Source: Hyphomonadaceae bacterium (GTDB lineage Bacteria > Pseudomonadota > Alphaproteobacteria > Caulobacterales > Aquidulcibacteraceae). From it: a stretch of DNA of 64,000 nucleotides. Below, piece after piece: positions 1 through 64,000 of the stretch. The stretch is from NCBI GenBank assembly GCA_009773395.1, contig WRPI01000003.1:186001-250000 (forward strand), read 5' to 3'. The notes under the pieces were generated by a model, which searched no databases, was not told the origin of the DNA, and worked only from the letters and a program-made list of their open reading frames with translations. Position 1 is the first letter of the stretch. Each line of letters begins with the position of its first letter. A program made the translations under genes and the position numbers.

Positions 1-842
1 ATTTCGTCCATGCGGCATAAATATCGATCATAACAATCACCATTTTTGCCGACTGGAACTTTGAAATCCAATTCGTCATAGATTTCATAGGGCTGTGATT
101 TGCGCAAATCCCACGGAATGCCCGAGCCGCGAACCATTACCCCTGAAAAACCCCAATCGAGTAGGGTTTTTTTGTCAACCACGCCAATATCGCAATTTCG
201 CTGTTTGAAAATCCGATTATCAGTAATCAATGTCTCAATTTCATCGAGCCCCACCAAAAACGGGTCGCACCAATCATAAATGTCTTTGAGAAGTTTTGGC
301 GTCAAATCTTGATGGACACCGCCTGGCCGAAAATAATTGGCATGGAGGCGCGCGCCGCAGGCACGTTCGTAAAACACCATCAATTGTTCACGAATTTCGA
401 GGCCCCAATTGGACGGGGTTAAAGCACCAACATCGAGAGCTTGGAATGTCACATTCAGGGTGTGATTTAGAATTCGCCCGATTTCACTGAACAATACCCG
501 AATGAACTTAGCACGGCGCGGCACTTCGATATTCGCCAATTTCTCAATCGCCAAGCAAAAAGCATGTTCTTGGTTCATTGGCGCGACATAATCGAGGCGA
601 TCAAAATAAGGGATGCCTTGAAGATATGTTTTATATTCTAAAAGCTTTTCAGTGCCACGATGCAGAAGGCCGATGTGCGGATCTGCGCGTTCAACTACTT
701 CGCCATCAAGCTCAAGGACAAGCCGCAAAACACCATGCGCAGCAGGGTGTTGCGGGCCGAAGTTAATGTTAAAATTGCGCTTCTTCGGTTCCGACGCTGC
801 AACTTCCTTGGCTTCTTCAAAATCTATGACTTCATCGCTCAT
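1..842 (-). CDS. nuoD: NADH-quinone oxidoreductase subunit D (partial, C-terminus outside window)
   Basis: Subunit D (49 kDa) of respiratory complex I, in the peripheral arm close to the quinone site. Translating the minus strand from ATG 842-840 gives an open frame to the window edge (about 280 codons). It contains the family hallmarks [20 protein letters not shown] and [12 protein letters not shown], followed by a region ending around [20 protein letters not shown]. The start overlaps the nuoC stop in an ATGA arrangement, so the two are translationally coupled. It is the fourth gene of nuoABCD. The C-terminal third is missing only because the window ends. The assignment is secure from these motifs and from the order. 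Confidence 0.95.
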
Positions 843-1438
843 GATTTTGCCTCCAAAGCTGGTATCGCATCAGGCGTGACATGCTCCCACGGGCTTTCAA
901 AATCAAAATCACGATATTCTTGCAGCAATTTCACTGGCTCATAAATGACGCGCTTTTGCTCCTCATCATAACGAACTTCTTGATACCCAGTAAGCGGGAA
1001 GTCTTTGCGCAAAGGGTGGCCCTCGAAGCCATAATCCGTGAGCAAGCGCCGTAAATCTGGGTGGCCTTCAAACAACACGCCATACATGTCAAAAACTTCG
1101 CGTTCGAACCAATTCGCTACGGGCCATAAGCTAACCACCGATGGCAATGAAGCCCCGTCTTCCAAGGCCGCTTTGACACGAACCCGGAGGTTATTATTCA
1201 TGGAGAGCAAATGATAAACCACTTCAAATCGTTTGACATTTTGTGGATAATCAGCACCGCAAATATCAACCAAGGTTGAAAAACCATGGGCAGCTTGGAG
1301 GTTACTTAGGACAGCAATAATTTGCGAAGCCTCAGCAAGAATTGTCAGCTCACCCAAGGCGATTTCATGCGACAAAATTGCTGCTTTCAAATCAGTTTCG
1401 ACTTTTGCAGCTAGTTCTGTAAGTTTGGTGGCACTCAT
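839..1438 (-). CDS. nuoC: NADH-quinone oxidoreductase subunit C
   Basis: Subunit C (30 kDa) of complex I, 199 aa, a soluble peripheral-arm protein next to NuoD. The C-terminal half carries the family signature: [20 protein letters not shown], then [18 protein letters not shown], about residues 112-155. The N-terminal start ATG at 1438 overlaps the nuoB stop by four bases, and the stop overlaps the nuoD start. C and D are separate genes here, not the nuoCD fusion of enterobacteria. Length is normal for alphaproteobacteria. Confidence 0.96.
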
Positions 1439-1986
1439 CTCTCAATGGTCCCCTCGCGGCGGATTTTCTTTTGCAATTGCAAAATGCCATAGACCAATGC
1501 TTCGGCAGTTGGCGGGCAACCCGGCACATAAATATCAATCGGGACAATGCGGTCACAGCCGCGAACGACACTGTATGAATAATGGTAATAACCGCCGCCA
1601 TTGGCGCACGAACCCATTGAAATAACATAACGCGGCAATGGCATTTGATCATAAACCTTGCGAAGCGCGGGTGCCATTTTATTGGTCAAAGTGCCAGCAA
1701 CAATCATCACATCAGATTGGCGTGGTGAACCGCGCGGGGCGAAGCCAAAACGTTCAAGGTCATAGCGCGGGCCGAATGCCTGCATCATTTCAACCGCACA
1801 ACAGGCAAGGCCAAAACTAAGCATCATTAAAGAGCCAGTGCGCGCCCAAGTGATTAAGTCTTCGGAACCCGCGATAATAAAGCCTTTATCAGCCAAAACA
1901 TCGGAAACCCCAGTAAAAAACGGGTCGTCAGGCTTCACCAAAAACCCGCCCTCGACATTCGAACCTGTCTTTGTGATTAGTCCCAT
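1435..1986 (-). CDS. nuoB: NADH-quinone oxidoreductase subunit B
   Basis: Subunit B (20 kDa, PSST) of complex I, which carries the terminal 4Fe-4S cluster N2 that donates electrons to quinone. The cluster cysteines are visible in [21 protein letters not shown] and [13 protein letters not shown] chose the ATG at 1986 (MGLITKTG, 183 aa) because AAGGGG lies nine bases upstream. A longer reading from 2007 has no ribosome binding site and adds seven atypical residues. With this start the gene overlaps the end of nuoA by ten bases. Confidence 0.95.
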
Positions 1987-2375
1987 TCGAGGGCCCCTTT
2001 TTTCCATTCATAAATAAAGCCGATAGTCAAAACACCAAGGAAAACCATCATAGAAATATAGCCAAATGCGCCCAAATCACGCAAAACCAACGACCACGGG
2101 AACAAGAAGGCGACTTCCAAATCAAAAATAATGAAAAGTATTGAAACCAAATAGAAGCGAACATCAAACTTCATACGCGCGTCATCAAATGCGTTGAAAC
2201 CACATTCATAGGCAGACGTTTTTTCAGGGTCCGGCGCTGAAGGCGCGAAAAGCCAATTTGCTATGATAAACGCCAAACCAATTATTAGAGCAATTGCCAT
2301 AAAAATAACAACTGGCAAATAATCAAGCAAAAAACCTGCTGGAGCCACCCCTTCAATAATATTTGCTTTCGCCAT
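1977..2375 (-). CDS. nuoA: NADH-quinone oxidoreductase subunit A
   Basis: Subunit A of complex I (132 aa), a membrane-arm protein with three transmembrane helices at about residues 18-40, 75-95 and 100-122. The conserved stretch [20 protein letters not shown], followed by [15 protein letters not shown], identifies it. It is first in the nuo operon. The 166 bp upstream to the divergent gene at 2542 must hold the operon promoter, but I cannot point to clear -35/-10 boxes. Confidence 0.95.
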
Positions 2376-2541
2376 AACACCCCCGAATTACTTAAGGTCA
2401 TTGACCTCATAAGCCGCTTGGTGCGCCATCGCAATACAATCAATCAGATATTTAGGGGCAAAAAACGGCAATTTTTGCACTCATAATTGCCAATTTAACG
2501 TTATCAACTTGTTCACCTAATAAATCTATTAAATATGGCCA

Positions 2542-3927
2542 ATGAAACCTGCCTTTTTCAACTTCGCTGAAGGTGCAAACTTGGTTCCCAAAAATGGAAC
2601 CGGCGCGGATTTGGTGCGTCCACGGCTCAGTTCGAAATTTGATGTTTTAGGATATTTTTTTCAAATTAGCGTGACATTGAGCGTGTTTGCGGTGGTTTTG
2701 GTTCATAGTTCCGCGCCTGTTACTTTTATGATTAAATTGATGAAAGGATCGGTCGCTGGTTGGCTTGGTATAATTTGGTATATGGGGGCCGCGCTTAGTT
2801 TGTCTTTGGCGGCTGCGAGCCCATTTCGCACGCTGAAAGCCAGTTTTTACGGATTACCATTCATAATAATCACGCTTTGGTGCTGGGCGACTATTTTTTG
2901 GTCGGTCGATATAGATGAGACTCTCAAAGGTTGCGTGTTGGTGACTTGCGGCCTTATTGGCGCAATGAGTGTTGCAGTTAGGTATGATTGGCTCGAACTG
3001 ACCCACCTCCTCGCGTGGCTGTTGAGCGCAATTATTGGTGCTTCGGTTTTGCTTGCTCTTGCCGTGCCGTCAATGGGCCGAATGCAAGAAATTTATCCTG
3101 GGGCCTGGTCAGGATTATTTTCCGAAAAGCAAGCATTGGGATTCACGGCGGTTTTGCAAATAATTTTCGTGACCGTGCTTGGTGTATATTCGAGCAAACA
3201 TCGGGTTTGGTTGTGGGCGATTCCATTGGGCCTGATTGCGATAATTGGCAGCCAAGGAAAAACAGCGCTAATTATGACTTTTACTGGTTTTGCGGTTATT
3301 TTTGGGTCGAAGTTATTGCAATCTGATCGGCGTTTAATGTTGGCCACGCTCTGGCTTAGCGTGGTTTTTGTCGGTTCTATGGCTTTGTTATTTTATGTAG
3401 AACCTGACATTATTTTCAAATTGACTGGCAAAAGCAGCGATTTGACTGGGCGCAAAGAAATTTGGGAAGGCATTGATTATCTTATTAGGCAACGACCCAA
3501 TTTTGGTTGGGGTTATAGTGTTATTTGGAACGACACCGAAAACCCGACTTCACCCTATCAATGGATAGCAGATATTGCTGATTTCAAACCCAGCAATGCC
3601 CACTCCTCCTATAAAGAAGCAATACTCTCGATCGGTTTTGTCGGCCTTTGGATGCTCGTGTTTTTGCTTGCAAAATTTGTGTTTGATTGCGTAATAAGGT
3701 TAAGGACTGAGCGAATCGGGGCGAGTTTATCTTTGGCAGTAATTGCATCGCTTTTGGTTATTTCTTCAACTGAAACCGTTTTCATTGGCAAAATGGATTT
3801 ATATTGGTTTTTGACAATGTTGTTGGGTGTTAAGATTGCAATGCCTAGCGCAAAAATCGCGCCGCCAAATTCTTTGGTCAGGCCTCGAATCAACGAAATT
3901 GATCGAGCAGGGTTTTATACTTATTAG
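2542..3927 (+). CDS. O-antigen ligase / exopolysaccharide polymerase-like membrane protein (Wzy_C family)
   Basis: 461 aa with about ten hydrophobic helices spread over the whole length. The family core lies near residues 180-370: FSEKQALGFTAV, GSQGKTALIMTF, LTGRKEIWEGIDYLIRQRPN with GWGYS, and SNAHSSYKEAILSIGFVGL. This layout, with a large periplasmic loop ending in an N-x-H motif, is typical of O-antigen ligase (WaaL), O-antigen polymerase (Wzy) and ExoQ-type exopolysaccharide proteins. Such proteins transfer or polymerise lipid-linked glycans in the inner membrane. Sequence alone cannot separate ligase from polymerase. The gene stands alone, divergent from nuoA, with no other glycan genes nearby. 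The start at 2542 has no obvious Shine-Dalgarno site. Confidence 0.8.
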   Translation: MKPAFFNFAEGANLVPKNGTGADLVRPRLSSKFDVLGYFFQISVTLSVFAVVLVHSSAPVTFMIKLMKGSVAGWLGIIWYMGAALSLSLAAASPFRTLKASFYGLPFIIITLWCWATIFWSVDIDETLKGCVLVTCGLIGAMSVAVRYDWLELTHLLAWLLSAIIGASVLLALAVPSMGRMQEIYPGAWSGLFSEKQALGFTAVLQIIFVTVLGVYSSKHRVWLWAIPLGLIAIIGSQGKTALIMTFTGFAVIFGSKLLQSDRRLMLATLWLSVVFVGSMALLFYVEPDIIFKLTGKSSDLTGRKEIWEGIDYLIRQRPNFGWGYSVIWNDTENPTSPYQWIADIADFKPSNAHSSYKEAILSIGFVGLWMLVFLLAKFVFDCVIRLRTERIGASLSLAVIASLLVISSTETVFIGKMDLYWFLTMLLGVKIAMPSAKIAPPNSLVRPRINEIDRAGFYTY

Positions 3928-4332
3928 CGCTTCGGATGTTCAAAACTACTCCTGCATTACTTGAAACCCTTAGTTTGCGTTTGCAGGATTCGAGGTCTGG
4001 AGATAACGCAATCTAATGCGTCGCAGTCGCATTAGATGGAGCCTTTATAGCTTAGGAATGGTGTTCGGCTCAGAATTACCTCAAACTCCTTCGACAAAAG
4101 TTTTGGAAAGGCAGATTTTATCACAATCCATTCCAAAGCCACTTAAACCCTCTATCACAAACCAAACGCAAAAAAAATTCGATTGGGTTTACAATGCTCG
4201 GCGGTTGTTTGGCAAAATGCGGCGGGATCGCCACTTTCATGAAAATGACGGTGGCGCGAGCACAAAAATCTGCGAAGCAAAGATTTTTTAATTAAAAATG
4301 CGGCGGGAGCGCCACTTTCATGAAAATGAAAG
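3928..4332. other. Gene-free spacer with hairpins
   Basis: 405 bp between the Wzy_C-type gene and tRNA-Asp. It holds a 10-bp perfect stem at 4011-4037 (ATCTAATGCG, 7-nt loop, CGCATTAGAT) and, at 4214-4342, two near-identical 48-bp hairpin repeats described separately. Between these copies, 4264-4290 read on the minus strand forms a stem followed by a short T run, a possible terminator for tRNA-Asp. An open frame at 4016-4291 covers these repeats but shows no protein-like features. Confidence 0.6.
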
Positions 4333-4342
4333 TGGCGCGAGC
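4214..4342. repeat. Two 48-bp hairpin repeats fused to the 3' end of tRNA-Asp
   Basis: Copies at 4214-4261 and 4295-4342 agree at 45 of 48 positions and are 81 bp apart. The copy next to the tRNA contains a perfect 13-bp stem (4309-4338, arms GCGCCACTTTCAT, loop GAAA). Its last ten bases are the CCA end and acceptor 3' strand of tRNA-Asp. The distal copy carries the same ten tRNA bases, so it duplicates the tRNA tail. Its own stem has decayed by two substitutions. Confidence 0.75.
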
Positions 4343-4409
4343 GACGGGGCTCGAACCCGCGACCTTCGGCGTGACAGGCCGACACTCTAACCAACTGAGC
4401 TACGCCCGC
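4333..4409 (-). tRNA. tRNA-Asp (GTC)
   Basis: On the minus strand a full cloverleaf can be drawn: acceptor GCGGGCG pairing with CGCTCGC (one G-U), D arm GCTC..GAGT, anticodon arm with loop CTGTCAC (anticodon GTC), T arm GCGGG-TTCGAGC-CCCGT, discriminator G and an encoded CCA. Length is 77 nt. The mature 3' end lies inside one arm of a 13-bp palindrome, so in the precursor the acceptor strand could pair with downstream RNA instead. Confidence 0.95.
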
Positions 4410-4514
4410 GCATTGGTATGCTTTTAATCCAAGCAATTGGGGGTGATATACATCACCCTAGATTTGGTCAAGCTGCAACGTCACTTTTGCACCATAAAGA
4501 CCGCCAAATTCGAA

Positions 4515-4590
4515 TGGTGGGCGCTGACGGGTTCGAACCGCCGACCCTCTCGGTGTAAACGAGATGCTCTTCCAGCTGAGCTAAGCGCCC
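4515..4590 (-). tRNA. tRNA-Val (TAC)
   Basis: 76 nt on the minus strand: acceptor GGGCGCT pairs with AGCGCCC, anticodon stem TCTCG/CGAGA with loop TTTACAC (anticodon TAC), T arm containing GGTTCGAACCC, discriminator A and encoded CCA. It lies 105 bp upstream of tRNA-Asp on the same strand, so the two may be co-transcribed. Confidence 0.95.
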
Positions 4591-4690
4591 CGATTTTCAA
4601 ATTGTGGCACGGTTACTAGCCTAGCAATAAAATAATTGAAAGAGTGCAGCATGGGTTCTTTACAGTTAGGGCTGCAAACTTTCGGCTGCG

Positions 4691-5728
4691 TTAAAAATCA
4701 TAAGGATCGACTTTGGCGCCGAAAAGCCCACGCCAAAAATCGACATAATCGCGGATAACGTCTTTGAAAAAATTAAATCCATGTGCATAAGGTTTTTCAA
4801 CACCTATGACCAAATTCTGGTCAGCTTCGCCTTTCCAAGTGCCGAATAAATGATCCCATAATGGCATCATGCCGAAGTGGCCAACGCCTTCGGACAAGTC
4901 CAAAATATGGTGTTTGCGATGATATACTGGGGCTTGGAATATGTATTTGCCGATGAAGCCCAAATTGCTGTCGATATTTGAATGCTGCAACATGCCAACG
5001 CAAAATACAGCGATGTTTACGTATATCATAACTGCGGTGCTTGCGCCCAAAATCGCCATTGGTAGATTAATCACAAAAATGCTGACGAATGCCGCTGGAT
5101 GTTGGCGCATGGTGGTCACCATACAAAAATCTGCGGCTGAATGATGAAAGCGATGAAACGGCCAAAATATTCTCGTATGTTCGATGCGGTGATCCCAATA
5201 ATCAAAAAAAGTATAGACGAAATAAAAGAAAACGATTTGCGCCAACAACGGAAGACCCGCAATTAGTTTGGTGAAGCCAAGCAAATCAGCAAATTGCGCA
5301 TTAATCCATTGCCCAGCCAATGATGCCAATCCGAAAGTCAAAACCCACCTAAGCACCGTGAAAATTTGTGCTTGGCCGGCCACCAAACATGCCAAATCCA
5401 AGTTAATTGAGGGCGTGCGCGCGAATAAAATTCGATAAATTGATGATTTATGCCAACCAACGATCAGCGCTTCAATCCAAAGCCCAATCGGCAGCATTAT
5501 AAGCGCGGTTGAAACGATATTCGCGACCCGCTCGACAATATTATGGACAGTCTTGGTTTTACCAAATGCTTCGATTGTGAATTCATTAGGTAAAAAAGAA
5601 GCCAAATTTTGCATGAGCGTTATGGTTACAAAAGCATATGCCGCCATAAACAAAAGCGATATCGCAATAATTGCCACTTGTTTTGGGTTTGCGGAAACAC
5701 TGCTGATTTGCTTTGCATTTGCTGTCAT
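4691..5728 (-). CDS. Sterol desaturase / fatty acid hydroxylase family membrane protein
   Basis: 345 aa, an integral membrane di-iron oxygenase of the FA_hydroxylase superfamily (PF04116). Three histidine boxes are visible: HRIEH, FHRFHH and, near residue 265, YHRKHH, with a further HFG..WDHLFG motif at the end of the domain. Four or five hydrophobic helices precede and surround the boxes. Relatives hydroxylate or desaturate lipids such as fatty acids, carotenoids and sterols, and the substrate here cannot be told from sequence. It follows lon on the same strand, 82 bp downstream. Confidence 0.85.
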   Translation of the reverse strand: MTANAKQISSVSANPKQVAIIAISLLFMAAYAFVTITLMQNLASFLPNEFTIEAFGKTKTVHNIVERVANIVSTALIMLPIGLWIEALIVGWHKSSIYRILFARTPSINLDLACLVAGQAQIFTVLRWVLTFGLASLAGQWINAQFADLLGFTKLIAGLPLLAQIVFFYFVYTFFDYWDHRIEHTRIFWPFHRFHHSAADFCMVTTMRQHPAAFVSIFVINLPMAILGASTAVMIYVNIAVFCVGMLQHSNIDSNLGFIGKYIFQAPVYHRKHHILDLSEGVGHFGMMPLWDHLFGTWKGEADQNLVIGVEKPYAHGFNFFKDVIRDYVDFWRGLFGAKVDPYDF

Positions 5729-5810
5729 GATTATCGCCCTCTTTCATTCAGTCTGGCACAAAATCCTTAATTCTGTTCCAACGTCAAATTTTGAGCAAAT
5801 ATTATGCCAT

Positions 5811-8213
5811 TTAATGCGTGATGTTTGCGTCGCCTTCTGACATACCGACGGGGCGAGCGCGCAATGCAGCGGCTTGATCTTCAGGCGTCCAGTCAATTGG
5901 TATCAACGGCCTTACAAGCGCATGTTCAAGCACTTCTTCGGCGGATGAAACCGCAATAATCGTAAGGCCATTTTTCACATTATCAGGAATATCGGCCAAA
6001 TCTTTTTCATTATCCTTAGGGATAAGAACTGTTTTGACCCCTGCCCTCAATGCCGCCAATAATTTTTCCTTCAAGCCGCCAATCGCCAAAACGCGGCCCC
6101 GCAAAGTGATTTCGCCAGTCATTGCGACCGAGCGGGACACCGGAATATTGGTTAGCAAGCTGACAATTGCTGTCATCATGCCAACACCAGCAGATGGCCC
6201 ATCTTTTGGCGTCGCAGCTTCTGGAACGTGAACGTGAATGTCGGTTTTTTCAAATACAGTCGGCATAATGCCAAATTGCGGCGCGCGCGCCCGAACAAAA
6301 CTCGAGGCAGCCGAAATCGATTCTTTCATCACATCTTTCAAATTGCCCGTCACCGTCATGCGGCCTTTGCCAAACATCTGAATGGCTTCAATAGTGAGAG
6401 TGTCACCACCGACTTCGGTCCAAGCAAGGCCGGTCACAGCGCCGATTTGATCCACTTCATCAATTTCATCAAAACGGAATTTCGGAACACCCGCATAGTC
6501 GGCAATATTATTGCCATCAATAGTGATTTTATCAGACTTGTTTTGGGAAATTTCGCGTATCGCTTTTCGAGCCAAATTCGCGATTTCACGCTCTAAGTTT
6601 CTGACACCTGATTCGCGCGTATAGCGTTGAATCAATGCGAGAATTGCGCTGTCGGCAATTTCCAACTCGCCTGCCCTGACGCCATGTTCTTTCAATTGTT
6701 TTGGCAATAAATGCCGCTTCGCAATTTCCAGTTTTTCGCCTTCGGTATAGCCTGGCAAGCGAATTATTTCCATTCTGTCCAAAAGTGCGGGGTGGATATT
6801 TAATGAATTGGCAGTTGTGACAAACATCACATTTGATAAATCATAATCCAATTCCAGATAATGATCATTAAATGAGGAGTTTTGTTCTGGATCCAACACT
6901 TCAAGCAAAGCCGAAGCAGGGTCACCACGGAAATCCGCGCCCAATTTATCAATTTCATCAAGCAAAAATAGCGGATTATTCGATTTTGCTTTTTTGAGCG
7001 ATTGAATTATCCGACCCGGCAATGAGCCAATATAGGTGCGCCTATGCCCCCTAATTTCGGCCTCATCACGCACGCCGCCCAATGCAACCCGCACAAAGTC
7101 GCGACCAGTAGCATTGGCAATGGACTTGCCAAGCGACGTTTTACCTACCCCTGGTGGGCCAACAAGGCACAATATCGGGCCTTTTAGTTTATTGACGCGG
7201 CCTTGCACAGCCAAATATTCCAAAATCCGCTCTTTGACTTTTTCAAGGCCATAATGATCATCATCAAGCACAGTTTGCGCGCGATTGATGTCATTATTGA
7301 CCTTCTTCATTTTGCCCCAAGGCAGCGCCAAAAGCCAATCAAGATAATTGCGCACAACTGTAGATTCTGCACTCATTGGCGACATTTGGCGCAGCTTTTT
7401 AAGCTCGGCGTTGGCTTTGGTGCGGGCGTCTTTGGTGAATTTTGTTTGTTTAATCCGATATTCGAGTTCTGACATTTCGTCACGCTCTGATTCGGTTTCG
7501 CCAAGTTCTTTTTGAATGGCTTTCATTTGCTCATTCAAATAATATTCACGTTGGCTTTTTTCCATTTGCCGCTTGACGCGGTTGCGGACTTTGCGTTCCA
7601 ATTGCAAAGCGCCGATTTCGCTATCCATAAAACCAATTATTTTTTCGAGACGTTCAGCGACAGAATCGCTTGCCAAAATATCTTGTTTTTGTGCAAGTTT
7701 TGCGCCCAAATTCGCGGCAATAATGTCGGCTATGCTTGAGGCATTTTCGTTTTCAATCAAGCCATTTGTAATTTCTGGCGGGATCTTGCGGTTAAGTTTG
7801 GCATAATTCGCGAATTGCTCGTTGGCAGCTTTTGCCAAAGCCAATATTTCAGGATTTGGTGCATCATCTTCAGGTAGCAAAGTCGCTGATGCTTCAAAAA
7901 AAGGCTCCATTTGCGAAAATGACTGGATTTTCACGCGGCCTTTGCCTTCGACCAAAACTCTTACGGTCCCATCGGGGAGTTTCAATAATTGCAAAATGGT
8001 CGCAATCGTCCCGATGTCGTAAATTTGCCCTTGCGAAGGATCATCAACAGTAGCATCTATTTGCGCCGCGAGGATTATAGTTTTGTCCTCGGTCATAGCT
8101 TTTTCAAGCGCGAGAACCGATTTCTCGCGGCCAACAAATAGTGGCGACACCATATGCGGGAACACGACAATATCGCGTAGGGGAAGAAGTGGTAATAATA
8201 ATTTATCGCTCAT
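5811..8213 (-). CDS. lon: ATP-dependent protease Lon
   Basis: Homohexameric AAA+ serine protease of the cytoplasm that degrades misfolded and regulatory proteins (in Caulobacter, DnaA, CcrM and SciP). 800 aa, full length. Order: N-terminal LON substrate-binding domain (1-200), coiled region, AAA+ domain with Walker A GPPGVGKTS (near 350) and Walker B LFLLDEIDKLG, and C-terminal protease domain. That domain has the catalytic serine in PKDGPSAGVGM and the lysine in the GGLKEKLLAALRAG region. It is last in the tig-clpP-clpX-lon order, 112 bp after clpX. Its known substrate CcrM is encoded about 35 kb away. Confidence 0.98.
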   Translation of the reverse strand: MSDKLLLPLLPLRDIVVFPHMVSPLFVGREKSVLALEKAMTEDKTIILAAQIDATVDDPSQGQIYDIGTIATILQLLKLPDGTVRVLVEGKGRVKIQSFSQMEPFFEASATLLPEDDAPNPEILALAKAANEQFANYAKLNRKIPPEITNGLIENENASSIADIIAANLGAKLAQKQDILASDSVAERLEKIIGFMDSEIGALQLERKVRNRVKRQMEKSQREYYLNEQMKAIQKELGETESERDEMSELEYRIKQTKFTKDARTKANAELKKLRQMSPMSAESTVVRNYLDWLLALPWGKMKKVNNDINRAQTVLDDDHYGLEKVKERILEYLAVQGRVNKLKGPILCLVGPPGVGKTSLGKSIANATGRDFVRVALGGVRDEAEIRGHRRTYIGSLPGRIIQSLKKAKSNNPLFLLDEIDKLGADFRGDPASALLEVLDPEQNSSFNDHYLELDYDLSNVMFVTTANSLNIHPALLDRMEIIRLPGYTEGEKLEIAKRHLLPKQLKEHGVRAGELEIADSAILALIQRYTRESGVRNLEREIANLARKAIREISQNKSDKITIDGNNIADYAGVPKFRFDEIDEVDQIGAVTGLAWTEVGGDTLTIEAIQMFGKGRMTVTGNLKDVMKESISAASSFVRARAPQFGIMPTVFEKTDIHVHVPEAATPKDGPSAGVGMMTAIVSLLTNIPVSRSVAMTGEITLRGRVLAIGGLKEKLLAALRAGVKTVLIPKDNEKDLADIPDNVKNGLTIIAVSSAEEVLEHALVRPLIPIDWTPEDQAAALRARPVGMSEGDANITH

Positions 8214-8325
8214 TTTGCTCTTTCATCGAACTAAATCGCACTGAAGCAGTTCATACAATACGACAGATGACTATCGCCCAAGTCAAGTTCAAGACCTGCA
8301 AATGAAAAAACCTGCGAAGCGCAAT

Positions 8326-9591
8326 TTAGCTCGCTTTTGAGGCAACAGGCTGGCGTTCCGAATATATCAATAATGGTTGCGCGCGGCCTTCAACGACTTC
8401 GACATTGACAACCACTTCCTCAACGCCTTCATAGCTCGGAAGCTCAAACATTGTATCAAGCAAAATGCCTTCAAGTATCGAGCGCAATCCGCGTGCCCCT
8501 GTTTTGCGCAAAATCGCTTTGGTTGCGACTGATTTCAAGGCTTCATCGGTAAAAGTCAGCTTGCAATTTTCCATTTCGAACAAGCGCTGATATTGCTTTA
8601 CCAATGCGTTTTTCGGCTCGGTTAAAATCGTAATAAGCGCTTCTTCGTCCAAATCTTCTAAAGTCGCAAATACGGGCATACGTCCGACAAATTCTGGAAT
8701 AAGGCCAAATTTCAACAAATCTTCGGGTTCAAGCTCTTTCAAAATGTCGCCAGTGCGCCGATCATCAGGTGAGCGAACAGTTGCGCCAAAACCAATGCCA
8801 GCCCCAGTTCCACGGCGTGAAATAATTGTATCAAGCCCCGGAAATGCGCCGCCTGCGATGAATAATATGTTTGTGGTATCAACCTGCAAAAACTCTTGTT
8901 GCGGATGCTTGCGACCACCTTGCGGCGGAACCGAAGCCACAGTGCCTTCCATCAATTTCAAAAGCGCTTGCTGCACGCCTTCACCTGATACGTCGCGGGT
9001 AATTGAAGGATTGTCTGATTTGCGGCTGATTTTGTCGATTTCGTCGATATAAACAATGCCACGTTGCGCCCGTTCAACATTGTAATCTGAGGCCTGCAAT
9101 AGTTTCAGAATGATATTTTCAACGTCTTCACCAACATAGCCAGCTTCGGTCAAAGTGGTGGCATCGGCCATTGTGAATGGCACGTCAATAATGCGCGCGA
9201 GAGTTTGCGCCAAAAGCGTCTTGCCGCAACCAGTTGGGCCAATCAAAAGAATGTTGGATTTTGCCAATTCAACATCGGCATTTTTCGCGCTATGAGCAAG
9301 GCGCTTGTAATGATTATGAACCGCAACCGACAAAACGCGCTTGGCGCGGGTTTGACCGATAACATAATCGTCCAACACTTCTTTGATTTCCTTGGGGCTT
9401 GGCACACCTTCTTTGGATTTAACCAATTGGGTTTTGCTTTCTTCGCGGATAATATCCATGCAAAGTTCGACGCATTCATCACAAATGAACACAGTCGGCC
9501 CAGCAATCAACTTGCGAACTTCGTGCTGACTCTTGCCGCAAAAACTGCAATAAAGAGTATTTTTTCCATCACCACTTTCGGCTTTAGTCAT
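8326..9591 (-). CDS. clpX: ATP-dependent Clp protease ATP-binding subunit ClpX
   Basis: AAA+ unfoldase that recognises degradation tags and feeds substrates into ClpP. 421 aa, normal length. The N-terminal zinc-binding domain has cysteines C15, C18, C37 and C40 (YCSFCG, FICDECV). Walker A is [15 protein letters not shown] near residue 120, Walker B is YIDEIDKI, and the sensor and ClpP-docking region follow. In alphaproteobacteria ClpXP removes CtrA at the G1-S transition with help from adaptors such as PopA, whose relative lies at 25237-26538. 129 bp separate it from clpP upstream. Confidence 0.98.
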
Positions 9592-9720
9592 TCAAATTCT
9601 CCAACCGAAGTTTGATTTCGGCCCAATTCTCAACTTTTATCACAAAGTTGTCAAATTTTAGTTGCTAAAATGAAAACAAATTTCATTCAAATGCAATTTA
9701 GCTGCCTTCCAAAATCACAT

Positions 9721-10353
9721 TTATGAAGTCGCTTCTACACGTTTTTCAAAAATATTATCAATTATGCCGAAATCTTTGGCTTCTTCGGCGCTCATGAAAT
9801 GATCCCTATCAAGAGTTTTTTCAATTACTTCAAAGGATTTGCCAGTGTGTTTAACATAAATCTCATTTAGGCGTTTTTTGGTTTGTAGCATATCTTCGGC
9901 ATGACGCTCGATATCTGACGCTGGACCTCTAAAGCCGCCCGAAGGTTGATGCACCATCACGCGCGAATTTGGTGTTGATCCACGTAAACCCGGCTCACCT
10001 GCAGCCAACAATAATGACCCCATAGAGCAAGCCTGCCCCATAACCAAAGTCGCGATTGGCGATCTGATAAATTGCATTGTATCATATATCGACAGCCCCG
10101 AAGTCACAACTCCGCCTGGGCTATTGATATACATTGAAATTTCCTTCTTGGGATTTTCCGATTCCAAAAACAATAATTGTGCGCAAATAAGTGACGCCAT
10201 ACCATCTTCAATTGGCCCCGAAACAAATACAATACGCTCACGCAAAAGCCGCGAAAAAATGTCAAACGCACGTTCACCGCGTGAGCTTTGCTCAACCACC
10301 ATCGGCACGAGATTGAGCGAATGCGCTTCGTTTATATAAATATCTTCGACCAT
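9721..10353 (-). CDS. clpP: ATP-dependent Clp protease proteolytic subunit ClpP
   Basis: Serine peptidase forming the tetradecameric barrel that works with ClpX or ClpA. I chose the ATG at 10353 ([12 protein letters not shown], 210 aa). It has GGGG eight bases upstream and matches the usual ClpP N-terminus, while the frame from 10395 adds 14 unrelated residues. Catalytic Ser110 lies in [14 protein letters not shown] and His135 in MVHQPSGG; the Asp follows in the C-terminal third. It sits between tig and clpX. Confidence 0.97.
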
Positions 10354-10519
10354 GTAATAACCCCAATTTCGCTTATAATTGTGCCGCAATCTCAAACTTA
10401 TGAACGCAAAGTCCTAAGTTCAAGTGAAAGAATAACAAAAACAATAGCCTGAAAGCCATCACAAAGGGTTAATTTGTCGCGACGAGAGTTGCAAATACTT
10501 CGCAAAACCTAGTTCAGAA

Positions 10520-11980
10520 CTATTTCTTGGTTTCTTTTTTGGGCTTGGTCGTTTTTGCTGGAGCCGCAACTGCTTCATCCGCTGCATCCGCTTTTTTTGC
10601 CTTTGGTGCAGCTTTGGCAGGTTTTTTAACTGGCTTGGCTTCGGCGACTACTTCATCATCATCAGATTCAAGTTCGGCACGAGTAACAGCGAAATCACTT
10701 ACTTTGGCTTTTTGCAAAATATGATCCACAACTTTTTCTTCGTATAAAGGTGCACGTAATTGAGCCATCATTTGCTGATTTTTTTGGAAGAAGTCATAAA
10801 CTTGGCGCTCTTGACCTGGGTAGCGTGACGCTTCGCGAATCAATGCTTGGCCAAGCTCTTCATCGCTTATGGTAACTTCGCCAACGCGGCCAATTTCGGC
10901 CAATACCAAGCCCAAACGCACGCGACGCTCGGCAATTTTGGTGTATTCAGCTTTTAGATCTTCGTCCGACTTGCCTTCATCGTCCGGGTCAACATTGCCT
11001 TGTTTTTTGTCGGCTTCAATTTGTGCCCAAATAGAATCAAATTCTGCGGCAACCATTTTCGCGGGCAAATCAAAGCTATACGCGCTGTCCAAAGCATCAA
11101 GCAAAGAGCGTTTAGCTTTTTGACGTGAAATCTCACCAAATTGGCGTTCAATATCAGTTTTTACAGCTTCTTTTAGCGAAGCAAGGTCACTAAGGCCAAT
11201 TCTGGTTGCCAAAGCATCGTCAATTTTGGTTTCAACAGGCGATTGAACATCCATAACTTCAATACCAAATGTCGCAGGCTTACCAGCAAGTTCTTTTACC
11301 GCATATTCAGCAGGGAAAGTCACATTGATGATAGTTTCATCGCCAGCTTTCACACCAACCAAAGCATCTTCAAAACCTGGGATAAAAGTGTTGGAACCGA
11401 TAACAATAGAAGCGCCCTCGCCTCTGCCGCCTTCAAATTCAACGCCGTTCAATTTGCCAAGAAAATTACAAATAACTTGATCGCCAGCTTTGGCTTTGCC
11501 TTTTTTGGTTTCAAATGCTTGTGATTGTTTTGCAATTTCGGCCAATGCAGTTTGCACTTCATCATCGCTTGCCGAAGCAATTGGACGCTTTATTTCCAAA
11601 GTCTCTAAGCTTACAATTTCAAAATCGGGCAAAATATCCATTGAGACATCAAACACCAAATCAGCTTTGCCTTCGATTACCGCGTCAATATTGCCAAAAT
11701 CAGCAATTTCAGGGTTAGATGCCGGGCGAACATTATTTAGTGCATATGATTTATCAACGCCTTCTTGAACAATGTCATTCAACATTTCGGCCATAATTGA
11801 TTTGCCATATGTGCGGCGAACATGGGAAACAGGAACTTTGCCCTTGCGAAAACCTTTGATATTCATGGTCGGCGCGAGCGATTGGATTTTTTCTTCCAAT
11901 GTTACTGCAAGCTCAGAGGCCGTAACGGTAATGGTATAAATTCTGTTCAAGCCGTCTTTAAGTTTTTCCGCGATATTCAT
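10520..11980 (-). CDS. tig: Trigger factor (peptidyl-prolyl isomerase chaperone)
   Basis: Ribosome-associated folding chaperone. The start is set at ATG 11980 (MNIAEKLKDGL), which matches the family N-terminus; 21 further codons upstream are not conserved-looking. The ribosome-binding signature is intact: GFRKGKVPVSHVRRTYG near residue 45. An FKBP-type PPIase domain follows (GDQVICNFLGKLNGVEFEGG) and then the helical C-terminal domain. The last 60 residues are a low-complexity Ala/Lys/Pro tail, common in alphaproteobacterial trigger factors. It is the first gene of the tig-clpP-clpX-lon block. Confidence 0.96.
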   Translation of the reverse strand: MNIAEKLKDGLNRIYTITVTASELAVTLEEKIQSLAPTMNIKGFRKGKVPVSHVRRTYGKSIMAEMLNDIVQEGVDKSYALNNVRPASNPEIADFGNIDAVIEGKADLVFDVSMDILPDFEIVSLETLEIKRPIASASDDEVQTALAEIAKQSQAFETKKGKAKAGDQVICNFLGKLNGVEFEGGRGEGASIVIGSNTFIPGFEDALVGVKAGDETIINVTFPAEYAVKELAGKPATFGIEVMDVQSPVETKIDDALATRIGLSDLASLKEAVKTDIERQFGEISRQKAKRSLLDALDSAYSFDLPAKMVAAEFDSIWAQIEADKKQGNVDPDDEGKSDEDLKAEYTKIAERRVRLGLVLAEIGRVGEVTISDEELGQALIREASRYPGQERQVYDFFQKNQQMMAQLRAPLYEEKVVDHILQKAKVSDFAVTRAELESDDDEVVAEAKPVKKPAKAAPKAKKADAADEAVAAPAKTTKPKKETKK

Positions 11981-12429
11981 ATTATTATCTTTGCATTTGC
12001 AGTGTTGAATGGGGCAAAAGGATTCTGAAACATCAAAATCCATAAATGAAAATGGTGAATGCCACCAGTTTCAAAAATCGAATGCGCGCCTATGCCATGA
12101 CATTGCGCACTTGTCCACTTTCTAGGTGATATTTGGTGCAGCAAAAAGACAACAAATTGCCGCAGTGGGTGGGTGAACAAGTTTCAGAGAGAGAAAGCAT
12201 CAATTCAGAAAACACCATTGCAGTTCGGATATCGCCTGTTACAGCTTTGGAACGGTGCTCTTGGGTGGCGATTTGACTTGTTAAATAACCGCTATCAAAG
12301 CGACTTGAAAGAGAAAATAAAATAGAATGTCAAGAAAACTCAAAAACGACGCTTTTTGATTTTTCTTGTCGATATTACCCAAAACTCTGAGTGAGGAGCG
12401 AAGCGACGAGGGTGGAGTTTTGAAATAAG
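11981..12429. other. Spacer upstream of tig
   Basis: 449 bp without a convincing gene. It must contain the tig promoter. Beside tRNA-Leu, 12380-12422 has outer arms CAAAACTC and GAGTTTTG around a GAGGAGCGAAGCGACGAG core. Read on the minus strand this is a hairpin just after the tRNA 3' end and may act in its termination or processing. Nothing else stands out. Confidence 0.5.
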
Positions 12430-12514
12430 TGGTGCGGACGGAGAGACTCGAACTCTCACGCCTCGCGGCGCTGGTACCTAAAACCAGTGCGTCTACCAAT
12501 TCCGCCACGTCCGC
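12430..12514 (-). tRNA. tRNA-Leu (TAG)
   Basis: 85-nt class II tRNA on the minus strand: acceptor GCGGACG pairs with CGTCCGC, anticodon stem CTGGT/ACCAG with loop TTTAGGT (anticodon TAG), and a long variable arm (CGCCGCGAGGCG). The T arm carries GAGAG-TTCGAGT-CTCTC, the discriminator is A and the CCA is encoded. All parts are intact. Confidence 0.95.
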
Positions 12515-12524
12515 ACATTACTTT

Positions 12525-12628
12525 GAATTTTGGCGCAGCCAAAATTCACTCTTCGACTCATCCGAAAAGTCTGCAACTTTTCGGGTCTCATCGAAATCCC
12601 TTAACTCAAATTTTGGCTCAGCCAAAAT
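12525..12628. repeat. Cluster of three short palindromes upstream of tRNA-Leu
   Basis: Two related hairpins flank a third. 12525-12547 is GAATTTTGGC-GCA-GCCAAAATTC (perfect 10-bp stem) and 12610-12628 is ATTTTGGC-TCA-GCCAAAAT (8-bp stem). Between them 12562-12584 is CCGAAAAGT-CTGCA-ACTTTTCGG (9-bp stem). The TTTTGG/CCAAAA core recurs in the hairpin inside the broken tRNA-Lys copy at 41710-41737, which suggests one family of small intergenic palindromes. Confidence 0.7.
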
Positions 12629-12728
12629 AAAAACTTCCATTTGGTAGTAAAGGAAGGAGCGGTTTAATCTTAGATTTTTGCGCAAAGGTCAAATGGTTTT
12701 TCTGCTTCTCGTTGTTTTTCGCTGCGCT

Positions 12729-13535
12729 TCACTTTGGGACCGCATTTGAATTGCCAATTATTTTGGCGATTTCATGGGCAATTAGGGCCGCAGAGCCAAT
12801 ATCACAATTACGCCATGCCAACACCAATGTTTTCTCAAATTGGTATAAAAACGGAACTTCGCCACCTATTGCTGACATTTTCAAGGCTGGGCCATAGGCT
12901 TCCAACATTGTTTGTGCCACCTGCCTTGATGACAATTCATCACGCCCCCAAGCCTGCGCAGCAATGCCGGACGGCGGAGTTAATGGCGTAAGTGACTTTG
13001 ATGAGGGTAGCTTTTGCGGCCAGGGCTCATTAAATGGCGCCAACATTATCAATGGGTAATCTTGCGCTTTAAGCCTTATCACCGCATAGGTACTATTCTC
13101 ACAAATCACAGCCACAATCGGCAAATCATACGCGCGGCCACTGAAACAATCACCAAATTCCCGCGCGCCAACGGCTTTCAGCCCTGCGTCCTCGGCTTCG
13201 CCCAAAGCAATATCAATTGCGGTTTTGGCGATTGTACCAGAAAACTGAGCGGAATTGACAGTGGCTTTTTCGTTTTTGCTAATTTTGATCAAAAGCGAAA
13301 CCGCCACAAAAACCCCGCCCAAAAGCGCCAAAATCGGAATGAACCCGAGAATTATTTGCACAATGCGCGGCATTTTCACTGCGATTGGCGCCAAAACAGC
13401 AAGCAAAATAAAGCTTAGCAATAGCAAACTTGCCGCAAAGCCAATTCCGCCCGAAAAACCGCCAATACGTGCTTTGGCGCGCCCAAATGCGGCTTTGATA
13501 TTTTGAATAGTGTCGAGGTTGATTGGCGGGCGCAT
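12729..13535 (-). CDS. Hypothetical protein with two membrane helices
   Basis: I do not recognise the family. From ATG 13535 (MRPPINLDTIQ) the protein has 268 aa, with a short basic N-terminus. Two hydrophobic helices at about 30-50 and 60-85 (numbered from this start) follow, then a soluble domain of about 180 residues containing acidic, alanine-rich stretches. A TTG at 13577 would extend it by 14 residues and overlap the mfd stop. It follows mfd on the same strand, so it may be co-transcribed. No catalytic motif is visible. Confidence 0.7.
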   Translation of the reverse strand: MRPPINLDTIQNIKAAFGRAKARIGGFSGGIGFAASLLLLSFILLAVLAPIAVKMPRIVQIILGFIPILALLGGVFVAVSLLIKISKNEKATVNSAQFSGTIAKTAIDIALGEAEDAGLKAVGAREFGDCFSGRAYDLPIVAVICENSTYAVIRLKAQDYPLIMLAPFNEPWPQKLPSSKSLTPLTPPSGIAAQAWGRDELSSRQVAQTMLEAYGPALKMSAIGGEVPFLYQFEKTLVLAWRNCDIGSAALIAHEIAKIIGNSNAVPK

Positions 13536-13567
13536 TTGCGCAATATGAAGCGACTCGTTGCCAAAAT

Positions 13568-16500
13568 CTAACCACAACTCGCAATTATGGTCGTCAAAGC
13601 CATTTTTGCCCCTTTCATGCGCTGCGCATCATTAGGCCAATTGGCGTTTATCATCGTTTTGCCATCGGGCCGCAGGCGATAAATTGCGGGGTGTTTTTGC
13701 ACTAATTGAATCAATTTCATCGGATCTGGGGCTAATTCATGCTTGAAAGTTAAAACCGCGCCATTTGGCGTGACTACTAGTTTTTCAACCCCAGCAGTTC
13801 GGCAAAGTGCTTTTAGCCCAGCAACATCAATCAATTGAATAACTTCAAGCGGCATTGGCCCGAATCTATCAACCATTTCGGCGGCAAAACCATCGCGCTC
13901 ATCATCGGTCACAAATTCGGCGAGCCTGCGATAAAGCGAAAGCCGCAAGTTCAAATCAGGGACGTAGTCTTCGGGTATTAAAATTGCCAAGCCAATTGAA
14001 ATGCTCGGCGACCAGGATTTATTCGAAACACTTTCATGGCCAACCCGCAATTCTGCCACAGCTTCTTCGAGCATTTGCTGATAAAGCTCGACGCCGACCT
14101 CACGAATTTGCCCCGATTGTTCTTCACCAAGCAAATTGCCACCACCGCGCATGTCTAAATCATGGCTCGCCAACATAAAGCCCGCGCCTAGACTATCAAG
14201 CGATTGCAATAATTTGAGCCTTTTTTCGGCTTGTGGCGTAATTGGCGCGCCATCGGGAATAGTCAAATAAGCAAAAGCGCGCGATTTGGATCGCCCTACC
14301 CTGCCCCGCAATTGATAGGCAGCCGCCAGCCCCAACATATCGGCGCGCCATACAACCAAAGTATTGGCACGCGGAATATCGAGGCCAGATTCGACAATTG
14401 TCGTTGAAAGTAAAACATCAAAATCGCCGTCATAAAATGCGTTTATTACTGGCTCTATTTGGGTTGGTGGCATTTGCCCATGCGCAGTTCGGAACTTAAT
14501 TTCGGGTATTTGTTCACGTAAAAACTCTTGAATTTTTTCAAGATGTTCTATGCGCGGTGCAACCACAAAACTCTGGCCGCCGCGATATTTTTCGCGCAAA
14601 ATGGCTTCGCGAATTGTTATTGGATCCCAGGGCGTGACATAGGTTCTAACTGCCAATCTATCGACAGGTGGGGTTGCAATAATCGACATTTCACGAATGC
14701 CCGAAAGCGACATTTGCAAGGTTCGCGGAATTGGTGTCGCGGTTAGAGTTAGGAAATGTGTGTCGGATCGAAGTTCTTTGAGGCGCTCTTTGTGTTTAAC
14801 CCCAAAATGTTGTTCTTCATCAACAATAACCATGCCCAAATCACGGAAATTCACTTGTTTTGAGAGCACAGCATGGGTTCCGACGACAATATCGATACGG
14901 CCATCATTGATGCCGTCTCTAGTCTCGCTGGCTTCTCTTGCGCTAACAAGTCTCGATAATTGGCGAACCCTCACGGGCCAGCCCTTAAAACGCTCACTAA
15001 ATGTTTTGAAATGTTGCCGCGCCAACAGCGTCGTAGGGCAAACCAAAGCGACCTGTCGGCCCGACATTGCCACGATGAAAGCGGCGCGCAACGCGACTTC
15101 AGTTTTGCCAAAACCAACATCGCCGCAAATGAGGCGATCCATTGGTTTGCCACTTGCCAAGTCGCCCAATACGTCGTCAATGGAAGCCATTTGGTCATCG
15201 GTTTCATCATAGGGAAATTTGGCGCAGAACTCGTCAAATAAGCCGTATGGTGGCACTACTTCCTCTGTCTCCTGCGCGGCCCTGCCCGCAGCAATTTTTA
15301 TAAGCCCTGCCGCCATTTCTAGTAATTTTTTCTTGGCGCGGGCTTTACGGCTTTGCCATGCGACGCCGCCCAATTTATCGAGGACTGCGGTTGCGTCATC
15401 ACTGCCAAAACGCGAAATTAGATCTATGTTTTCGACTGGAAGGAATAATTTATCGCCGCCCGAATAAATTAGTTCCAAGCAATCATGTGGCGCGCCAAGT
15501 ATCTCGAGCGTTTTCAAGCCTTCATAGCGTCCAATGCCATGATCAATATGGACTATTAAATCACCCGCACTAAGACTTGATGCTTCGACCAAAAAATTGC
15601 CAGACTTGCGGCGTTTTCGTGCGCGGCCCAGTCTTTCACCTAAAATATCCTGTTCGCTGATGATGATTATGTCATCGATTTCAAATCCTTGCTCTAAAGG
15701 CAAAACGCACAAACCAATTGCGCCAAGTGGCATTTGCGCTAGTGCCGCAAAATTGGGCAGTGGAAATAATTTATCCAAGCCATGCTCTTCCAAAACATGG
15801 CCCAATCGTTCGGCTGAGCCCTGCGTCCAAGCAGCAATAATTAGCTTTTTACCTTGCGTGATTTCGGCATTGGCGTAAAGTTTGACGGCTTCCCAAACAT
15901 TTGTCCCTTCGGCCTGCCGTTCGGGCGCAAAATTGCGTGATGGGCGCGAATTTGCGTGAAGTTTAGAGGTTTCATCGCCCGAATTAAATGGAGTGAATTC
16001 CCTTGTCGGGCAATTCTCCAAGAGCGCCTTTATTTGCGGCATTTCCAAATATAGAAGCTCAGGTTTTATTGCTTTATATGGGGTGGAGCCTTTTGGCGGC
16101 GGAACTAATCTCGCTTGATAATAATCTTCAATTAATGCGGCGCGATTCATGGCGGCATCAAGCGCTCCATGTTCAAGGCAAATAAATGCGTCATCGCCCA
16201 AATATTCAAAAATGGTAGCCAATTTTTCATGGAAAAGCGGCAACCAATGTTCCATGCCACCACGACGAATTCGCGCGGAAACGCTTTCATAAAGCGGATC
16301 GCCTTGCGGCGCGCCAAACATTTCGAGATAACGCGACCTGAAAAGGCGGACTGCTTCATCGTCCAAAATCGCTTCGGAAACTGGGGTAAGTGACAAGGAA
16401 TGTAATTGTTTGACCGATCTTTGAGTTTCGGGGTCAAAGGTGCGAATGCTCTCCAAAATATCCCCGAACATATCGAGCCTTACGGGAAGCGCTTCAGATG

Positions 16501-17029
16501 GCGCGAATAAATCAACCACCCCACCGCGAATGGCATATTCACCTTTGTCCCTTACGGTCTCAGTTTTGGAATAGCCATTTGCAGCCAAGTAATTTTGCAG
16601 CCGCCCCATATCAAGTTCTTGCCCCGGGCGCGTTTCAAACACTGCCGCCAATATCTTGGCTTTGGGTATTATTTTCTGCAACAAAGCCGAGGCTGTGGTG
16701 ACAATGAGTAGCTTTTCACCTGGCCCCACATTCGCGAGGCGCGATAATGTCGCAAGCCGCGTAGCCGCAATTTCAGCTGCTGGTCCAACCCTATCATAAG
16801 GCAGGCAATCCCATGCAGGAAGGCGCAAAATCTCGATGTTTGGGTCGAAAAAATTGATGCTGGTCGCAAATTTCTGTGCCGAAGCATCATCACTCGCGAC
16901 AAAGACCCCAATTCCACCGCGCAAAGCCATGCCTCGTGCCATAAACAAAGCTTCGCTGCCCGCGGCAACGCCTTCAACAAGCAATTGCCCAGGGGCGTTG
17001 GCAAATAGATTTAGGAAATCAGGAATCAT
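13568..17029 (-). CDS. mfd: Transcription-repair coupling factor Mfd
   Basis: SF2 DNA translocase that removes stalled RNA polymerase at lesions and recruits UvrA. 1153 aa, full length. The UvrB-like N-terminal module starts LLVEGVAAGSEALFMARG. The RNA polymerase-interacting domain lies near residue 490 (DLIVHIDHGIGRYEGLKTLE). Walker A is ICGDVGFGKTEVALRAAF near 635, motif II is IVDEEQHFGVKHKERLK, motif III is LTLTATPIPRTLQMSL, and the second RecA lobe has TIVESGLDIPRANT and QLRGRVGRSK. The TRCF C-terminal domain closes the protein. It lies next to sdhE, a common arrangement in alphaproteobacteria. Confidence 0.98.
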   Translation of the reverse strand: MIPDFLNLFANAPGQLLVEGVAAGSEALFMARGMALRGGIGVFVASDDASAQKFATSINFFDPNIEILRLPAWDCLPYDRVGPAAEIAATRLATLSRLANVGPGEKLLIVTTASALLQKIIPKAKILAAVFETRPGQELDMGRLQNYLAANGYSKTETVRDKGEYAIRGGVVDLFAPSEALPVRLDMFGDILESIRTFDPETQRSVKQLHSLSLTPVSEAILDDEAVRLFRSRYLEMFGAPQGDPLYESVSARIRRGGMEHWLPLFHEKLATIFEYLGDDAFICLEHGALDAAMNRAALIEDYYQARLVPPPKGSTPYKAIKPELLYLEMPQIKALLENCPTREFTPFNSGDETSKLHANSRPSRNFAPERQAEGTNVWEAVKLYANAEITQGKKLIIAAWTQGSAERLGHVLEEHGLDKLFPLPNFAALAQMPLGAIGLCVLPLEQGFEIDDIIIISEQDILGERLGRARKRRKSGNFLVEASSLSAGDLIVHIDHGIGRYEGLKTLEILGAPHDCLELIYSGGDKLFLPVENIDLISRFGSDDATAVLDKLGGVAWQSRKARAKKKLLEMAAGLIKIAAGRAAQETEEVVPPYGLFDEFCAKFPYDETDDQMASIDDVLGDLASGKPMDRLICGDVGFGKTEVALRAAFIVAMSGRQVALVCPTTLLARQHFKTFSERFKGWPVRVRQLSRLVSAREASETRDGINDGRIDIVVGTHAVLSKQVNFRDLGMVIVDEEQHFGVKHKERLKELRSDTHFLTLTATPIPRTLQMSLSGIREMSIIATPPVDRLAVRTYVTPWDPITIREAILREKYRGGQSFVVAPRIEHLEKIQEFLREQIPEIKFRTAHGQMPPTQIEPVINAFYDGDFDVLLSTTIVESGLDIPRANTLVVWRADMLGLAAAYQLRGRVGRSKSRAFAYLTIPDGAPITPQAEKRLKLLQSLDSLGAGFMLASHDLDMRGGGNLLGEEQSGQIREVGVELYQQMLEEAVAELRVGHESVSNKSWSPSISIGLAILIPEDYVPDLNLRLSLYRRLAEFVTDDERDGFAAEMVDRFGPMPLEVIQLIDVAGLKALCRTAGVEKLVVTPNGAVLTFKHELAPDPMKLIQLVQKHPAIYRLRPDGKTMINANWPNDAQRMKGAKMALTTIIASCG

Positions 17030-17096
17030 GGGGGCGCTTGTAATGCAAATTGAAAATAAGGAAATATGTCAGAACATTTTGACCACTTGATTTTGC

Positions 17097-17393
17097 TTAC
17101 GACTTAATCTCACCTTCCCAAAGTGTGGTTTTTAGTGAGGCGAAACTTTGTAGGGAATTCAGGACACTGCCATCATATTGCGCTGGGGTTTCTCGTTGCC
17201 CGATTATCCAATAATAAACGTCCCAATCCTGCTGGTTTAAGAGCTCGTCAAATTGATCCAATTCGCTGTCGGATAATTTATCCAATTCTTGGTCAGCATA
17301 AGTGCCCATCAAAAAATCATGCTCGCGAAAGCCTCTGCGCCACGCGCGAAATCGCAATTGCTTTATTCGTATTTCGCGCTGTGTTTCACCCAT
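17097..17393 (-). CDS. sdhE: FAD assembly factor SdhE (succinate dehydrogenase assembly factor 2)
   Basis: Small cytoplasmic protein (98 aa, DUF339/Sdh5 family) that promotes covalent flavinylation of SdhA and FrdA. The conserved RGFREHD motif, the family's RGxxE, lies at residues 20-26. It is followed by the acidic helix bundle with LDQFDELLNQQDWDVYYW. It is 67 bp upstream of mfd on the same strand. The length is typical. No sdh genes are in this window. Confidence 0.93.
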   Translation of the reverse strand: MGETQREIRIKQLRFRAWRRGFREHDFLMGTYADQELDKLSDSELDQFDELLNQQDWDVYYWIIGQRETPAQYDGSVLNSLQSFASLKTTLWEGEIKS

Positions 17394-17419
17394 GCGCAGC
17401 GTCTAACCCAATTCAAGGC

Positions 17420-17448
17420 AAAAAAAAAGCCCAAGTTTCCTCGGGCTT
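17420..17448 (-). terminator. Rho-independent terminator of the SleB-like gene
   Basis: Read on the minus strand: AAGCCCGAG-GAAA-CTTGGGCTT, a nine-pair stem with one G-T and a GAAA loop, followed directly by a run of nine T. It starts 26 bp after the stop of the gene at 17474-18127 and ends the transcript before sdhE. Confidence 0.9.
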
Positions 17449-17473
17449 TAACTTTATTCGTTTATATTACTAA

Positions 17474-18127
17474 TTACCGCGAGCGATAAAAAACGTGAGT
17501 TCCAATTCTTGCGACACGCGGTAAGCGACGCGACCAAGAAGGCGAAACAAATGTTGCGTGGAAATGGGTGGCATTGCCAACTACATTTGGTTTCCAACCA
17601 TCAACAACCCGTTCGGCGATATTGTTTGCACGTTCCCATTGCACACCGCGTGGTGCACCACGACCTGAATCACAAGCCCATGAAAACTGACAAACACTGC
17701 GCGACCTTTGTCTTACGACACCGCAAAAAGTGTTAGGATATGCATGCGAAGCGACACGATTTGCGACAACTTCAGCAACTGCGAGTTGGCCGCGTTCGGG
17801 TTCGCCGCGTGCTTCAAAATAAATAGCCTCAGCCAAACAACGGACTTCACGGTCACGTTCTGAATTTGATACTGCGCGCGGAGTGGGGTGTATAACCCCT
17901 GCTAATTGCGAGGCAGCTGATTCTAAAGCTGCATTCACTGATGAAGCCAATGCGTCATTATTGACGGGTTGGCTTGTTTGGGAGGCGGTTTCAACCGTTG
18001 TTGTAGCTTCAACAACCGGTTCTGCAATTGCGCAATTTGAAATGAAAATTGCAACAAAAACAGTCCCAAATACGGTCGCAGCATCACGCGCGAGGGCATT
18101 TGAAATACCGTTTAGTCTTTTGGACAT
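17474..18127 (-). CDS. SleB-like cell wall hydrolase (Hydrolase_2 family), exported
   Basis: 217 aa with an N-terminal signal region: a basic start, then a hydrophobic stretch to about residue 35 ending CAIAEP. A Ser/Thr/Val-rich linker follows, then a C-terminal PF07486 domain. The domain is recognisable from CLAEAIYFEARGEPERGQLA, VANRVASHAYPNTFCGVV and the cysteine-containing CQFSWACDS. The Glu in the first motif is the presumed catalytic acid for cleaving the glycan strands of peptidoglycan. Such proteins act in the periplasm in wall remodelling. It is a single gene ended by its own terminator at 17420-17448. Confidence 0.9.
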   Translation of the reverse strand: MSKRLNGISNALARDAATVFGTVFVAIFISNCAIAEPVVEATTTVETASQTSQPVNNDALASSVNAALESAASQLAGVIHPTPRAVSNSERDREVRCLAEAIYFEARGEPERGQLAVAEVVANRVASHAYPNTFCGVVRQRSRSVCQFSWACDSGRGAPRGVQWERANNIAERVVDGWKPNVVGNATHFHATFVSPSWSRRLPRVARIGTHVFYRSR

Positions 18128-18321
18128 GGCAGTCTTTCACCACAAAAGAGGCCAAAGCGCAAGTTGTGACCACAACTTATGATGGTGTATTGGTGATTAC
18201 TAAGCTTCATCTTGGCGCTAAGCCACTAAGATAATAAGGTTTTTCGCAACTGCAAAAAATCGACGAGTTTTTGCATCTTTGGCACAATTAGCGAATCAAA
18301 ATCCGCTATTTTTACTGCACG

Positions 18322-18372
18322 TTAACCTTTCAAAGCAGCTTGTGCAGCTGCTAAGCCATCGTGAATCGTCAT
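18322..18372 (-). pseudogene. Remnant copy of the ppdK 3' end
   Basis: Minus-strand reading gives a 16-residue open frame, MTIHDGLAAAQAALKG, whose last part matches the C-terminus of PpdK (RLAAAQAALKSSLG). At the DNA level 18329-18354 equals 19183-19208 at 25 of 26 positions. The two copies flank the membrane-protein gene at 18387-19142. I read this as a duplicated or displaced ppdK tail rather than a functional small gene. Confidence 0.7.
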
Positions 18373-18386
18373 GGCTGCTTACCCGC

Positions 18387-19142
18387 TCAAGCAACAAAAT
18401 TGGTAGCGTTAGTGGCTCCCTTTGACTTGCGATATCCGAATATTAAAACGGACACAAAAAAGGTATGTGCGGCCCACGAAAATACACTTTGAACAATAAC
18501 GGGCAAAGACATGAAATTTCCTTCGACAATTTCGGAATGATTTGCAACCAAAATTGAAATAAAAGCGGCCGCACCACATTCGAAAGATATTTTTTCCATA
18601 GTTTTTTCTCGTTCGTCGATTTGTTTCTTCAACCAAAACACCAGAAAGAAGATTTGGCCGCCAAACAAATAATATCCTGTAAATGCCCCCAAAATGGTTC
18701 TCCAAATTGAATGCACACTTCCCGATAACCTACATTGCAGCGGGTCAGGCACAAAATCACACACATAGTAGCTCCCTTTGCTCGGAATATAATAAATGTC
18801 AGAAACAAAGGAATTGACAACCGCAAGGAACAAATCAAATGAAATTAATGCACAAATCAGGAAAAGATATTCGTGGCTGCTGACATCATTTTTGAACAGC
18901 CGCTTGCGTATTGGCGGCTTTAACCGACTGAGCGAATTTGTTCTTCTTGAAACCAGCCACATCACGCTGACGTAAATCAACCATAAACTAGCGGCAACAT
19001 AAATTAGCCCGATTGGCCAATAAATAAAAATAACAAGTATTTCGACATCATATAGTCCAAATACTACCATAAATACAGCAAAAATCGACGCGATGCCAAA
19101 GAACAAGGTATAAATTGATTTACATGCATTTGGCATTTCCAA
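18387..19142 (-). CDS. Hypothetical integral membrane protein
   Basis: 251 aa, family not recognised. About six hydrophobic helices are visible: 10-30, 33-60, 92-112, 147-168, 188-203 and 213-240. A basic cytoplasmic-type loop lies between helices two and three (SRRTNSLSRLKPPIRKRLFK). A loop with two cysteines (YYVCDFVPDPLQCRLSG) follows helix three. The segment carrying it lies between two 26-bp copies of the ppdK 3' end, so it may be a recent insertion. It sits 24 bp downstream of ppdK. There is no evidence for a specific function. Confidence 0.7.
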   Translation of the reverse strand: MEMPNACKSIYTLFFGIASIFAVFMVVFGLYDVEILVIFIYWPIGLIYVAASLWLIYVSVMWLVSRRTNSLSRLKPPIRKRLFKNDVSSHEYLFLICALISFDLFLAVVNSFVSDIYYIPSKGSYYVCDFVPDPLQCRLSGSVHSIWRTILGAFTGYYLFGGQIFFLVFWLKKQIDEREKTMEKISFECGAAAFISILVANHSEIVEGNFMSLPVIVQSVFSWAAHTFFVSVLIFGYRKSKGATNATNFVA

Positions 19143-19166
19143 GGCCTTTGTTGTCGCGGTTCTTAA

Positions 19167-21836
19167 TCAACCCAAACTAGACTTCAAAGCAGCTTGTGCG
19201 GCTGCTAAACGGGCAATTGGAACGCGGTATGGCGAGCATGAAACATAGTCGAGGCCCACGCTTTCGCAAAACTCAATTGAGGCTGGGTCGCCGCCATGTT
19301 CACCGCAAATCCCGAGCTTAATCCCTGCCCGCGCTGCACGTCCGCGAGTAGCGGCGATTTTCACTAATTCGCCAACGCCTTTTTGGTCCAAAGTCACAAA
19401 TGGATCGCGCTCAAAAATGCCTTGGCTTAAATAATCACCCATAAAGCGGCTGGCATCGTCGCGCGAAATACCAAGTGTGGTTTGTGTCAAATCATTTGTC
19501 CCAAAAGAGAAAAATTCGGCGACTTCAGCAATTTCATCGGCACAAATGGCGGCTCTTGGCAATTCTATCATTGTGCCGACCAAATAGAGGATATTCACGC
19601 CAGCTTTGGTCATCACCGTTTTGCCAATTTCGTCAATTCGTGCTTTCAAAATCGCCAATTCTTTGCGAGTAGCAACCAATGGAACCATGATTTCAGGGAT
19701 TGGCGCTTTTCCCAAATTTTTGGCAACTTCAATTGCGGCTTCGAAAATTGCTCTTGCCTGCATATCATAAATTTCGGGAAAACTAATGCCAAGCCGACAG
19801 CCACGATGCCCCAACATTGGGTTAAATTCGTGCAATTCCTTGGCGCGTTCTAGAAGCTTTTTGGCATTAAGCCCAGTCGCCGCCGCCACAGCCGCCACAT
19901 CTTCCTCCGAATGCGGCAAAAATTCATGAAGTGGCGGGTCAAGCAATCTTATGGTTACAGGAAGCCCCGCCATGATTGTGAAAAGTTCGACAAAATCTTG
20001 ACGCTGCATTGGCAGGATTTTTTCCAAAGCATGTTCACGGCCCGCTTTAGTTTCCGACAAAATCATTTCGCGCACCGCAGCAATGCGGCTGGCGTCGAAA
20101 AACATATGTTCAGTGCGGCACAGGCCAATACCTTCAGCGCCAAAATCGCGCGCCGTTTTTGCGTCAAGCGGGGTTTCGGCATTGGCGCGCACTTTCATGC
20201 GCCGCACATCATCGGCCCAAGCCATAAGCGTGCCGAAATCACCTGATAATTCGGGTTGTTCCAAATCCGCCGCGCCAAATAAAACTTCGCCGGCACTGCC
20301 ATCAACCGATATTATTTCGCCTTTCTTAATAACCCGCCCGCGCACAATAAATTGCCCCAAAACCTCATCAATTTTAATTTCGCCCGCGCCCGAAACGCAG
20401 GGCCGACCCATGCCGCGCGCGACAACTGCTGCATGCGAAGTCATGCCGCCGCGTGAGGTGACAATGGCTTTGGCGGCGTGCATGCCGTGAATGTCTTCGG
20501 GGCTGGTTTCTTCGCGTATAAGAATGACGCTATGGCCATGCGCTGCTTTTTCTTCGGCTTCGTCAGACGAGAATATGACTTCGCCAACAGCAGCACCGGG
20601 GGAAGCTGGAAGCCCCTTGGTTAGAATATCGCGCGCATAGCTCGCCTTTATTGTCGGGTGCAGAAGTTGATCCAAAGCCGATGCGTCGATACGCGAAACC
20701 GCTTCGCACGTGCTAATCATGCCTTCGGCGACCATATCGACCGCGATTTTTAGTGCGGCTTTAGCTGTGCGTTTGCCGCCCCGAGTTTGCAACATCCATA
20801 ATTGGCCATTTTCGGCAGTAAATTCAATATCTTGCATATCGCGGTAGTGGTTTTCGAGTTTTAAGTAACAATCATGCAATTGAGCATAGACTTGTGGCAA
20901 AGCTTCCTCGAGCGATTGTCCATCTTCGCGCATCAAAGCATGCTGCGCTTTGGTGATAGATTTTGGTGTGCGAATACCGGCAACCACATCTTCACCTTGG
21001 GCATTAATCAAATATTCGCCGTAAAATAATTTTTCGCCAGTTGAAGGGTTACGGGTAAAAGCAACGCCTGTGGCCGAAGTTTCCCCCATATTGCCAAAAA
21101 CCATGGCTTGAATATTGACGGCAGTTCCCCAGCTTTCAGGAATATCGTGCATTTTGCGGTAGAAAATCGCGCGGTTGTTCATCCATGATTTGAAAACCGC
21201 ACCAATTGCGCCCCATAATTGGTCATTCACATTTTGCGGGAAAGGACTTTCCGTTTCATATTCCACAGCGGATTTATATTTGCCGACAATTTCTTCCCAA
21301 TCACTTGCTTCAAGTTCAGTATCTTCTTTGAAATCATTGACTTCTTTGTAGGATTCCAAAATATCCTCAAACAAATGGTGGCCCAAATCCAACACAACAT
21401 TGGAATACATTTGAATGAACCTGCGATAACTATCAAATGCAAAACGGCGATTGCCCGATAATTTTGCCAAACCTTCAACTGTTACATCATTGAGGCCAAG
21501 ATTTAGCACAGTGTCCATCATACCTGGCATGGAAGCACGCGCGCCCGAGCGCACCGATACCAAAAGCGGATTATTGGCGTCGCCAAATTGTTTGCCAACT
21601 GTTTCTCCGATTTTTGCCATTGCTTCATCGAGTTGAGCGGCAAGTGCCGCGGGGTAAGTGCGGCCCAATTCGTAAAATGCGGTGCATACTTCGGTGGTGA
21701 TTGTAAAACCTGGGGGGACAGGCAAGCCGATTTTGTTCATTTCGGCCAAATTTGCACCTTTGCCACCAAGCAATGATTTCATGCTCGCATCGCCATCGGC
21801 ATTTCCTGCACCAAATGAATATACGTATTTGACCAT
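19167..21836 (-). CDS. ppdK: Pyruvate, phosphate dikinase
   Basis: Cytoplasmic enzyme interconverting pyruvate, ATP and phosphate with phosphoenolpyruvate, AMP and pyrophosphate. 889 aa, normal length. The N-terminal ATP-grasp domain begins YSFGAGNADGDASMKSLLGG. The phosphohistidine domain has GGMTSHAAVVARG near residue 455. The C-terminal PEP/pyruvate barrel contains GLCRTEHMF, MLGHRGCRLG and the catalytic cysteine region CGEHGGDPASIEFC. The ATG follows the glyS stop directly, so it is probably co-transcribed with glyQS. The last residues differ from the duplicate remnant downstream. Confidence 0.97.
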   Translation of the reverse strand: MVKYVYSFGAGNADGDASMKSLLGGKGANLAEMNKIGLPVPPGFTITTEVCTAFYELGRTYPAALAAQLDEAMAKIGETVGKQFGDANNPLLVSVRSGARASMPGMMDTVLNLGLNDVTVEGLAKLSGNRRFAFDSYRRFIQMYSNVVLDLGHHLFEDILESYKEVNDFKEDTELEASDWEEIVGKYKSAVEYETESPFPQNVNDQLWGAIGAVFKSWMNNRAIFYRKMHDIPESWGTAVNIQAMVFGNMGETSATGVAFTRNPSTGEKLFYGEYLINAQGEDVVAGIRTPKSITKAQHALMREDGQSLEEALPQVYAQLHDCYLKLENHYRDMQDIEFTAENGQLWMLQTRGGKRTAKAALKIAVDMVAEGMISTCEAVSRIDASALDQLLHPTIKASYARDILTKGLPASPGAAVGEVIFSSDEAEEKAAHGHSVILIREETSPEDIHGMHAAKAIVTSRGGMTSHAAVVARGMGRPCVSGAGEIKIDEVLGQFIVRGRVIKKGEIISVDGSAGEVLFGAADLEQPELSGDFGTLMAWADDVRRMKVRANAETPLDAKTARDFGAEGIGLCRTEHMFFDASRIAAVREMILSETKAGREHALEKILPMQRQDFVELFTIMAGLPVTIRLLDPPLHEFLPHSEEDVAAVAAATGLNAKKLLERAKELHEFNPMLGHRGCRLGISFPEIYDMQARAIFEAAIEVAKNLGKAPIPEIMVPLVATRKELAILKARIDEIGKTVMTKAGVNILYLVGTMIELPRAAICADEIAEVAEFFSFGTNDLTQTTLGISRDDASRFMGDYLSQGIFERDPFVTLDQKGVGELVKIAATRGRAARAGIKLGICGEHGGDPASIEFCESVGLDYVSCSPYRVPIARLAAAQAALKSSLG

Positions 21837-24113
21837 TTAATTACCCCTAATGCACTCAAAGTCCGCTATTTTGGCCATCATTTGGCGGAGTTGGGCCAAT
21901 AGAGCAAGTCGATTTTGGCGAATGCTGGCGTCAGCGTCATTCACCAAAACGTCATCTAGAAACGCATAAATTGGCGAACGAAGCGATGAAAGCGCTCCCA
22001 ATGCGCCAGCAAAGTCCTCCTTGGCCAAAAATACGGCTAAATCGCTGCTAATTTCACCAAGTGTAGCAAAAAGCGACATTTCTGCATTTTCTTTGAAAAG
22101 TGATGGGTTAACCACAGCATCGGCACTTTCCCAGCCTTTTTTCTCCTCTGCCTTGAGGATATTTGCTGCTCGTTTATAGCCTGCGAGGAGATTCTCGCCC
22201 TCGGTGGTTTTGAGGAAGATGGAAAGGGCTTTGATGCGGTTTACGATGCGAACAAGATCGTCGTCGTCAATCGCATATGCAGCATCGATTATATCATGCT
22301 CAAAACCTTGGTCGCGGAGGTAGATTTTTAGGCGGTCGAGGAAAAATGAGGGCAACCCCTTCTTAACTCTTGCAATCCCTTCTTCAAATACTCTTCTTCC
22401 TGCCCATTGGTGAGTATGAGTTTCGGCACCGACTATCTCATGAATTGTTTCTTCAGAGTAACCTCGTTCAATTGCAATATTCGAAATGGTTCCCGCCTCA
22501 TCAACTGCTTTCAAGGCTAAATTCGTCAACGCTTCTACGGTCAAATATTCGACTAAATCGTAATAGTTTAGATGTAATTCATTCTCCAAAATAATCCGAA
22601 TTATACCTAATGCCGCGCGGCGAAGTGCGTATGGATCGCCGCTTCCAGTTGGTTTTTCGCCAATTGCAAAAAACCCAACCAAAGTATCAAATTTATCCGC
22701 CAATGCCACGGCAATTGAAACTGGGTGGGTAGGCACATTATCACTTGGGCCAATTGGCTTGTAATGTTCGGCGATTGCGTTGGCGACAGAGGCAAGCTCC
22801 TCCCCTACTTGTAGGGGAGGTGGCATTCGTTCGACAGCCCCCCTATAAATAGGAGGGCGGCTTGGCACTGCACCCAAAGACGCATAATAACGCCCCATTA
22901 TCCCTTGCAATTCAGGAAATTCACCGACCATTTCGGTTGTTAAATCGGCTTTGCACAATAATGCGGCGCGTTTGGCATCGTCAACATTTGCACCAACCAA
23001 AGGCGCGATTTCACCAGCCAGTTCAACAATGCGCTTTACTTTTTCGCCAACACTTCCCAATTTTTCATGGAATACCAAAGTATCAAGTTTTGCCACTCGG
23101 CTTGCCAATGGGGTTTTTCTATCTAAATCCCAAAAATAGCGAGCATCATTGAGGCGAGCGGACAATACGCGAGCATTGCCGAGCGCGATTGCCTTGCCGC
23201 CATCACTTGCATTTACGTTGGAAACCACAATGAAATAAGGCGCGAGTTTGCCTGTTGCCTTATCATTGGCCACAAAATATTTTTGGTTAAGGCGCAAAGT
23301 GAGGCGAATAACTTCGGGTGGTAAATCGAGGAAGGCCGCGTCCATCTGCCCCAAAATCACAAATGGCTTATCCACAAGACCGCAAACTTCTTCCAAAAGG
23401 CCAATATCATCGACCAATTCCAAGCCATTTTTCGCGCAAATTTCACCGGCCTGCACCAAAATTGATGCTTTGCGGACTTCGCGGTCAATAATTACATTTG
23501 CGGCAGCGATTTTGGTTTTATAGTCGGCGAAATTGGCGACAGCGAACACGCCATTGCCATGAAAGCGGTGGCCTTCGGTTTGATTGCTGGCTTTTATGCC
23601 TTCAATCTCAAACGGCACGATTTCGCCATCAAACAGCGCCAAAACGCGGTGCAAGGGCCGCACCCAACGTAAGCTCCCCTCGCCCCAACGCATTGACTTG
23701 GGCCAAGGGAAATTGCGTATGATTTGCGGCACTAATTCTGCAATTATTTCGGTGGTTTTGGCGCCCGCTTTAACCACATCAACCACATAATAATCGCCTT
23801 TTTTGGCATCGCTTTCAATTCGGGCTTCGCTAATTGAGGCAATGCCAGCGGCACGGATAAAGCCATCAATTGCAGCTTGCGAGGCGCCCAATTTAGGCCC
23901 CTTCTTTTCTTCGCGCACTTCGGGTGTGGCTGTGGGTAAGTCAGTTACGCCAACCCCAAGCCTGCGCGGTGCTACAAAACTTTCAAACTCGCACTGCAAA
24001 ATACCAGCTTTTTTAAAGCCTTCATCAAGCAAGCGAACCAAATCTTCCATCGCCCGTTTTTGCATACGCGCAGGAATTTCTTCGCTGAATAATTCAAGCA
24101 GGAACTCGCTCAT
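21837..24113 (-). CDS. glyS: Glycyl-tRNA synthetase beta subunit
   Basis: Beta subunit of the heterotetrameric bacterial glycyl-tRNA synthetase, which binds tRNA-Gly. 758 aa, somewhat longer than usual. It begins [18 protein letters not shown], has the family stretch GRYYA near 408 and [12 protein letters not shown] near 448, and ends in the anticodon-binding region. About 25-30 extra residues between GRYYA and the HYKP motif are encoded by a palindromic DNA segment (22799-22857). The ATG overlaps the glyQ stop (ATGA) and the stop abuts ppdK. Confidence 0.96.
22799..22857. repeat. Palindromic element inserted in frame in glyS
   Basis: 22799-22820 is a perfect palindrome, CCTCCCCTAC-TT-GTAGGGGAGG. 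About 18 bp further is a second, imperfect one (22838-22857, CCCCCTATAAATAGGAGGG). Together they encode [19 protein letters not shown] and flanking residues on the minus strand. The composition, rich in C and G runs, differs from the surrounding gene. The layout resembles the in-frame palindromic elements described in Rickettsia proteins. Confidence 0.75.
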
Positions 24114-25036
24114 TTGCTTGCTCCTTGTTGGGTTTCAAGCCAAGAAGCGGCGCAGCCTTTGGCAAGATCGCGCACGCGGGCAATGAAGCTTTGGCGTTCT
24201 GTTGGGCTTACAACCCCTCGCGCATCCAATAAATTGAATAAATGTGATGACTTTAACGCCCAATCAAAAGCCGGAAGTGGCAAATTATTGGCAAGCAATA
24301 TTCCGCATTGCTTTTCGGCATCTTCAAACCATCGTTTTAACATTGCAGCGTCAGAATGTTCAAAATTAAAGGCGCTTTGTTGCTTTTCATTTTCAAGAAA
24401 AACATCGCCATAGCTCACGCCATTGCCGTTAAAATCAATGTCATAAACATTTTCAACACCCTGCACATACATCGTTAGGCGCTCCAAGCCATAAGTGAGC
24501 TCACCCGAAACTGGTTTGCAATCAAAACCGCCGACTTGTTGGAAATAAGTATATTGCGAAACTTCCATGCCATCGCACCAAACTTCCCAGCCCAAGCCCC
24601 ATGCGCCGACAGTTGGATTTTCCCAATCATCCTCAACAAAGCGAATATCATGCAATTTGGGGTCAATCCCAATTTCATATAAAGAATCAAGGTATAATTG
24701 CTGCAAGTTAATTGGATTTGGCTTTAATATTACTTGATATTGATAATAATGGCCCAGCCGATTTGGGTTTTCGCCATAGCGCGCATCTTTGGGGCGGCGT
24801 GAAGGTTGGACATAAGCGGCTTTCCATGGCTTATCGCCCAATGCGCGCAATGTGGTGGCTGGGTGCAACGTCCCGGCGCCAACTTCGCTATCATAGGGTT
24901 GTAAAATCACGCAGCCCTGGCGTGCCCAATAGTCTGACAATGTGAGAATAATGTCTTGAAAGCTAGGCTTTTTGCCCAATTTATATGCCCGCGAACAAGC
25001 GGTTTGGTGGGAAGATATGTTTTTCGATTCTGACAT
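24110..25036 (-). CDS. glyQ: Glycyl-tRNA synthetase alpha subunit
   Basis: Catalytic class II subunit that activates glycine. 308 aa. After a 24-residue variable N-terminus the conserved block starts [20 protein letters not shown]. It continues with [37 protein letters not shown] and the motif-rich [19 protein letters not shown]. Motif-3-like [11 protein letters not shown] is present. It is first in glyQ-glyS-ppdK. The 200 bp upstream separate it from a divergent gene and hold the promoter. Confidence 0.97.
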
Positions 25037-25236
25037 ACTTAAGACTTAGCCTAAAGTTGAGGATTTGTGACGGTCAAGTAACAGCTAATAAGAGTTTAGA
25101 AAACCTTTGTGTGTGAAGTTTATCACTTTCAAAATATGTTTTCGCACCAATTAACTATACAATATAATATCTTAGCATTGAAGTGCCGCTTCATATTCAA
25201 TAAAAGCGTCAACATAATTGGATTTGGAGTGTTGAA

Positions 25237-26538
25237 GTGAAGCCAAACATATTGGTATTAGGCGGCGATCAAGCGTGTGAAGCGATATTGGCTGCTGGCT
25301 ATCCAATCACTGGCGTCAATGATTTGCAGGCCCCTGCCGCCGCGATTGTAATTGACGTTAGAAGTGGCGGCATAACCAAATCCTATGAAATTATGGAAGC
25401 ATTGAAACTTGCATTGGGGCCAAGGGCTGGTTTGTTTTTTGCTTGGACCGATGAAACCCCCGACGTAAAAACTTATCGCACAATGCATAAATTGGGCTTC
25501 GATGGTTCATTTAATGCGCAAACGCCAATTGCATTCATTAGTGCTAGACTTGAAAGCGCTATTCGAATTCAAACAATGTCGGACGAAGTGCAAAGCCGTA
25601 TGAAAACGCTGGAGAGCTTTGGTGCGCCGCGTTTTGGACAACCAACTCTTGATAAAAACCCGCGCCGTGTATTGATATATGGCCCGCCGTGCCCTGAGAA
25701 CATGCGTCTTGCGGCGATGCTTGAAACGCTTGGCGTTGCTACTATTGCTGCGATGTCTTCATACACCGCATTTGATTATCTTCACAAAGGCAATTTCGAC
25801 GCGATAATTGTAATATCGAAAGGCGATTCTGCTAATTCAATTGCGTTTTGTGCGGCGCTTCGACGCAATTCGCGATTATTCCATTTGCCTTGTTTGTTAT
25901 TTGCCGCAAGTGATTTTGAAAGCCTTGAAGTTGCGATTTCGCGCGGCGCTTCGGACGCAGTTCGCGCCGGCGAAAACGATGAATTGGCTTTGGCGCGGCT
26001 TTTGACTTTGATAGACGAAAAACGGCGGCGTGATGCCCTTAATTTGATTTTTCACAATGCAAAAACCACAAATGCGATAGATAGACGAAACGGCATTTAT
26101 AACCAGGATTTCTTCAATCGGCATTTATTGGAAATTGTCGAACGCAGCACGCAATCGCGGAAAAATGTCGCCTTAGCATTGGTGGATGTCACAATTATCG
26201 AGCAGAGCCTTACCTCCAAAAGCCCAGAAGCAATACGCAAAGTCATCAACCAATGCGCCAATATGTTGTCGCGCTTAATTCGTATCGAAGATGTGGCGGC
26301 AATTTTGGACAATGGCAAATTCGCAGTCATTTTCCCATCAACGCCAGCACAAACCGCCGAAACCGCCTTGGCCCGCATAGTTGCGGTGCTCGAATCTTCT
26401 GGCTTTGATACTGGCGCATTTACCGAGCCAGCGAGCGTGAACTTGCAATATGAGGTTATTGAACTTGAAGAAAACCAAAGCAGTGATGAATTTATGGCGC
26501 GTTTTGGGGAATTTATGAAATCAAATCATTTCGAGTAA
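25237..26538 (+). CDS. PopA-like c-di-GMP effector (two receiver-like domains plus degenerate GGDEF)
   Basis: 433 aa. Residues 1-110 and 143-260 look like two degenerate CheY-type receiver domains (ILVLGGDQACEAILAAG; RRVLIYGPPCPENMRLAAML). Residues 280-430 form a GGDEF domain whose active-site motif reads DNGKF (358-362) instead of GGDEF. The inhibitory-site RxxD is kept as RIED at 349-352, exactly five residues before that motif. A dead cyclase with an intact I-site is the design of Caulobacter PopA, which binds c-di-GMP and helps ClpXP degrade CtrA at the cell pole. Architecture and length agree; orthology is inferred. It is monocistronic and convergent with pccA, overlapping it by 18 bp. 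Confidence 0.75.
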   Translation: MKPNILVLGGDQACEAILAAGYPITGVNDLQAPAAAIVIDVRSGGITKSYEIMEALKLALGPRAGLFFAWTDETPDVKTYRTMHKLGFDGSFNAQTPIAFISARLESAIRIQTMSDEVQSRMKTLESFGAPRFGQPTLDKNPRRVLIYGPPCPENMRLAAMLETLGVATIAAMSSYTAFDYLHKGNFDAIIVISKGDSANSIAFCAALRRNSRLFHLPCLLFAASDFESLEVAISRGASDAVRAGENDELALARLLTLIDEKRRRDALNLIFHNAKTTNAIDRRNGIYNQDFFNRHLLEIVERSTQSRKNVALALVDVTIIEQSLTSKSPEAIRKVINQCANMLSRLIRIEDVAAILDNGKFAVIFPSTPAQTAETALARIVAVLESSGFDTGAFTEPASVNLQYEVIELEENQSSDEFMARFGEFMKSNHFE

Positions 26539-28530
26539 TATTTCATCCGCCGCAACCGCATCACCGACTTGGGTTTTGATAGACTTGACCTGGCCGTCAC
26601 GCTCAGCCCGAATAATATTTTGCATTTTCATGGCTTCAACAATAATAAGCGCTTGGCCATTTTTTACATTATCGCCCTCCATAACTTCGACAGCGACAAT
26701 AAGTCCAGGCATTGGCGACACAATCACGCCGGTTCGATTTGGTTTGGTTTTTGGCGGTAATTTCAAGTGCAATTGCGCCATTCTTGGGCTTGCGACAATT
26801 ACTATATTGGTGGAGCCACGATAATTGAATTTGAAACCTTCGGCCAAATCCTCAAAATGCATTGTGAAAGGTTCATTGTCATATTCGCCTTTTTTATTGG
26901 CAATTCCTTTGATTATATGATTGCCCGCGACAAAATCTGACAATATTTCAATTTTATTGCCACTTTCAAATGTCACTTTTGCACCATTGGATTGTGGCTC
27001 TATGTGAAGCGGGTGATAGGTTCCGTCTATAAAAATTACCCAATCTTTGCGGATTGGCATGTTATTATTGCCAGAAGCGGCTTCCACTTCGCGCTTGCGA
27101 GTATGAACCAATGCCGCAACGCCTGCGATTAATGCAGTAGTGCTGTCATTTAACGGCACATTTTTGAAACCGTCTTTGAACTCAACGGCGATATAATCGG
27201 TTGTAATATTGCCAGAAGCAAATCTGATTTGCCCTAATATTGCCGCCAAAAATGGAATATTTGACGCAATGCCAACGACCCGAAAATCATCAAGTGCCGC
27301 GCGGGAAATTTCAATTGCATCCGCGCGCGTCGGCCCCCAACAGCTTAGTTTTGCAATCATGGGATCGTAGAACATCGAGATTTCGTCGCCAACCCTTACC
27401 CCAGCATCAACGCGAATTTTGCCACTCAAATAATCACCTTCTTGGGTTTGCGTATAGTGCTTCAACCGCCCGATGGAAGGCAAAAAACCGCGATATGGAT
27501 CTTCGGCATAAACACGCGATTCAACTGCCCAACCATTGATTGATAAATCGCTTTGCAGAAGCGCGAGTTTTTCGCCTGCGGCGACCCGTATCATTTGCTC
27601 AACCAAATCAACGCCAGTTATCATTTCGGTCACTGGATGCTCGACTTGGAGGCGCGTATTCATTTCGAGAAAATAGAAGTTTTTATCAAGGCCAGACACC
27701 ACAAATTCAACTGTGCCCGCGCTGTCATAATTAACGGCCTTTGCCAAAGCCACCGCCTGCGCACCCATTTTTTCGCGGGTTTGTGGGTCTAGAAATGGGC
27801 TTGGTGCTTCTTCAATTACTTTTTGGTTGCGGCGTTGAATTGAACATTCGCGTTCAAATAAATGGACGATATTACCGTGTTTATCGCCCAAAACTTGAAT
27901 TTCAATATGGCGCGGCGAGACAATATATTTTTCAATAAATATTCTATCATCGCCAAAAGCACCTTTGGCTTCGGCTCTTACTGCGCTGAACCCTTCCCTT
28001 GCCTCAGTTTCATTATAGGCAATGCGAATGCCTTTGCCGCCACCACCTGCCGATGCCTTAATCATAACTGGATAGCCAATTTGGGCGCTTATCTCGAGTG
28101 CGTGGTCAATGTCGCTGATTTCACCAATAAAGCCAGGGACGCAAGAAACCCCAGCCGCCTGAGCCATTTTCTTGGATTCTATTTTGTCGCCCATTGCGCC
28201 GATGGCATATGGATTTGGACCGATGAAAATTATGTTTTCCTGTTGCAATTTTTCGGCAAATATTTTGTTTTCAGATAGAAACCCAAACCCCGGGTGAATG
28301 GCCTGTGCCCCGCTTGATTTGGCAGCCGCGATTATTTTGTCCATGTCCAAATATGACTGCGATGCGGGGCTAGCGCCAATGTGGATTTTTTCATCGGCCA
28401 TTTCGACTGCCAATGATTCTTCATCAGCGTCAGAATAAACCACCACCGTTTTTATTCCCATTTTACGAGCAGTTTTAATTATGCGGACAGCAATTTCACC
28501 ACGATTGGCAATCAATATTTTTTCAAACAT
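26521..28530 (-). CDS. pccA: Propionyl-CoA (acetyl-CoA) carboxylase alpha subunit, biotin-containing
   Basis: Biotin carboxylase and carrier subunit that makes methylmalonyl-CoA from propionyl-CoA with PccB. 669 aa. The N-terminal biotin carboxylase domain starts MFEKILIANRGEIAVRIIKT and has the glycine-rich ATP loop MIKASAGGGGKGIRIAYN and FLEMNTRLQVEHPVTEMITG. A middle bridging domain follows. The C-terminal carrier domain has the biotinylated lysine in EAMKMQN. The partner pccB lies 5 kb away on the same strand. An acetyl-CoA or methylcrotonyl-CoA carboxylase is less likely given the PccB-type partner. Confidence 0.92.
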   Translation of the reverse strand: MFEKILIANRGEIAVRIIKTARKMGIKTVVVYSDADEESLAVEMADEKIHIGASPASQSYLDMDKIIAAAKSSGAQAIHPGFGFLSENKIFAEKLQQENIIFIGPNPYAIGAMGDKIESKKMAQAAGVSCVPGFIGEISDIDHALEISAQIGYPVMIKASAGGGGKGIRIAYNETEAREGFSAVRAEAKGAFGDDRIFIEKYIVSPRHIEIQVLGDKHGNIVHLFERECSIQRRNQKVIEEAPSPFLDPQTREKMGAQAVALAKAVNYDSAGTVEFVVSGLDKNFYFLEMNTRLQVEHPVTEMITGVDLVEQMIRVAAGEKLALLQSDLSINGWAVESRVYAEDPYRGFLPSIGRLKHYTQTQEGDYLSGKIRVDAGVRVGDEISMFYDPMIAKLSCWGPTRADAIEISRAALDDFRVVGIASNIPFLAAILGQIRFASGNITTDYIAVEFKDGFKNVPLNDSTTALIAGVAALVHTRKREVEAASGNNNMPIRKDWVIFIDGTYHPLHIEPQSNGAKVTFESGNKIEILSDFVAGNHIIKGIANKKGEYDNEPFTMHFEDLAEGFKFNYRGSTNIVIVASPRMAQLHLKLPPKTKPNRTGVIVSPMPGLIVAVEVMEGDNVKNGQALIIVEAMKMQNIIRAERDGQVKSIKTQVGDAVAADEILLEMI

Positions 28531-28603
28531 TTAGGGTATTGGCTTTCACATTGACAATCCGAAATATTAAACACGGCAAAAATATAAATGCAACTTCGTA
28601 ATC

Positions 28604-29101
28604 CTATGGCTCGTTTTTCTTGTCTGGACCAAGTCTTTCTAGCCACTCATGCTCAAGAATACGCAACCGCGTCACAATCGTAATGAAAAACGCGGTGGAC
28701 CAACCGAGCAAAATCACACCATTGACCGCTTCAATTGCGCCCACCAAACGCCAAGCTCGCGGCATCAATACATCACCATTGCCAAGCGAAACAAAACTAA
28801 TTGTCGAAAAATATAAAGATTGTTCAAAATCGGCAAAAGCGTTCAAACCATAACGATAAAAAGCGGCATAAGTCCAAATTTCCACCGTATGCAAACCAAA
28901 CAGACCGAGAACCACCGCCAAAATCACCAAATATCTTTGCCAAAATGGTCGATGAAGATGGGTGTGACGCCAAAGCGGCGCGTTCATAATGAAGGAAAAA
29001 GCGGCAAGGCCAAAAAAATGGATGGTCGCCGTAATTAATACCAAAATCGATGCATAACCAAGATTAGCACCAAAATGTGAAATGAGTTCGCTATCAGCCA
29101 T
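28604..29101 (-). CDS. Ion channel protein with K+-channel-like pore (Ion_trans_2 type)
   Basis: 165 aa from ATG 29101 (MADSELISHF). The frame continues upstream to 29221 but would overlap the divergent gene at 29215. Helices at about 15-38, 57-80 and 125-148 enclose a pore loop whose filter reads SLGNGD (105-110), where classical potassium channels have TVGYGD. The following WRLVGAIEAVNGVILLGWST is typical of this small bacterial channel family. The Tyr to Asn change in the filter makes K+ selectivity uncertain. It lies downstream of, and divergent from, the GH5 gene. Confidence 0.75.
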   Translation of the reverse strand: MADSELISHFGANLGYASILVLITATIHFFGLAAFSFIMNAPLWRHTHLHRPFWQRYLVILAVVLGLFGLHTVEIWTYAAFYRYGLNAFADFEQSLYFSTISFVSLGNGDVLMPRAWRLVGAIEAVNGVILLGWSTAFFITIVTRLRILEHEWLERLGPDKKNEP

Positions 29102-29214
29102 ATTGTATTGGTAGCAAATTATCGTAAAATTCAAGCGTCCCATGCATGTTTGGCATGTTGTTTGCGGTAGTAAGAGAATTAAACCCCCATGCTTCAAAAT
29201 GAAATAGACAAACC

Positions 29215-30246
29215 ATGCCAAACTTCCGAAAATTTATCACGATTGCTGCAATTGTTTCACTGAGTTTGGCCAATTTAAGCGCATCATCGGCGCAAAATTA
29301 TGGGGCACGGCAAAATACCAGCCCGAACCGCGCTTATTTTCCAGTTAATAACTGTTTGAACATGGGCAATGGCCTTGAAGCGCCAAATGAGGGCGAATGG
29401 GGCTATCGTTTTGAGCGCGGCGATTTTGCGCTTATTCGTGAACGCGGTTTTGATACAGTTAGAATACCGATAAAATGGTCAGCACACATAGATGCGGGCG
29501 CGCCTTATCGCATTGACCCCACGTTTCTTCGCCACGTCGATGACATTGTAAGTTGGGGAATGGCGGCACGGCTAAATGTCATCATCAATGTCCATCATTT
29601 TGACGAGCTGTACACCAACCCAAATGCAAATGAGCGCAAATTATTGGCGATTTGGGAACAATTAGCCGCGCGTTACCAAGACGCACCGCAAAGTCTTATA
29701 TTCGAAATCATCAATGAACCGCGCGAAGCCCTTTCAGGTGCGCGAGCCAATTCAGTGCAAGCGCGGGCGCTTTCGGCCATTCGCCGCACTAACCCAACAC
29801 GCACGGTAATTCTCGCGGGCGATAATTGGGGCGGCATTGATGGCATGGAAAATTTGCGATTGCCAAATGACCCCTATGTAATTCCAACTGTCCATTATTA
29901 CGGGCCATTTGAATTTACTCACCAAGGCGCCGAATGGCTACCGAACGCGCCTCCTTCTGGTCGAAATTGGCCGCAGCAAGGCGATATTGCACAATTGAAC
30001 AATGATATTGACCGCATTGTAGCTTGGCAAAACCGAATGAACGCACCGGTATTTATTGGCGAATATGGCACCGATATTGCCGTGCCAATTGCCCTTCGTG
30101 AGCGTTGGGCGCGCGATGTTACACTTGGCCTAAAACGCGCTGGCTTTGCCACTTGCTACTATAATTTCGCGGGCGGTTTCCCGCTTTATGACAAAGCTAC
30201 AAGGCGCTGGCAAACTGGCATTTTACGTGCGCTTGGCCTACACTAA
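29215..30246 (+). CDS. Glycoside hydrolase family 5 (cellulase-like), secreted
   Basis: 343 aa with a cleavable signal peptide (residues 1-27, ending SASSAQ). The GH5 barrel shows the acid/base Glu168 in FEIINEP, the nucleophile Glu283 in VFIGEYGTD, and His227 in TVHYYG, plus the early TVRIPIKW motif. Family members hydrolyse beta-1,4-glucans, mannans or related glycans outside the cytoplasm. There is no carbohydrate-binding module. Its stop codon overlaps that of the convergent mltA by four bases. The natural substrate is unknown; with MltA as neighbour, a role in envelope glycans is possible but unproven. Confidence 0.9.
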   Translation: MPNFRKFITIAAIVSLSLANLSASSAQNYGARQNTSPNRAYFPVNNCLNMGNGLEAPNEGEWGYRFERGDFALIRERGFDTVRIPIKWSAHIDAGAPYRIDPTFLRHVDDIVSWGMAARLNVIINVHHFDELYTNPNANERKLLAIWEQLAARYQDAPQSLIFEIINEPREALSGARANSVQARALSAIRRTNPTRTVILAGDNWGGIDGMENLRLPNDPYVIPTVHYYGPFEFTHQGAEWLPNAPPSGRNWPQQGDIAQLNNDIDRIVAWQNRMNAPVFIGEYGTDIAVPIALRERWARDVTLGLKRAGFATCYYNFAGGFPLYDKATRRWQTGILRALGLH

Positions 30247-31493
30247 AGCGGATTAGCCAGCGTTGGATCTATGCCTTTTGGTAATAATACCCACCAATTT
30301 GTGTCATGGTTGACATTGCCGCCGTCTATCCCTGCCTGAACGCCAGTTCCCCAAAATAAATCACCACGGATTGCGCCTTTAATTGCGCCGCCGGTGTCTT
30401 GAGTAATTGCAAGCCGTGTAAATGGCGCTGAAGCCACTGCCACGCGACCATTAAATGCACTTATGAAAATTGGCACACCAAATGCGTGAAATGATGGGTC
30501 AATTGCCATTGAACCGCTGGCCACCAATGGCACGCCTTGAGTTCCTTTTGGCCCTTCATTGGGGTCAGCAATTTCGGTAAAATCGAAAAATACCGTGCGC
30601 GGATTCGCATTTATCACTTCACGCGCAAGTTCGGGTGGTGCAGTTTCGAACCAATGCATCAAAGCGGCCATACCTGCGCCATTGGCGGGCAATATCCCGC
30701 GCCTTATTAATTCTTGCGAAGGTGAACGAAATGGGTGGCCATTGGTGGCGACATGGGCGACGCGAACTTGGCGACCGTCAGGCAAAGCCAAGCGCCCAGA
30801 ACCCTGCACTTGGATTGTTAAAGCATCACCGATTTTGGCAAATGCAATTGGCCTTGTGTTTTGGACAGTGATTTCGGCGCGGCTTAAATATGGCACAAAG
30901 CCATTACCAGAAACGCGGCCCACAATTTTCTTAGCGGCAAGATTTGGATCAAATAGCCCAAGGTCGAGTGTGATTAAATCGGGCGGCAAGGAAAACAAAG
31001 GTTCATTATTTATGGCATCGGGGGTTAGGCTCGCAGGAACAATTGGCTCATAATATGATGTAAGCCGCCCGACATCACCCGCGCTGGTACGAATTGACCA
31101 AGGGGCGAAATTATCGGTCCAAAATTGACTGTCACTGGCGCTTGTATCGCGCGCGGCATCACAAGCAGCAGCCCATTGCCTTTTGGTGCCGGCATATTGC
31201 CCGCGCGGAGCCAAAAATGCATTATCCGCCAGCGCCATAATACGGGTGCAACTATTGATGAAAGACAATCTTGCGGCATGAACATCTGTTGTTGCCCAAT
31301 CGGGGAGCGCGTCAAACCCAACTGCCGCGAAGATAATTTCACCGCGCGCGGGCCTTGCCGTTGTGCTTGCAGCCGCAGGAACCGCAACATTGGCTGTGCT
31401 TGCAACTGGAATATTTATAGTGGCGGGGGATGTGGCGCATGAAGCCAGCGTCGCACTGCCCAACACCAACAAAAGCGAAAATAATTTTTTCAT
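30243..31493 (-). CDS. mltA: Membrane-bound lytic murein transglycosylase A (MltA)
   Basis: Peptidoglycan-cleaving lipoprotein, 416 aa. The signal peptide ends in the lipobox LASC (Cys19). The MltA domain is seen around residues 130-300 (TSYYEPIVPAS; VQGSGRLALPDGRQVRVAHV). The C-terminal 3D domain has three aspartates: ITQDTGGAIKGAIRGDLFWG and VQAGIDGG. MltA enzymes cleave the glycan strand between MurNAc and GlcNAc, forming 1,6-anhydromuropeptides. It is convergent with the GH5 gene. Confidence 0.93.
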   Translation of the reverse strand: MKKLFSLLLVLGSATLASCATSPATINIPVASTANVAVPAAASTTARPARGEIIFAAVGFDALPDWATTDVHAARLSFINSCTRIMALADNAFLAPRGQYAGTKRQWAAACDAARDTSASDSQFWTDNFAPWSIRTSAGDVGRLTSYYEPIVPASLTPDAINNEPLFSLPPDLITLDLGLFDPNLAAKKIVGRVSGNGFVPYLSRAEITVQNTRPIAFAKIGDALTIQVQGSGRLALPDGRQVRVAHVATNGHPFRSPSQELIRRGILPANGAGMAALMHWFETAPPELAREVINANPRTVFFDFTEIADPNEGPKGTQGVPLVASGSMAIDPSFHAFGVPIFISAFNGRVAVASAPFTRLAITQDTGGAIKGAIRGDLFWGTGVQAGIDGGNVNHDTNWWVLLPKGIDPTLANPL

Positions 31494-31578
31494 TTTTTAT
31501 CTCTCAACGAGCACACTATATTCGTGCTTGCTGCTTTTGCAAACTCTAATTAGTATCGGTTCACAAGGTGGAAACAAA

Positions 31579-32472
31579 ATGAAAAATAATGAAATTGTGA
31601 AAATTATTGGTCTGGCTTTGGCAATTGGCTTTTTGAGTGCGGCGGCAACACAGGCCCCGCCCAAAGCGCCTTCTGATATTGTGGCCGAAGCCCCTGGAAC
31701 CGCGTGGACGGACATTCCTGCCGATGATTTGGTGGTGGTTAAATTGGCAAATAATACTAGTTTCGCATTTCAATTAGCGCCCGAATTTGCGCCAGTTCAT
31801 ATCGCCAATATCAAAAAACTTGTGCGCGCTGGCTGGTTCAATAATTCGGCGATTGTGCGGGTGCAAGATAATTATGTGGTGCAATGGGGCAATGGTGATG
31901 ATGCAGTTTTGCCCGACGGAATAATTGCAAATCCACCCGCCGAATATGAATGGCCTTTGGTGCGCACGGGCTTTAGAGCGCTTCCCTTTCGTGATGCTTA
32001 TACAAGGCAAGCGGGACACAAAAACACTTGGCCAATGGCGACAGATGGGCGCGCGGCTTGGCTTGTGCATTGCTATGGCATGATTGGTGTGGGTCGCAAT
32101 TTAGCACCTGACACTGGGCATGGCGGCGAACTTTACACCGTAATCAGCCACGCTCCACGCCATTTGGACCGCAATATCACACTGGTTGGGCGCATGATTT
32201 ATGGCATGGAAAACTTGACCGCTCTCCCTCGCGGAACCGAAGCCCTTGGGTTCTACAAAGAAGAAGCGCAAAAAATCCAGTTTGAGAATGTGCATATTGC
32301 CGCCGATTTACCGCAAGGTGAGCGCCCGAATTATCAAGTGATGAACACAAATAGCCCAAGTTTCGGGCAATGGGTAAATGCCCGTGCCAATCGCGGTGGG
32401 CCGTTTTTTATTCGCCCCGCTGGGGCTGTGGATATATGTAACGCGCAAGCACCGATACGGGTGAGACCATAA
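31579..32472 (+). CDS. Cyclophilin-type peptidyl-prolyl cis-trans isomerase, exported
   Basis: 297 aa. The frame extends upstream to 31363 across the start of the divergent mltA, so I chose ATG 31579. It has AAGGTGG nine bases upstream and begins a signal peptide (MKNNEIVKIIGLALAIGFLS). The cyclophilin fold shows VVVKLANNTSFAFQLAPEFA, VRVQDNYVVQWGNGD and, near the end, GMIGVGRNLAPDTGHGGELY and ITLVGRMIYGMENL. The core is longer than in single-domain cyclophilins, as in other alphaproteobacterial periplasmic members. It sits 5 bp before the nitroreductase gene and is probably co-transcribed with it. Confidence 0.85.
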   Translation: MKNNEIVKIIGLALAIGFLSAAATQAPPKAPSDIVAEAPGTAWTDIPADDLVVVKLANNTSFAFQLAPEFAPVHIANIKKLVRAGWFNNSAIVRVQDNYVVQWGNGDDAVLPDGIIANPPAEYEWPLVRTGFRALPFRDAYTRQAGHKNTWPMATDGRAAWLVHCYGMIGVGRNLAPDTGHGGELYTVISHAPRHLDRNITLVGRMIYGMENLTALPRGTEALGFYKEEAQKIQFENVHIAADLPQGERPNYQVMNTNSPSFGQWVNARANRGGPFFIRPAGAVDICNAQAPIRVRP

Positions 32473-32477
32473 ATCAA

Positions 32478-33152
32478 ATGCAAGAATATATCGAAATACC
32501 ACATGATAAATGGCGCCAATATAGTGTTGCTGAAATGAAGGCCCGCTCCAAGGATTTCTATGAAGCCATGAAAACAAGGCGAACTGTTCGTCAGTATTCA
32601 GATACAAAAATTGACCAAGGAATCATTGAAAACTGTCTTCACGCAGCAGGGAGTGCGCCAAGCGGAGCTAATCACCAGCCTTGGCACTTTTGCGTTATCC
32701 AAAGTGCCGCGATAAAAAAGCAAATCCGATTGGCAGCCGAAGCCGAAGAACGCGAATTTTACCAAAACAAAGCACCCAAGGAATGGCTTGAAGCACTTGC
32801 GCCTTTTGGAACTGATGCCCAAAAACCGTTTTTAGAAGTCGCGCCTTATTTGATAGCGATTTTCGCCCAAAAGCGCGGCGGTCCGCGCAAAGGCGATGAT
32901 AAAAAGAATTATTACATCAGTGAAAGCGTCGGCATTGCTACTGGCATTTTGATAAGTGCATTGCATTTGGCAGGACTGGCGACACTTACCCACACGCCCG
33001 CGCCAATGAATTTTCTTAACAAAATTTGCGGTCGGCCTTCGAGTGAGAAGCCGTTTCTATTGCTGGTTGTCGGCCTTCCCGCACCAAATGCTACAGTTCC
33101 CAAAGCTAGCTTTGACAAAAAGAGCTTGGACGAGATTTCTAGCTGGCTTTAG
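32478..33152 (+). CDS. Nitroreductase-family flavoprotein, iodotyrosine deiodinase-like
   Basis: 224 aa, one FMN-binding nitroreductase domain (TRRTVRQYS near 33, SAPSGANHQPWHF near 59, EKPFLLLVVGLP near the end). It resembles the iodotyrosine deiodinase (IYD) branch more than NfsB or BluB. The residues that IYD uses to clamp the amino acid part of its substrate have counterparts at the same spacing: Glu91 and Tyr95 (EREFY) and Lys116 (AQKPFL). A threonine near FMN N5 is kept (Thr173, LTHTP). IYD reductively dehalogenates halotyrosines. The alignment is from memory, so activity is an inference. It is coupled to the cyclophilin gene 5 bp upstream. Confidence 0.8.
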   Translation: MQEYIEIPHDKWRQYSVAEMKARSKDFYEAMKTRRTVRQYSDTKIDQGIIENCLHAAGSAPSGANHQPWHFCVIQSAAIKKQIRLAAEAEEREFYQNKAPKEWLEALAPFGTDAQKPFLEVAPYLIAIFAQKRGGPRKGDDKKNYYISESVGIATGILISALHLAGLATLTHTPAPMNFLNKICGRPSSEKPFLLLVVGLPAPNATVPKASFDKKSLDEISSWL

Positions 33153-33265
33153 CGAGCCTCGATCGCAGGCTTAACGTCTAAGCCTATTTTTCGCTTGCAT
33201 TTTCCCCTTTATATGAGATTATTCTTATTTGCTAAAAAGCAAAAATAATAAAAAGGGAGAAAACA

Positions 33266-33628
33266 ATGAAAATAGCAACAAAAATCGGTGTCATATTGTT
33301 ATCAAGTGCGGCATTTAGTGCAGCTTTTGCTGGCGATGAAACTGGCAATTGGCGCAGGCCCAATGGCGATACAGTTGCCGTAAGCGTTCGTGGTGGCGGG
33401 CTTTATTGCACAATTACCGCAGGGCGCAGGGTTGGCTTTGAAATGTGCCACGGAATGCGCAATACAGCCGCCGATGTTTGGCAAGGCCGCACCATGAAAC
33501 ACCCTTCCATGCCCGGGTTTATGACTTTTAATGGCACGGTTACGATTTCTGGCAATAATCTAGAAATTAAGGGCTGCGCAATTGGCCAAGGCATGTGCGA
33601 CAAAGAAAAATGGACGAAGTTGAATTAG
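33266..33628 (+). CDS. DUF2147-type exported protein
   Basis: 120 aa with a signal peptide (1-22, ending FAAAFA-like). The rest matches the DUF2147 pattern: GNWRRPNGDTVAVSV, an early LYCTI, VWQGRTMKHPSMPGFMTF, and the closing LEIKGCAIGQGMCDKEKW with paired cysteines. The domain is a small beta-rich periplasmic protein of unknown role. A strong AAGGGAG ribosome binding site lies upstream. The stop abuts the stop of the convergent pccB. Confidence 0.8.
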   Translation: MKIATKIGVILLSSAAFSAAFAGDETGNWRRPNGDTVAVSVRGGGLYCTITAGRRVGFEMCHGMRNTAADVWQGRTMKHPSMPGFMTFNGTVTISGNNLEIKGCAIGQGMCDKEKWTKLN

Positions 33629-35161
33629 CTACAAAGGTATATTCCCATGCTTTTTCCACGGATTACTCAATTTCTTATTGCGCAATGTCCTAAGCCCTTT
33701 GGCGATACGAAAGCGGGTTTCGTGGGGCATTATTATGTCATCAATATAGCCAAGTGATGCCGCAACAAACGGATTTGCAAATCGTGCTTGATATTCTGAG
33801 GTTCTAGCTTCGATTTTTTCTTCATCGCCAATATCGGCGCGGAAAATGATTTCCACTGCGCCTTTTGCACCCATAACCGCGATTTCGGCGCTCGGCCAAG
33901 CATAGTTCAAATCCCCGCGAATGTGTTTTGAAGCCATAACATCATAGGCCCCGCCATAGGCTTTGCGGGTGATGATGGTGATTTTTGGCACAGTGGCTTC
34001 GGCATAAGCATATAAGAGTTTCGCGCCGTGTTTTATGAGGCCGCCATATTCTTGCTTTGTGCCGGGCATAAACCCCGGCACATCAACCATTGTGATAATT
34101 GGAATATTGAAACAATCACAAAAACGTATAAAACGCGCGGCTTTGCGCGAACTATCACTATCCAAAACCCCTGCCAAAAACATCGGCTGATTTGCGACAA
34201 TACCAACGACATGGCCTTCAATGCGCCCAAACCCAACGACAATATTTTTGGCAAAATCGGGGCCGATTTCAAAAAAATCACCATCATCGACAGTTTTTTC
34301 GACTAATTCTTTTATGTCATAGGGTTGATTTGGGCTTTTGGGAATTAGGCTATCAAGCGAATAATCATGCTCATTTTTGACGAGAACATTGGGGCGAACC
34401 GGTGCTTTTTCATTATTGCTTGAGGGCAGAAAATCAACCAAGCGGCGAACTTGAAACAGTGTTTCAAAATCATTCTCAAAAGCGCAATCAGCGACGCCAG
34501 ATTTTTGCGTATGAACCCCAGCGCCGCCCAATTCTTCGGCGGATACAATTTCATTGGTAACGGTTTTGACAACATCAGGGCCAGTCACAAACATATAAGA
34601 AGTATCTTTGACCATAAAAATAAAATCAGTAATTGCTGGCGAATAAACATCGCCGCCCGCACAAGGCCCCATAATTACCGATATTTGCGGAATTACGCCC
34701 GAAGCCAATACATTTTGCAAGAAAATATCGGCATAACCACCCAAAGCATCAACGCCTTCTTGAATCCGTGCGCCGCCGGCATCAAACAGGCCAATAATTG
34801 GCGCGCCATTGCGTAACGCCATTTGCTGCACTTTTAGGATTTTATTGGCGTGCGAGCGCGAAAGTGATCCACCAAAAACTGTGAAATCTTTGGAAAAGAA
34901 ATAAACCAAGCGGCCATTTATGGTTCCATGCCCAGTGACCACGCCGTCGCCTGGGATTTTGGTTTTTTCCATGCCAAAATCGGTGCATTTATGTTCGACA
35001 AAAACATCATATTCTTCCATTGAATCTTCATCAAGGAGGATTTCCAAACGCTCGCGCGCTGTCAATTTGCCTTTAGCATGTTGGGCTTCAACCCTTTTTA
35101 TGCCGCCGCCTTCTTCAGCCTGCGCGCGCTTTGATTGCAATTCTTCGATAGTTTTTTTCAT
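33629..35161 (-). CDS. pccB: Propionyl-CoA carboxylase beta subunit
   Basis: Carboxyltransferase subunit, 510 aa, normal length. N-terminal crotonase-like half: [39 protein letters not shown] and [19 protein letters not shown]-terminal half: [20 protein letters not shown] and [20 protein letters not shown]. It forms a dodecamer with PccA in propionate, odd-chain fatty acid and branched amino acid breakdown. In this genome six unrelated genes separate it from pccA. Its upstream neighbour is divergent. Confidence 0.94.
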
Positions 35162-35242
35162 TTATTTGATTCCATCTGCAAACATATTGCGCTAAGCAAC
35201 AGGAGTAGGCAATTCAATTTTGTTATTGCAGGTCTTTAAATT

Positions 35243-36373
35243 ATGCCAAGTATCGATGTTACCAAGCAAACCAAAATAGTCATGCCGAAATTGCAGAAAT
35301 GGCTTTTGCTTGGCTTGGTGTTTTTGCTCTTGTTCTTGGGAACAAGCGCATATTTTTTTCGCAGAAACCTGTATAAGGAATTGATAAAACCGACAATTCC
35401 GTTTCAAATCGCGAATAAACCGTCAGTGCCAAATTACGCAGATGAAAGCGCTTGGCTTAAACGCGGCACACCGATAAGCACAAATACTGACGTGTTTTTC
35501 ATAAACCCAACCGCATATTACAATGGCAAATTGGGTTGGAATGCCAATATTGCCGAAGACAATTTAACAACCAGGCTTCGCCAAGTTGTTTTGCCAAACC
35601 ATGCTGCGCCTTTTGAAACCCAAAACAACATGTGGCTACCAAAATACCGCCAAGCAACGCTTTACGCGATGCTAAGCCAAAGTGAAGATTCGCGCGATGC
35701 ATTGGATTTGGCTTATTCCGACATTGAAAAAGCATTTGATGTGTTTCTCGCGGCGCGCAATCCCAACGCAAAATTTACAATCGTCGGGATTAATCAAGGT
35801 GGATTACATGCTTTGCGGCTATTGCAATCACGGGTGGCCAACACTCCGTTGGAGCCAAATCTGCTTGCCGCCTACATTATTGACCAAGCAGTTCCAGCGT
35901 CACTTTTCTCGACAGCTTTGCCCGCAAATATGGGCAAACTGCAAACTTGCATTTCGCCGAAACAGGTGAATTGTGTTTTCGCATTTGCGGACTTCGATGA
36001 AAATGATGCAAAGGCCCATGAAATTTTTTCGCTTAGATCCAGTGTCTGGCAAAATAATATTGGTTATTTGCGCCTTGATGGAAAAGCGACTTTATGCGCC
36101 AATCCACTCAATGGCGGCGCAAGTCCTACGGCGCGGGCCATTGCTAATCTTGGTTCCGTTTCTGCCAATAATCTTGAAGAAGGCACGCGCCCAGCTTTAT
36201 TGCCAGGGGTGACTGGCGCGCGCTGTGAAAACGGGCTGTTATTGGTGGACCCCTCACGGCCCGCCAATTTGCGGCCGCGTAGGTTTGAACTTGGCACATT
36301 GCATAAAACGCCTGAATATAATTTGTTTTATCAAGCGCTTAGCAATGATTTTCAAACTCGCTCCAAGCAATGA
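35243..36373 (+). CDS. DUF3089 alpha/beta-hydrolase-like protein lacking the catalytic serine
   Basis: 376 aa with one N-terminal membrane helix (about 19-38), so the domain is probably periplasmic. The DUF3089 family is recognised from DVFFINPTAYYNGKLGWN, WLPKYRQATLYAML and LAYSDIEKAFDVFLAARNP. The nucleophile elbow, normally GHSQG, reads GINQGG (N184), so the serine is replaced by Asn. Unless another residue serves, it is not a hydrolase. A later methionine (residue 14) could also be the start. The gene is alone on the plus strand between pccB and the chorismate mutase gene. Confidence 0.75.
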   Translation: MPSIDVTKQTKIVMPKLQKWLLLGLVFLLLFLGTSAYFFRRNLYKELIKPTIPFQIANKPSVPNYADESAWLKRGTPISTNTDVFFINPTAYYNGKLGWNANIAEDNLTTRLRQVVLPNHAAPFETQNNMWLPKYRQATLYAMLSQSEDSRDALDLAYSDIEKAFDVFLAARNPNAKFTIVGINQGGLHALRLLQSRVANTPLEPNLLAAYIIDQAVPASLFSTALPANMGKLQTCISPKQVNCVFAFADFDENDAKAHEIFSLRSSVWQNNIGYLRLDGKATLCANPLNGGASPTARAIANLGSVSANNLEEGTRPALLPGVTGARCENGLLLVDPSRPANLRPRRFELGTLHKTPEYNLFYQALSNDFQTRSKQ

Positions 36374-36445
36374 ACCTAGCGCAAAGGATGTTCAAGAAGA
36401 CGTGAACATTTGCGCTAGTTCTTTACTTTGCCGCTCCTTTTTACC

Positions 36446-36471
36446 CTTCAAGTCTATCAACTTGAAGGGGC
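36446..36471. repeat. 10-bp perfect hairpin between DUF3089 and chorismate mutase genes
   Basis: CCCTTCAAGT-CTATCA-ACTTGAAGGG. It lies 73 bp after the DUF3089 stop and has no T run, so it is not a classical terminator. It could protect the upstream mRNA end. Confidence 0.6.
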
Positions 36472-36529
36472 GTCGCTGTAGTGAATCTGGGCTTTGCCAA
36501 TCAGACACTTTATGTCTATTAGACTGCGC

Positions 36530-36847
36530 ATGAAGAAACCAAAACTAAAATCAGCCGCCGAATGTGAAACCATGCAAGACGTTCGTTATGAAGTTGATAG
36601 AATTGACGAATTACTGGTTGATTTGCTCGCAGAGCGCCAATCAATGATGGACGCCGCCGCCCGCATTAAGCAGCACCGCAATACAGTTAGAGATGAAGCG
36701 CGAATTGAAGACGTTGTCGCCAAAGTGCTGCGCCACGCAAATCAAGTTGGGCTTTCGCCAAATATTGCCGAACCAGTTTGGCGGCTTTTGATCGAAAAAT
36801 GCATCGAATATGAATTTGTTAGATTCGATGAAAATTCGCGCGATTAA
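36530..36847 (+). CDS. Chorismate mutase (AroQ type II)
   Basis: 105 aa from ATG 36530 (MKKPKLKSAAE); in-frame ATGs at 36494 and 36512 are also possible. The all-helical AroQ domain is seen as VRYEVDRIDELLVDLLAERQ, with the active-site Arg and Lys pattern in AARIKQHRNTVRDEARIEDV and a C-terminal helix VWRLLIEKCIEYE. It converts chorismate to prephenate for Phe and Tyr synthesis, although IPL-like variants exist. It is convergent with the Hpt gene, 10 bp apart. Confidence 0.85.
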   Translation: MKKPKLKSAAECETMQDVRYEVDRIDELLVDLLAERQSMMDAAARIKQHRNTVRDEARIEDVVAKVLRHANQVGLSPNIAEPVWRLLIEKCIEYEFVRFDENSRD

Positions 36848-36857
36848 GCGGAACGCA

Positions 36858-37238
36858 TCAAGATTTGAGACTCTTAATCGCCAATTGGTGTTCGATTTTT
36901 GCAACCTCTTGCAAAGCTTGGTCAAAAGCCTGCATGATTTCTTCGCGGTAAATATATTTTTCATCGCGGCTTAACATGCGGGTTTGGGCGGCATTTTCGG
37001 CGGCTCCGCAAATTTGTGCCAATTCCCATGCGCCAATACTCACGGATGACCCTTTTATTGTGTGCGCGGCAACCAGCCAATCAGGCGTTGTCACTTCTGG
37101 GTCCAATAGTTTCTGCCACTGCTCACCTTGATTGCGAAAAATGGCCAAAACTTCGGCCATTAAAGCATCGTCATCCATTGCCATGCGCCGCAAATGCGCG
37201 ACATCAACTTTGGGGGCCTCAGTTTGGTCTTGTATCAT
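36858..37238 (-). CDS. Hpt-domain histidine phosphotransfer protein
   Basis: 126 aa from ATG 37238 (MIQDQTEAPKVD); the frame runs to 37295 without conserved features. A single Hpt four-helix domain has the phospho-accepting His59 in AAHTIKGSSVSIGAWELA, followed by LAQICGAAENAAQ. Such proteins relay phosphate between a hybrid kinase and a response regulator. No kinase or regulator gene is adjacent, so its partners are unknown. ChpT, the essential Caulobacter relay, has a different, HK-like fold and is not this protein. Confidence 0.85.
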   Translation of the reverse strand: MIQDQTEAPKVDVAHLRRMAMDDDALMAEVLAIFRNQGEQWQKLLDPEVTTPDWLVAAHTIKGSSVSIGAWELAQICGAAENAAQTRMLSRDEKYIYREEIMQAFDQALQEVAKIEHQLAIKSLKS

Positions 37239-37377
37239 TGTGTCCAATCCATTCCAAAAGCGCAACATTACCGTTGGAACCGCAATATTAAGCAAATTAG
37301 TGTGAACAATTTGTTCATGTTTCGCTCAGCCAAGCTATTATATGTTCGGGTTCTCGTTTCTTACAGGAGATACGCAC

Positions 37378-38442
37378 ATGTTAATGTCTCATCCTCAAAA
37401 CAAATCTACAATAAAGCGAAATGTCCAAATTTCATTTGCGGCGATTGCAATTGCTGCGGCTCTATTTGTAGGTGGCGCGCAGGCTCAAGAAGGTCACAGG
37501 CGGCGCGACGGCGGCAATTATTCGCGGCATCAAAACCAAGACCCTTCGCGTCATAATCAAGCTCCCTATTCAGCACCAAACGGCGGGCAAGACGACGGCG
37601 AACATAGAACGCGCCGCAATCACCCGCAGCCTATGCCACAAACTGCGCCTGTGCCGCCAACCGAACAGCGCAGCCAGCAACAACATTATTGGCCGCACCA
37701 AACGCCGCGCCTGCCTGAAAATGGTGACAATGAGGTAACAACTCAGCGCCACCAACCCGCACAACAACCTTCGCACGATACATATTCGCAGCAGCGCGGC
37801 GATGGTAACCGAGGCCATAGCCGCCAATATGACAGTGGCTATAGGCAACATCAGCCTTCGCAATATGGCAATTATGGTAATCAACAGCAAAATCAATCGC
37901 AATATGGCAATCAAAATCGTCACTATGAGCAGCCGCGCCAGCAACAACATGGGCACTATTACAATTATGGCAACCAAAATAACCATAATTCCTATGGCTC
38001 AAATCGACATTCCAATTACCGTCATTATGAGTTCCAAAATCGCAATCATGACCATAATCGCATGGGGCCATATGGCAATTGGCAACGCTGGGACAATCGC
38101 TGGGGCAATGCTAATGATTATGCGCGGCGTTGGGGTTTTAATGGCTATGACCCATATAATGGCTGGCGTCGTGGCAATCGCTGGTATTCACACCCAAGCC
38201 AATGGTCAGATTGGGGTGGCTGGTATTCGTTCTTTTTTGGATCTTCGGGCCTTTGGGGATACAGCTATAATAGCGGTTATGACCCATATTTGAACAATTA
38301 CGGCAATTCGTGCCAGCGCGTCGAAACTATTGACTGGATTAGAAGCAATCGTGCGGTTGTCAGCTTTATTGCTTGTCGCAATGGTTGGGGCAATTGGGAA
38401 GAAATTCGCGGCACACGCGAATTTCAATATTGGCTTTATTAG
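37378..38442 (+). CDS. Secreted Q/N/H/Y-rich low-complexity protein
   Basis: 354 aa from ATG 37378, chosen for its AGGAGA eight to ten bases upstream. A signal peptide ends near GGAQAQ. Residues of about 35-230 are disordered-looking and very rich in Gln, Asn, His, Tyr, Arg and Gly, with repeated YGN and QQ units (QYGNYGNQQQNQSQYGNQNR). This is followed by a Trp/Asn/Gly-rich segment (RWDNRWGNANDYARRWGF) and a short C-terminal domain with two cysteines (NSCQRVETID; FIACRNGWGNWEE). The composition resembles prion-like domains of eukaryotes. I do not recognise a family. Long frames on the opposite strand are by-products of the biased codons. Confidence 0.8.
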   Translation: MLMSHPQNKSTIKRNVQISFAAIAIAAALFVGGAQAQEGHRRRDGGNYSRHQNQDPSRHNQAPYSAPNGGQDDGEHRTRRNHPQPMPQTAPVPPTEQRSQQQHYWPHQTPRLPENGDNEVTTQRHQPAQQPSHDTYSQQRGDGNRGHSRQYDSGYRQHQPSQYGNYGNQQQNQSQYGNQNRHYEQPRQQQHGHYYNYGNQNNHNSYGSNRHSNYRHYEFQNRNHDHNRMGPYGNWQRWDNRWGNANDYARRWGFNGYDPYNGWRRGNRWYSHPSQWSDWGGWYSFFFGSSGLWGYSYNSGYDPYLNNYGNSCQRVETIDWIRSNRAVVSFIACRNGWGNWEEIRGTREFQYWLY

Positions 38443-38478
38443 TCGTTGTTGCCAAGCAATTAAGGCACATAGATCTTA

Positions 38479-38606
38479 TTGTCATCCCCGAAAAATCAGA
38501 GATTTTGTCGGGGATCTCGAGTTTATTTCGATGAGATCCCCGATATTTTCTTCCATCTTCGCCCTTCGGGCTACGCTGGACAAGTCGAAAATTCGGGAAT
38601 GATATA
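38479..38606. repeat. REP-like palindromic intergenic element
   Basis: Between the Q/N-rich gene and the porin gene. It starts GTCATCCCCGA and has a stem from ATCCCCGAAAAATC to GATTTTGTCGGGGAT. A second, inverted GAGATCCCCGA follows, and it closes near TCGGGAATGATAT. The GTCATCCC...GGGATGAC-type layout, with internal TCTCGAG/GATCTC, is the usual form of dispersed alphaproteobacterial palindromic repeats. It may also terminate both convergent genes. Confidence 0.7.
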
Positions 38607-38616
38607 TAGACTTACG

Positions 38617-39771
38617 TCAATTCGTGCCAAATTCGTATTTAAGCCGCAAACCAACCACAGTCGCGTCTTCAATACTTGGATCCGCACCGACATTTATAAT
38701 ATGCTGAATATCGCTTTGCAGCGTTAAGCCGCGCCCAAGTGGGGCCGAATAGGTTAATTCCAAATTGGTTTCACTATCTTTAGCACCGACAATAGTTGTG
38801 CGGCCAGCTTCGCTTAGCCCAGCCCTTGCGACTGCGAATCCAATTTGGTGGTCGGTTTTGGCAAATGCGTCATTAATAACCACGCCTGCGCCAACATAAT
38901 TTTCCAAGAAATTCACGTCAGGGTTTGCAGTTCCTGCCCGCAAAAACCACGCATATTTGCCATTTGGATTGAGTTCAGCTTGCCCATATAAACCACGATT
39001 ACGGCGATTAGGGCCAGCCAAAATCGGGGCAGTGGCTTCGGAATAGCCAAAGCCGCCGAATAATAATCGCAAATGTTCGGCGCTATATTCCCATTCACCA
39101 ACCAATAAAACACCATCAGCTTTATTGAGGCTCAAATCAATGTTAGTGGGGTCGTTTGGATAGCCAGGAACGCCATCAAAAACACCGACCCGTATTTTAT
39201 TGGCATCGCCAAGCCTTAATTGATAAATCGCGCCCAGCCCAAGAATTGGGAATATAGATGGGCCATTGCCGCCAGTTTGTGAAAATGTCGGTATTATTCC
39301 GTGCGATGAATTCATAAATAGGCCCGAAACATTGGGCGCATCAAATGAACCATTGAGGTCAATTAACCCCAATTTGACCATTGTTTGACCCTCGCCATCA
39401 ACAATTTCACCCCAGTTCAAGGAAATCCAGTTTTCATAAAGATAAAAACCTTCGGCGCCAGTTTCAATATTCGAAACCCCTTGGGCATCACCAACTTCCG
39501 CACCCGAAAACGGCTCGCCATTATTGTAAAAACCGCCAAAAGTGCCACGAAGCAGGGGAATCCCAGCTTTTGAGCCATCGAAATTTAATTGTGCACCAAT
39601 ATTGGCCTGGGTCGCAGTGCCAGTGGCAACGCCACCTGAACTATTGTTCCAATAATCAACAACAGCCGCGCCTTCGACTGACCATGCTGAACCGCTTGGG
39701 GCTTCTTGCGCAATAACATTTGACCCAAGCGCAAAAGCGCTAACACCGAATAAAAATGCAATTTTTTTCAT
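38617..39771 (-). CDS. OprB-family carbohydrate-selective porin
   Basis: 384 aa with signal peptide (1-21, ending NVIAQ). The rest is an alternating beta-barrel sequence with the OprB landmarks: GLIDLNGSFDAPNVSGLFMN, a central GEWEYSAEHLRLLFGGFGYS, and GKYAWFLRAGTANPDVNFL. It ends VVGLRLKYEFGTN, close to the aromatic end expected of an outer-membrane barrel. It likely forms a sugar-permeable channel. The gene follows the chemoreceptor at 39772 without any gap, so the two are likely one transcript. Confidence 0.85.
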   Translation of the reverse strand: MKKIAFLFGVSAFALGSNVIAQEAPSGSAWSVEGAAVVDYWNNSSGGVATGTATQANIGAQLNFDGSKAGIPLLRGTFGGFYNNGEPFSGAEVGDAQGVSNIETGAEGFYLYENWISLNWGEIVDGEGQTMVKLGLIDLNGSFDAPNVSGLFMNSSHGIIPTFSQTGGNGPSIFPILGLGAIYQLRLGDANKIRVGVFDGVPGYPNDPTNIDLSLNKADGVLLVGEWEYSAEHLRLLFGGFGYSEATAPILAGPNRRNRGLYGQAELNPNGKYAWFLRAGTANPDVNFLENYVGAGVVINDAFAKTDHQIGFAVARAGLSEAGRTTIVGAKDSETNLELTYSAPLGRGLTLQSDIQHIINVGADPSIEDATVVGLRLKYEFGTN

Positions 39772-41454
39772 TTATGCAGCCTTTACATCATGGAAAAATT
39801 CATCGGCGTGGGTTCGCAATTGCGCCGCGCGATTGGCCACTTCCTCAGCAGCTTGGCTCAATGCGCGAGATGCTTCGGCGGCGTCTTGCGCTGAATTACT
39901 TAGGATAACCACATGCTCATTGGCCTCACTCGTGCCTTGTGAAGCAACGCTAGCACTTTCGGCAATAAGGGCCGTGGCGCCCGATTGTTCATGCACGGCA
40001 TCGGACGAAGCATTCGCCAATTCTTGCATTTCTTCAACCATTTCGATTACGCGGCTGACGCTTTGCGCCACATGTCTCGAGGCTTCTTTAATGCGGCCAA
40101 TTCGGTGCTCAATGTCTTGGGTTGCTGTGGCGGTTTGCGCCGCCAAACCCTTAACTTCGGAAGCCACCACCGCGAACCCGCGCCCAGCCTCGCCGGCCCG
40201 TGCCGCCTCAATTGTTGCATTCAGCGCCAATAAATTGGTTTGTGCCGCGACCTCATCAATCAATGAAACCACTTCGGAAATTTCGGTTACGGCGGTAGCA
40301 AGTGCCTTAACCGCTTCGCCGGTATCACGGCTAGTTTGCGAAGCTTCATTGGCAATAATCGCCGATCTTTGCATTTGTTGCGCAATTTGCTCAACATTTG
40401 CGGTCAGTTGCGTAGTCGCCGAAGCAATTGAATTAACGCCTTCGCTGGCATTGCTCGACGCCCTTGTTGCTTCTTGAGTTAGGTTTTCAGTTTGAGATGC
40501 CATCGCCCCCATTTGACAAGCATTGGCTTGCAATTCTTGCGACGTGCTCGATAAGGTGGTCAGTCCTTCTTCAAGGAATGCAGCAAAATTATTTGTTATT
40601 TCTTCAATTTTTCGCCCCCGCGCAATTCTTTCTTCGGTGGACATTGCTTCACGTTCTTGCAATTTTTTGGCCTCAATTGCAGTTTCTTTGAACTTCAGCA
40701 ATGAAGCGGCTAGCCGTCCGATTTCGCCGCCCATATTGGCGTGATGGGCTTCGACATTTAAGTCACCGCGTGCCAAGCTGTCCATGGAATCCGTTAAATC
40801 ATTGAGCGGTACGACAATTTGTTTACGAGCAATCACCAGCATTATTGCGGCGAAACCGACTGCCAACAAAAGTATCAACGCCATCAACATTTGCGACATT
40901 CTGGCTTGGTCAGCCGCCGATTTTGCATCGGCTTTCGTGGCATTTTCTACAACGTCCCCCGCTGTGCCCATTGCTTCTTCAAGATTGTCAAATTTTTCCT
41001 GAAACGCTGGTATCAAAGCGCGCGTTTGCGCTTCACCAGTCGCAGCCGCCGCCGCTATATTTTGGGCAGCAGCATAATATTCCGTCAAAGGTGTTTCCAA
41101 GGCATTTAATGTATTTCGCACTTCAATGCTGTGCGTGGTTTGTTTGGCGCTATTAATTGCGGTTTTGAAATTTTCTACGTGCTCTTGCACATCAGCAGCG
41201 ACTTGTGATGGCGCAAACAAACGGCTTTCGGGATTGGCCGATAATACAGCGTTCATAGCATCCGCTCGCAAAGTATCGTGCATCATATCGCCGGTCATAA
41301 CATCGCGCATGACGGACGCCGAACTCACGGCCTGTGCGACACCATTTGAATATTGGAACGAAACCCAAAGCCCGGTTCCAGCAGCAGTTCCAGATAACAC
41401 CAAGGAAAAAAGCCCTGCAGCAAGCACTTTTGAACCAATTGTTTCTAATTTCAT
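39772..41454 (-). CDS. Methyl-accepting chemotaxis protein
   Basis: 560 aa. Two membrane helices (about 10-31 and 190-210) enclose a periplasmic helical ligand domain. A HAMP region follows (VVPLNDLTDSMDSLARGDLN), then a signalling domain whose hairpin tip reads IDEVAAQTNLLALNATIEAA and RAGEAGRGFAVVASEVKGLA. The C-terminus has no CheR-binding pentapeptide. It senses a ligand and controls CheA. The porin gene follows directly, so sensing may concern the same nutrient, but this is a guess. No che genes are in the window. Confidence 0.95.
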   Translation of the reverse strand: MKLETIGSKVLAAGLFSLVLSGTAAGTGLWVSFQYSNGVAQAVSSASVMRDVMTGDMMHDTLRADAMNAVLSANPESRLFAPSQVAADVQEHVENFKTAINSAKQTTHSIEVRNTLNALETPLTEYYAAAQNIAAAAATGEAQTRALIPAFQEKFDNLEEAMGTAGDVVENATKADAKSAADQARMSQMLMALILLLAVGFAAIMLVIARKQIVVPLNDLTDSMDSLARGDLNVEAHHANMGGEIGRLAASLLKFKETAIEAKKLQEREAMSTEERIARGRKIEEITNNFAAFLEEGLTTLSSTSQELQANACQMGAMASQTENLTQEATRASSNASEGVNSIASATTQLTANVEQIAQQMQRSAIIANEASQTSRDTGEAVKALATAVTEISEVVSLIDEVAAQTNLLALNATIEAARAGEAGRGFAVVASEVKGLAAQTATATQDIEHRIGRIKEASRHVAQSVSRVIEMVEEMQELANASSDAVHEQSGATALIAESASVASQGTSEANEHVVILSNSAQDAAEASRALSQAAEEVANRAAQLRTHADEFFHDVKAA

Positions 41455-41810
41455 CTTAATCCCCAGATAGTCAGCTCGAATGACTTACCTTAGGTTTTGG
41501 GGCTTTATGGTTAAATAATTGATAATATCTCGCAATTACCGATGGGTTTTTCACGGTGCGTGCATGCACCACTAGCTATTGCGAAAAATAAATGCGAAAG
41601 CCGTTTTGGCGGGTGATTAGCTCAGTTGGTAGAGCAGCCTTAACCTAATCAGCGGGTCGCAGGTTCGACAAAACTTGTAAGTTTTGGTCAGCGGAGCCGC
41701 CCGAAGGGCGAAATATTTTGGATTGCCAAAATATTTCAACAAACCTGCAACAAAATGATTCCGTTATGCGCACTTGCCCGTCCAGCATAAAATTGGCATA
41801 GAGCGAATGT
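41455..41810. other. Spacer between chemoreceptor and tRNA-Lys
   Basis: 356 bp that hold the chemoreceptor promoter (minus strand, about 41455-41600) and the broken tRNA-Lys copy. No protein gene is visible. Confidence 0.6.
41611..41749 (+). pseudogene. Broken tRNA-Lys copy split by a hairpin-rich insert
   Basis: 41611-41668 matches the tRNA-Lys at 41811 from the 5' end to the T loop (GCAGGTTCGA), apart from changes that destroy the anticodon stem and loop (CCTTAACCTAATC). Then about 72 bp of foreign sequence follow, after which AAACCTGCA (41741-41749) resumes the T arm. The 3' acceptor strand is gone. The insert has three hairpins: 41669-41686 (8 bp), 41698-41710 (5 bp) and 41710-41737 (12 bp, GAAATATTTTGG/CCAAAATATTTC). 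It cannot form a working tRNA. Confidence 0.75.
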
Positions 41811-41886
<76 letters not shown>

Positions 41887-41952
41887 CTCTACGCTCTTCG
41901 AGCTACGAGTGGCAAGCCACGTGTAGTTCTAAGACCTTAGAGTTCCTGCGAC

Positions 41953-41999
41953 CTGTCCGCAATCGCGCGCAGCGCGACAGCAGAAGGCGGGCTTTTTTT
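41953..41999 (+). terminator. Likely terminator of tRNA-Lys
   Basis: A structured GC-rich stretch with outer arms CTGTC and GACAG around CGCGCGCAGCGCG is followed by GGCGGGC and seven T. The stem is irregular, so termination is inferred mostly from the T run position downstream of the tRNA. Confidence 0.5.
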
Positions 42000-42014
42000 C
42001 AAGTGGTAATGCAG

Positions 42015-42209
42015 CTATTTCTTAATCACCCAACCTATAACAGCACCGCCGAAAATTGACGCCACGAAATATAATATCGGATTAGTTGGTGATTTTTCTA
42101 CGAAAATTGCGAAAATTGAAATCGGCATTAAAGCTGCCGCCGTGCCGACCATTGCCAAGACGATAATTGCACCCAAATGACGCATAATTTTTTGGTTTTG
42201 CAATATCAT
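42015..42209 (-). CDS. Small membrane protein, unknown function
   Basis: 64 aa from ATG 42209, chosen because GGAG lies seven bases upstream inside the four-codon longer frame (start 42221). Two hydrophobic helices at about 9-35 and 42-60 are separated by a short loop (VEKSPTNPI), and it ends in IKK. No family is recognised. It lies between tRNA-Lys and another orphan on the same strand. Confidence 0.55.
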   Translation of the reverse strand: MILQNQKIMRHLGAIIVLAMVGTAAALMPISIFAIFVEKSPTNPILYFVASIFGGAVIGWVIKK

Positions 42210-42268
42210 GGCACACTCCATCGCAGAAAAGCGACAATTTTGTGATCCGCCGCAAGAATTAGGCCAAA

Positions 42269-42553
42269 CTACCTCACCAATTTATGCCTTAACCACTGCC
42301 TCGCATTTTCGGCCACTTCAAAGGCCGACCTTATTTGCGCTTCACCTGGCATTTGCGGCGAAACATGGGTTGCAGTATCCACTGCTTGGCGAAACGCGAT
42401 TTCGGCGGCCCCAGTTTGGCCAGAGCGCAAATATGCCCAAGCTTCAACCAAAGCCGGCATCATAGGGTCTCGAGCCAAAAGCGTGAAAAAAGGCTCATCA
42501 CTTTCGGCTTTTTGATAGGCGTCAAACTCACTTGGCTCTGATTTATTATTCAT
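42269..42553 (-). CDS. Conserved-looking hypothetical protein
   Basis: 94 aa from ATG 42553 (MNNKSEPSEFDAYQ), preceded by GGGAAAA; an earlier GTG/ATG at 42601 is less likely. It is soluble and helical, with the pattern DEPFFTLLARDPMMPALVEA near residues 19-38. Similar DEPxFxLLxRDPxAP patterns occur in uncharacterised small alphaproteobacterial proteins. No function can be given. It is divergent from rnhB. Confidence 0.6.
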   Translation of the reverse strand: MNNKSEPSEFDAYQKAESDEPFFTLLARDPMMPALVEAWAYLRSGQTGAAEIAFRQAVDTATHVSPQMPGEAQIRSAFEVAENARQWLRHKLVR

Positions 42554-42664
42554 TGGATTTTCCCATTTTTGGTCAATGTGATACGCTACACACTTCGCCA
42601 CAAAGTTTCAATGTAAATGGTCATGCTGTTTTGCGATTTACGCGACTCCCTCCATTTTCTAAAT

Positions 42665-43270
42665 ATGGTTGATTATAGCTTTGAATACGCCGCAATGAAG
42701 CAATTTGGCATCAAATATGTGTGCGGCATTGACGAAGCTGGGCGTGGGCCTTGGGCGGGGCCAGTTGTCGCTGCCGCAGTTATTTTTAACCCGAACCACA
42801 TACCCGATGGCCTTGATGATTCAAAGAAATTGAATGAAAACCAACGCAATCGTCTGGCGATAGAAATCAAAGCTGCCGCGCTTGGATTTTCGATTGCCTT
42901 TATTGACGCGCCAAAAATTGACGAAATAAATATATTGCAAGCAACAATGTTGGCGATGAGAAGTACTTTGGAAAGCCTGTCGCCAGAAGCGGATTTTGCG
43001 CTCGTTGATGGCAATCGAATGCCAAAACTTGATGTGCCGTGCCAAACAATTATCAAAGGCGATGGAAAATCCGCGTCAATTGCCGCCGCCTCGATTTTGG
43101 CGAAAACTGCACGCGATGATTTTATGATTGAGTGCCACGAAAATTTCCCGCATTATGGTTTTGATAAACATAAAGGTTATGGCGTTCCCGCACATATCAG
43201 AGCGCTTGAAATGCACGGCCCCTGCCCTTTGCACCGCTTTAGTTACAAGCCGATTTCTAAATATCGCTAA
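42665..43270 (+). CDS. rnhB: Ribonuclease HII
   Basis: Endonuclease that nicks RNA-DNA hybrids and single ribonucleotides in DNA. 201 aa from ATG 42665 (MVDYSFEY); 16 more codons upstream look non-coding. The catalytic D23-E24 lies in CGIDEAGRGPWAGPV, a further Asp in FALVDGNRMP, and a fourth in AKTARDDFM. The conserved HYGFDKHKGYGVPAH follows. The gene is upstream of ccrM on the same strand, separated by 157 bp that contain the GANTC cluster. Confidence 0.95.
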   Translation: MVDYSFEYAAMKQFGIKYVCGIDEAGRGPWAGPVVAAAVIFNPNHIPDGLDDSKKLNENQRNRLAIEIKAAALGFSIAFIDAPKIDEINILQATMLAMRSTLESLSPEADFALVDGNRMPKLDVPCQTIIKGDGKSASIAAASILAKTARDDFMIECHENFPHYGFDKHKGYGVPAHIRALEMHGPCPLHRFSYKPISKYR

Positions 43271-43287
43271 CCCTAACTGCAAAAAAC

Positions 43288-44510
<1,223 letters not shown>

Positions 44511-44541
44511 TTGCGCTCATATTTGCTGTAAATTGGCATTC

Positions 44542-45093
44542 ATGAGCCGATATATTGCGAAGTCCAAGACCGAAACATTAAATATTCCCAAAACATTGGA
44601 TTTGGCAAAAGAAGCTGTTGCGCTTGCGTTTCTTGCCAAAAATCGTGGACGGGCAATTTATGAGCCGACCAAGAAACTTGGGAAAATTCTTGCATCACGA
44701 TCAGCGAGTAAAGCCGATGCCAGCAAAAAGCGGCTTTCGATTTTAACCCAAAGATGGCGCGAAATTGTGGGTGTGGAAACTGCGAAATTGTGCCAACCCG
44801 AAGCCATAAATGGCAAATCATTGGCGTTAAGAACCAATGCTGCGGCAGCTTTAGTGTTGCAAATGCGCGAAAAGGAAATTTTGGGGCTAGTGAGCCTCGC
44901 AATTGGCACTAATTTCAATAAACTACGGTTTATTCACGCGCCGACAAGCAAAGCCACGGCAAAAAAATTGCAAATCAAGCCGCTTGATGCCCATCAGAGT
45001 GCGCAGCTTGAAAAAAAACTCGAATGTGTGCAGTCTTTAGGGCTTAAAAACGCGATTCGAGTGCTAAATACCCATGTTCAAAACCGCTTATAG
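44542..45093 (+). CDS. DUF721 (DciA-like) protein
   Basis: 183 aa from ATG 44542 (MSRYIAKSK); the longer frame from 44395 overlaps ccrM and is out of character. The DUF721 core is LTQRWREIVGVETAKLCQP followed by LALRTNAAAALVLQMREKEI, and a basic N-terminus precedes it. DciA proteins load the replicative helicase DnaB in bacteria lacking DnaC. In alphaproteobacteria this family is often encoded just before a DsbA-like gene and smc, as here. The DciA role is inferred from the family. Confidence 0.75.
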   Translation: MSRYIAKSKTETLNIPKTLDLAKEAVALAFLAKNRGRAIYEPTKKLGKILASRSASKADASKKRLSILTQRWREIVGVETAKLCQPEAINGKSLALRTNAAAALVLQMREKEILGLVSLAIGTNFNKLRFIHAPTSKATAKKLQIKPLDAHQSAQLEKKLECVQSLGLKNAIRVLNTHVQNRL

Positions 45094-45139
45094 ATTGTAA
45101 GCGTCGGGCATTAAACCAATCAATGTCAGGAGATATGAA

Positions 45140-45829
45140 TTGACAACATCAAAACTTAAAACCCCAAAACTATTCGCGATTTGCGCCTTGAGCGCGCTCG
45201 CGTTGGCGACTTTTTCAATGGCTTCTTGCACAAAAAGCGGCGCAAATTCGTCCTATGAAATACCTTCTGACATTGCCCAAGGATCTGCTGATGCCAAAGT
45301 TGTGATGGTTGAATATGCTTCGGTCACCTGCCCGCACTGTGCCGATTTTGGCAAAGACATCATGCCAAGCATTAAGACTAAATATATTGATACTGGCAAA
45401 ATCCGTTATGTTTTCCGCGAATTCCCGACGCCGCCAATTGAAATCGCATCAGCCGGCCATTTATTGGCGCGTTGTGTTGCGCCGAATAAGCGTGAAGCAG
45501 TGCTCAATACTTTGATGACCCAACAACGCGAAATCGTAACCCAAGCAGCCGGACCCAATGGCGCAAAACAGGCGCTTTTAAACATCGCGGCCTCAGTTGG
45601 TATGAGTGAAACTGATTTTGATAAATGTATGCAAGATGAAGCCAAATTGCAGACATTGGTCGATATTCGTAATTACGCGATTGAAAAGGACAATATTGGC
45701 GGCACGCCAACAATTTTCGTAAATGGCAAAATAGTTCCACAACCAGTTGGTCGCGGTAATTATATTGTCGAAGATGTAAGCAAATTGATTGATGAAGCGC
45801 TCGCAAAAACCGGCGGCGCGGCGAAATAA
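45140..45829 (+). CDS. DsbA-like thioredoxin-fold lipoprotein
   Basis: 229 aa from TTG 45140, with AGGAG eight bases upstream; the in-frame ATG alternatives are absent. The signal peptide ends in a lipobox, MASC (Cys30). The thioredoxin fold has the redox motif CPHC at 64-67 (ASVTCPHCADFGKDI), a PSIKTKYIDTGKIRYVF strand, and the cis-Pro loop IGGTPTIFVNGK. It probably oxidises or isomerises thiols in the periplasm. A close paralog follows 28 bp later. Confidence 0.85.
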   Translation: MTTSKLKTPKLFAICALSALALATFSMASCTKSGANSSYEIPSDIAQGSADAKVVMVEYASVTCPHCADFGKDIMPSIKTKYIDTGKIRYVFREFPTPPIEIASAGHLLARCVAPNKREAVLNTLMTQQREIVTQAAGPNGAKQALLNIAASVGMSETDFDKCMQDEAKLQTLVDIRNYAIEKDNIGGTPTIFVNGKIVPQPVGRGNYIVEDVSKLIDEALAKTGGAAK

Positions 45830-45857
45830 AATGCAATTACGGCAAGAGAGGTGAACA

Positions 45858-46544
45858 ATGTATTCTAAACGCAAATTGCATTTAGCGACGATGTTAGCCT
45901 TGTTAGCTTTTTCTGGGCTTGCGTGGGGCGACGGGGTTGCCCCAAAAGCCACAACTCCCCAAGTCAGTGAAGCATTTGTCGGGCAGGCAAATGCGCCAGT
46001 GACATTGATTGAATATGGTTCTTTAACTTGTGGCCATTGCGCAGCTTTTCAAAATGACGTTTATCCAAGCATCAAAACTCGATATATAGATACTGGCAAA
46101 GTTCGCTATATTTTTCGCAGCCTGCCCACCGCACCAGCATCGCTTTCGGTTGGATTGCAAGTGATTGCCGATTGCGCGGGGGGCCATAGAAGATACGCCA
46201 TTATTGACGCTTTTTTTGCCCAGCAACCTGAATTGATGGAAGCCGCAGGGCAACAAGGCGGGGCATTGAATATGGCGCTCGCAATCGCAAGGCGCGCAGG
46301 CGGGCTAAGTGAAACAGCCGCCCGAGCTTGCGTGGCTGAGCAAAGTCGCGCCCAGGCGATTTTTGATATTGCCCAAGCCGGAACCGCGCAATTTCAATTG
46401 GACCACACGCCGACTTTGATTATCAATGGCGAAAAATTCGAACCAGCAGATGATAGCGAATACACAGTAGCCAATGTCAGCGCGGCATTGGATAATGCTT
46501 ATAGGCTTGCCACCACGCCCACGACAAGGCGCAAGAAAAAGTGA
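45858..46544 (+). CDS. DsbA-like thioredoxin-fold protein (second copy)
   Basis: 228 aa with an uncleaved-type or Sec signal peptide (1-24, AFSGLAWG). Its redox motif is CGHC (58-61). PSIKTRYIDTGKVRYIF parallels the upstream gene almost word for word, and the cis-Pro loop is HTPTLIINGEKF. The two genes are a tandem duplication that diverged in the active-site dipeptide (PH versus GH) and in lipidation. The basic tail RRKKK is odd for an exported protein. The last bases overlap the GTG start of smc. Confidence 0.85.
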   Translation: MYSKRKLHLATMLALLAFSGLAWGDGVAPKATTPQVSEAFVGQANAPVTLIEYGSLTCGHCAAFQNDVYPSIKTRYIDTGKVRYIFRSLPTAPASLSVGLQVIADCAGGHRRYAIIDAFFAQQPELMEAAGQQGGALNMALAIARRAGGLSETAARACVAEQSRAQAIFDIAQAGTAQFQLDHTPTLIINGEKFEPADDSEYTVANVSAALDNAYRLATTPTTRRKKK

Positions 46545-49500
46545 AAATTACCGATGTAAAAATCACTGGCTTTAAGTCTTTTGTCGATAGTGTCACTTTA
46601 CCGATAGAGAGCGGTCTAACTGGCATCGTCGGGCCAAATGGTTGCGGCAAATCTAATGTGCTTGAAGCATTGCGCTGGGTTATGGGCGCAACCAGTGCCA
46701 AAGCGCTGCGTGGCGGCGAAATGGACGATATTATTTTTTCTGGCACTGATACGCGCCCCTCGCGCGATATTGCCGAAGTTATTGTGCGGCTTGATAATCA
46801 AGATAGAAGCGCGCCCGAGCCATTTAATTCAGCGCCCAATATTGAAATTTCAAGGCGGATTCGTCGTGGCATTGGTTCAGTATTTCGCATCAATGGCAAA
46901 GAAGTGCGCGCCCGAGATGTGCAGCTTATTTTCGCAGACGCCTCCTCGGGTGCCAACTCTCCTGCCCTAGTGCGCCAAGGCCAAATCGCCGAACTCATCA
47001 ATGCCAAGCCTGAAAATCGCCGCCGATTATTGGAAGAAGCAGCCGGGATTGCTGGGCTGCAGGCACGGCGGCACGAGGCGCAAAATAAATTGGCGGCCAC
47101 CGAAAATAATCTTGAGAGGGTGGCAGAGATTTTAGTCCATTTGGGCGAACAAATCTCAAGCCTCAAGAAACAAGCGCAAAAGGCCAATAAATATCGGGGT
47201 TTGGCGGCATATATAAGAGCCCATGAAATGTTCATTGCGCTTGATAGAATGCTTGCCATGCAAAAATCATTAGGCGATGTGCGACAGGATTATGATAGCG
47301 CAAATCAAATGGTGGGCGAATTTACAATTGCGCTTAATAAATCTGTGCGCGAGCTTGAAAATATTGAAAAACTAATCGGTGATGCGCGCCAGGAACAAGC
47401 AATTGCTGATGCCAATTTGCGGCGCTGGGAAGCAAAATCTATTGAAATTGAGCGCGATCTCAAGGAAATGAGTGAAAAATCGCAAAGCGCAATCGCCAAT
47501 TTGCGGCGCATTGAATCTGACCAAACCCGGGAACAAGAATTACTTGCTGACGCGCAATTGAATTTTGACAAATGCGAATTGGAACTCGCGGGTCTTAGCG
47601 ATAATTCAAGTTTGGACGCTGAAATTCTCGCTTTGGCCGAAATTGCAAAATCCGCAAACATTGAAGTCAGCGAGGCCGAAACCGAATTATCCAAGGCAAT
47701 AAATCACAAAGCCGAAATTGAAGCCGAATATCGTAATTATTTGCGCACCAAAGAAAGATTATTGGCCGAAATTGCCAATAAAGACGCCCAGCATAAACAG
47801 GCATTGCAAAATCTTGCCGCTAAAGAAAGCCAAAATAACCAAAAAGCCGAAATTGAAACATTAAGGCTTGAGCTGGCAAAACACGAACAAAACTTCATTG
47901 ACGCAAATTCCGAATTGGAGCGTTTCGGCCAATTCACAAATGAAAAAGAAATAACGCATAGCGAATTGGCGCAAAACCATGACGCACTCAACAATAAAAA
48001 CAACCGCCTTAAATCCGAATTGCAGGGCCTTAATGCTCTGATTGCAAATGCCCAAAAACTGGGCGCAAATCCCGCGCTAAATAGTGTGCAAGTGAAATCT
48101 GGCTTTGAAAAAGCTCTTGCCGCTGCAATTGGTGAAGACATTGAAGCCAATATTGGCGATGTCGGGGATAATAAATGGGTAGGCGCGAGCGATATTGCGA
48201 TTGATTGGGCCCGCGAAATCAAAGGTGAACTTACTGTGCTTGCTGATGTTGTGAGCGCGCCAATTGAGCTTTTACCGCGCCTAAAATCCATTGCGATTGT
48301 TAGTGATGCGGTTTTTGAGAATACCCAAGCATTGTCGATTGGATTGCGGATTGTCACATTGCGAGGCGATTTACGGCGTTGGGACGGGCATATTAAAACC
48401 CGTGCCGCACTGCACCCAGCGCAAGTAAAATTGGAACAACTAAACCGCAAACAAGCAATTACGGGCGAATTAGATGGTTTGCAAATCCAATTGGCGCAAA
48501 GTTCGGTGGCATTGGCGCAAGCGAAATCTGAACTCCAGAGCCATAAAAATGATAGCGCAGCGGCGCGCGCCAAACTGCCGCAAATATTGCAAGAATTAAA
48601 TAAAGCCCGTGAAAAATTGTCGCAGCAAATCGCGAAAAACAAGCAATGCGATGATGAAATTATTGCCGCTCGTTCGCGTTTAATTTCGTTAGAGCAAGAT
48701 TTAGTTCAAGCCAAAACCAATCATGATGAGTTTCAAAGCAGCGAAACCGAATTTGACGAAGCATCAATCTCAATTGCCGATGACAAAGCCCAAGCCGCGC
48801 TACAAATTGCCAATATTGCCCGCGACGCTTTGAGCATCGCCAAATCCAATTTGCAATCAAGACAAATCAACGCCCAAGCCCGCAAGGAAGCCAGCGCCAA
48901 TCTATTGACACAAAAACAAGGCTGGCAAAGCCGAATGGCGAATGCACAAAACCGCCTTGACGCGCTCAGCAAAGACGAAGCCCTACACAAAAAACTTGTG
49001 GCCGAACTTGCCGCCAAACCCCAAGAAATCGAAGCTCGCAAGCAAGCAACACTGAATGAGCTACCAGTAATTGAAGTCCGTAAACGCAAAGCCGATGATG
49101 AAATCGCTGCCATTGAAAGCAAAATCCGCATTGCCGCCGCCGATGTTAAATCAAATGAGCAGCAGCTTAATCACGCTTCCGAAGCCGTGAATACTGCCGA
49201 TTTTATGCTCAAAACCTGGCTAGATAGAATTGAAGAACATAAAACCAATATTGCCAATAATTTCTTCATTGAACCCGAAGTTCTCGAAGCCCAAACCAAA
49301 GAGGCACTGGCGAACCAATTTGCATCCATGACGCATGAACTAGCGCAAAAACGCCTCAGCAAAGCGCTGCAAGAGCGTGAAGAATTGGGTGGTGTCAATT
49401 TGACTGCCGATGATGAATTGGTGGAAATTACTGCGCGCACTGAAAACCTTGAACTTGAGCGCAATGAGCTTTTGGGCGCTTTGGCCAAACTTCGCAAAGC

Positions 49501-50011
49501 CATCGATGAAATTAACGCCGAGGGCCATGAAAAATTACTGGCGGCGTTTGAAGTTGTAAACGCCCATTTCACCCAATTATTCACGTCCTTGTTTGATGGC
49601 GGCGCGGCGCACCTCAGTTTGAGCGAAACCGATGATCCACTTGGCGGCGGCCTCGAAGTTTATGCTTGCCCACCTGGAAAACGCCTGCAAAACATGAATT
49701 TATTGAGCGGCGGAGAACAAGCCTTAACTGCTTGCGCTCTTATATTCGCGGTATTTCTTTCGAACCCCGCACCAATTTCGGTGCTCGATGAAATTGATGC
49801 ACCACTTGACGATGCAAATGTCGATAGATTCTGTCGTCTGTTGCAAGAAATGGTAAAACGCACCGATACCAAATTCGTAGTAATCACCCACCACCCAATA
49901 ACAATGGCAAAAATGGATCGGCTGTTCGGCGTTACAATGGCCGAGCGCGGCGTAAGCCAAGTGGTAGCAGTGGACCTAGCAAAAGCCGAAGCAATGATTG
50001 AGGCGGCTTGA
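46541..50011 (+). CDS. smc: Chromosome segregation protein SMC
   Basis: ATPase of the bacterial condensin complex, which organises and segregates the chromosome with ScpA and ScpB. 1156 aa. Walker A GPNGCGKS is at 31-38. Two long coiled coils flank a hinge at about 480-640. The C-terminal head has the signature LLSGGEQALTACALIFA and Walker B ISVLDEIDAPLDDANV. The start is GTG, overlapping the dsbA-like stop in a GTGA arrangement, so the genes are translationally coupled. Confidence 0.97.
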   Translation: MKITDVKITGFKSFVDSVTLPIESGLTGIVGPNGCGKSNVLEALRWVMGATSAKALRGGEMDDIIFSGTDTRPSRDIAEVIVRLDNQDRSAPEPFNSAPNIEISRRIRRGIGSVFRINGKEVRARDVQLIFADASSGANSPALVRQGQIAELINAKPENRRRLLEEAAGIAGLQARRHEAQNKLAATENNLERVAEILVHLGEQISSLKKQAQKANKYRGLAAYIRAHEMFIALDRMLAMQKSLGDVRQDYDSANQMVGEFTIALNKSVRELENIEKLIGDARQEQAIADANLRRWEAKSIEIERDLKEMSEKSQSAIANLRRIESDQTREQELLADAQLNFDKCELELAGLSDNSSLDAEILALAEIAKSANIEVSEAETELSKAINHKAEIEAEYRNYLRTKERLLAEIANKDAQHKQALQNLAAKESQNNQKAEIETLRLELAKHEQNFIDANSELERFGQFTNEKEITHSELAQNHDALNNKNNRLKSELQGLNALIANAQKLGANPALNSVQVKSGFEKALAAAIGEDIEANIGDVGDNKWVGASDIAIDWAREIKGELTVLADVVSAPIELLPRLKSIAIVSDAVFENTQALSIGLRIVTLRGDLRRWDGHIKTRAALHPAQVKLEQLNRKQAITGELDGLQIQLAQSSVALAQAKSELQSHKNDSAAARAKLPQILQELNKAREKLSQQIAKNKQCDDEIIAARSRLISLEQDLVQAKTNHDEFQSSETEFDEASISIADDKAQAALQIANIARDALSIAKSNLQSRQINAQARKEASANLLTQKQGWQSRMANAQNRLDALSKDEALHKKLVAELAAKPQEIEARKQATLNELPVIEVRKRKADDEIAAIESKIRIAAADVKSNEQQLNHASEAVNTADFMLKTWLDRIEEHKTNIANNFFIEPEVLEAQTKEALANQFASMTHELAQKRLSKALQEREELGGVNLTADDELVEITARTENLELERNELLGALAKLRKAIDEINAEGHEKLLAAFEVVNAHFTQLFTSLFDGGAAHLSLSETDDPLGGGLEVYACPPGKRLQNMNLLSGGEQALTACALIFAVFLSNPAPISVLDEIDAPLDDANVDRFCRLLQEMVKRTDTKFVVITHHPITMAKMDRLFGVTMAERGVSQVVAVDLAKAEAMIEAA

Positions 50012-50142
50012 GCGATAGGCGATAAATGGCTGCATTTTATACCTGCGAAAACAGTACCAAATCGGCTTGACTAATTATGGTGCTGTCTCTAGTTATCGCG
50101 GCGTTCTAAATCGGTGGTTTTAGCGCATTTTGAGGGCATTTT

Positions 50143-50490
50143 ATGGACGAACATCAAGAAGTTCAAAATGAAGCTGCACTCAAAGAACTGAGCCATAAAG
50201 TAGCACGGGCACAAGAATCGCGCAAAGAGGCCGAGCCGCAAGTTCAGGCTAATTCCAAGGGCATGGCGCTTGGTATGCGAATGGCTTCGGAGTTTGTTTC
50301 TGCCATTTTGGTGGGCGGGCTATTTGGATTTGGTTTTGATTATTGGTTAAAGTCAACGCCATTTGGTATGTTGGCGGGTTTGGGTTTGGGTTTTGCTGCT
50401 GGTGTGATGAATTTAATTCGGGCATCAAAAGAATATAGCGCTTCGGTTCCAGTTGGATCTGATTTGCCGCCTGAGAATAAAGTAGAATAG
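50143..50490 (+). CDS. atpI: ATP synthase protein I (AtpI)
   Basis: 115 aa. A charged, helical N-terminus (KELSHKVARAQESRKEAEPQ) is followed by two membrane helices (about 45-68 and 73-92), with GLFGFGFDYWLKSTPFGML between and in them. The family assists assembly of the c-ring or ion supply. It is first in atpI-atpB-atpE-atpF'-atpF, the usual alphaproteobacterial F0 operon that is separate from the F1 genes. 131 bp separate it from smc. Confidence 0.88.
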   Translation: MDEHQEVQNEAALKELSHKVARAQESRKEAEPQVQANSKGMALGMRMASEFVSAILVGGLFGFGFDYWLKSTPFGMLAGLGLGFAAGVMNLIRASKEYSASVPVGSDLPPENKVE

Positions 50491-50502
50491 TGGAGTAAAA
50501 TA

Positions 50503-51258
50503 TTGTCAAACGATCCAATGCATCAATTCCATATTGAGCCCATTATTCCGATGGAATTGGGCGGTTTTGATATATCGTTTTCAAACGCCAGCATTTTCTT
50601 GCTATTGGGCGCGGCTTTGCCTGCTGCCTTCTTGCTCGCTTCATCAGCAAAAGCGGCTTTGGTTCCCTCGCGGTTACAATTGATTGGTGAAAGTGCCTAT
50701 AATTTTGTGCATGGCACACTTTATGGTTCTACGGGTCAATTGGGTGTAAAGATGTTCTTGCCATTGGTGATGACCCTATTCCTTTTCATCGCTTCGGTTA
50801 ATGCGGTTGGTCTTTTCGCATATGATTTCACACCCACCAGCCAAATAATAATCACGGCTTCGATGGCATTGATAGTATTTTTCACGGTGATTATAGTTGG
50901 CTTTGCCAAAAATGGCTTGAAGTTTTTCAAAATATTTTTCCCATCTGGTGTTCCGTGGCCGTTGTATTTTTTGGTGACACCAATTGAAATTATTTCTTTC
51001 TTTTCACGGCCTTTGAGCCATTCGGTTCGTCTGTGGGCAAATATTTTAGCTGGGCACATATTGGTGAAAGTGTTTGCCGGCTTCGTTGTTATGTTAAGTG
51101 GCGCTGGGCTAGTTGGCATAATTGGCGCGGTCTTGCCTTTTGTAATGACAATTGCGCTTTACGCGCTGGAAACTCTGGTTGCATTTTTACAAGCCTTTGT
51201 ATTTATGCTACTAACTTGTATTTATCTTAACGATGCTCTCCATGCTGGGGATCATTAA
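50503..51258 (+). CDS. atpB: ATP synthase F0 subunit a
   Basis: 251 aa, membrane subunit forming the proton half-channels. The essential Arg176 lies in LSHSVRLWANILAGH, and the helices match the family. The start is TTG at 50503, with GGAG seven bases upstream; ATG 50518 would be too far from it. The end has TLVAFLQAFVFMLLTCIYLN, typical of subunit a. It follows atpI after 12 bp. Confidence 0.96.
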   Translation: MSNDPMHQFHIEPIIPMELGGFDISFSNASIFLLLGAALPAAFLLASSAKAALVPSRLQLIGESAYNFVHGTLYGSTGQLGVKMFLPLVMTLFLFIASVNAVGLFAYDFTPTSQIIITASMALIVFFTVIIVGFAKNGLKFFKIFFPSGVPWPLYFLVTPIEIISFFSRPLSHSVRLWANILAGHILVKVFAGFVVMLSGAGLVGIIGAVLPFVMTIALYALETLVAFLQAFVFMLLTCIYLNDALHAGDH

Positions 51259-51309
51259 TTCAATTTTCAAAACCCATCCAATTCAATGGAATAATTAAGG
51301 AGTAAAATG

Positions 51310-51549
51310 ATGGACGCAGATGCAGCAAGATATATTGGCGCGGGTCTCGCATGTTTTGGCATGATTGGCGCAGCTATTGGCGTGGGCAATATTTTTGGTA
51401 GCTACCTTGAAGGTTCACTACGCAACCCATCAGCCGCTCAAAGCCAATATTCGACTCTTATTTTCGGATTTGCGGTTACAGAAGCTCTAGGTATCTTCTC
51501 ATTCCTAGTTGCTCTTCTTTTACTCCTTGCAAAAGGCGTTGTAGCTTAA
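51310..51549 (+). CDS. atpE: ATP synthase F0 subunit c
   Basis: 79 aa proteolipid that forms the rotating ring. Two helices flank the polar loop SLRNPSAAQ, and the proton-carrying Glu58 is in FAVTEALGIFSF. Two ATGs are adjacent (51307 and 51310). I chose the second because AAGGAG then has the best spacing of seven. The N-terminus GAGLACFGMIGAAIGVGNIF is typical of alphaproteobacteria. The glutamate without the sodium-binding pattern suggests proton use. Confidence 0.96.
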   Translation: MDADAARYIGAGLACFGMIGAAIGVGNIFGSYLEGSLRNPSAAQSQYSTLIFGFAVTEALGIFSFLVALLLLLAKGVVA

Positions 51550-51627
51550 TTTTATTGACGCGTCTTAACATTCCAATGGGTCGCGTGTGCGGCCCATAAG
51601 GTAGTTTAGACACAATCGGAGTGTGCA

Positions 51628-52146
51628 ATGACAGTTTCTACGCATGGTGCCGAAACTGCGGCAGGAGGTGGTTCTTTTCCGCCGTTCGACGCTAGCCTTT
51701 TTTCGCACCAAATATTTTGGTTTGCGATTGCATTTGGCGCTTTATATTTGGTTTTGGCGTTGGTTATTTTGCCGCGCATTGGTGCAACTTTGGGGCAGCG
51801 CAAATCCACTATTGAGGACGATTTGAAAAAAGCTGCCGAGGAGACAGAAGCCGCACAAAGTGCAAAGCAATCAGCAGAACAAGCGCAAACCGAGGCTCGC
51901 AACACTGCTCGTGCTACCCTCGAAGTCATGCGCAAAACCATTCTTGACGAAAATACAAAAGCCCAAAGCGCAGCAGCCGAGCAAAGCGCCGCGAGCATGC
52001 ATGCCGCCGAAGCGCAAATAGCGGCGCAAAAATCTGCGGCAAAAGCGGCGATTTCAGCCGAAGTTTCGTCAATTGCTTCTGAAATATATTCGGCGCTAAT
52101 CGGCAAAGCGCCGACTGCGGCAATTATCAAAATGGGTGCAAACTAA
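51628..52146 (+). CDS. atpF2: ATP synthase F0 subunit b'
   Basis: 172 aa: one N-terminal membrane helix (about 27-50, FWFAIAFGALYLVLALVILP) and a long charged helix rich in Ala, Glu and Lys that forms the stator. The N-terminal FPPFDASLFSHQIFW is typical of the b' paralog in alphaproteobacteria and photosynthetic bacteria. It heterodimerises with b. The stop overlaps the atpF start (TAATG). Confidence 0.92.
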   Translation: MTVSTHGAETAAGGGSFPPFDASLFSHQIFWFAIAFGALYLVLALVILPRIGATLGQRKSTIEDDLKKAAEETEAAQSAKQSAEQAQTEARNTARATLEVMRKTILDENTKAQSAAAEQSAASMHAAEAQIAAQKSAAKAAISAEVSSIASEIYSALIGKAPTAAIIKMGAN

Positions 52147-52637
52147 TGTTAGAATTTGATGCAACTCTTGTGGCCGCCCTCGCCTTTTTCGCATTTATTG
52201 GGATTTTGCTTTATCTAAAATTACCAAGCACAATCGCCAAGGGACTTGATGAACAATCGGCGGCAATTGCCAAAGAATTGGCCCAAGCCCGTCAATTGCG
52301 TGTGGAAGCCGAGAAACTGCGTCAAAGCTATGTAGATCAGCAAAACCACGCCCAAGCCCAAGCCAATGCATTGATTGCACAGGCTAAAGCTGACGCAAAA
52401 ACCCTCAAGGCTCAAGCTAAAATTCAATTGGAAGCCGATATTGCTGCGAAAACTAAAGCCGCAACTGAGGCAATCAAGCGCGCCGAGCAAGTCGCAATCG
52501 CTGAAGTTCGCGCCCACACTGCCGAGACTGCGATCGCCATTGCTGAACGCATGATTATTGCTGGTGCTGATGGCAAAAGCGCTGACGCTTTATTGGCACG
52601 TTCATTCAAAACGATTGAAACCAAACTAGCGAATTAA
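52146..52637 (+). CDS. atpF: ATP synthase F0 subunit b
   Basis: 163 aa stator subunit: a membrane helix at about 6-25 (LVAALAFFAFIGILLYLKLP) and a long Ala/Gln/Lys coiled region. Its start overlaps the b' stop. It is the last F0 gene. The F1 genes are not in the window, consistent with the split operons of alphaproteobacteria. Confidence 0.93.
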   Translation: MLEFDATLVAALAFFAFIGILLYLKLPSTIAKGLDEQSAAIAKELAQARQLRVEAEKLRQSYVDQQNHAQAQANALIAQAKADAKTLKAQAKIQLEADIAAKTKAATEAIKRAEQVAIAEVRAHTAETAIAIAERMIIAGADGKSADALLARSFKTIETKLAN

Positions 52638-52730
52638 ATTCCATTTCATCGGCGATACTTCTCATAACAAATGTGTGACCCCCGATAAATTTGCTTGACC
52701 TAAGCCAATGAACAGGCCAAACAGAAATTC

Positions 52731-52908
52731 TCGCGGGAGAGTGTAGTCAATTGCATTACCGCCGAAGGAGCAACCGCGCCCCGGAAACTCTCAGGCAAAA
52801 GGACCGTGATAATTATGGAAGCTGGAGAGTGTGAAGGTTTGCCTTCGCCGCCGAAGGAGCAAGCCGCAGAGCGCGGTCAAATCTCTCAGGTAAATGCACA
52901 GCGGGGCG
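52731..52908 (+). promoter_or_regulatory. Tandem glycine riboswitch
   Basis: Two consecutive aptamers. The first (52731-52809) has GGGAGAGTGTAG, GCCGAAGGAGCAA and CTCTCAGGCAAAAGGACCG. The second (52821-52908) has GGAGAGTGTGAAGG, GCCGAAGGAGCAAGCC and CTCTCAGGTAAATGCACAG. These are the conserved glycine aptamer elements. The RNA precedes gcvT and by family knowledge turns on the glycine cleavage genes when glycine is high. About 45 bp remain to the gcvT start, and GGGG near 52943 is the ribosome binding site. This suggests control of translation rather than termination. Confidence 0.95.
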
Positions 52909-52953
52909 CAATTTGGGTGGTTAGTTCCGCCGTATTGCGCTTGGGGTATATGA

Positions 52954-54108
52954 ATGTCCGAACAATTGAAAACAACGCCTTTGACCGACCTGTGGAGTGA
53001 AATGGGTGGCAAAATGGTCGAATTTGCGGGCTATAATATGCCGGTGCAATTCCCTGAAGGCGTGGTCAAAGAACATTTATGGACGCGTGAAAATGCGGGG
53101 CTGTTTGACGTTTCGCACATGGGGCCGGCTTTTTTTCGCCTTATTGAAAAAGCGGGTTTAGCCCCCGAGGCAGCACATATTGAAATAGCAAAAATCATTG
53201 AACAAGTACTTCCGTGCGATGTTCAAGGGCTAAAGCGTGGGCAAATTCGCTATACTTGCTTGTTAAACTTAGACGGCGGAATTATTGACGATATGATGGT
53301 CGCCCGCCCATTAAATGACGATGAACAAGGCAGTCTTTATGTTGTAGTAAATGCGGGTGGTAAAGAAGTAGATTTCTCAATTTTTAATGAGTTGGGCGAA
53401 GGGAATGTAACCGTCGATAGGTGGGACGAAAACGCCCTGATTGCCTTGCAAGGCCCAAAAGCGAAGGATGCTATAAAAGCGCTTAACCCAAATGCAGCGG
53501 ATTTGGGTTTCATGAATTATGCAAAATTTGAAACGCCATTTGGTGACGCAATTATTGCCCGCTCTGGTTATACTGGCGAAGATGGTTTTGAAATATTAGT
53601 TATGAAAGAATATGCTGTGGCGCTTTGCGCCCAGCTTTTGTCCAACGAAAATGTAAAACCAATTGGCCTTGGTGCGCGCGATAGTTTGCGCCTTGAAGCT
53701 GGGCTGTGTTTGTATGGTCATGATCTTGATGAGACAATAAGCCCGATTGAAGCTGGCCTTGCTTGGACCATTCAAAAATGCCGCCGCGAACGTGCCAATT
53801 TTCCAGGTGCAAGCCGTATTTTGAATGAAATTGCCAATAAGCCAAGCCGCAAGCGAATTGGTATCGAGTTTCTTGATAGAGCGCCCGCCCGTGAAGGCAC
53901 AATAATCCAAAATCAAAATGGTGACGACATTGGCATTGTTACCTCGGGTGGTTTTAGCCCGAGCCTAAATGTGCCAATTGCAATGGGTTATGTCGCCACC
54001 GAATTTGCAGCTATTGGCACGCAGATAAGATTGATGGTGCGCGGAACTGCGCGCGATGCAAGGGTTTGCGCGATGCCATTTGTGCCACATAATTATTTCA
54101 AGTCTTAG
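52954..54108 (+). CDS. gcvT: Glycine cleavage system T protein (aminomethyltransferase)
   Basis: 384 aa, cytoplasmic, transfers the methylene carbon from lipoyl-bound aminomethyl to tetrahydrofolate and releases ammonia. Conserved stretches: MVEFAGYNMPVQF near 20, GLFDVSHMGPAFFR near 50, IIDDMMVARP near 105, a central YTGEDGFEIL and the ARDSLRLEAGLCLYGHDLDE block. It is first in gcvT-H-PA-PB, downstream of a tandem glycine riboswitch. The length is typical for alphaproteobacteria. Confidence 0.97.
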   Translation: MSEQLKTTPLTDLWSEMGGKMVEFAGYNMPVQFPEGVVKEHLWTRENAGLFDVSHMGPAFFRLIEKAGLAPEAAHIEIAKIIEQVLPCDVQGLKRGQIRYTCLLNLDGGIIDDMMVARPLNDDEQGSLYVVVNAGGKEVDFSIFNELGEGNVTVDRWDENALIALQGPKAKDAIKALNPNAADLGFMNYAKFETPFGDAIIARSGYTGEDGFEILVMKEYAVALCAQLLSNENVKPIGLGARDSLRLEAGLCLYGHDLDETISPIEAGLAWTIQKCRRERANFPGASRILNEIANKPSRKRIGIEFLDRAPAREGTIIQNQNGDDIGIVTSGGFSPSLNVPIAMGYVATEFAAIGTQIRLMVRGTARDARVCAMPFVPHNYFKS

Positions 54109-54131
54109 TCAAACTATAATAGGAGCCAAAA

Positions 54132-54503
54132 ATGAGCGTAAAATTTACAAAAGACCACGAATGGGTTGCCGTTGAAGGTGACATTGCCACAATCGGCATT
54201 TCCGCTTTTGCTGCCGAACAATTGGGTGACGTGGTTTATGTTGAACTTCCTGCAGTTGGCAAAAACTTCAACCAAGGCGATGCGATGGCAGTTGTCGAAA
54301 GCGTGAAAGCCGCGTCCGATGTGTATGCGCCAGTTTCGGGCGAAATTGTTGAAGTGAATGACGCACTGGTTGATGCGCCGCAAATCGTAAACGAATGTGG
54401 CATCGGCCCTGAAGGCTGGTTCGTGAAAATGAAATTAAGCGACCAATCGCAATTGGACGCTTTGATGGATTTGGCTGCCTATAAAATCTTCGTAGAATCA
54501 TAG
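54132..54503 (+). CDS. gcvH: Glycine cleavage system H protein
   Basis: 123 aa lipoyl carrier that shuttles the aminomethyl group between P, T and L proteins. The lipoylated Lys59 is in [14 protein letters not shown], and the start [14 protein letters not shown] is typical. AGGAG lies eight bases upstream of the ATG. It is 23 bp after gcvT. Confidence 0.97.
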
Positions 54504-54511
54504 GTTAAGTC

Positions 54512-55861
54512 ATGCGTTATTTGCCGTTAAGCGATGAAAATCGCCAATCCATGCTCGGGACAATTGGCGCCAAAAGCGTCGATGATTTTTTCACCGACAT
54601 ACCGATTTTCGCGCGTCTAAATGCGCCAATCGCAGAATTGCCAGGCCATAAAACCGAGCTTGAGGTTTCACGCCATTTAAGCGCGATGGCCGCCAAAAAT
54701 GTCGCTGCGGGAACTGTGCCGTTTTTTTGCGGCGCTGGCGCGTATCGCCATCATGTGCCGGCCAGTGTGGATCATATCATCCAGCGCTCAGAGTTTTTGA
54801 CAACTTATACGCCGTATCAACCCGAAATCGCGCAAGGCACATTGCAGACTTTGTTTGAATTCCAAACCCAAGTCGCGCGCTTGCTTGATTGCGAAGTCGC
54901 CAATGCCTCAATGTATGATGGTTCAACTGCTTGCGCCGAGGCTGTTGTAATGGCGGCGCGGGTCACAAAACGCAATAAAATCATCATTTCAGGCGGGGTT
55001 CACCCGCATTATGCTGCTGCTGCCCAAGTTTTGGCGCAAAACATCGGCCTTGAAATCGTCATGCTTGATGCTGCAATTGATGATGAAAAGGCGGTTATTG
55101 CGCATTTGGCATCGGACATTGCTTGCGTCGTTATAAGCTGCCCCAATGTTTTCGGCACCATCAGCGATTTAAGCGACATAAGCCGTGCTGCTCAGGCGCA
55201 AGGGGCGCTAGTGGTGGGTGTATTTACCGAAGTTACGGCGTTTGGCTTAATTCAGCCTTTGGGCGCGATGGGTTGCGATATTGTGGTCGGTGAAGGGCAA
55301 TCAATTGGCAATGCCCTTAATTTTGGCGGCCCATATGTTGGGCTATTTGCCACGCGCGAAAAATATATGCGGCAAATGCCAGGGCGCTTGGCTGGTGAAA
55401 CCGTGGATTTGGACGGCAATCGTGGTTTTGTCCTAACCCTTTCCACCCGCGAACAACATATCAGACGCGAAAAGGCAACTTCAAATATTTGCACCAATTC
55501 AGGGCTTTGCGCCTTGGCCTTCACAGTGCATCTTAGTTTACTCGGCCAAAAAGGATTGGGGCAAGTCGCAGCCAAATGCCATGAAATGGCGGTGGAAGTT
55601 GCGCAAGCCTTGGAAAGCATTGATGGGGTCACGGTTTTGACAGAAGCATTCTTCAATGAAATTGCGGTTTCGTTGCCCAAACCAGCGGCCCAGGCGGTCG
55701 ATGAATTGGCGGCAAAAGGCGTGCTGGGCGGTGTGCCATATTCACGGCTTGACCCGAATTGTTCAGCGCAAATGCAAAATGTGCTTTTGGTGGCCGCAAC
55801 CGAAACCAATACAAAAGCCGATATAGAGGCACTTGCAACTGCTTTGAAGGAGGTTTTGTAA
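54512..55861 (+). CDS. gcvPA: Glycine dehydrogenase (decarboxylating) subunit 1
   Basis: 449 aa, N-terminal half of the split P protein. It pairs with GcvPB to decarboxylate glycine. Family stretches: [56 protein letters not shown] and [20 protein letters not shown]. This subunit lacks the PLP lysine, as expected. The stop overlaps the gcvPB start in a TAATG arrangement, so the two chains are translationally coupled. Confidence 0.96.
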
Positions 55862-57342
55862 TGGAAAATACAACTTCGGGTGCAAAAGGCCTTTTACAAA
55901 AAACCGAGCTTTTGTTTGAATATGGGCGATTGGATGTAAGCGGCGTTGACGTAGCGCCAATTGCCAACCCGCAAGTTCGTCTCGGCAATATGAAACGCCA
56001 ACAAAATCCGCAATTACCGGGCCTCACCGAGCCCGAAGCCGTGCGTCATTATGTAAGGCTGTCACAACGGAATTACGCGATTGATTTGGGCATGTTTCCA
56101 CTTGGCTCTTGCACCATGAAGCATAACCCACGCTTGAATGAAGCTATGGCGCGTTTAGCGGGCTTTGCTGATATTCACCCATTGCAGCCACAATCAACAG
56201 TTCAAGGCGCATTAGAATTGATGCATGAGCTCAGTTTTTGGCTCACCACCCTCACTGGTATGCAAGCCGTCGCGCTTTCGCCCAAGGCAGGTGCACATGG
56301 CGAACAATGCGGTATGTTGGCAATACGCGCGGCTTTGGACGCCAATGGCCAGCAACATCGGCGCCGCGTGCTGGTGCCAAAATCTGCACATGGCACCAAT
56401 CCCGCCACTGCCGCGCAATGTGGATTTAGCGTTGATGAAATCGGGCAAACCGCCAATGGCCGCGTTGATTTTGCCGATTTTTACGCAAAATTGGGTGATG
56501 ATGTTGCCGCAGTTATGATAACCAACCCAAATACTTGCGGGCTGTTTGAGCCGCAAATCAAGGAAATTGCCGATGCAATTCACGCTGCGGGCGGTTATTT
56601 TTACTGCGATGGCGCAAATTTCAATGCGATTGTTGGCAAAGTGAAAATAGCCGAACTTGGTGTTGATGCGATGCATATCAATTTGCACAAAACCTTTTCC
56701 ACACCCCATGGTGGCGGTGGCCCAGGCTCTGGCCCAACTGTATTATCCGCCGCACTCGCGCCATTTGCGCCCGTGCCATTGGTGGTTAAAACTGCAAATG
56801 GCTTTGAACTTGTGGAGAATGCAAGCGGTGAGGCCGAGCAGGCTTTTGGGCGCATGGTGGCGTTTCATGGGCAAATGGGAATGTATGTTCGCGCTCTGGC
56901 CTATATGTTATCACATGGCAGCGACGGATTAAAACAAGTGGCCGAAGATGCGGTATTGAACGCCAATTATATTTTGGCCTCGCTAAAAGACGTAATGTCA
57001 CCCGCGTTTGAAGGCTATTGTATGCATGAAGCATTATTTGATGATAGTTTCTTGGAAGGAACGGGCGTTACTACGCTCGATTTTGCCAAAGCCATGATTG
57101 ATGAGGGTTTCCACCCGATGACTATGTATTTCCCATTGGTGGTTCATGGTGCAATGCTGATTGAGCCAACCGAAACCGAAAGCAAAAACACACTCGATGG
57201 CTTTATTGCTTCAATGCGGGCTTTGGCAGTGGCAGCGAAATCGAATGACATCAGCAAGTTCGACCATGCCCCGCATTTGGCACCGAGCAAACGCCTTGAT
57301 GAAGTTATGGCGGCTCGAAAGCCAGTATTGAAATATGTATAA
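55861..57342 (+). CDS. gcvPB: Glycine dehydrogenase (decarboxylating) subunit 2
   Basis: 493 aa from ATG 55861 ([12 protein letters not shown]); a longer frame from 55759 runs inside gcvPA and is rejected. It holds the PLP-binding lysine in INLHKTFSTPHGGGGPGSGP. Other landmarks are DLGMFPLGSCTMKHNPR, SPKAGAHGEQCGMLAIRAA and the C-terminal FHPMTMYFPLVVHGAMLIEP. It is the last gene of the operon, followed by hairpins at 57396-57447. Confidence 0.96.
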   Translation: MENTTSGAKGLLQKTELLFEYGRLDVSGVDVAPIANPQVRLGNMKRQQNPQLPGLTEPEAVRHYVRLSQRNYAIDLGMFPLGSCTMKHNPRLNEAMARLAGFADIHPLQPQSTVQGALELMHELSFWLTTLTGMQAVALSPKAGAHGEQCGMLAIRAALDANGQQHRRRVLVPKSAHGTNPATAAQCGFSVDEIGQTANGRVDFADFYAKLGDDVAAVMITNPNTCGLFEPQIKEIADAIHAAGGYFYCDGANFNAIVGKVKIAELGVDAMHINLHKTFSTPHGGGGPGSGPTVLSAALAPFAPVPLVVKTANGFELVENASGEAEQAFGRMVAFHGQMGMYVRALAYMLSHGSDGLKQVAEDAVLNANYILASLKDVMSPAFEGYCMHEALFDDSFLEGTGVTTLDFAKAMIDEGFHPMTMYFPLVVHGAMLIEPTETESKNTLDGFIASMRALAVAAKSNDISKFDHAPHLAPSKRLDEVMAARKPVLKYV

Positions 57343-57834
57343 GCAAGTAGGTAAGATTTAACTGTCACGCATAACAGTAAATATTCAAAAGAAAAGGGTC
57401 GTTCCAGTTTTAACCGAAACGACCCCACTCTCTTGATTACTCAAGAGTATGAACTAATGTTACAAGTAATCGCTTAATTGCGCTAGCCCCGACCCATAGC
57501 AATCGACCAATCCGAACCCCACCATTTTACTGGCTCATTCTAGTTTTATCGTATCACTACTTATCAGAACTCTAGTCATTAGCTCATGACCCAAGTCTAT
57601 ACCCGAATTTAGATTTGACAAGTGTTTTTTTGTCGCACCTGTTTTTTGACTAAATCAAAGCGAATCAGTAGTTTAGCCTGATTTGAACAAAATCCGCAAA
57701 AACTTATCCACAGCTTTTTTAGGGCTTCGCTATTGGTTTTCACAATTAAAACCCAAAGATATTGCTTGGCAAAGGCCGCGATTCACTAGAAGTTCTCGCT
57801 AAATCGCGAATTTGCTTTGCCTCGGGAGATAAGA
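57343..57834. other. AT-rich gene-free spacer with one DnaA-box match
   Basis: 492 bp. After the two hairpins there is no gene. A perfect TTATCCACA lies at 57704-57712, with AT-rich flanks (CAAAAACTTATCCACAGC, TTTTTTAGGG) and two GANTC sites (GAATC near 57662, GATTC near 57780). The final part holds the promoter and ribosome binding site (CGGGAG) of the SPFH gene. Confidence 0.55.
57396..57447. terminator. Two hairpins after the gcv operon
   Basis: 57396-57425 pairs GGGTCGTT with AACGACCC around a 14-nt loop, and 57430-57447 is CTCTTGA-TTAC-TCAAGAG (7-bp stem). Neither is followed by a long T run, so they may stabilise or weakly terminate the gcv mRNA. Confidence 0.55.
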
Positions 57835-58763
57835 ATGGGATCTGGTATATTTTCTTTAGTGTTTTTGTTTTTGGCGGCGGTTTTTGTTGCTTCCACCATT
57901 AAAATTGTTCCCCAAGGCTATCAATTCACAGTTGAAAGATTTGGCCGCTTTACCCGCATTCTCCACCCCGGCATCGCGTTTCTGATGCCATTTGTTGAAG
58001 TTGTGGGCCGCAAAATATCAATGATGGAAGCAGTTTTTGATGTGCAACGCCAAGAAGTCATTACCCGTGACAATGCGATGGTCAGTTGCGATGCCGTAGT
58101 CTTCACCCAAGTTTATGACGCCGCAAAAGCTGCCTATGAAGTTGAAAATTTGCGCCTTGCCATTAGCAATTTGGTTTTGACCAATTTACGGACAGTTGTG
58201 GTGACGAAGTTTTATCGCAGCGCGATCAAATCAACACCAAATTATTGCTTACAATTGACAGCGCAACCACACCTTGGGGCGTGAAAGTGGTGCGGATTGA
58301 AATTAAAGACATTACGCCACCTGCCAATTTGCTCGAAGCAATGGCGCGGCAAATGAAAGCCGAACGTGACAAACGCGCCGAAATCACTGAAGCCGAAGGT
58401 TCACGCGCTGCCGCGATTTTGCGTGCCGAGGGCCATAAGCAAGCCACGATTTTGGAAGCTGAAGCGCGAAAAGAAGCCGCTTACCGTGATGCCGAAGCGC
58501 GTGAGCGATCTGCGGCGGCTGAAGCCACTGCTACCACTACTGTTTCCGAAGCAATCGCGGGTGGAGACATTCAAGCCATCAATTACTTTTTGGCGCAAAA
58601 ATATATTGAAGCATTTTCGCTTTTGGCCTCGTCACCGCAACAGCGCACCGTCATTATCCCAACAGATTTGGCAGCATTGGGCGGGGCAGTTGAAGGAGTT
58701 CGCGCATTATTAGACAGTGCCACACCAAATAATACGGCGCTTCCGCCAACCAAAAGGAGTTAG
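57835..58763 (+). pseudogene. SPFH/band-7 (QmcA-like) protein, frameshifted
   Basis: Two consecutive frames make one stomatin-type protein. Frame one (57835-58284; ATG with GGGAG upstream) has the membrane anchor and TIKIVPQGYQFTVERFGRFT up to [11 protein letters not shown]. Frame two resumes with [20 protein letters not shown] and continues through [20 protein letters not shown] to the end at 58763. Family members have a GSMDL-type stretch between them. About 13 bases seem deleted at 58200-58203, shifting the frame. Relatives form large membrane rings with NfeD, and nfeD follows here. A sequencing error would need to be excluded. Confidence 0.8.
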
Positions 58764-58766
58764 AAA

Positions 58767-59225
58767 TTGGACATAATAGCGCTTTTTGGAATCCATCCAT
58801 TTTGGGCATGGATGTCTTTGGCGGCCATATTACTCGCTGCCGAACTGATGACGGGGACAACTTATTTATTATGGTTCAGTGTCGCCGCTGGTATTACTGC
58901 GCTTATATTGTCAATAATTCCTGATCAATCAATGGCATTTGATTTAATTTTATTCGCAATTTTGGCTTTTTGCACGGTTTTTGCTGGGATTAAGTTTTTT
59001 CCATTTACTGGCAAAGTCCACAAAAATGACATCAATGATCCGCATAGTCGTTTATTGGGCGAAACCGTAGTCGTGCTTGAAGATTTCCATTCGGGCATTG
59101 GCGCGGTAAAAGTCGGTGATACCCGTTGGCGCGCTTTGTGTGCTGACGGCAACCCCAAGGCGGGCGATGTGGTTAAAGTCTCGAAAGTTGATGGCGCGAC
59201 GCTTTTCATTTCCCCTTGCCATTAA
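58767..59225 (+). CDS. nfeD: NfeD-family membrane protein
   Basis: 152 aa from TTG 58767 with AAGGAG seven bases upstream. Three hydrophobic helices (about 12-30, 33-52 and 60-78) precede a C-terminal OB-like domain (RLLGETVVVLEDFHSGIGAV, then VVKVSKVDGATLFISP). NfeD proteins work with SPFH proteins in membrane microdomains and quality control. Its partner immediately upstream is frameshifted, so NfeD may be orphaned. It is convergent with the kinase gene, overlapping it by 20 bp. Confidence 0.88.
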   Translation: MDIIALFGIHPFWAWMSLAAILLAAELMTGTTYLLWFSVAAGITALILSIIPDQSMAFDLILFAILAFCTVFAGIKFFPFTGKVHKNDINDPHSRLLGETVVVLEDFHSGIGAVKVGDTRWRALCADGNPKAGDVVKVSKVDGATLFISPCH

Positions 59226-60183
59226 ACCCATTATTTGCGCCTTTTGCGAGCAAGTAAGCGCCATAGGTTGGGTCAAACTTGGGTGCTGCTAATATTGGTT
59301 TGGTCCAAGGCGCTAACCACTGTGCGAGTCTTTGCGCCATACCACCTACCATGCAGATTTTTTCGGCGCCCAATTGATTAAGCCTGTAAATTATTCGCTC
59401 CAAATCTTGGGCAGCGGTGGCGGCCAAGTTTCGCGCCACTTCATCGCCTTTGTCGGCAAAATCCATGATGATAGGCGCAAATTTGCCATAGTCTTTGGGT
59501 TTGGCAGTTTTGACCCAAGCCACCACATCACTTGGCTTGCCGCCAAATTCACTTAGCAAAAAATTGGTCAAATCAGTGCAAGGGCCAATGCCGTCATAAG
59601 CCAGCAAGCAGGCTTTAAGAGCAGCTCGGCCTAAAGCCGCCGAGGAACCATGGTCACTTAATTCAAAGCCATGACCGCCAATCTGATGAGCTTTATTGCC
59701 CAATATGGCATAACCACAGCTACCAGTGCCACTAATTATTATTCCGCCATCTTTGCCGTCAAATGCAGCAAGGCAGGCAATATGCGCGTCGCTTGAAATA
59801 TTGATATAGCCAAAATTAGGTGCGCATTCTTGAAAGGCGCTGCAAACCTGTTTTGATGATACACCCGCCGCACCAATTCCAATAGCGACGCGTGAGAAAT
59901 TATCAGCTTCAAGGCCATTTTTTACCAGACATTGGTTGGTGGCTTCGATGATATTGTGCCACGCAACATCAAACCCCAGCCTCACATTAGCGGGCCCGCT
60001 TTGCCCCTCGACGAGAACATTGCCTTTGGCATCATAAAGACGCGCACGGCAATTTGTTCCTCCGCCGTCTATTCCGACATAAAATGAAAATGGTAGCTCC
60101 AAAATCGCACCTGCAAACAACGATGATTCATAAGCCGATTTTTGCTTCGCACAAGTCCTCGCGCGATAATTGGCATAACTCAT
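59206..60183 (-). CDS. N-acetylglucosamine kinase-like protein (BadF/BadG/BcrA/BcrD ATPase family)
   Basis: 325 aa ASKHA kinase. The phosphate-1 motif is FYVGIDGGGTNCRARLYDAK (about 34-53). The second phosphate motif is GIIISGTGSCGYAIL, followed by HQIGGHGFELSDHGSSAALG, and the adenosine motif is AEKICMVGGMAQRL. This order matches N-acetylglucosamine or glucosamine kinases that recycle cell wall or chitin sugars. The first 29 residues are atypical, and no better methionine exists. With MltA and SleB-like hydrolases in the window, a wall recycling role is plausible but not shown. Confidence 0.85.
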   Translation of the reverse strand: MSYANYRARTCAKQKSAYESSLFAGAILELPFSFYVGIDGGGTNCRARLYDAKGNVLVEGQSGPANVRLGFDVAWHNIIEATNQCLVKNGLEADNFSRVAIGIGAAGVSSKQVCSAFQECAPNFGYINISSDAHIACLAAFDGKDGGIIISGTGSCGYAILGNKAHQIGGHGFELSDHGSSAALGRAALKACLLAYDGIGPCTDLTNFLLSEFGGKPSDVVAWVKTAKPKDYGKFAPIIMDFADKGDEVARNLAATAAQDLERIIYRLNQLGAEKICMVGGMAQRLAQWLAPWTKPILAAPKFDPTYGAYLLAKGANNGFNGKGK

Positions 60184-60211
60184 TGATTATTTAATTGATA
60201 TTGAGCACCAC

Positions 60212-60253
60212 AAAAAAAAGCCGCCGAAGGAAACCCACGGCGGCATTTTTTTT
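60212..60253. terminator. Bidirectional rho-independent terminator after rplQ
   Basis: GCCGCCG (60220-60226) pairs with CGGCGGC (60238-60244) around an 11-nt loop. Eight A precede it (T on the minus strand) and seven T follow it, so it works in both directions. It ends the ribosomal operon 16 bp after the rplQ stop. Confidence 0.9.
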
Positions 60254-60268
60254 ACAATGCAGAAGCGA

Positions 60269-60676
60269 CTATGCTTCGTCAGTAAATACTGGGCCTGAAT
60301 CTTTGCCTTTGGCATCGACATCGCGGTCAACAAATTCAATGATAGCGACACTGGCATTGTCACCGTGGCGGAAGCCAGCTTTCATAATACGCAAATAGCC
60401 GCCTTGACGGTCTTTGTAGCGTGGGCCAATTGTGTCAAACAATTTCTTGGTTTGGTCTTCATCGCGCATACGTGAAATAACCAAACGCCGTGCCGCCAAA
60501 TCGCCTTTTTTGGCCAAGGTTACCAAACGCTCAACAACTGGGCGCAGTTCTTTGGCTTTTGGCAAAGTGGTGGTGATTTGTTCGTGTTTAATCAATGCCG
60601 CAGCCATATTGGCGAACATCGCATCGCGGTGTTCATGGGTGCGGTTTAATTTGCGTTGACCGTGTCCGTGACGCAT
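60269..60676 (-). CDS. rplQ: 50S ribosomal protein L17
   Basis: 135 aa. The start [20 protein letters not shown] is the L17 signature, followed by [20 protein letters not shown] and the central [15 protein letters not shown]. It is the last gene of the rpsM-rpsK-rpoA-rplQ block, followed by a strong terminator. Confidence 0.97.
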
Positions 60677-60721
60677 TTTCCTACTCCTGCTCTTAGTCTG
60701 TTTGCTAAGACGCTAAATTGT

Positions 60722-61765
60722 TTACATTTGATCTTCGAATTTTTTGGCAAGCTCATCAATATGCTCTGGTGGCCAATTTGGCGCATCCATACCAAGGTGA
60801 AGGCCCATTTGCGCCAATACTTCTTTGATTTCGTTCAATGATTTGCGGCCAAAGTTAGGAGTTCTAAGCATTTCGCCTTCGGTTCTTTGAATCAAATCGC
60901 CGATATAAATAATATTGTCGTTTTTCAAGCAATTCGCCGAACGAACTGACAATTCCAATTCCTCAACCCGTTTCAATAGACCCGGATTAAATGGCAATTC
61001 AGGGCGGCTATCTTCAACTTTTTTGCCTTTGGCTTCTTCAAAATTGATGAATACTTCAAGCTGGTCCTGGATAATACGCGCAGCATAAGCCACCGCATCT
61101 TCGGGGCTTATCGCGCCATTGGTTTCGATTTCGAGAACCAAACGATCATAATCCAAAACTTGGCCCGAACGAGTATTTTCAACTTTATAGGCAACGCGTT
61201 TTACTGGGCTATAAAGCGCATCAACCGCGATAAGGCCAATTTGCGCATCTTCAGCGCGGTTTGAACCTGCCGAAACATAGCCCTTGCCCGCTTCAACCGT
61301 CAATTCCATACGGATTTCGGCGCCAACATCAAGCGTGCAAATAACTTGCTCTGGGTTGAGGATTTCAATATCCGAACCAGTTTCAATTTGCCCAGCGACC
61401 ACTTCACCAGGGCCAGTTGCGCGCAACAACATACGTTTTGGGCCATCGGCGTGCATTACAAGTGAAACGCCTTTAATGTTCAAAACAATGTCAGTTACGT
61501 CTTCACGGACACCAGCAAGTGACGAAAATTCATGGAGAACGCCATCAATTTGCACCGCAGTAACCGCAGCACCGCGCAATGACGACATAAGCACGCGGCG
61601 TAGCGCATTGCCAATTGTCATGCCAAAACCACGCTCGAACGGCTCGGCAATTAGTTTTGCTTTGCGGCTTGGGTCAAAACCATGTTCAACCACGGGCTTG
61701 TCAGGGCGAATAAGCTCTTTCCAATTTTTCTCTAATACTGGTGGAGTGTTTTCTTCTTCATTCAT
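60722..61765 (-). CDS. rpoA: DNA-directed RNA polymerase subunit alpha
   Basis: 347 aa. N-terminal domain: [20 protein letters not shown] for dimerisation. C-terminal domain: [20 protein letters not shown] and [20 protein letters not shown], for UP-element and activator contacts. Length is normal. It is flanked by rpsK and rplQ on the same strand, the standard order. Confidence 0.98.
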
Positions 61766-61829
61766 ATCGAAACCATATTTCTGCTTAAATTGAAACCAAC
61801 AAATTGATGAAGTGCTTCATAAAATTCTA

Positions 61830-62219
61830 TTACACGCGGCGGCGTTTTGGTGGACGGCAACCATTGTGCGGAATCGGGGTTACATCGCGAATGGAAGTAA
61901 CGGTAAAGCCCACAGTTTGCAAAGCGCGCAAAGCGCTTTCGCGGCCAGAACCCGGGCCACAAACGCTTACTTCGACAGTGCGAAGGCCATGTTCGGCAGC
62001 TTTACGACCAGCTTCTTCGGCGGCGACCTGCGCAGCATAAGGTGTCGATTTACGTGAACCTTTGAACCCCATCATACCGGCAGATGCCCAGGCAATTGTA
62101 TTGCCCTGAGTATCGGCGATGGTAATCATAGTGTTGTTAAAACTTGCATTGACGTGAACAACACCAGTCGAGATGTTTTTACGTTCCTTACGCTTAAGGC
62201 GTGTGGTATCTTTTGCCAT
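61830..62219 (-). CDS. rpsK: 30S ribosomal protein S11
   Basis: 129 aa. Family blocks: [40 protein letters not shown] and the C-terminal [20 protein letters not shown]. It is in the small-subunit platform near the Shine-Dalgarno pairing site. 15 bp separate it from rpsM. Confidence 0.98.
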
Positions 62220-62234
62220 TATCTATCTCAAATA

Positions 62235-62615
62235 CTATTTGCGAGTTGCTTGTTTTTTGCCAGCAATCGCTTTTGCTGGGCCTTTGCGAGTGCGCGCGTT
62301 GGTATGGGTGCGCTGACCACGGACTGGAAGCCCGCGACGATGGCGCAAACCGCGATAGCAGCCCAAATCCATTAGACGTTTCACATTAATCGAAACTTCA
62401 CGGCGAAGATCCCCTTCAACCACATAATCTTTGTCAATCGCTTCACGGATTTGCAAAACTTCGGCATCGGTTAATTGGCTTACGCGGCGATCATCAGCAA
62501 TCGTGACTTTTTCGCAAATTTCCTTGGCCATCGCAGGGCCAATTCCATGAATATATTGAAGCGCAATAATTACGCGCTTATTAGATGGTATGTTAACACC
62601 GGCAATACGGGCCAC
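62235..62615 (-). CDS. rpsM: 30S ribosomal protein S13
   Basis: 126 aa from GTG 62615 ([14 protein letters not shown]), with GGAGAG seven bases upstream. The frame stays open to 62720, but the extra 35 residues are not S13-like. Family blocks: [20 protein letters not shown] and, near the end, [20 protein letters not shown]. In most alphaproteobacteria adk lies directly upstream; here another gene lies between them. Confidence 0.97.
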
Positions 62616-62852
62616 AGATTCACTCTCCAACAATGCCAAAAAGGCTGGTTTTTTGCCGATATTATTCAATAAGGCAAGGTTAACGCAAGAAATGCGCAAC
62701 TGTAAATCACCCTCCGCCAATTTAGATTGGAATCAACAGGTCAAGCAGTTGCGCTTGCGCGAATTAAATTGTTGTGGTTTCTATAAAGAAAGATTCGTTT
62801 TGGTCAAGTCAACGCACTGTTAGATTGCAAGCACACCAGTAATAAAGTGCAG

Positions 62853-63389
62853 CTATTTTGAAAAAGGCCTCGCGCGAGCAATTATTAGCGCAAAGGAAGA
62901 TTCAATAGCGCCAACTGCGAGAGCAAGTCCAGCCGATGATGTCCAACCTAGCCAAACTGCGGCAAATCCCAGCGCCAAAAGCGTAAATCCAAGTAGGATA
63001 TAATGCATCATTCCGTAAAGTGTTTGAAAACTAAGGTAACGCGCGCCAATCGCCATAGAGGTGAAAGCAAAAAAAGCGACCTGATTTGACGGAGCTAATA
63101 AGAATCCCGCAAACATTCCAAGCAAAATGACTGGCACAGTCTGAAGGCCAAGCCAAATCAGTTTATTCTCCTTGTTCACAGCGCCCAGTTTCAAGAGCTT
63201 GGTTTCAATAAAGCTGGACAGCGGGTTAATCGCCATTCCGCCAAAAAATAGCGCCAGCATTGCGATTTTCACATTGCCACCAAGCGCGATGACGCCAGCC
63301 GTTATCCATATGGTTCCCGACACCGCCACGCCGACAGCCGCGTTGGCATAGGCGCGCCGTGCGTCAGCCTGCGCTTCGATAATATCCAT
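62853..63389 (-). CDS. Integral membrane protein, DUF7010-like
   Basis: 178 aa with five or six hydrophobic helices (about 17-38, 42-58, 78-98, 103-120, 128-148 and 152-170). The N-terminal MDIIEAQADARRAYANAAVG followed by helix-rich FFGGMAINPLSS is reminiscent of the DUF7010 family of small membrane proteins. Function is unknown. It lies between adk and rpsM, a pair that is normally adjacent, and it is flanked by spacers of 237 and 363 bp. It looks inserted and independently expressed. Confidence 0.7.
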   Translation of the reverse strand: MDIIEAQADARRAYANAAVGVAVSGTIWITAGVIALGGNVKIAMLALFFGGMAINPLSSFIETKLLKLGAVNKENKLIWLGLQTVPVILLGMFAGFLLAPSNQVAFFAFTSMAIGARYLSFQTLYGMMHYILLGFTLLALGFAAVWLGWTSSAGLALAVGAIESSFALIIARARPFSK

Positions 63390-63752
63390 GAAGATTTGCC
63401 TTTCGCGTTTGTTGTCTAGTCGTAAGGCTCGCGCCGAGGAATTTCAAGCAGAGCTTATTGACCGCGATATCGGGAAAATTGCTTCGTTTAATATCTATAT
63501 TTGATAATCTACCAAATCATAGAAAAATCGGTTATGATTATGCTTGTCGCTGACGGGCGGCGCGATATGCAGTCCTTATTGGAAATGCGCGTTTTGCGTT
63601 AGCGCGTTGGACGTTCAAGTTGCATAGAATTTGCTGTAGCAATTTTGTGCGAGTTTTGGTGACAAATATGCGGTGAATACTGGGGTATTCGCTAAATATT
63701 TGTTGCCGAAAATCGTGCAAAAGGGCGCGGCAAAACTGTGCAAATTGAGCGT
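63390..63752. other. Gene-free spacer dominated by a large inverted repeat
   Basis: 363 bp between the membrane protein gene and adk. The part from 63600 is the long inverted repeat listed separately. The part 63390-63599 has no recognisable gene or motif and must hold the promoter of the membrane protein gene. Confidence 0.6.
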
Positions 63753-63763
63753 CTAACGCGCTA
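63600..63763. repeat. 164-bp imperfect inverted repeat starting inside the 3' end of adk
   Basis: Left arm 63600-63680 and right arm 63685-63763 around a TGGG loop. Outer ends: TAGCGCGTTGGACGTTCAAG against TAGCGCGTTAGACGCTCAAT. Inner ends: GGTGACAAATATGCGGTGAA against GGCAACAAATATTTAGCGAA. Mismatches are spread along both arms, and many are of a kind that keeps G-U pairs in RNA. The right arm contains the last adk codons and its stop. The whole could fold as one long hairpin, or it could be a miniature mobile element. Confidence 0.8.
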
Positions 63764-64000
63764 GAGCCAAAACTCTATCTATTTCCGCCGAGACTTCTTT
63801 AATACTCGCCATGCCATCGACTTCTCTAATCAAGTTTCTGGCTTCATAAAACGGCAATAACGGCGCGGTTTGTTCATTATATGCAACAAGCCGTTTTACA
63901 TAAACTTCGGGATTATCATCGGAACGGCCTTGCTGCTCAAAGCGCAAAGAAATGCGGTTCACCAATGCGACTTCATCCACCACTAGGCGAATTACATGGT
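63753..64000 (-). CDS. adk: Adenylate kinase (partial, N-terminus outside window)
   Basis: C-terminal 81 codons of adenylate kinase, which interconverts ATP, ADP and AMP. The frame is open to the window edge. It reads HVIRLVVDEVALVNRISLRF, then the LID-to-C-terminal part RSDDNPEVYVKRLVAYNEQT and VDGMASIKEVSAEIDRVLAL. The stop codon lies within the outer part of the large inverted repeat. Its usual downstream neighbour rpsM is more than 1 kb away here. Confidence 0.9.
   Translation of the reverse strand, partial: HVIRLVVDEVALVNRISLRFEQQGRSDDNPEVYVKRLVAYNEQTAPLLPFYEARNLIREVDGMASIKEVSAEIDRVLALAR

Follow-up and report, generated by a model that had tools for sequence, protein, structure and literature searches.

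The adk gene in the window, by which we mean the whole 64,000-nucleotide stretch that was analysed, ends inside a long inverted repeat. This raises the question of whether the repeat is a mobile element that supplied the stop codon of adk or a structured RNA, as the initial annotation had proposed, or a palindrome unique to this place. The annotation of an imperfect inverted repeat at 63600-63763, with arms of about 80 bp matching throughout around a 4-nt loop, agreed with our data: the coordinates fit both the alignment of copies and a TA-to-TA match between two of them, and the fold reproduced the arms and loop with a few small internal loops. The features discussed below are as follows.

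63600..63763, + strand (best-folding strand): MITE-like element of 164 bp (folds, genome BLAST, alignment and covariance-model search)
63600..63601, no strand: TA at the left end, candidate target-site duplication (end comparison and L206/L207 match)
63600..63680, + strand: left hairpin arm, interrupted by short internal loops (fold and consensus pairing)
63681-63684, + strand: hairpin loop of 4 nt (fold)
63685..63763, + strand: right arm of the hairpin (fold and consensus pairing)
63762..63763, no strand: TA at the right end, candidate target-site duplication (end comparison and L206/L207 match)
63753..63998, - strand: 3' region of adk, truncated where the window stops; the TAG stop, the A and R codons and part of the final L codon are inside the element

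Fold of the inverted repeat

RNA folding of positions 63590-63775 (the element with 10 and 12 flanking bases) gave -109 kcal/mol for the + strand (z -15.2), with 0 of 200 shuffled sequences equally stable, versus -64.7 kcal/mol (z -8.2) for the - strand of the same stretch. The consensus fold of the family described below consists of 72 pairs with a few small internal loops. At these pairs the window copy showed 12 G-U and no A-C combinations, in keeping with the initial observation that C/T and A/G differences between the arms preserve G-U pairing. When 280-bp stretches around the copies were aligned, similarity was limited to the element and the flanks were dissimilar.

Several other identities were rejected. 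An intrinsic terminator was rejected on the number of terminator-like sites (1, with 1.1 in shuffles), and an Rfam RNA family was rejected because nothing at the element reached the gathering threshold, the best sub-threshold match being mir-283 (18 bits versus 50 needed, E 0.91). Coding constraint was likewise rejected, as no reading frame was open across all 25 aligned copies; the best frame, on the minus strand, was open in 14 of 25, and a peptide may be produced from it in some copies. At about 164 bp the element is too short for a transposase gene of its own. No promoter-like site was found within the window copy, and one located upstream on the + strand (63501-63528) was at chance level (2 found, 1.2 in shuffles). 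Elsewhere in the window, positions 52724-52816 contain a glycine riboswitch aptamer (Rfam RF00504, 70 bits).

A dispersed family with TA ends

BLAST of the own genome (G000; 2.63 Mb in 17 contigs, assembly 99.86% complete) with the element returned 36 match rows, mostly at separate places. A search with covariance model R1, built from 25 copies, gave 66 rows over both strands and 36 distinct places in G000, of which 30 were full-length (162-164 bp). Two further copies of 206 bp carried a 42-bp insert, and shortened, split or weak copies were located at C15:389322, C7:73993, C12:33224 and C15:42307, the last being a weak match of only 50 bp. The 25 aligned full-length copies spanned 164 columns with zero indels. 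A unique palindrome was rejected on the basis of the 36 places, and the outcome that the initial annotation had named as counting against it, a single copy with neither homologs nor compensatory changes, was tested for and is absent. A palindrome-rich insert of about 42 bp was seen in three copies (L016:1604-1644, L023:1459-1499 and L024:1461-1501), in two of them at an identical position.

BLAST detected no copy of the element in 60 other genomes. The covariance model identified one diverged 164-bp match (L180, 102 bits) in the congener G001, with 49-63% ungapped identity to the 25 copies of alignment A1, together with a second, weak match (E 0.06); BLAST within G001 revealed no close sister of L180. 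Three of the four congeners (G002-G004) gave no covariance-model match, and neither did 55 other genomes of the family, which were searched with stricter filters than the congeners. RpoA places the own genome beside Pseudaquidulcibacter saccharophilus (93% identity), and the range of the element among the genomes examined is one Pseudaquidulcibacter-group (Hyphomonadaceae) species plus one diverged copy in a congener. Plasmid or phage origin was rejected, as blastn found no match of the element in plasmids or phages. An exact 26-base core pattern, which diverged copies escape, had 0 matches in viral_contigs and 0 in genome_contigs, a collection that may omit the own genome.

Copies usually start with TAG(A/C)GC and finish with its complement, GC(T/G)CTA. 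TA was present at both ends at 23 of 29 places as cut, and the other six had a changed or misplaced terminal base. The copies L206 and L207 were 95.7% alike over 163 bp in unrelated flanks, and their match, compared with 1.5 kb of flank each, started at the first TA and stopped at the last TA. The site of L017 contained no element in congeners G001 and G003, where the sequence at the junction fits a single TA, the flanks being too diverged for an exact call; at the site of L009, G002 lacked the element and had a spacer of comparable length. Congener sites yielded no exact TA duplication, with the flanks of L009, L006 and L010 diverged or non-syntenic and no congener flank matches reported for L002 and L003. 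In the own genome the end pattern had 69 matches, some of them in other elements, versus 7 for the reversed control; in the congeners the TIR pattern had 0-4 matches per genome, similar to the reversed control (2-4).

The search for a mover covered four Pfam families, PF13358 (IS630/DDE_3), PF01797 (Y1_Tnp, RAYT), PF01609 and PF13586, and each gave 0 matches in the genome; the Y1_Tnp search was positive in 5 of 14 control genomes. An IS630-derived MITE of the RUP type was rejected because the genome gave no DDE_3 match, and a REP/REPIN with RAYT because it gave no Y1_Tnp match.

Another repeat family, about 366 bp long, had its interior at six places among the loci examined (L110, L111, L116, L119, L127 and L193), and in L110, L116 and L119 its first ~33 bp resembled the 164-bp element (nhmmer E 0.003-0.03; by eye). 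The combination of common ends with different interiors therefore points to recognition of the ends of both families by one enzyme. The interior of this second family, represented by the copy at L110:1633-1998, differs from that of the 164-bp element and has a CCTAGG...CAAG hairpin; at L193 it lies in the left flank.

Pairing and strand bias

Three copy sets were compared: a first alignment whose 29 rows cover 28 places (L023 and L028 represent the same one), A1 with 25 copies, and A2 with 31 copies including that of G001. A1 and A2 exclude the interrupted or truncated copies L016, L023, L024, L026 and L128 and the 50-bp match at C15:42307, and one intermediate set omitted L028 and L016. In A1, 96.6% of 1800 cells were paired versus 89.2% in shuffles. 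Two-sided changes occurred at 39 of the 72 pairs versus 14.7 in shuffles, and the covariation score was 0.281, compared with 0.136 in shuffles and no more than 0.072 in slid structures, although related copies can inflate such figures.

The pairing classes were strongly asymmetric in both larger sets. The first alignment contained 1724 Watson-Crick, 233 G-U, 15 A-C, 55 other and 61 gapped cells, and A2 contained 1877 Watson-Crick, 226 G-U, 27 A-C, 101 other and 1 gapped. Shared ancestry was lessened by comparing 15 disjoint closest pairs of A2 copies, which left L180 without a partner. Their one-sided differences were Watson-Crick/G-U in 68 cases versus Watson-Crick/A-C in 13 (p 4e-10), a count that cannot separate new G-U pairs from G-U pairs reverted to Watson-Crick; the eight pairs with 14 or fewer differences gave 31 G-U versus 2 A-C one-sided changes. 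Among variant types, those shared between copies numbered 18 G-U versus 2 A-C in A1 and 24 versus 5 in A2, and singletons numbered 20 versus 7 and 23 versus 10, respectively, so that singletons were less biased, though not significantly (Fisher p 0.27 for A1; p 0.25 for A2). Counted more strictly, private changes numbered 5 G-U versus 4 A-C. The strand bias is secure at the level of the family and suggestive among changes since insertion.

Folding revealed the same preference: 31 of 31 copies in A2 folded better on the + strand, with means of -95.9 versus -71.3 kcal/mol. The proposal of a structured RNA, extended here to single-stranded DNA (ssDNA), is thus upheld by the two-sided compensatory changes and the strand-specific G-U pairs. 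The simplest reading is that the folded + strand is selected while copies propagate, and selection or copying probably acts on this strand, as RNA or ssDNA, because upkeep of a palindrome as DNA only offers no evident reason for G-U on one strand.

That DNA-only account, in which the element is a plain palindrome, arm-to-arm conversion preserves the similarity of its arms and no folded strand is under selection, does predict one feature of the data, as blocks of adjacent pairs (columns 7-13) vary jointly between copies, and it fits the private-change count, which has no strand bias. Conversion and decay are strand-neutral, however, yet one-strand G-U was favoured 68 to 13, and C/T and A/G differences both contribute, so that deamination of C on one strand is no explanation. 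We regard this account as already disfavoured and very improbable.

DNA folding was also better on the + strand (-53.8 versus -38.4 kcal/mol), and RNA and ssDNA are therefore not told apart by the folds. Folded single strands are recognised by IS200/IS605, by REP-associated Y1 enzymes and by attC-site systems. A transposase or recombinase could similarly recognise the folded + strand of the present element as ssDNA, with G-T wobbles kept as less harmful than A-C. The much better DNA fold of the + strand would suit such recognition, as would the independence of the strand bias from the orientation of neighbouring genes, but the genome has no Y1_Tnp match, though that search succeeded in control genomes, and the symmetrical TA ends resemble double-strand insertion with duplication. 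We therefore consider recognition as ssDNA unlikely. We favour selection on the + strand as RNA, since RNA normally accommodates G-U pairs and published work describes Correia hairpins as RNase III substrates.

Gene ends and relation to known repeats

Gene context was examined at 29 places using predictions from a codon-usage gene caller rather than annotation. No copy lay inside a predicted gene (0 of 29). Nine of the 29 places had predicted gene ends, ten in all, that shared exactly the TAG at the element end; four further ends including that of adk overlapped the element by 11 bases, and six other gene overlaps ranged from 10 to 53 bases. L205 and L207 provided two additional gene ends with the element TAG, and at L017 two convergent predicted genes both stopped at the TAG of the element.

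On the - strand, adk ends ...GCT CTA GCG CGT TAG, and the element begins at the second base of the CTA codon. The C-terminus accordingly reads V-L-A-L-A-R-stop, and the element contributes everything after the first base of the final L codon, through A and R to the TAG. Both related proposals, that the right arm covers the last adk codons and stop and that a MITE-like element supplied this stop, hold for this end, and the MITE-like character itself was corroborated by the 36 dispersed places, the TA-bounded ends and the empty L017 site. The C-terminal ends of relatives are SIDTALA (L031), AIDAALAG (L035) and AIDKALAG (L041). If the flanks are joined at a single TA, the adk frame would read ...LALTQNAHFQ-stop, and insertion therefore probably replaced the tail of the adk protein. 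The best-folding strand of this copy is antisense to adk.

The adk-rpsM link is broken here, as initially annotated, but a role of the element in causing the break was not supported. The interval in the own genome also holds a 178-aa ORF, and in the relative L031 about 1.9 kb separates adk and rpsM, with no match to the element in that interval (blastn with the own region); the break therefore need not come from the element.

Relative to the element, the neighbours at the 29 places were oriented +- in 10 cases, -+ in 8, -- in 6 and ++ in 5, and the best-folding strand is not consistently sense to them, being about equally sense and antisense. This argues against any constant function in the mRNA of the neighbours and bears on a further explanation, that the host maintains each copy in place for gene regulation, as a functional non-coding RNA or 3'-UTR element. 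The compensatory changes and nearly fixed length would be expected of such an element, and many copies adjoin gene ends, including the ten that use its TAG. Against it stand the mixed orientations, the emptiness of the sole closely alignable site (L017) in two congeners and the lack of a covariance-model copy in three of four congeners, and we judge a host RNA to be quite improbable, somewhat more so than recognition as ssDNA.

We consider it likely that the element is a copy of a non-autonomous, TA-inserting MITE whose + hairpin strand undergoes selection as a transcript. This reading starts from the observed family, its ends, an empty site, covariation and strand bias. The TAG(A/C)GC...GC(T/G)CTA ends would be moved in trans by a transposase, for which the four Pfam families gave no match, and insertion at TA would duplicate the TA, as the ends and an empty site suggest. 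Because the element starts with TAG on both strands, a TAA or TAG stop codon hit by an insertion would be restored, and gene 3' ends would tolerate insertion. In propagating copies the + strand would be selected as a transcript, as RNA rather than ssDNA. The resulting long double-stranded RNA hairpin, a putative RNase III substrate, might shield or process the RNA that contains it, a presumed benefit that would make insertions tolerable.

More tentatively, the folded + strand could itself be the propagating or protecting form, with spread of the MITE depending on a strand-specific hairpin of RNA or replication-exposed ssDNA; we find this possible but doubtful. If true, TA transposon ends would here carry a selfish structured RNA or ssDNA, and the element would not be a defective insertion sequence; G-U would be kept on one strand irrespective of adjacent genes, and the length and fold of propagating copies would be nearly constant.

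Published ERIC, YPAL, Correia and RUP repeats are described as 100-200 bp long and located between genes, with TA ends, hairpin RNA and a mostly unknown mover (PMC2229807), and gene-end fusion is reported for RU-1 (PMC2759123) and QMITE2 (PMC5896051). Likened to such repeats by description, the 164-bp element is a new family within a known kind, the bacterial TA-ended MITEs. ERIC/RU-1 and YPAL/RU-2 of enterobacteria resemble it by description as hairpin elements (127 and 167-168 bp) with TA ends, TA duplication, fusion to gene 3' ends and an unknown mover, but they inhabit other hosts and the relevant passages do not mention a strand-specific G-U bias (PMC2229807, PMC2759123). QMITE2 of Coxiella burnetii is also similar by description, with 150-190 bp, a transcript hairpin near -113 kcal/mol, mostly 3'-UTR and intergenic locations and overlap with the last codons of several genes, whereas its direct repeats are 7-11 nt and not TA, and it carries a GTAG REP used by IS1111 (PMC5896051).

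Correia/NEMIS repeats of Neisseria (107 and ~155 bp) have TA ends, hairpin RNA and a mobilising mechanism described as undetermined in the literature (PMC2649163, PMC2229807), and their RNA is cleaved or bound by RNase III (PMC2649163); they have 24-bp terminal repeats (PMC2229807), whereas the 164-bp element pairs throughout. RUP of Streptococcus pneumoniae is non-autonomous (107 bp, TA target, 108 intergenic copies), but it has ends in common with IS630-Spn1, and IS630 was proposed as its mover (PMC2229807), whereas the own genome gave no match to the IS630 DDE_3 domain. CIR elements (Caulobacter, Brucella) are alphaproteobacterial and intergenic, with TA at the ends and conserved RNA structures, but they comprise two hairpin arms with an exposed GANTC (PMC2229807), whereas the 164-bp element is one hairpin. 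CIR membership was rejected on this motif, as only 18 of 31 copies, the window copy not among them, have GANTC, and it falls at stem positions 23 or 137-138 rather than in an exposed loop.

Compensatory changes in intergenic hairpin repeats have been described for Borrelia plasmids (PMC2674063), and according to a review, transcripts of MITEs fold into stable stem-loops (PMC10969869). A literature search by titles and abstract openings found no report of strand-specific wobble conservation in bacterial MITEs, and the strand bias is the part of this family worth following up. In bacterial MITE hairpins, a by-product of the palindrome and a selected fold are hard to distinguish; much better upkeep of the fold on one strand than on the other, across both gene orientations, separates the two and makes the question testable. 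The element also illustrates how an insert starting with TAG can land harmlessly on stop codons.

Other repeats of related appearance were observed in the own genome. A 107-bp element at L112:1532-1638 has the same type of ends and adjoins another TAGAGCG motif. A hairpin of about 41 bp with TAGCGC ends is present at window positions 36377-36417 and at L124:1684-1724, with similar sequence following each. At G000:C7:87808-89019 (L006), a gene that by eye is short-chain-dehydrogenase-like lies between two like-oriented copies of the 164-bp element. Alignment spacing suggests that G001 and G003 lack this stretch at the corresponding position, which resembles a composite mobile unit.
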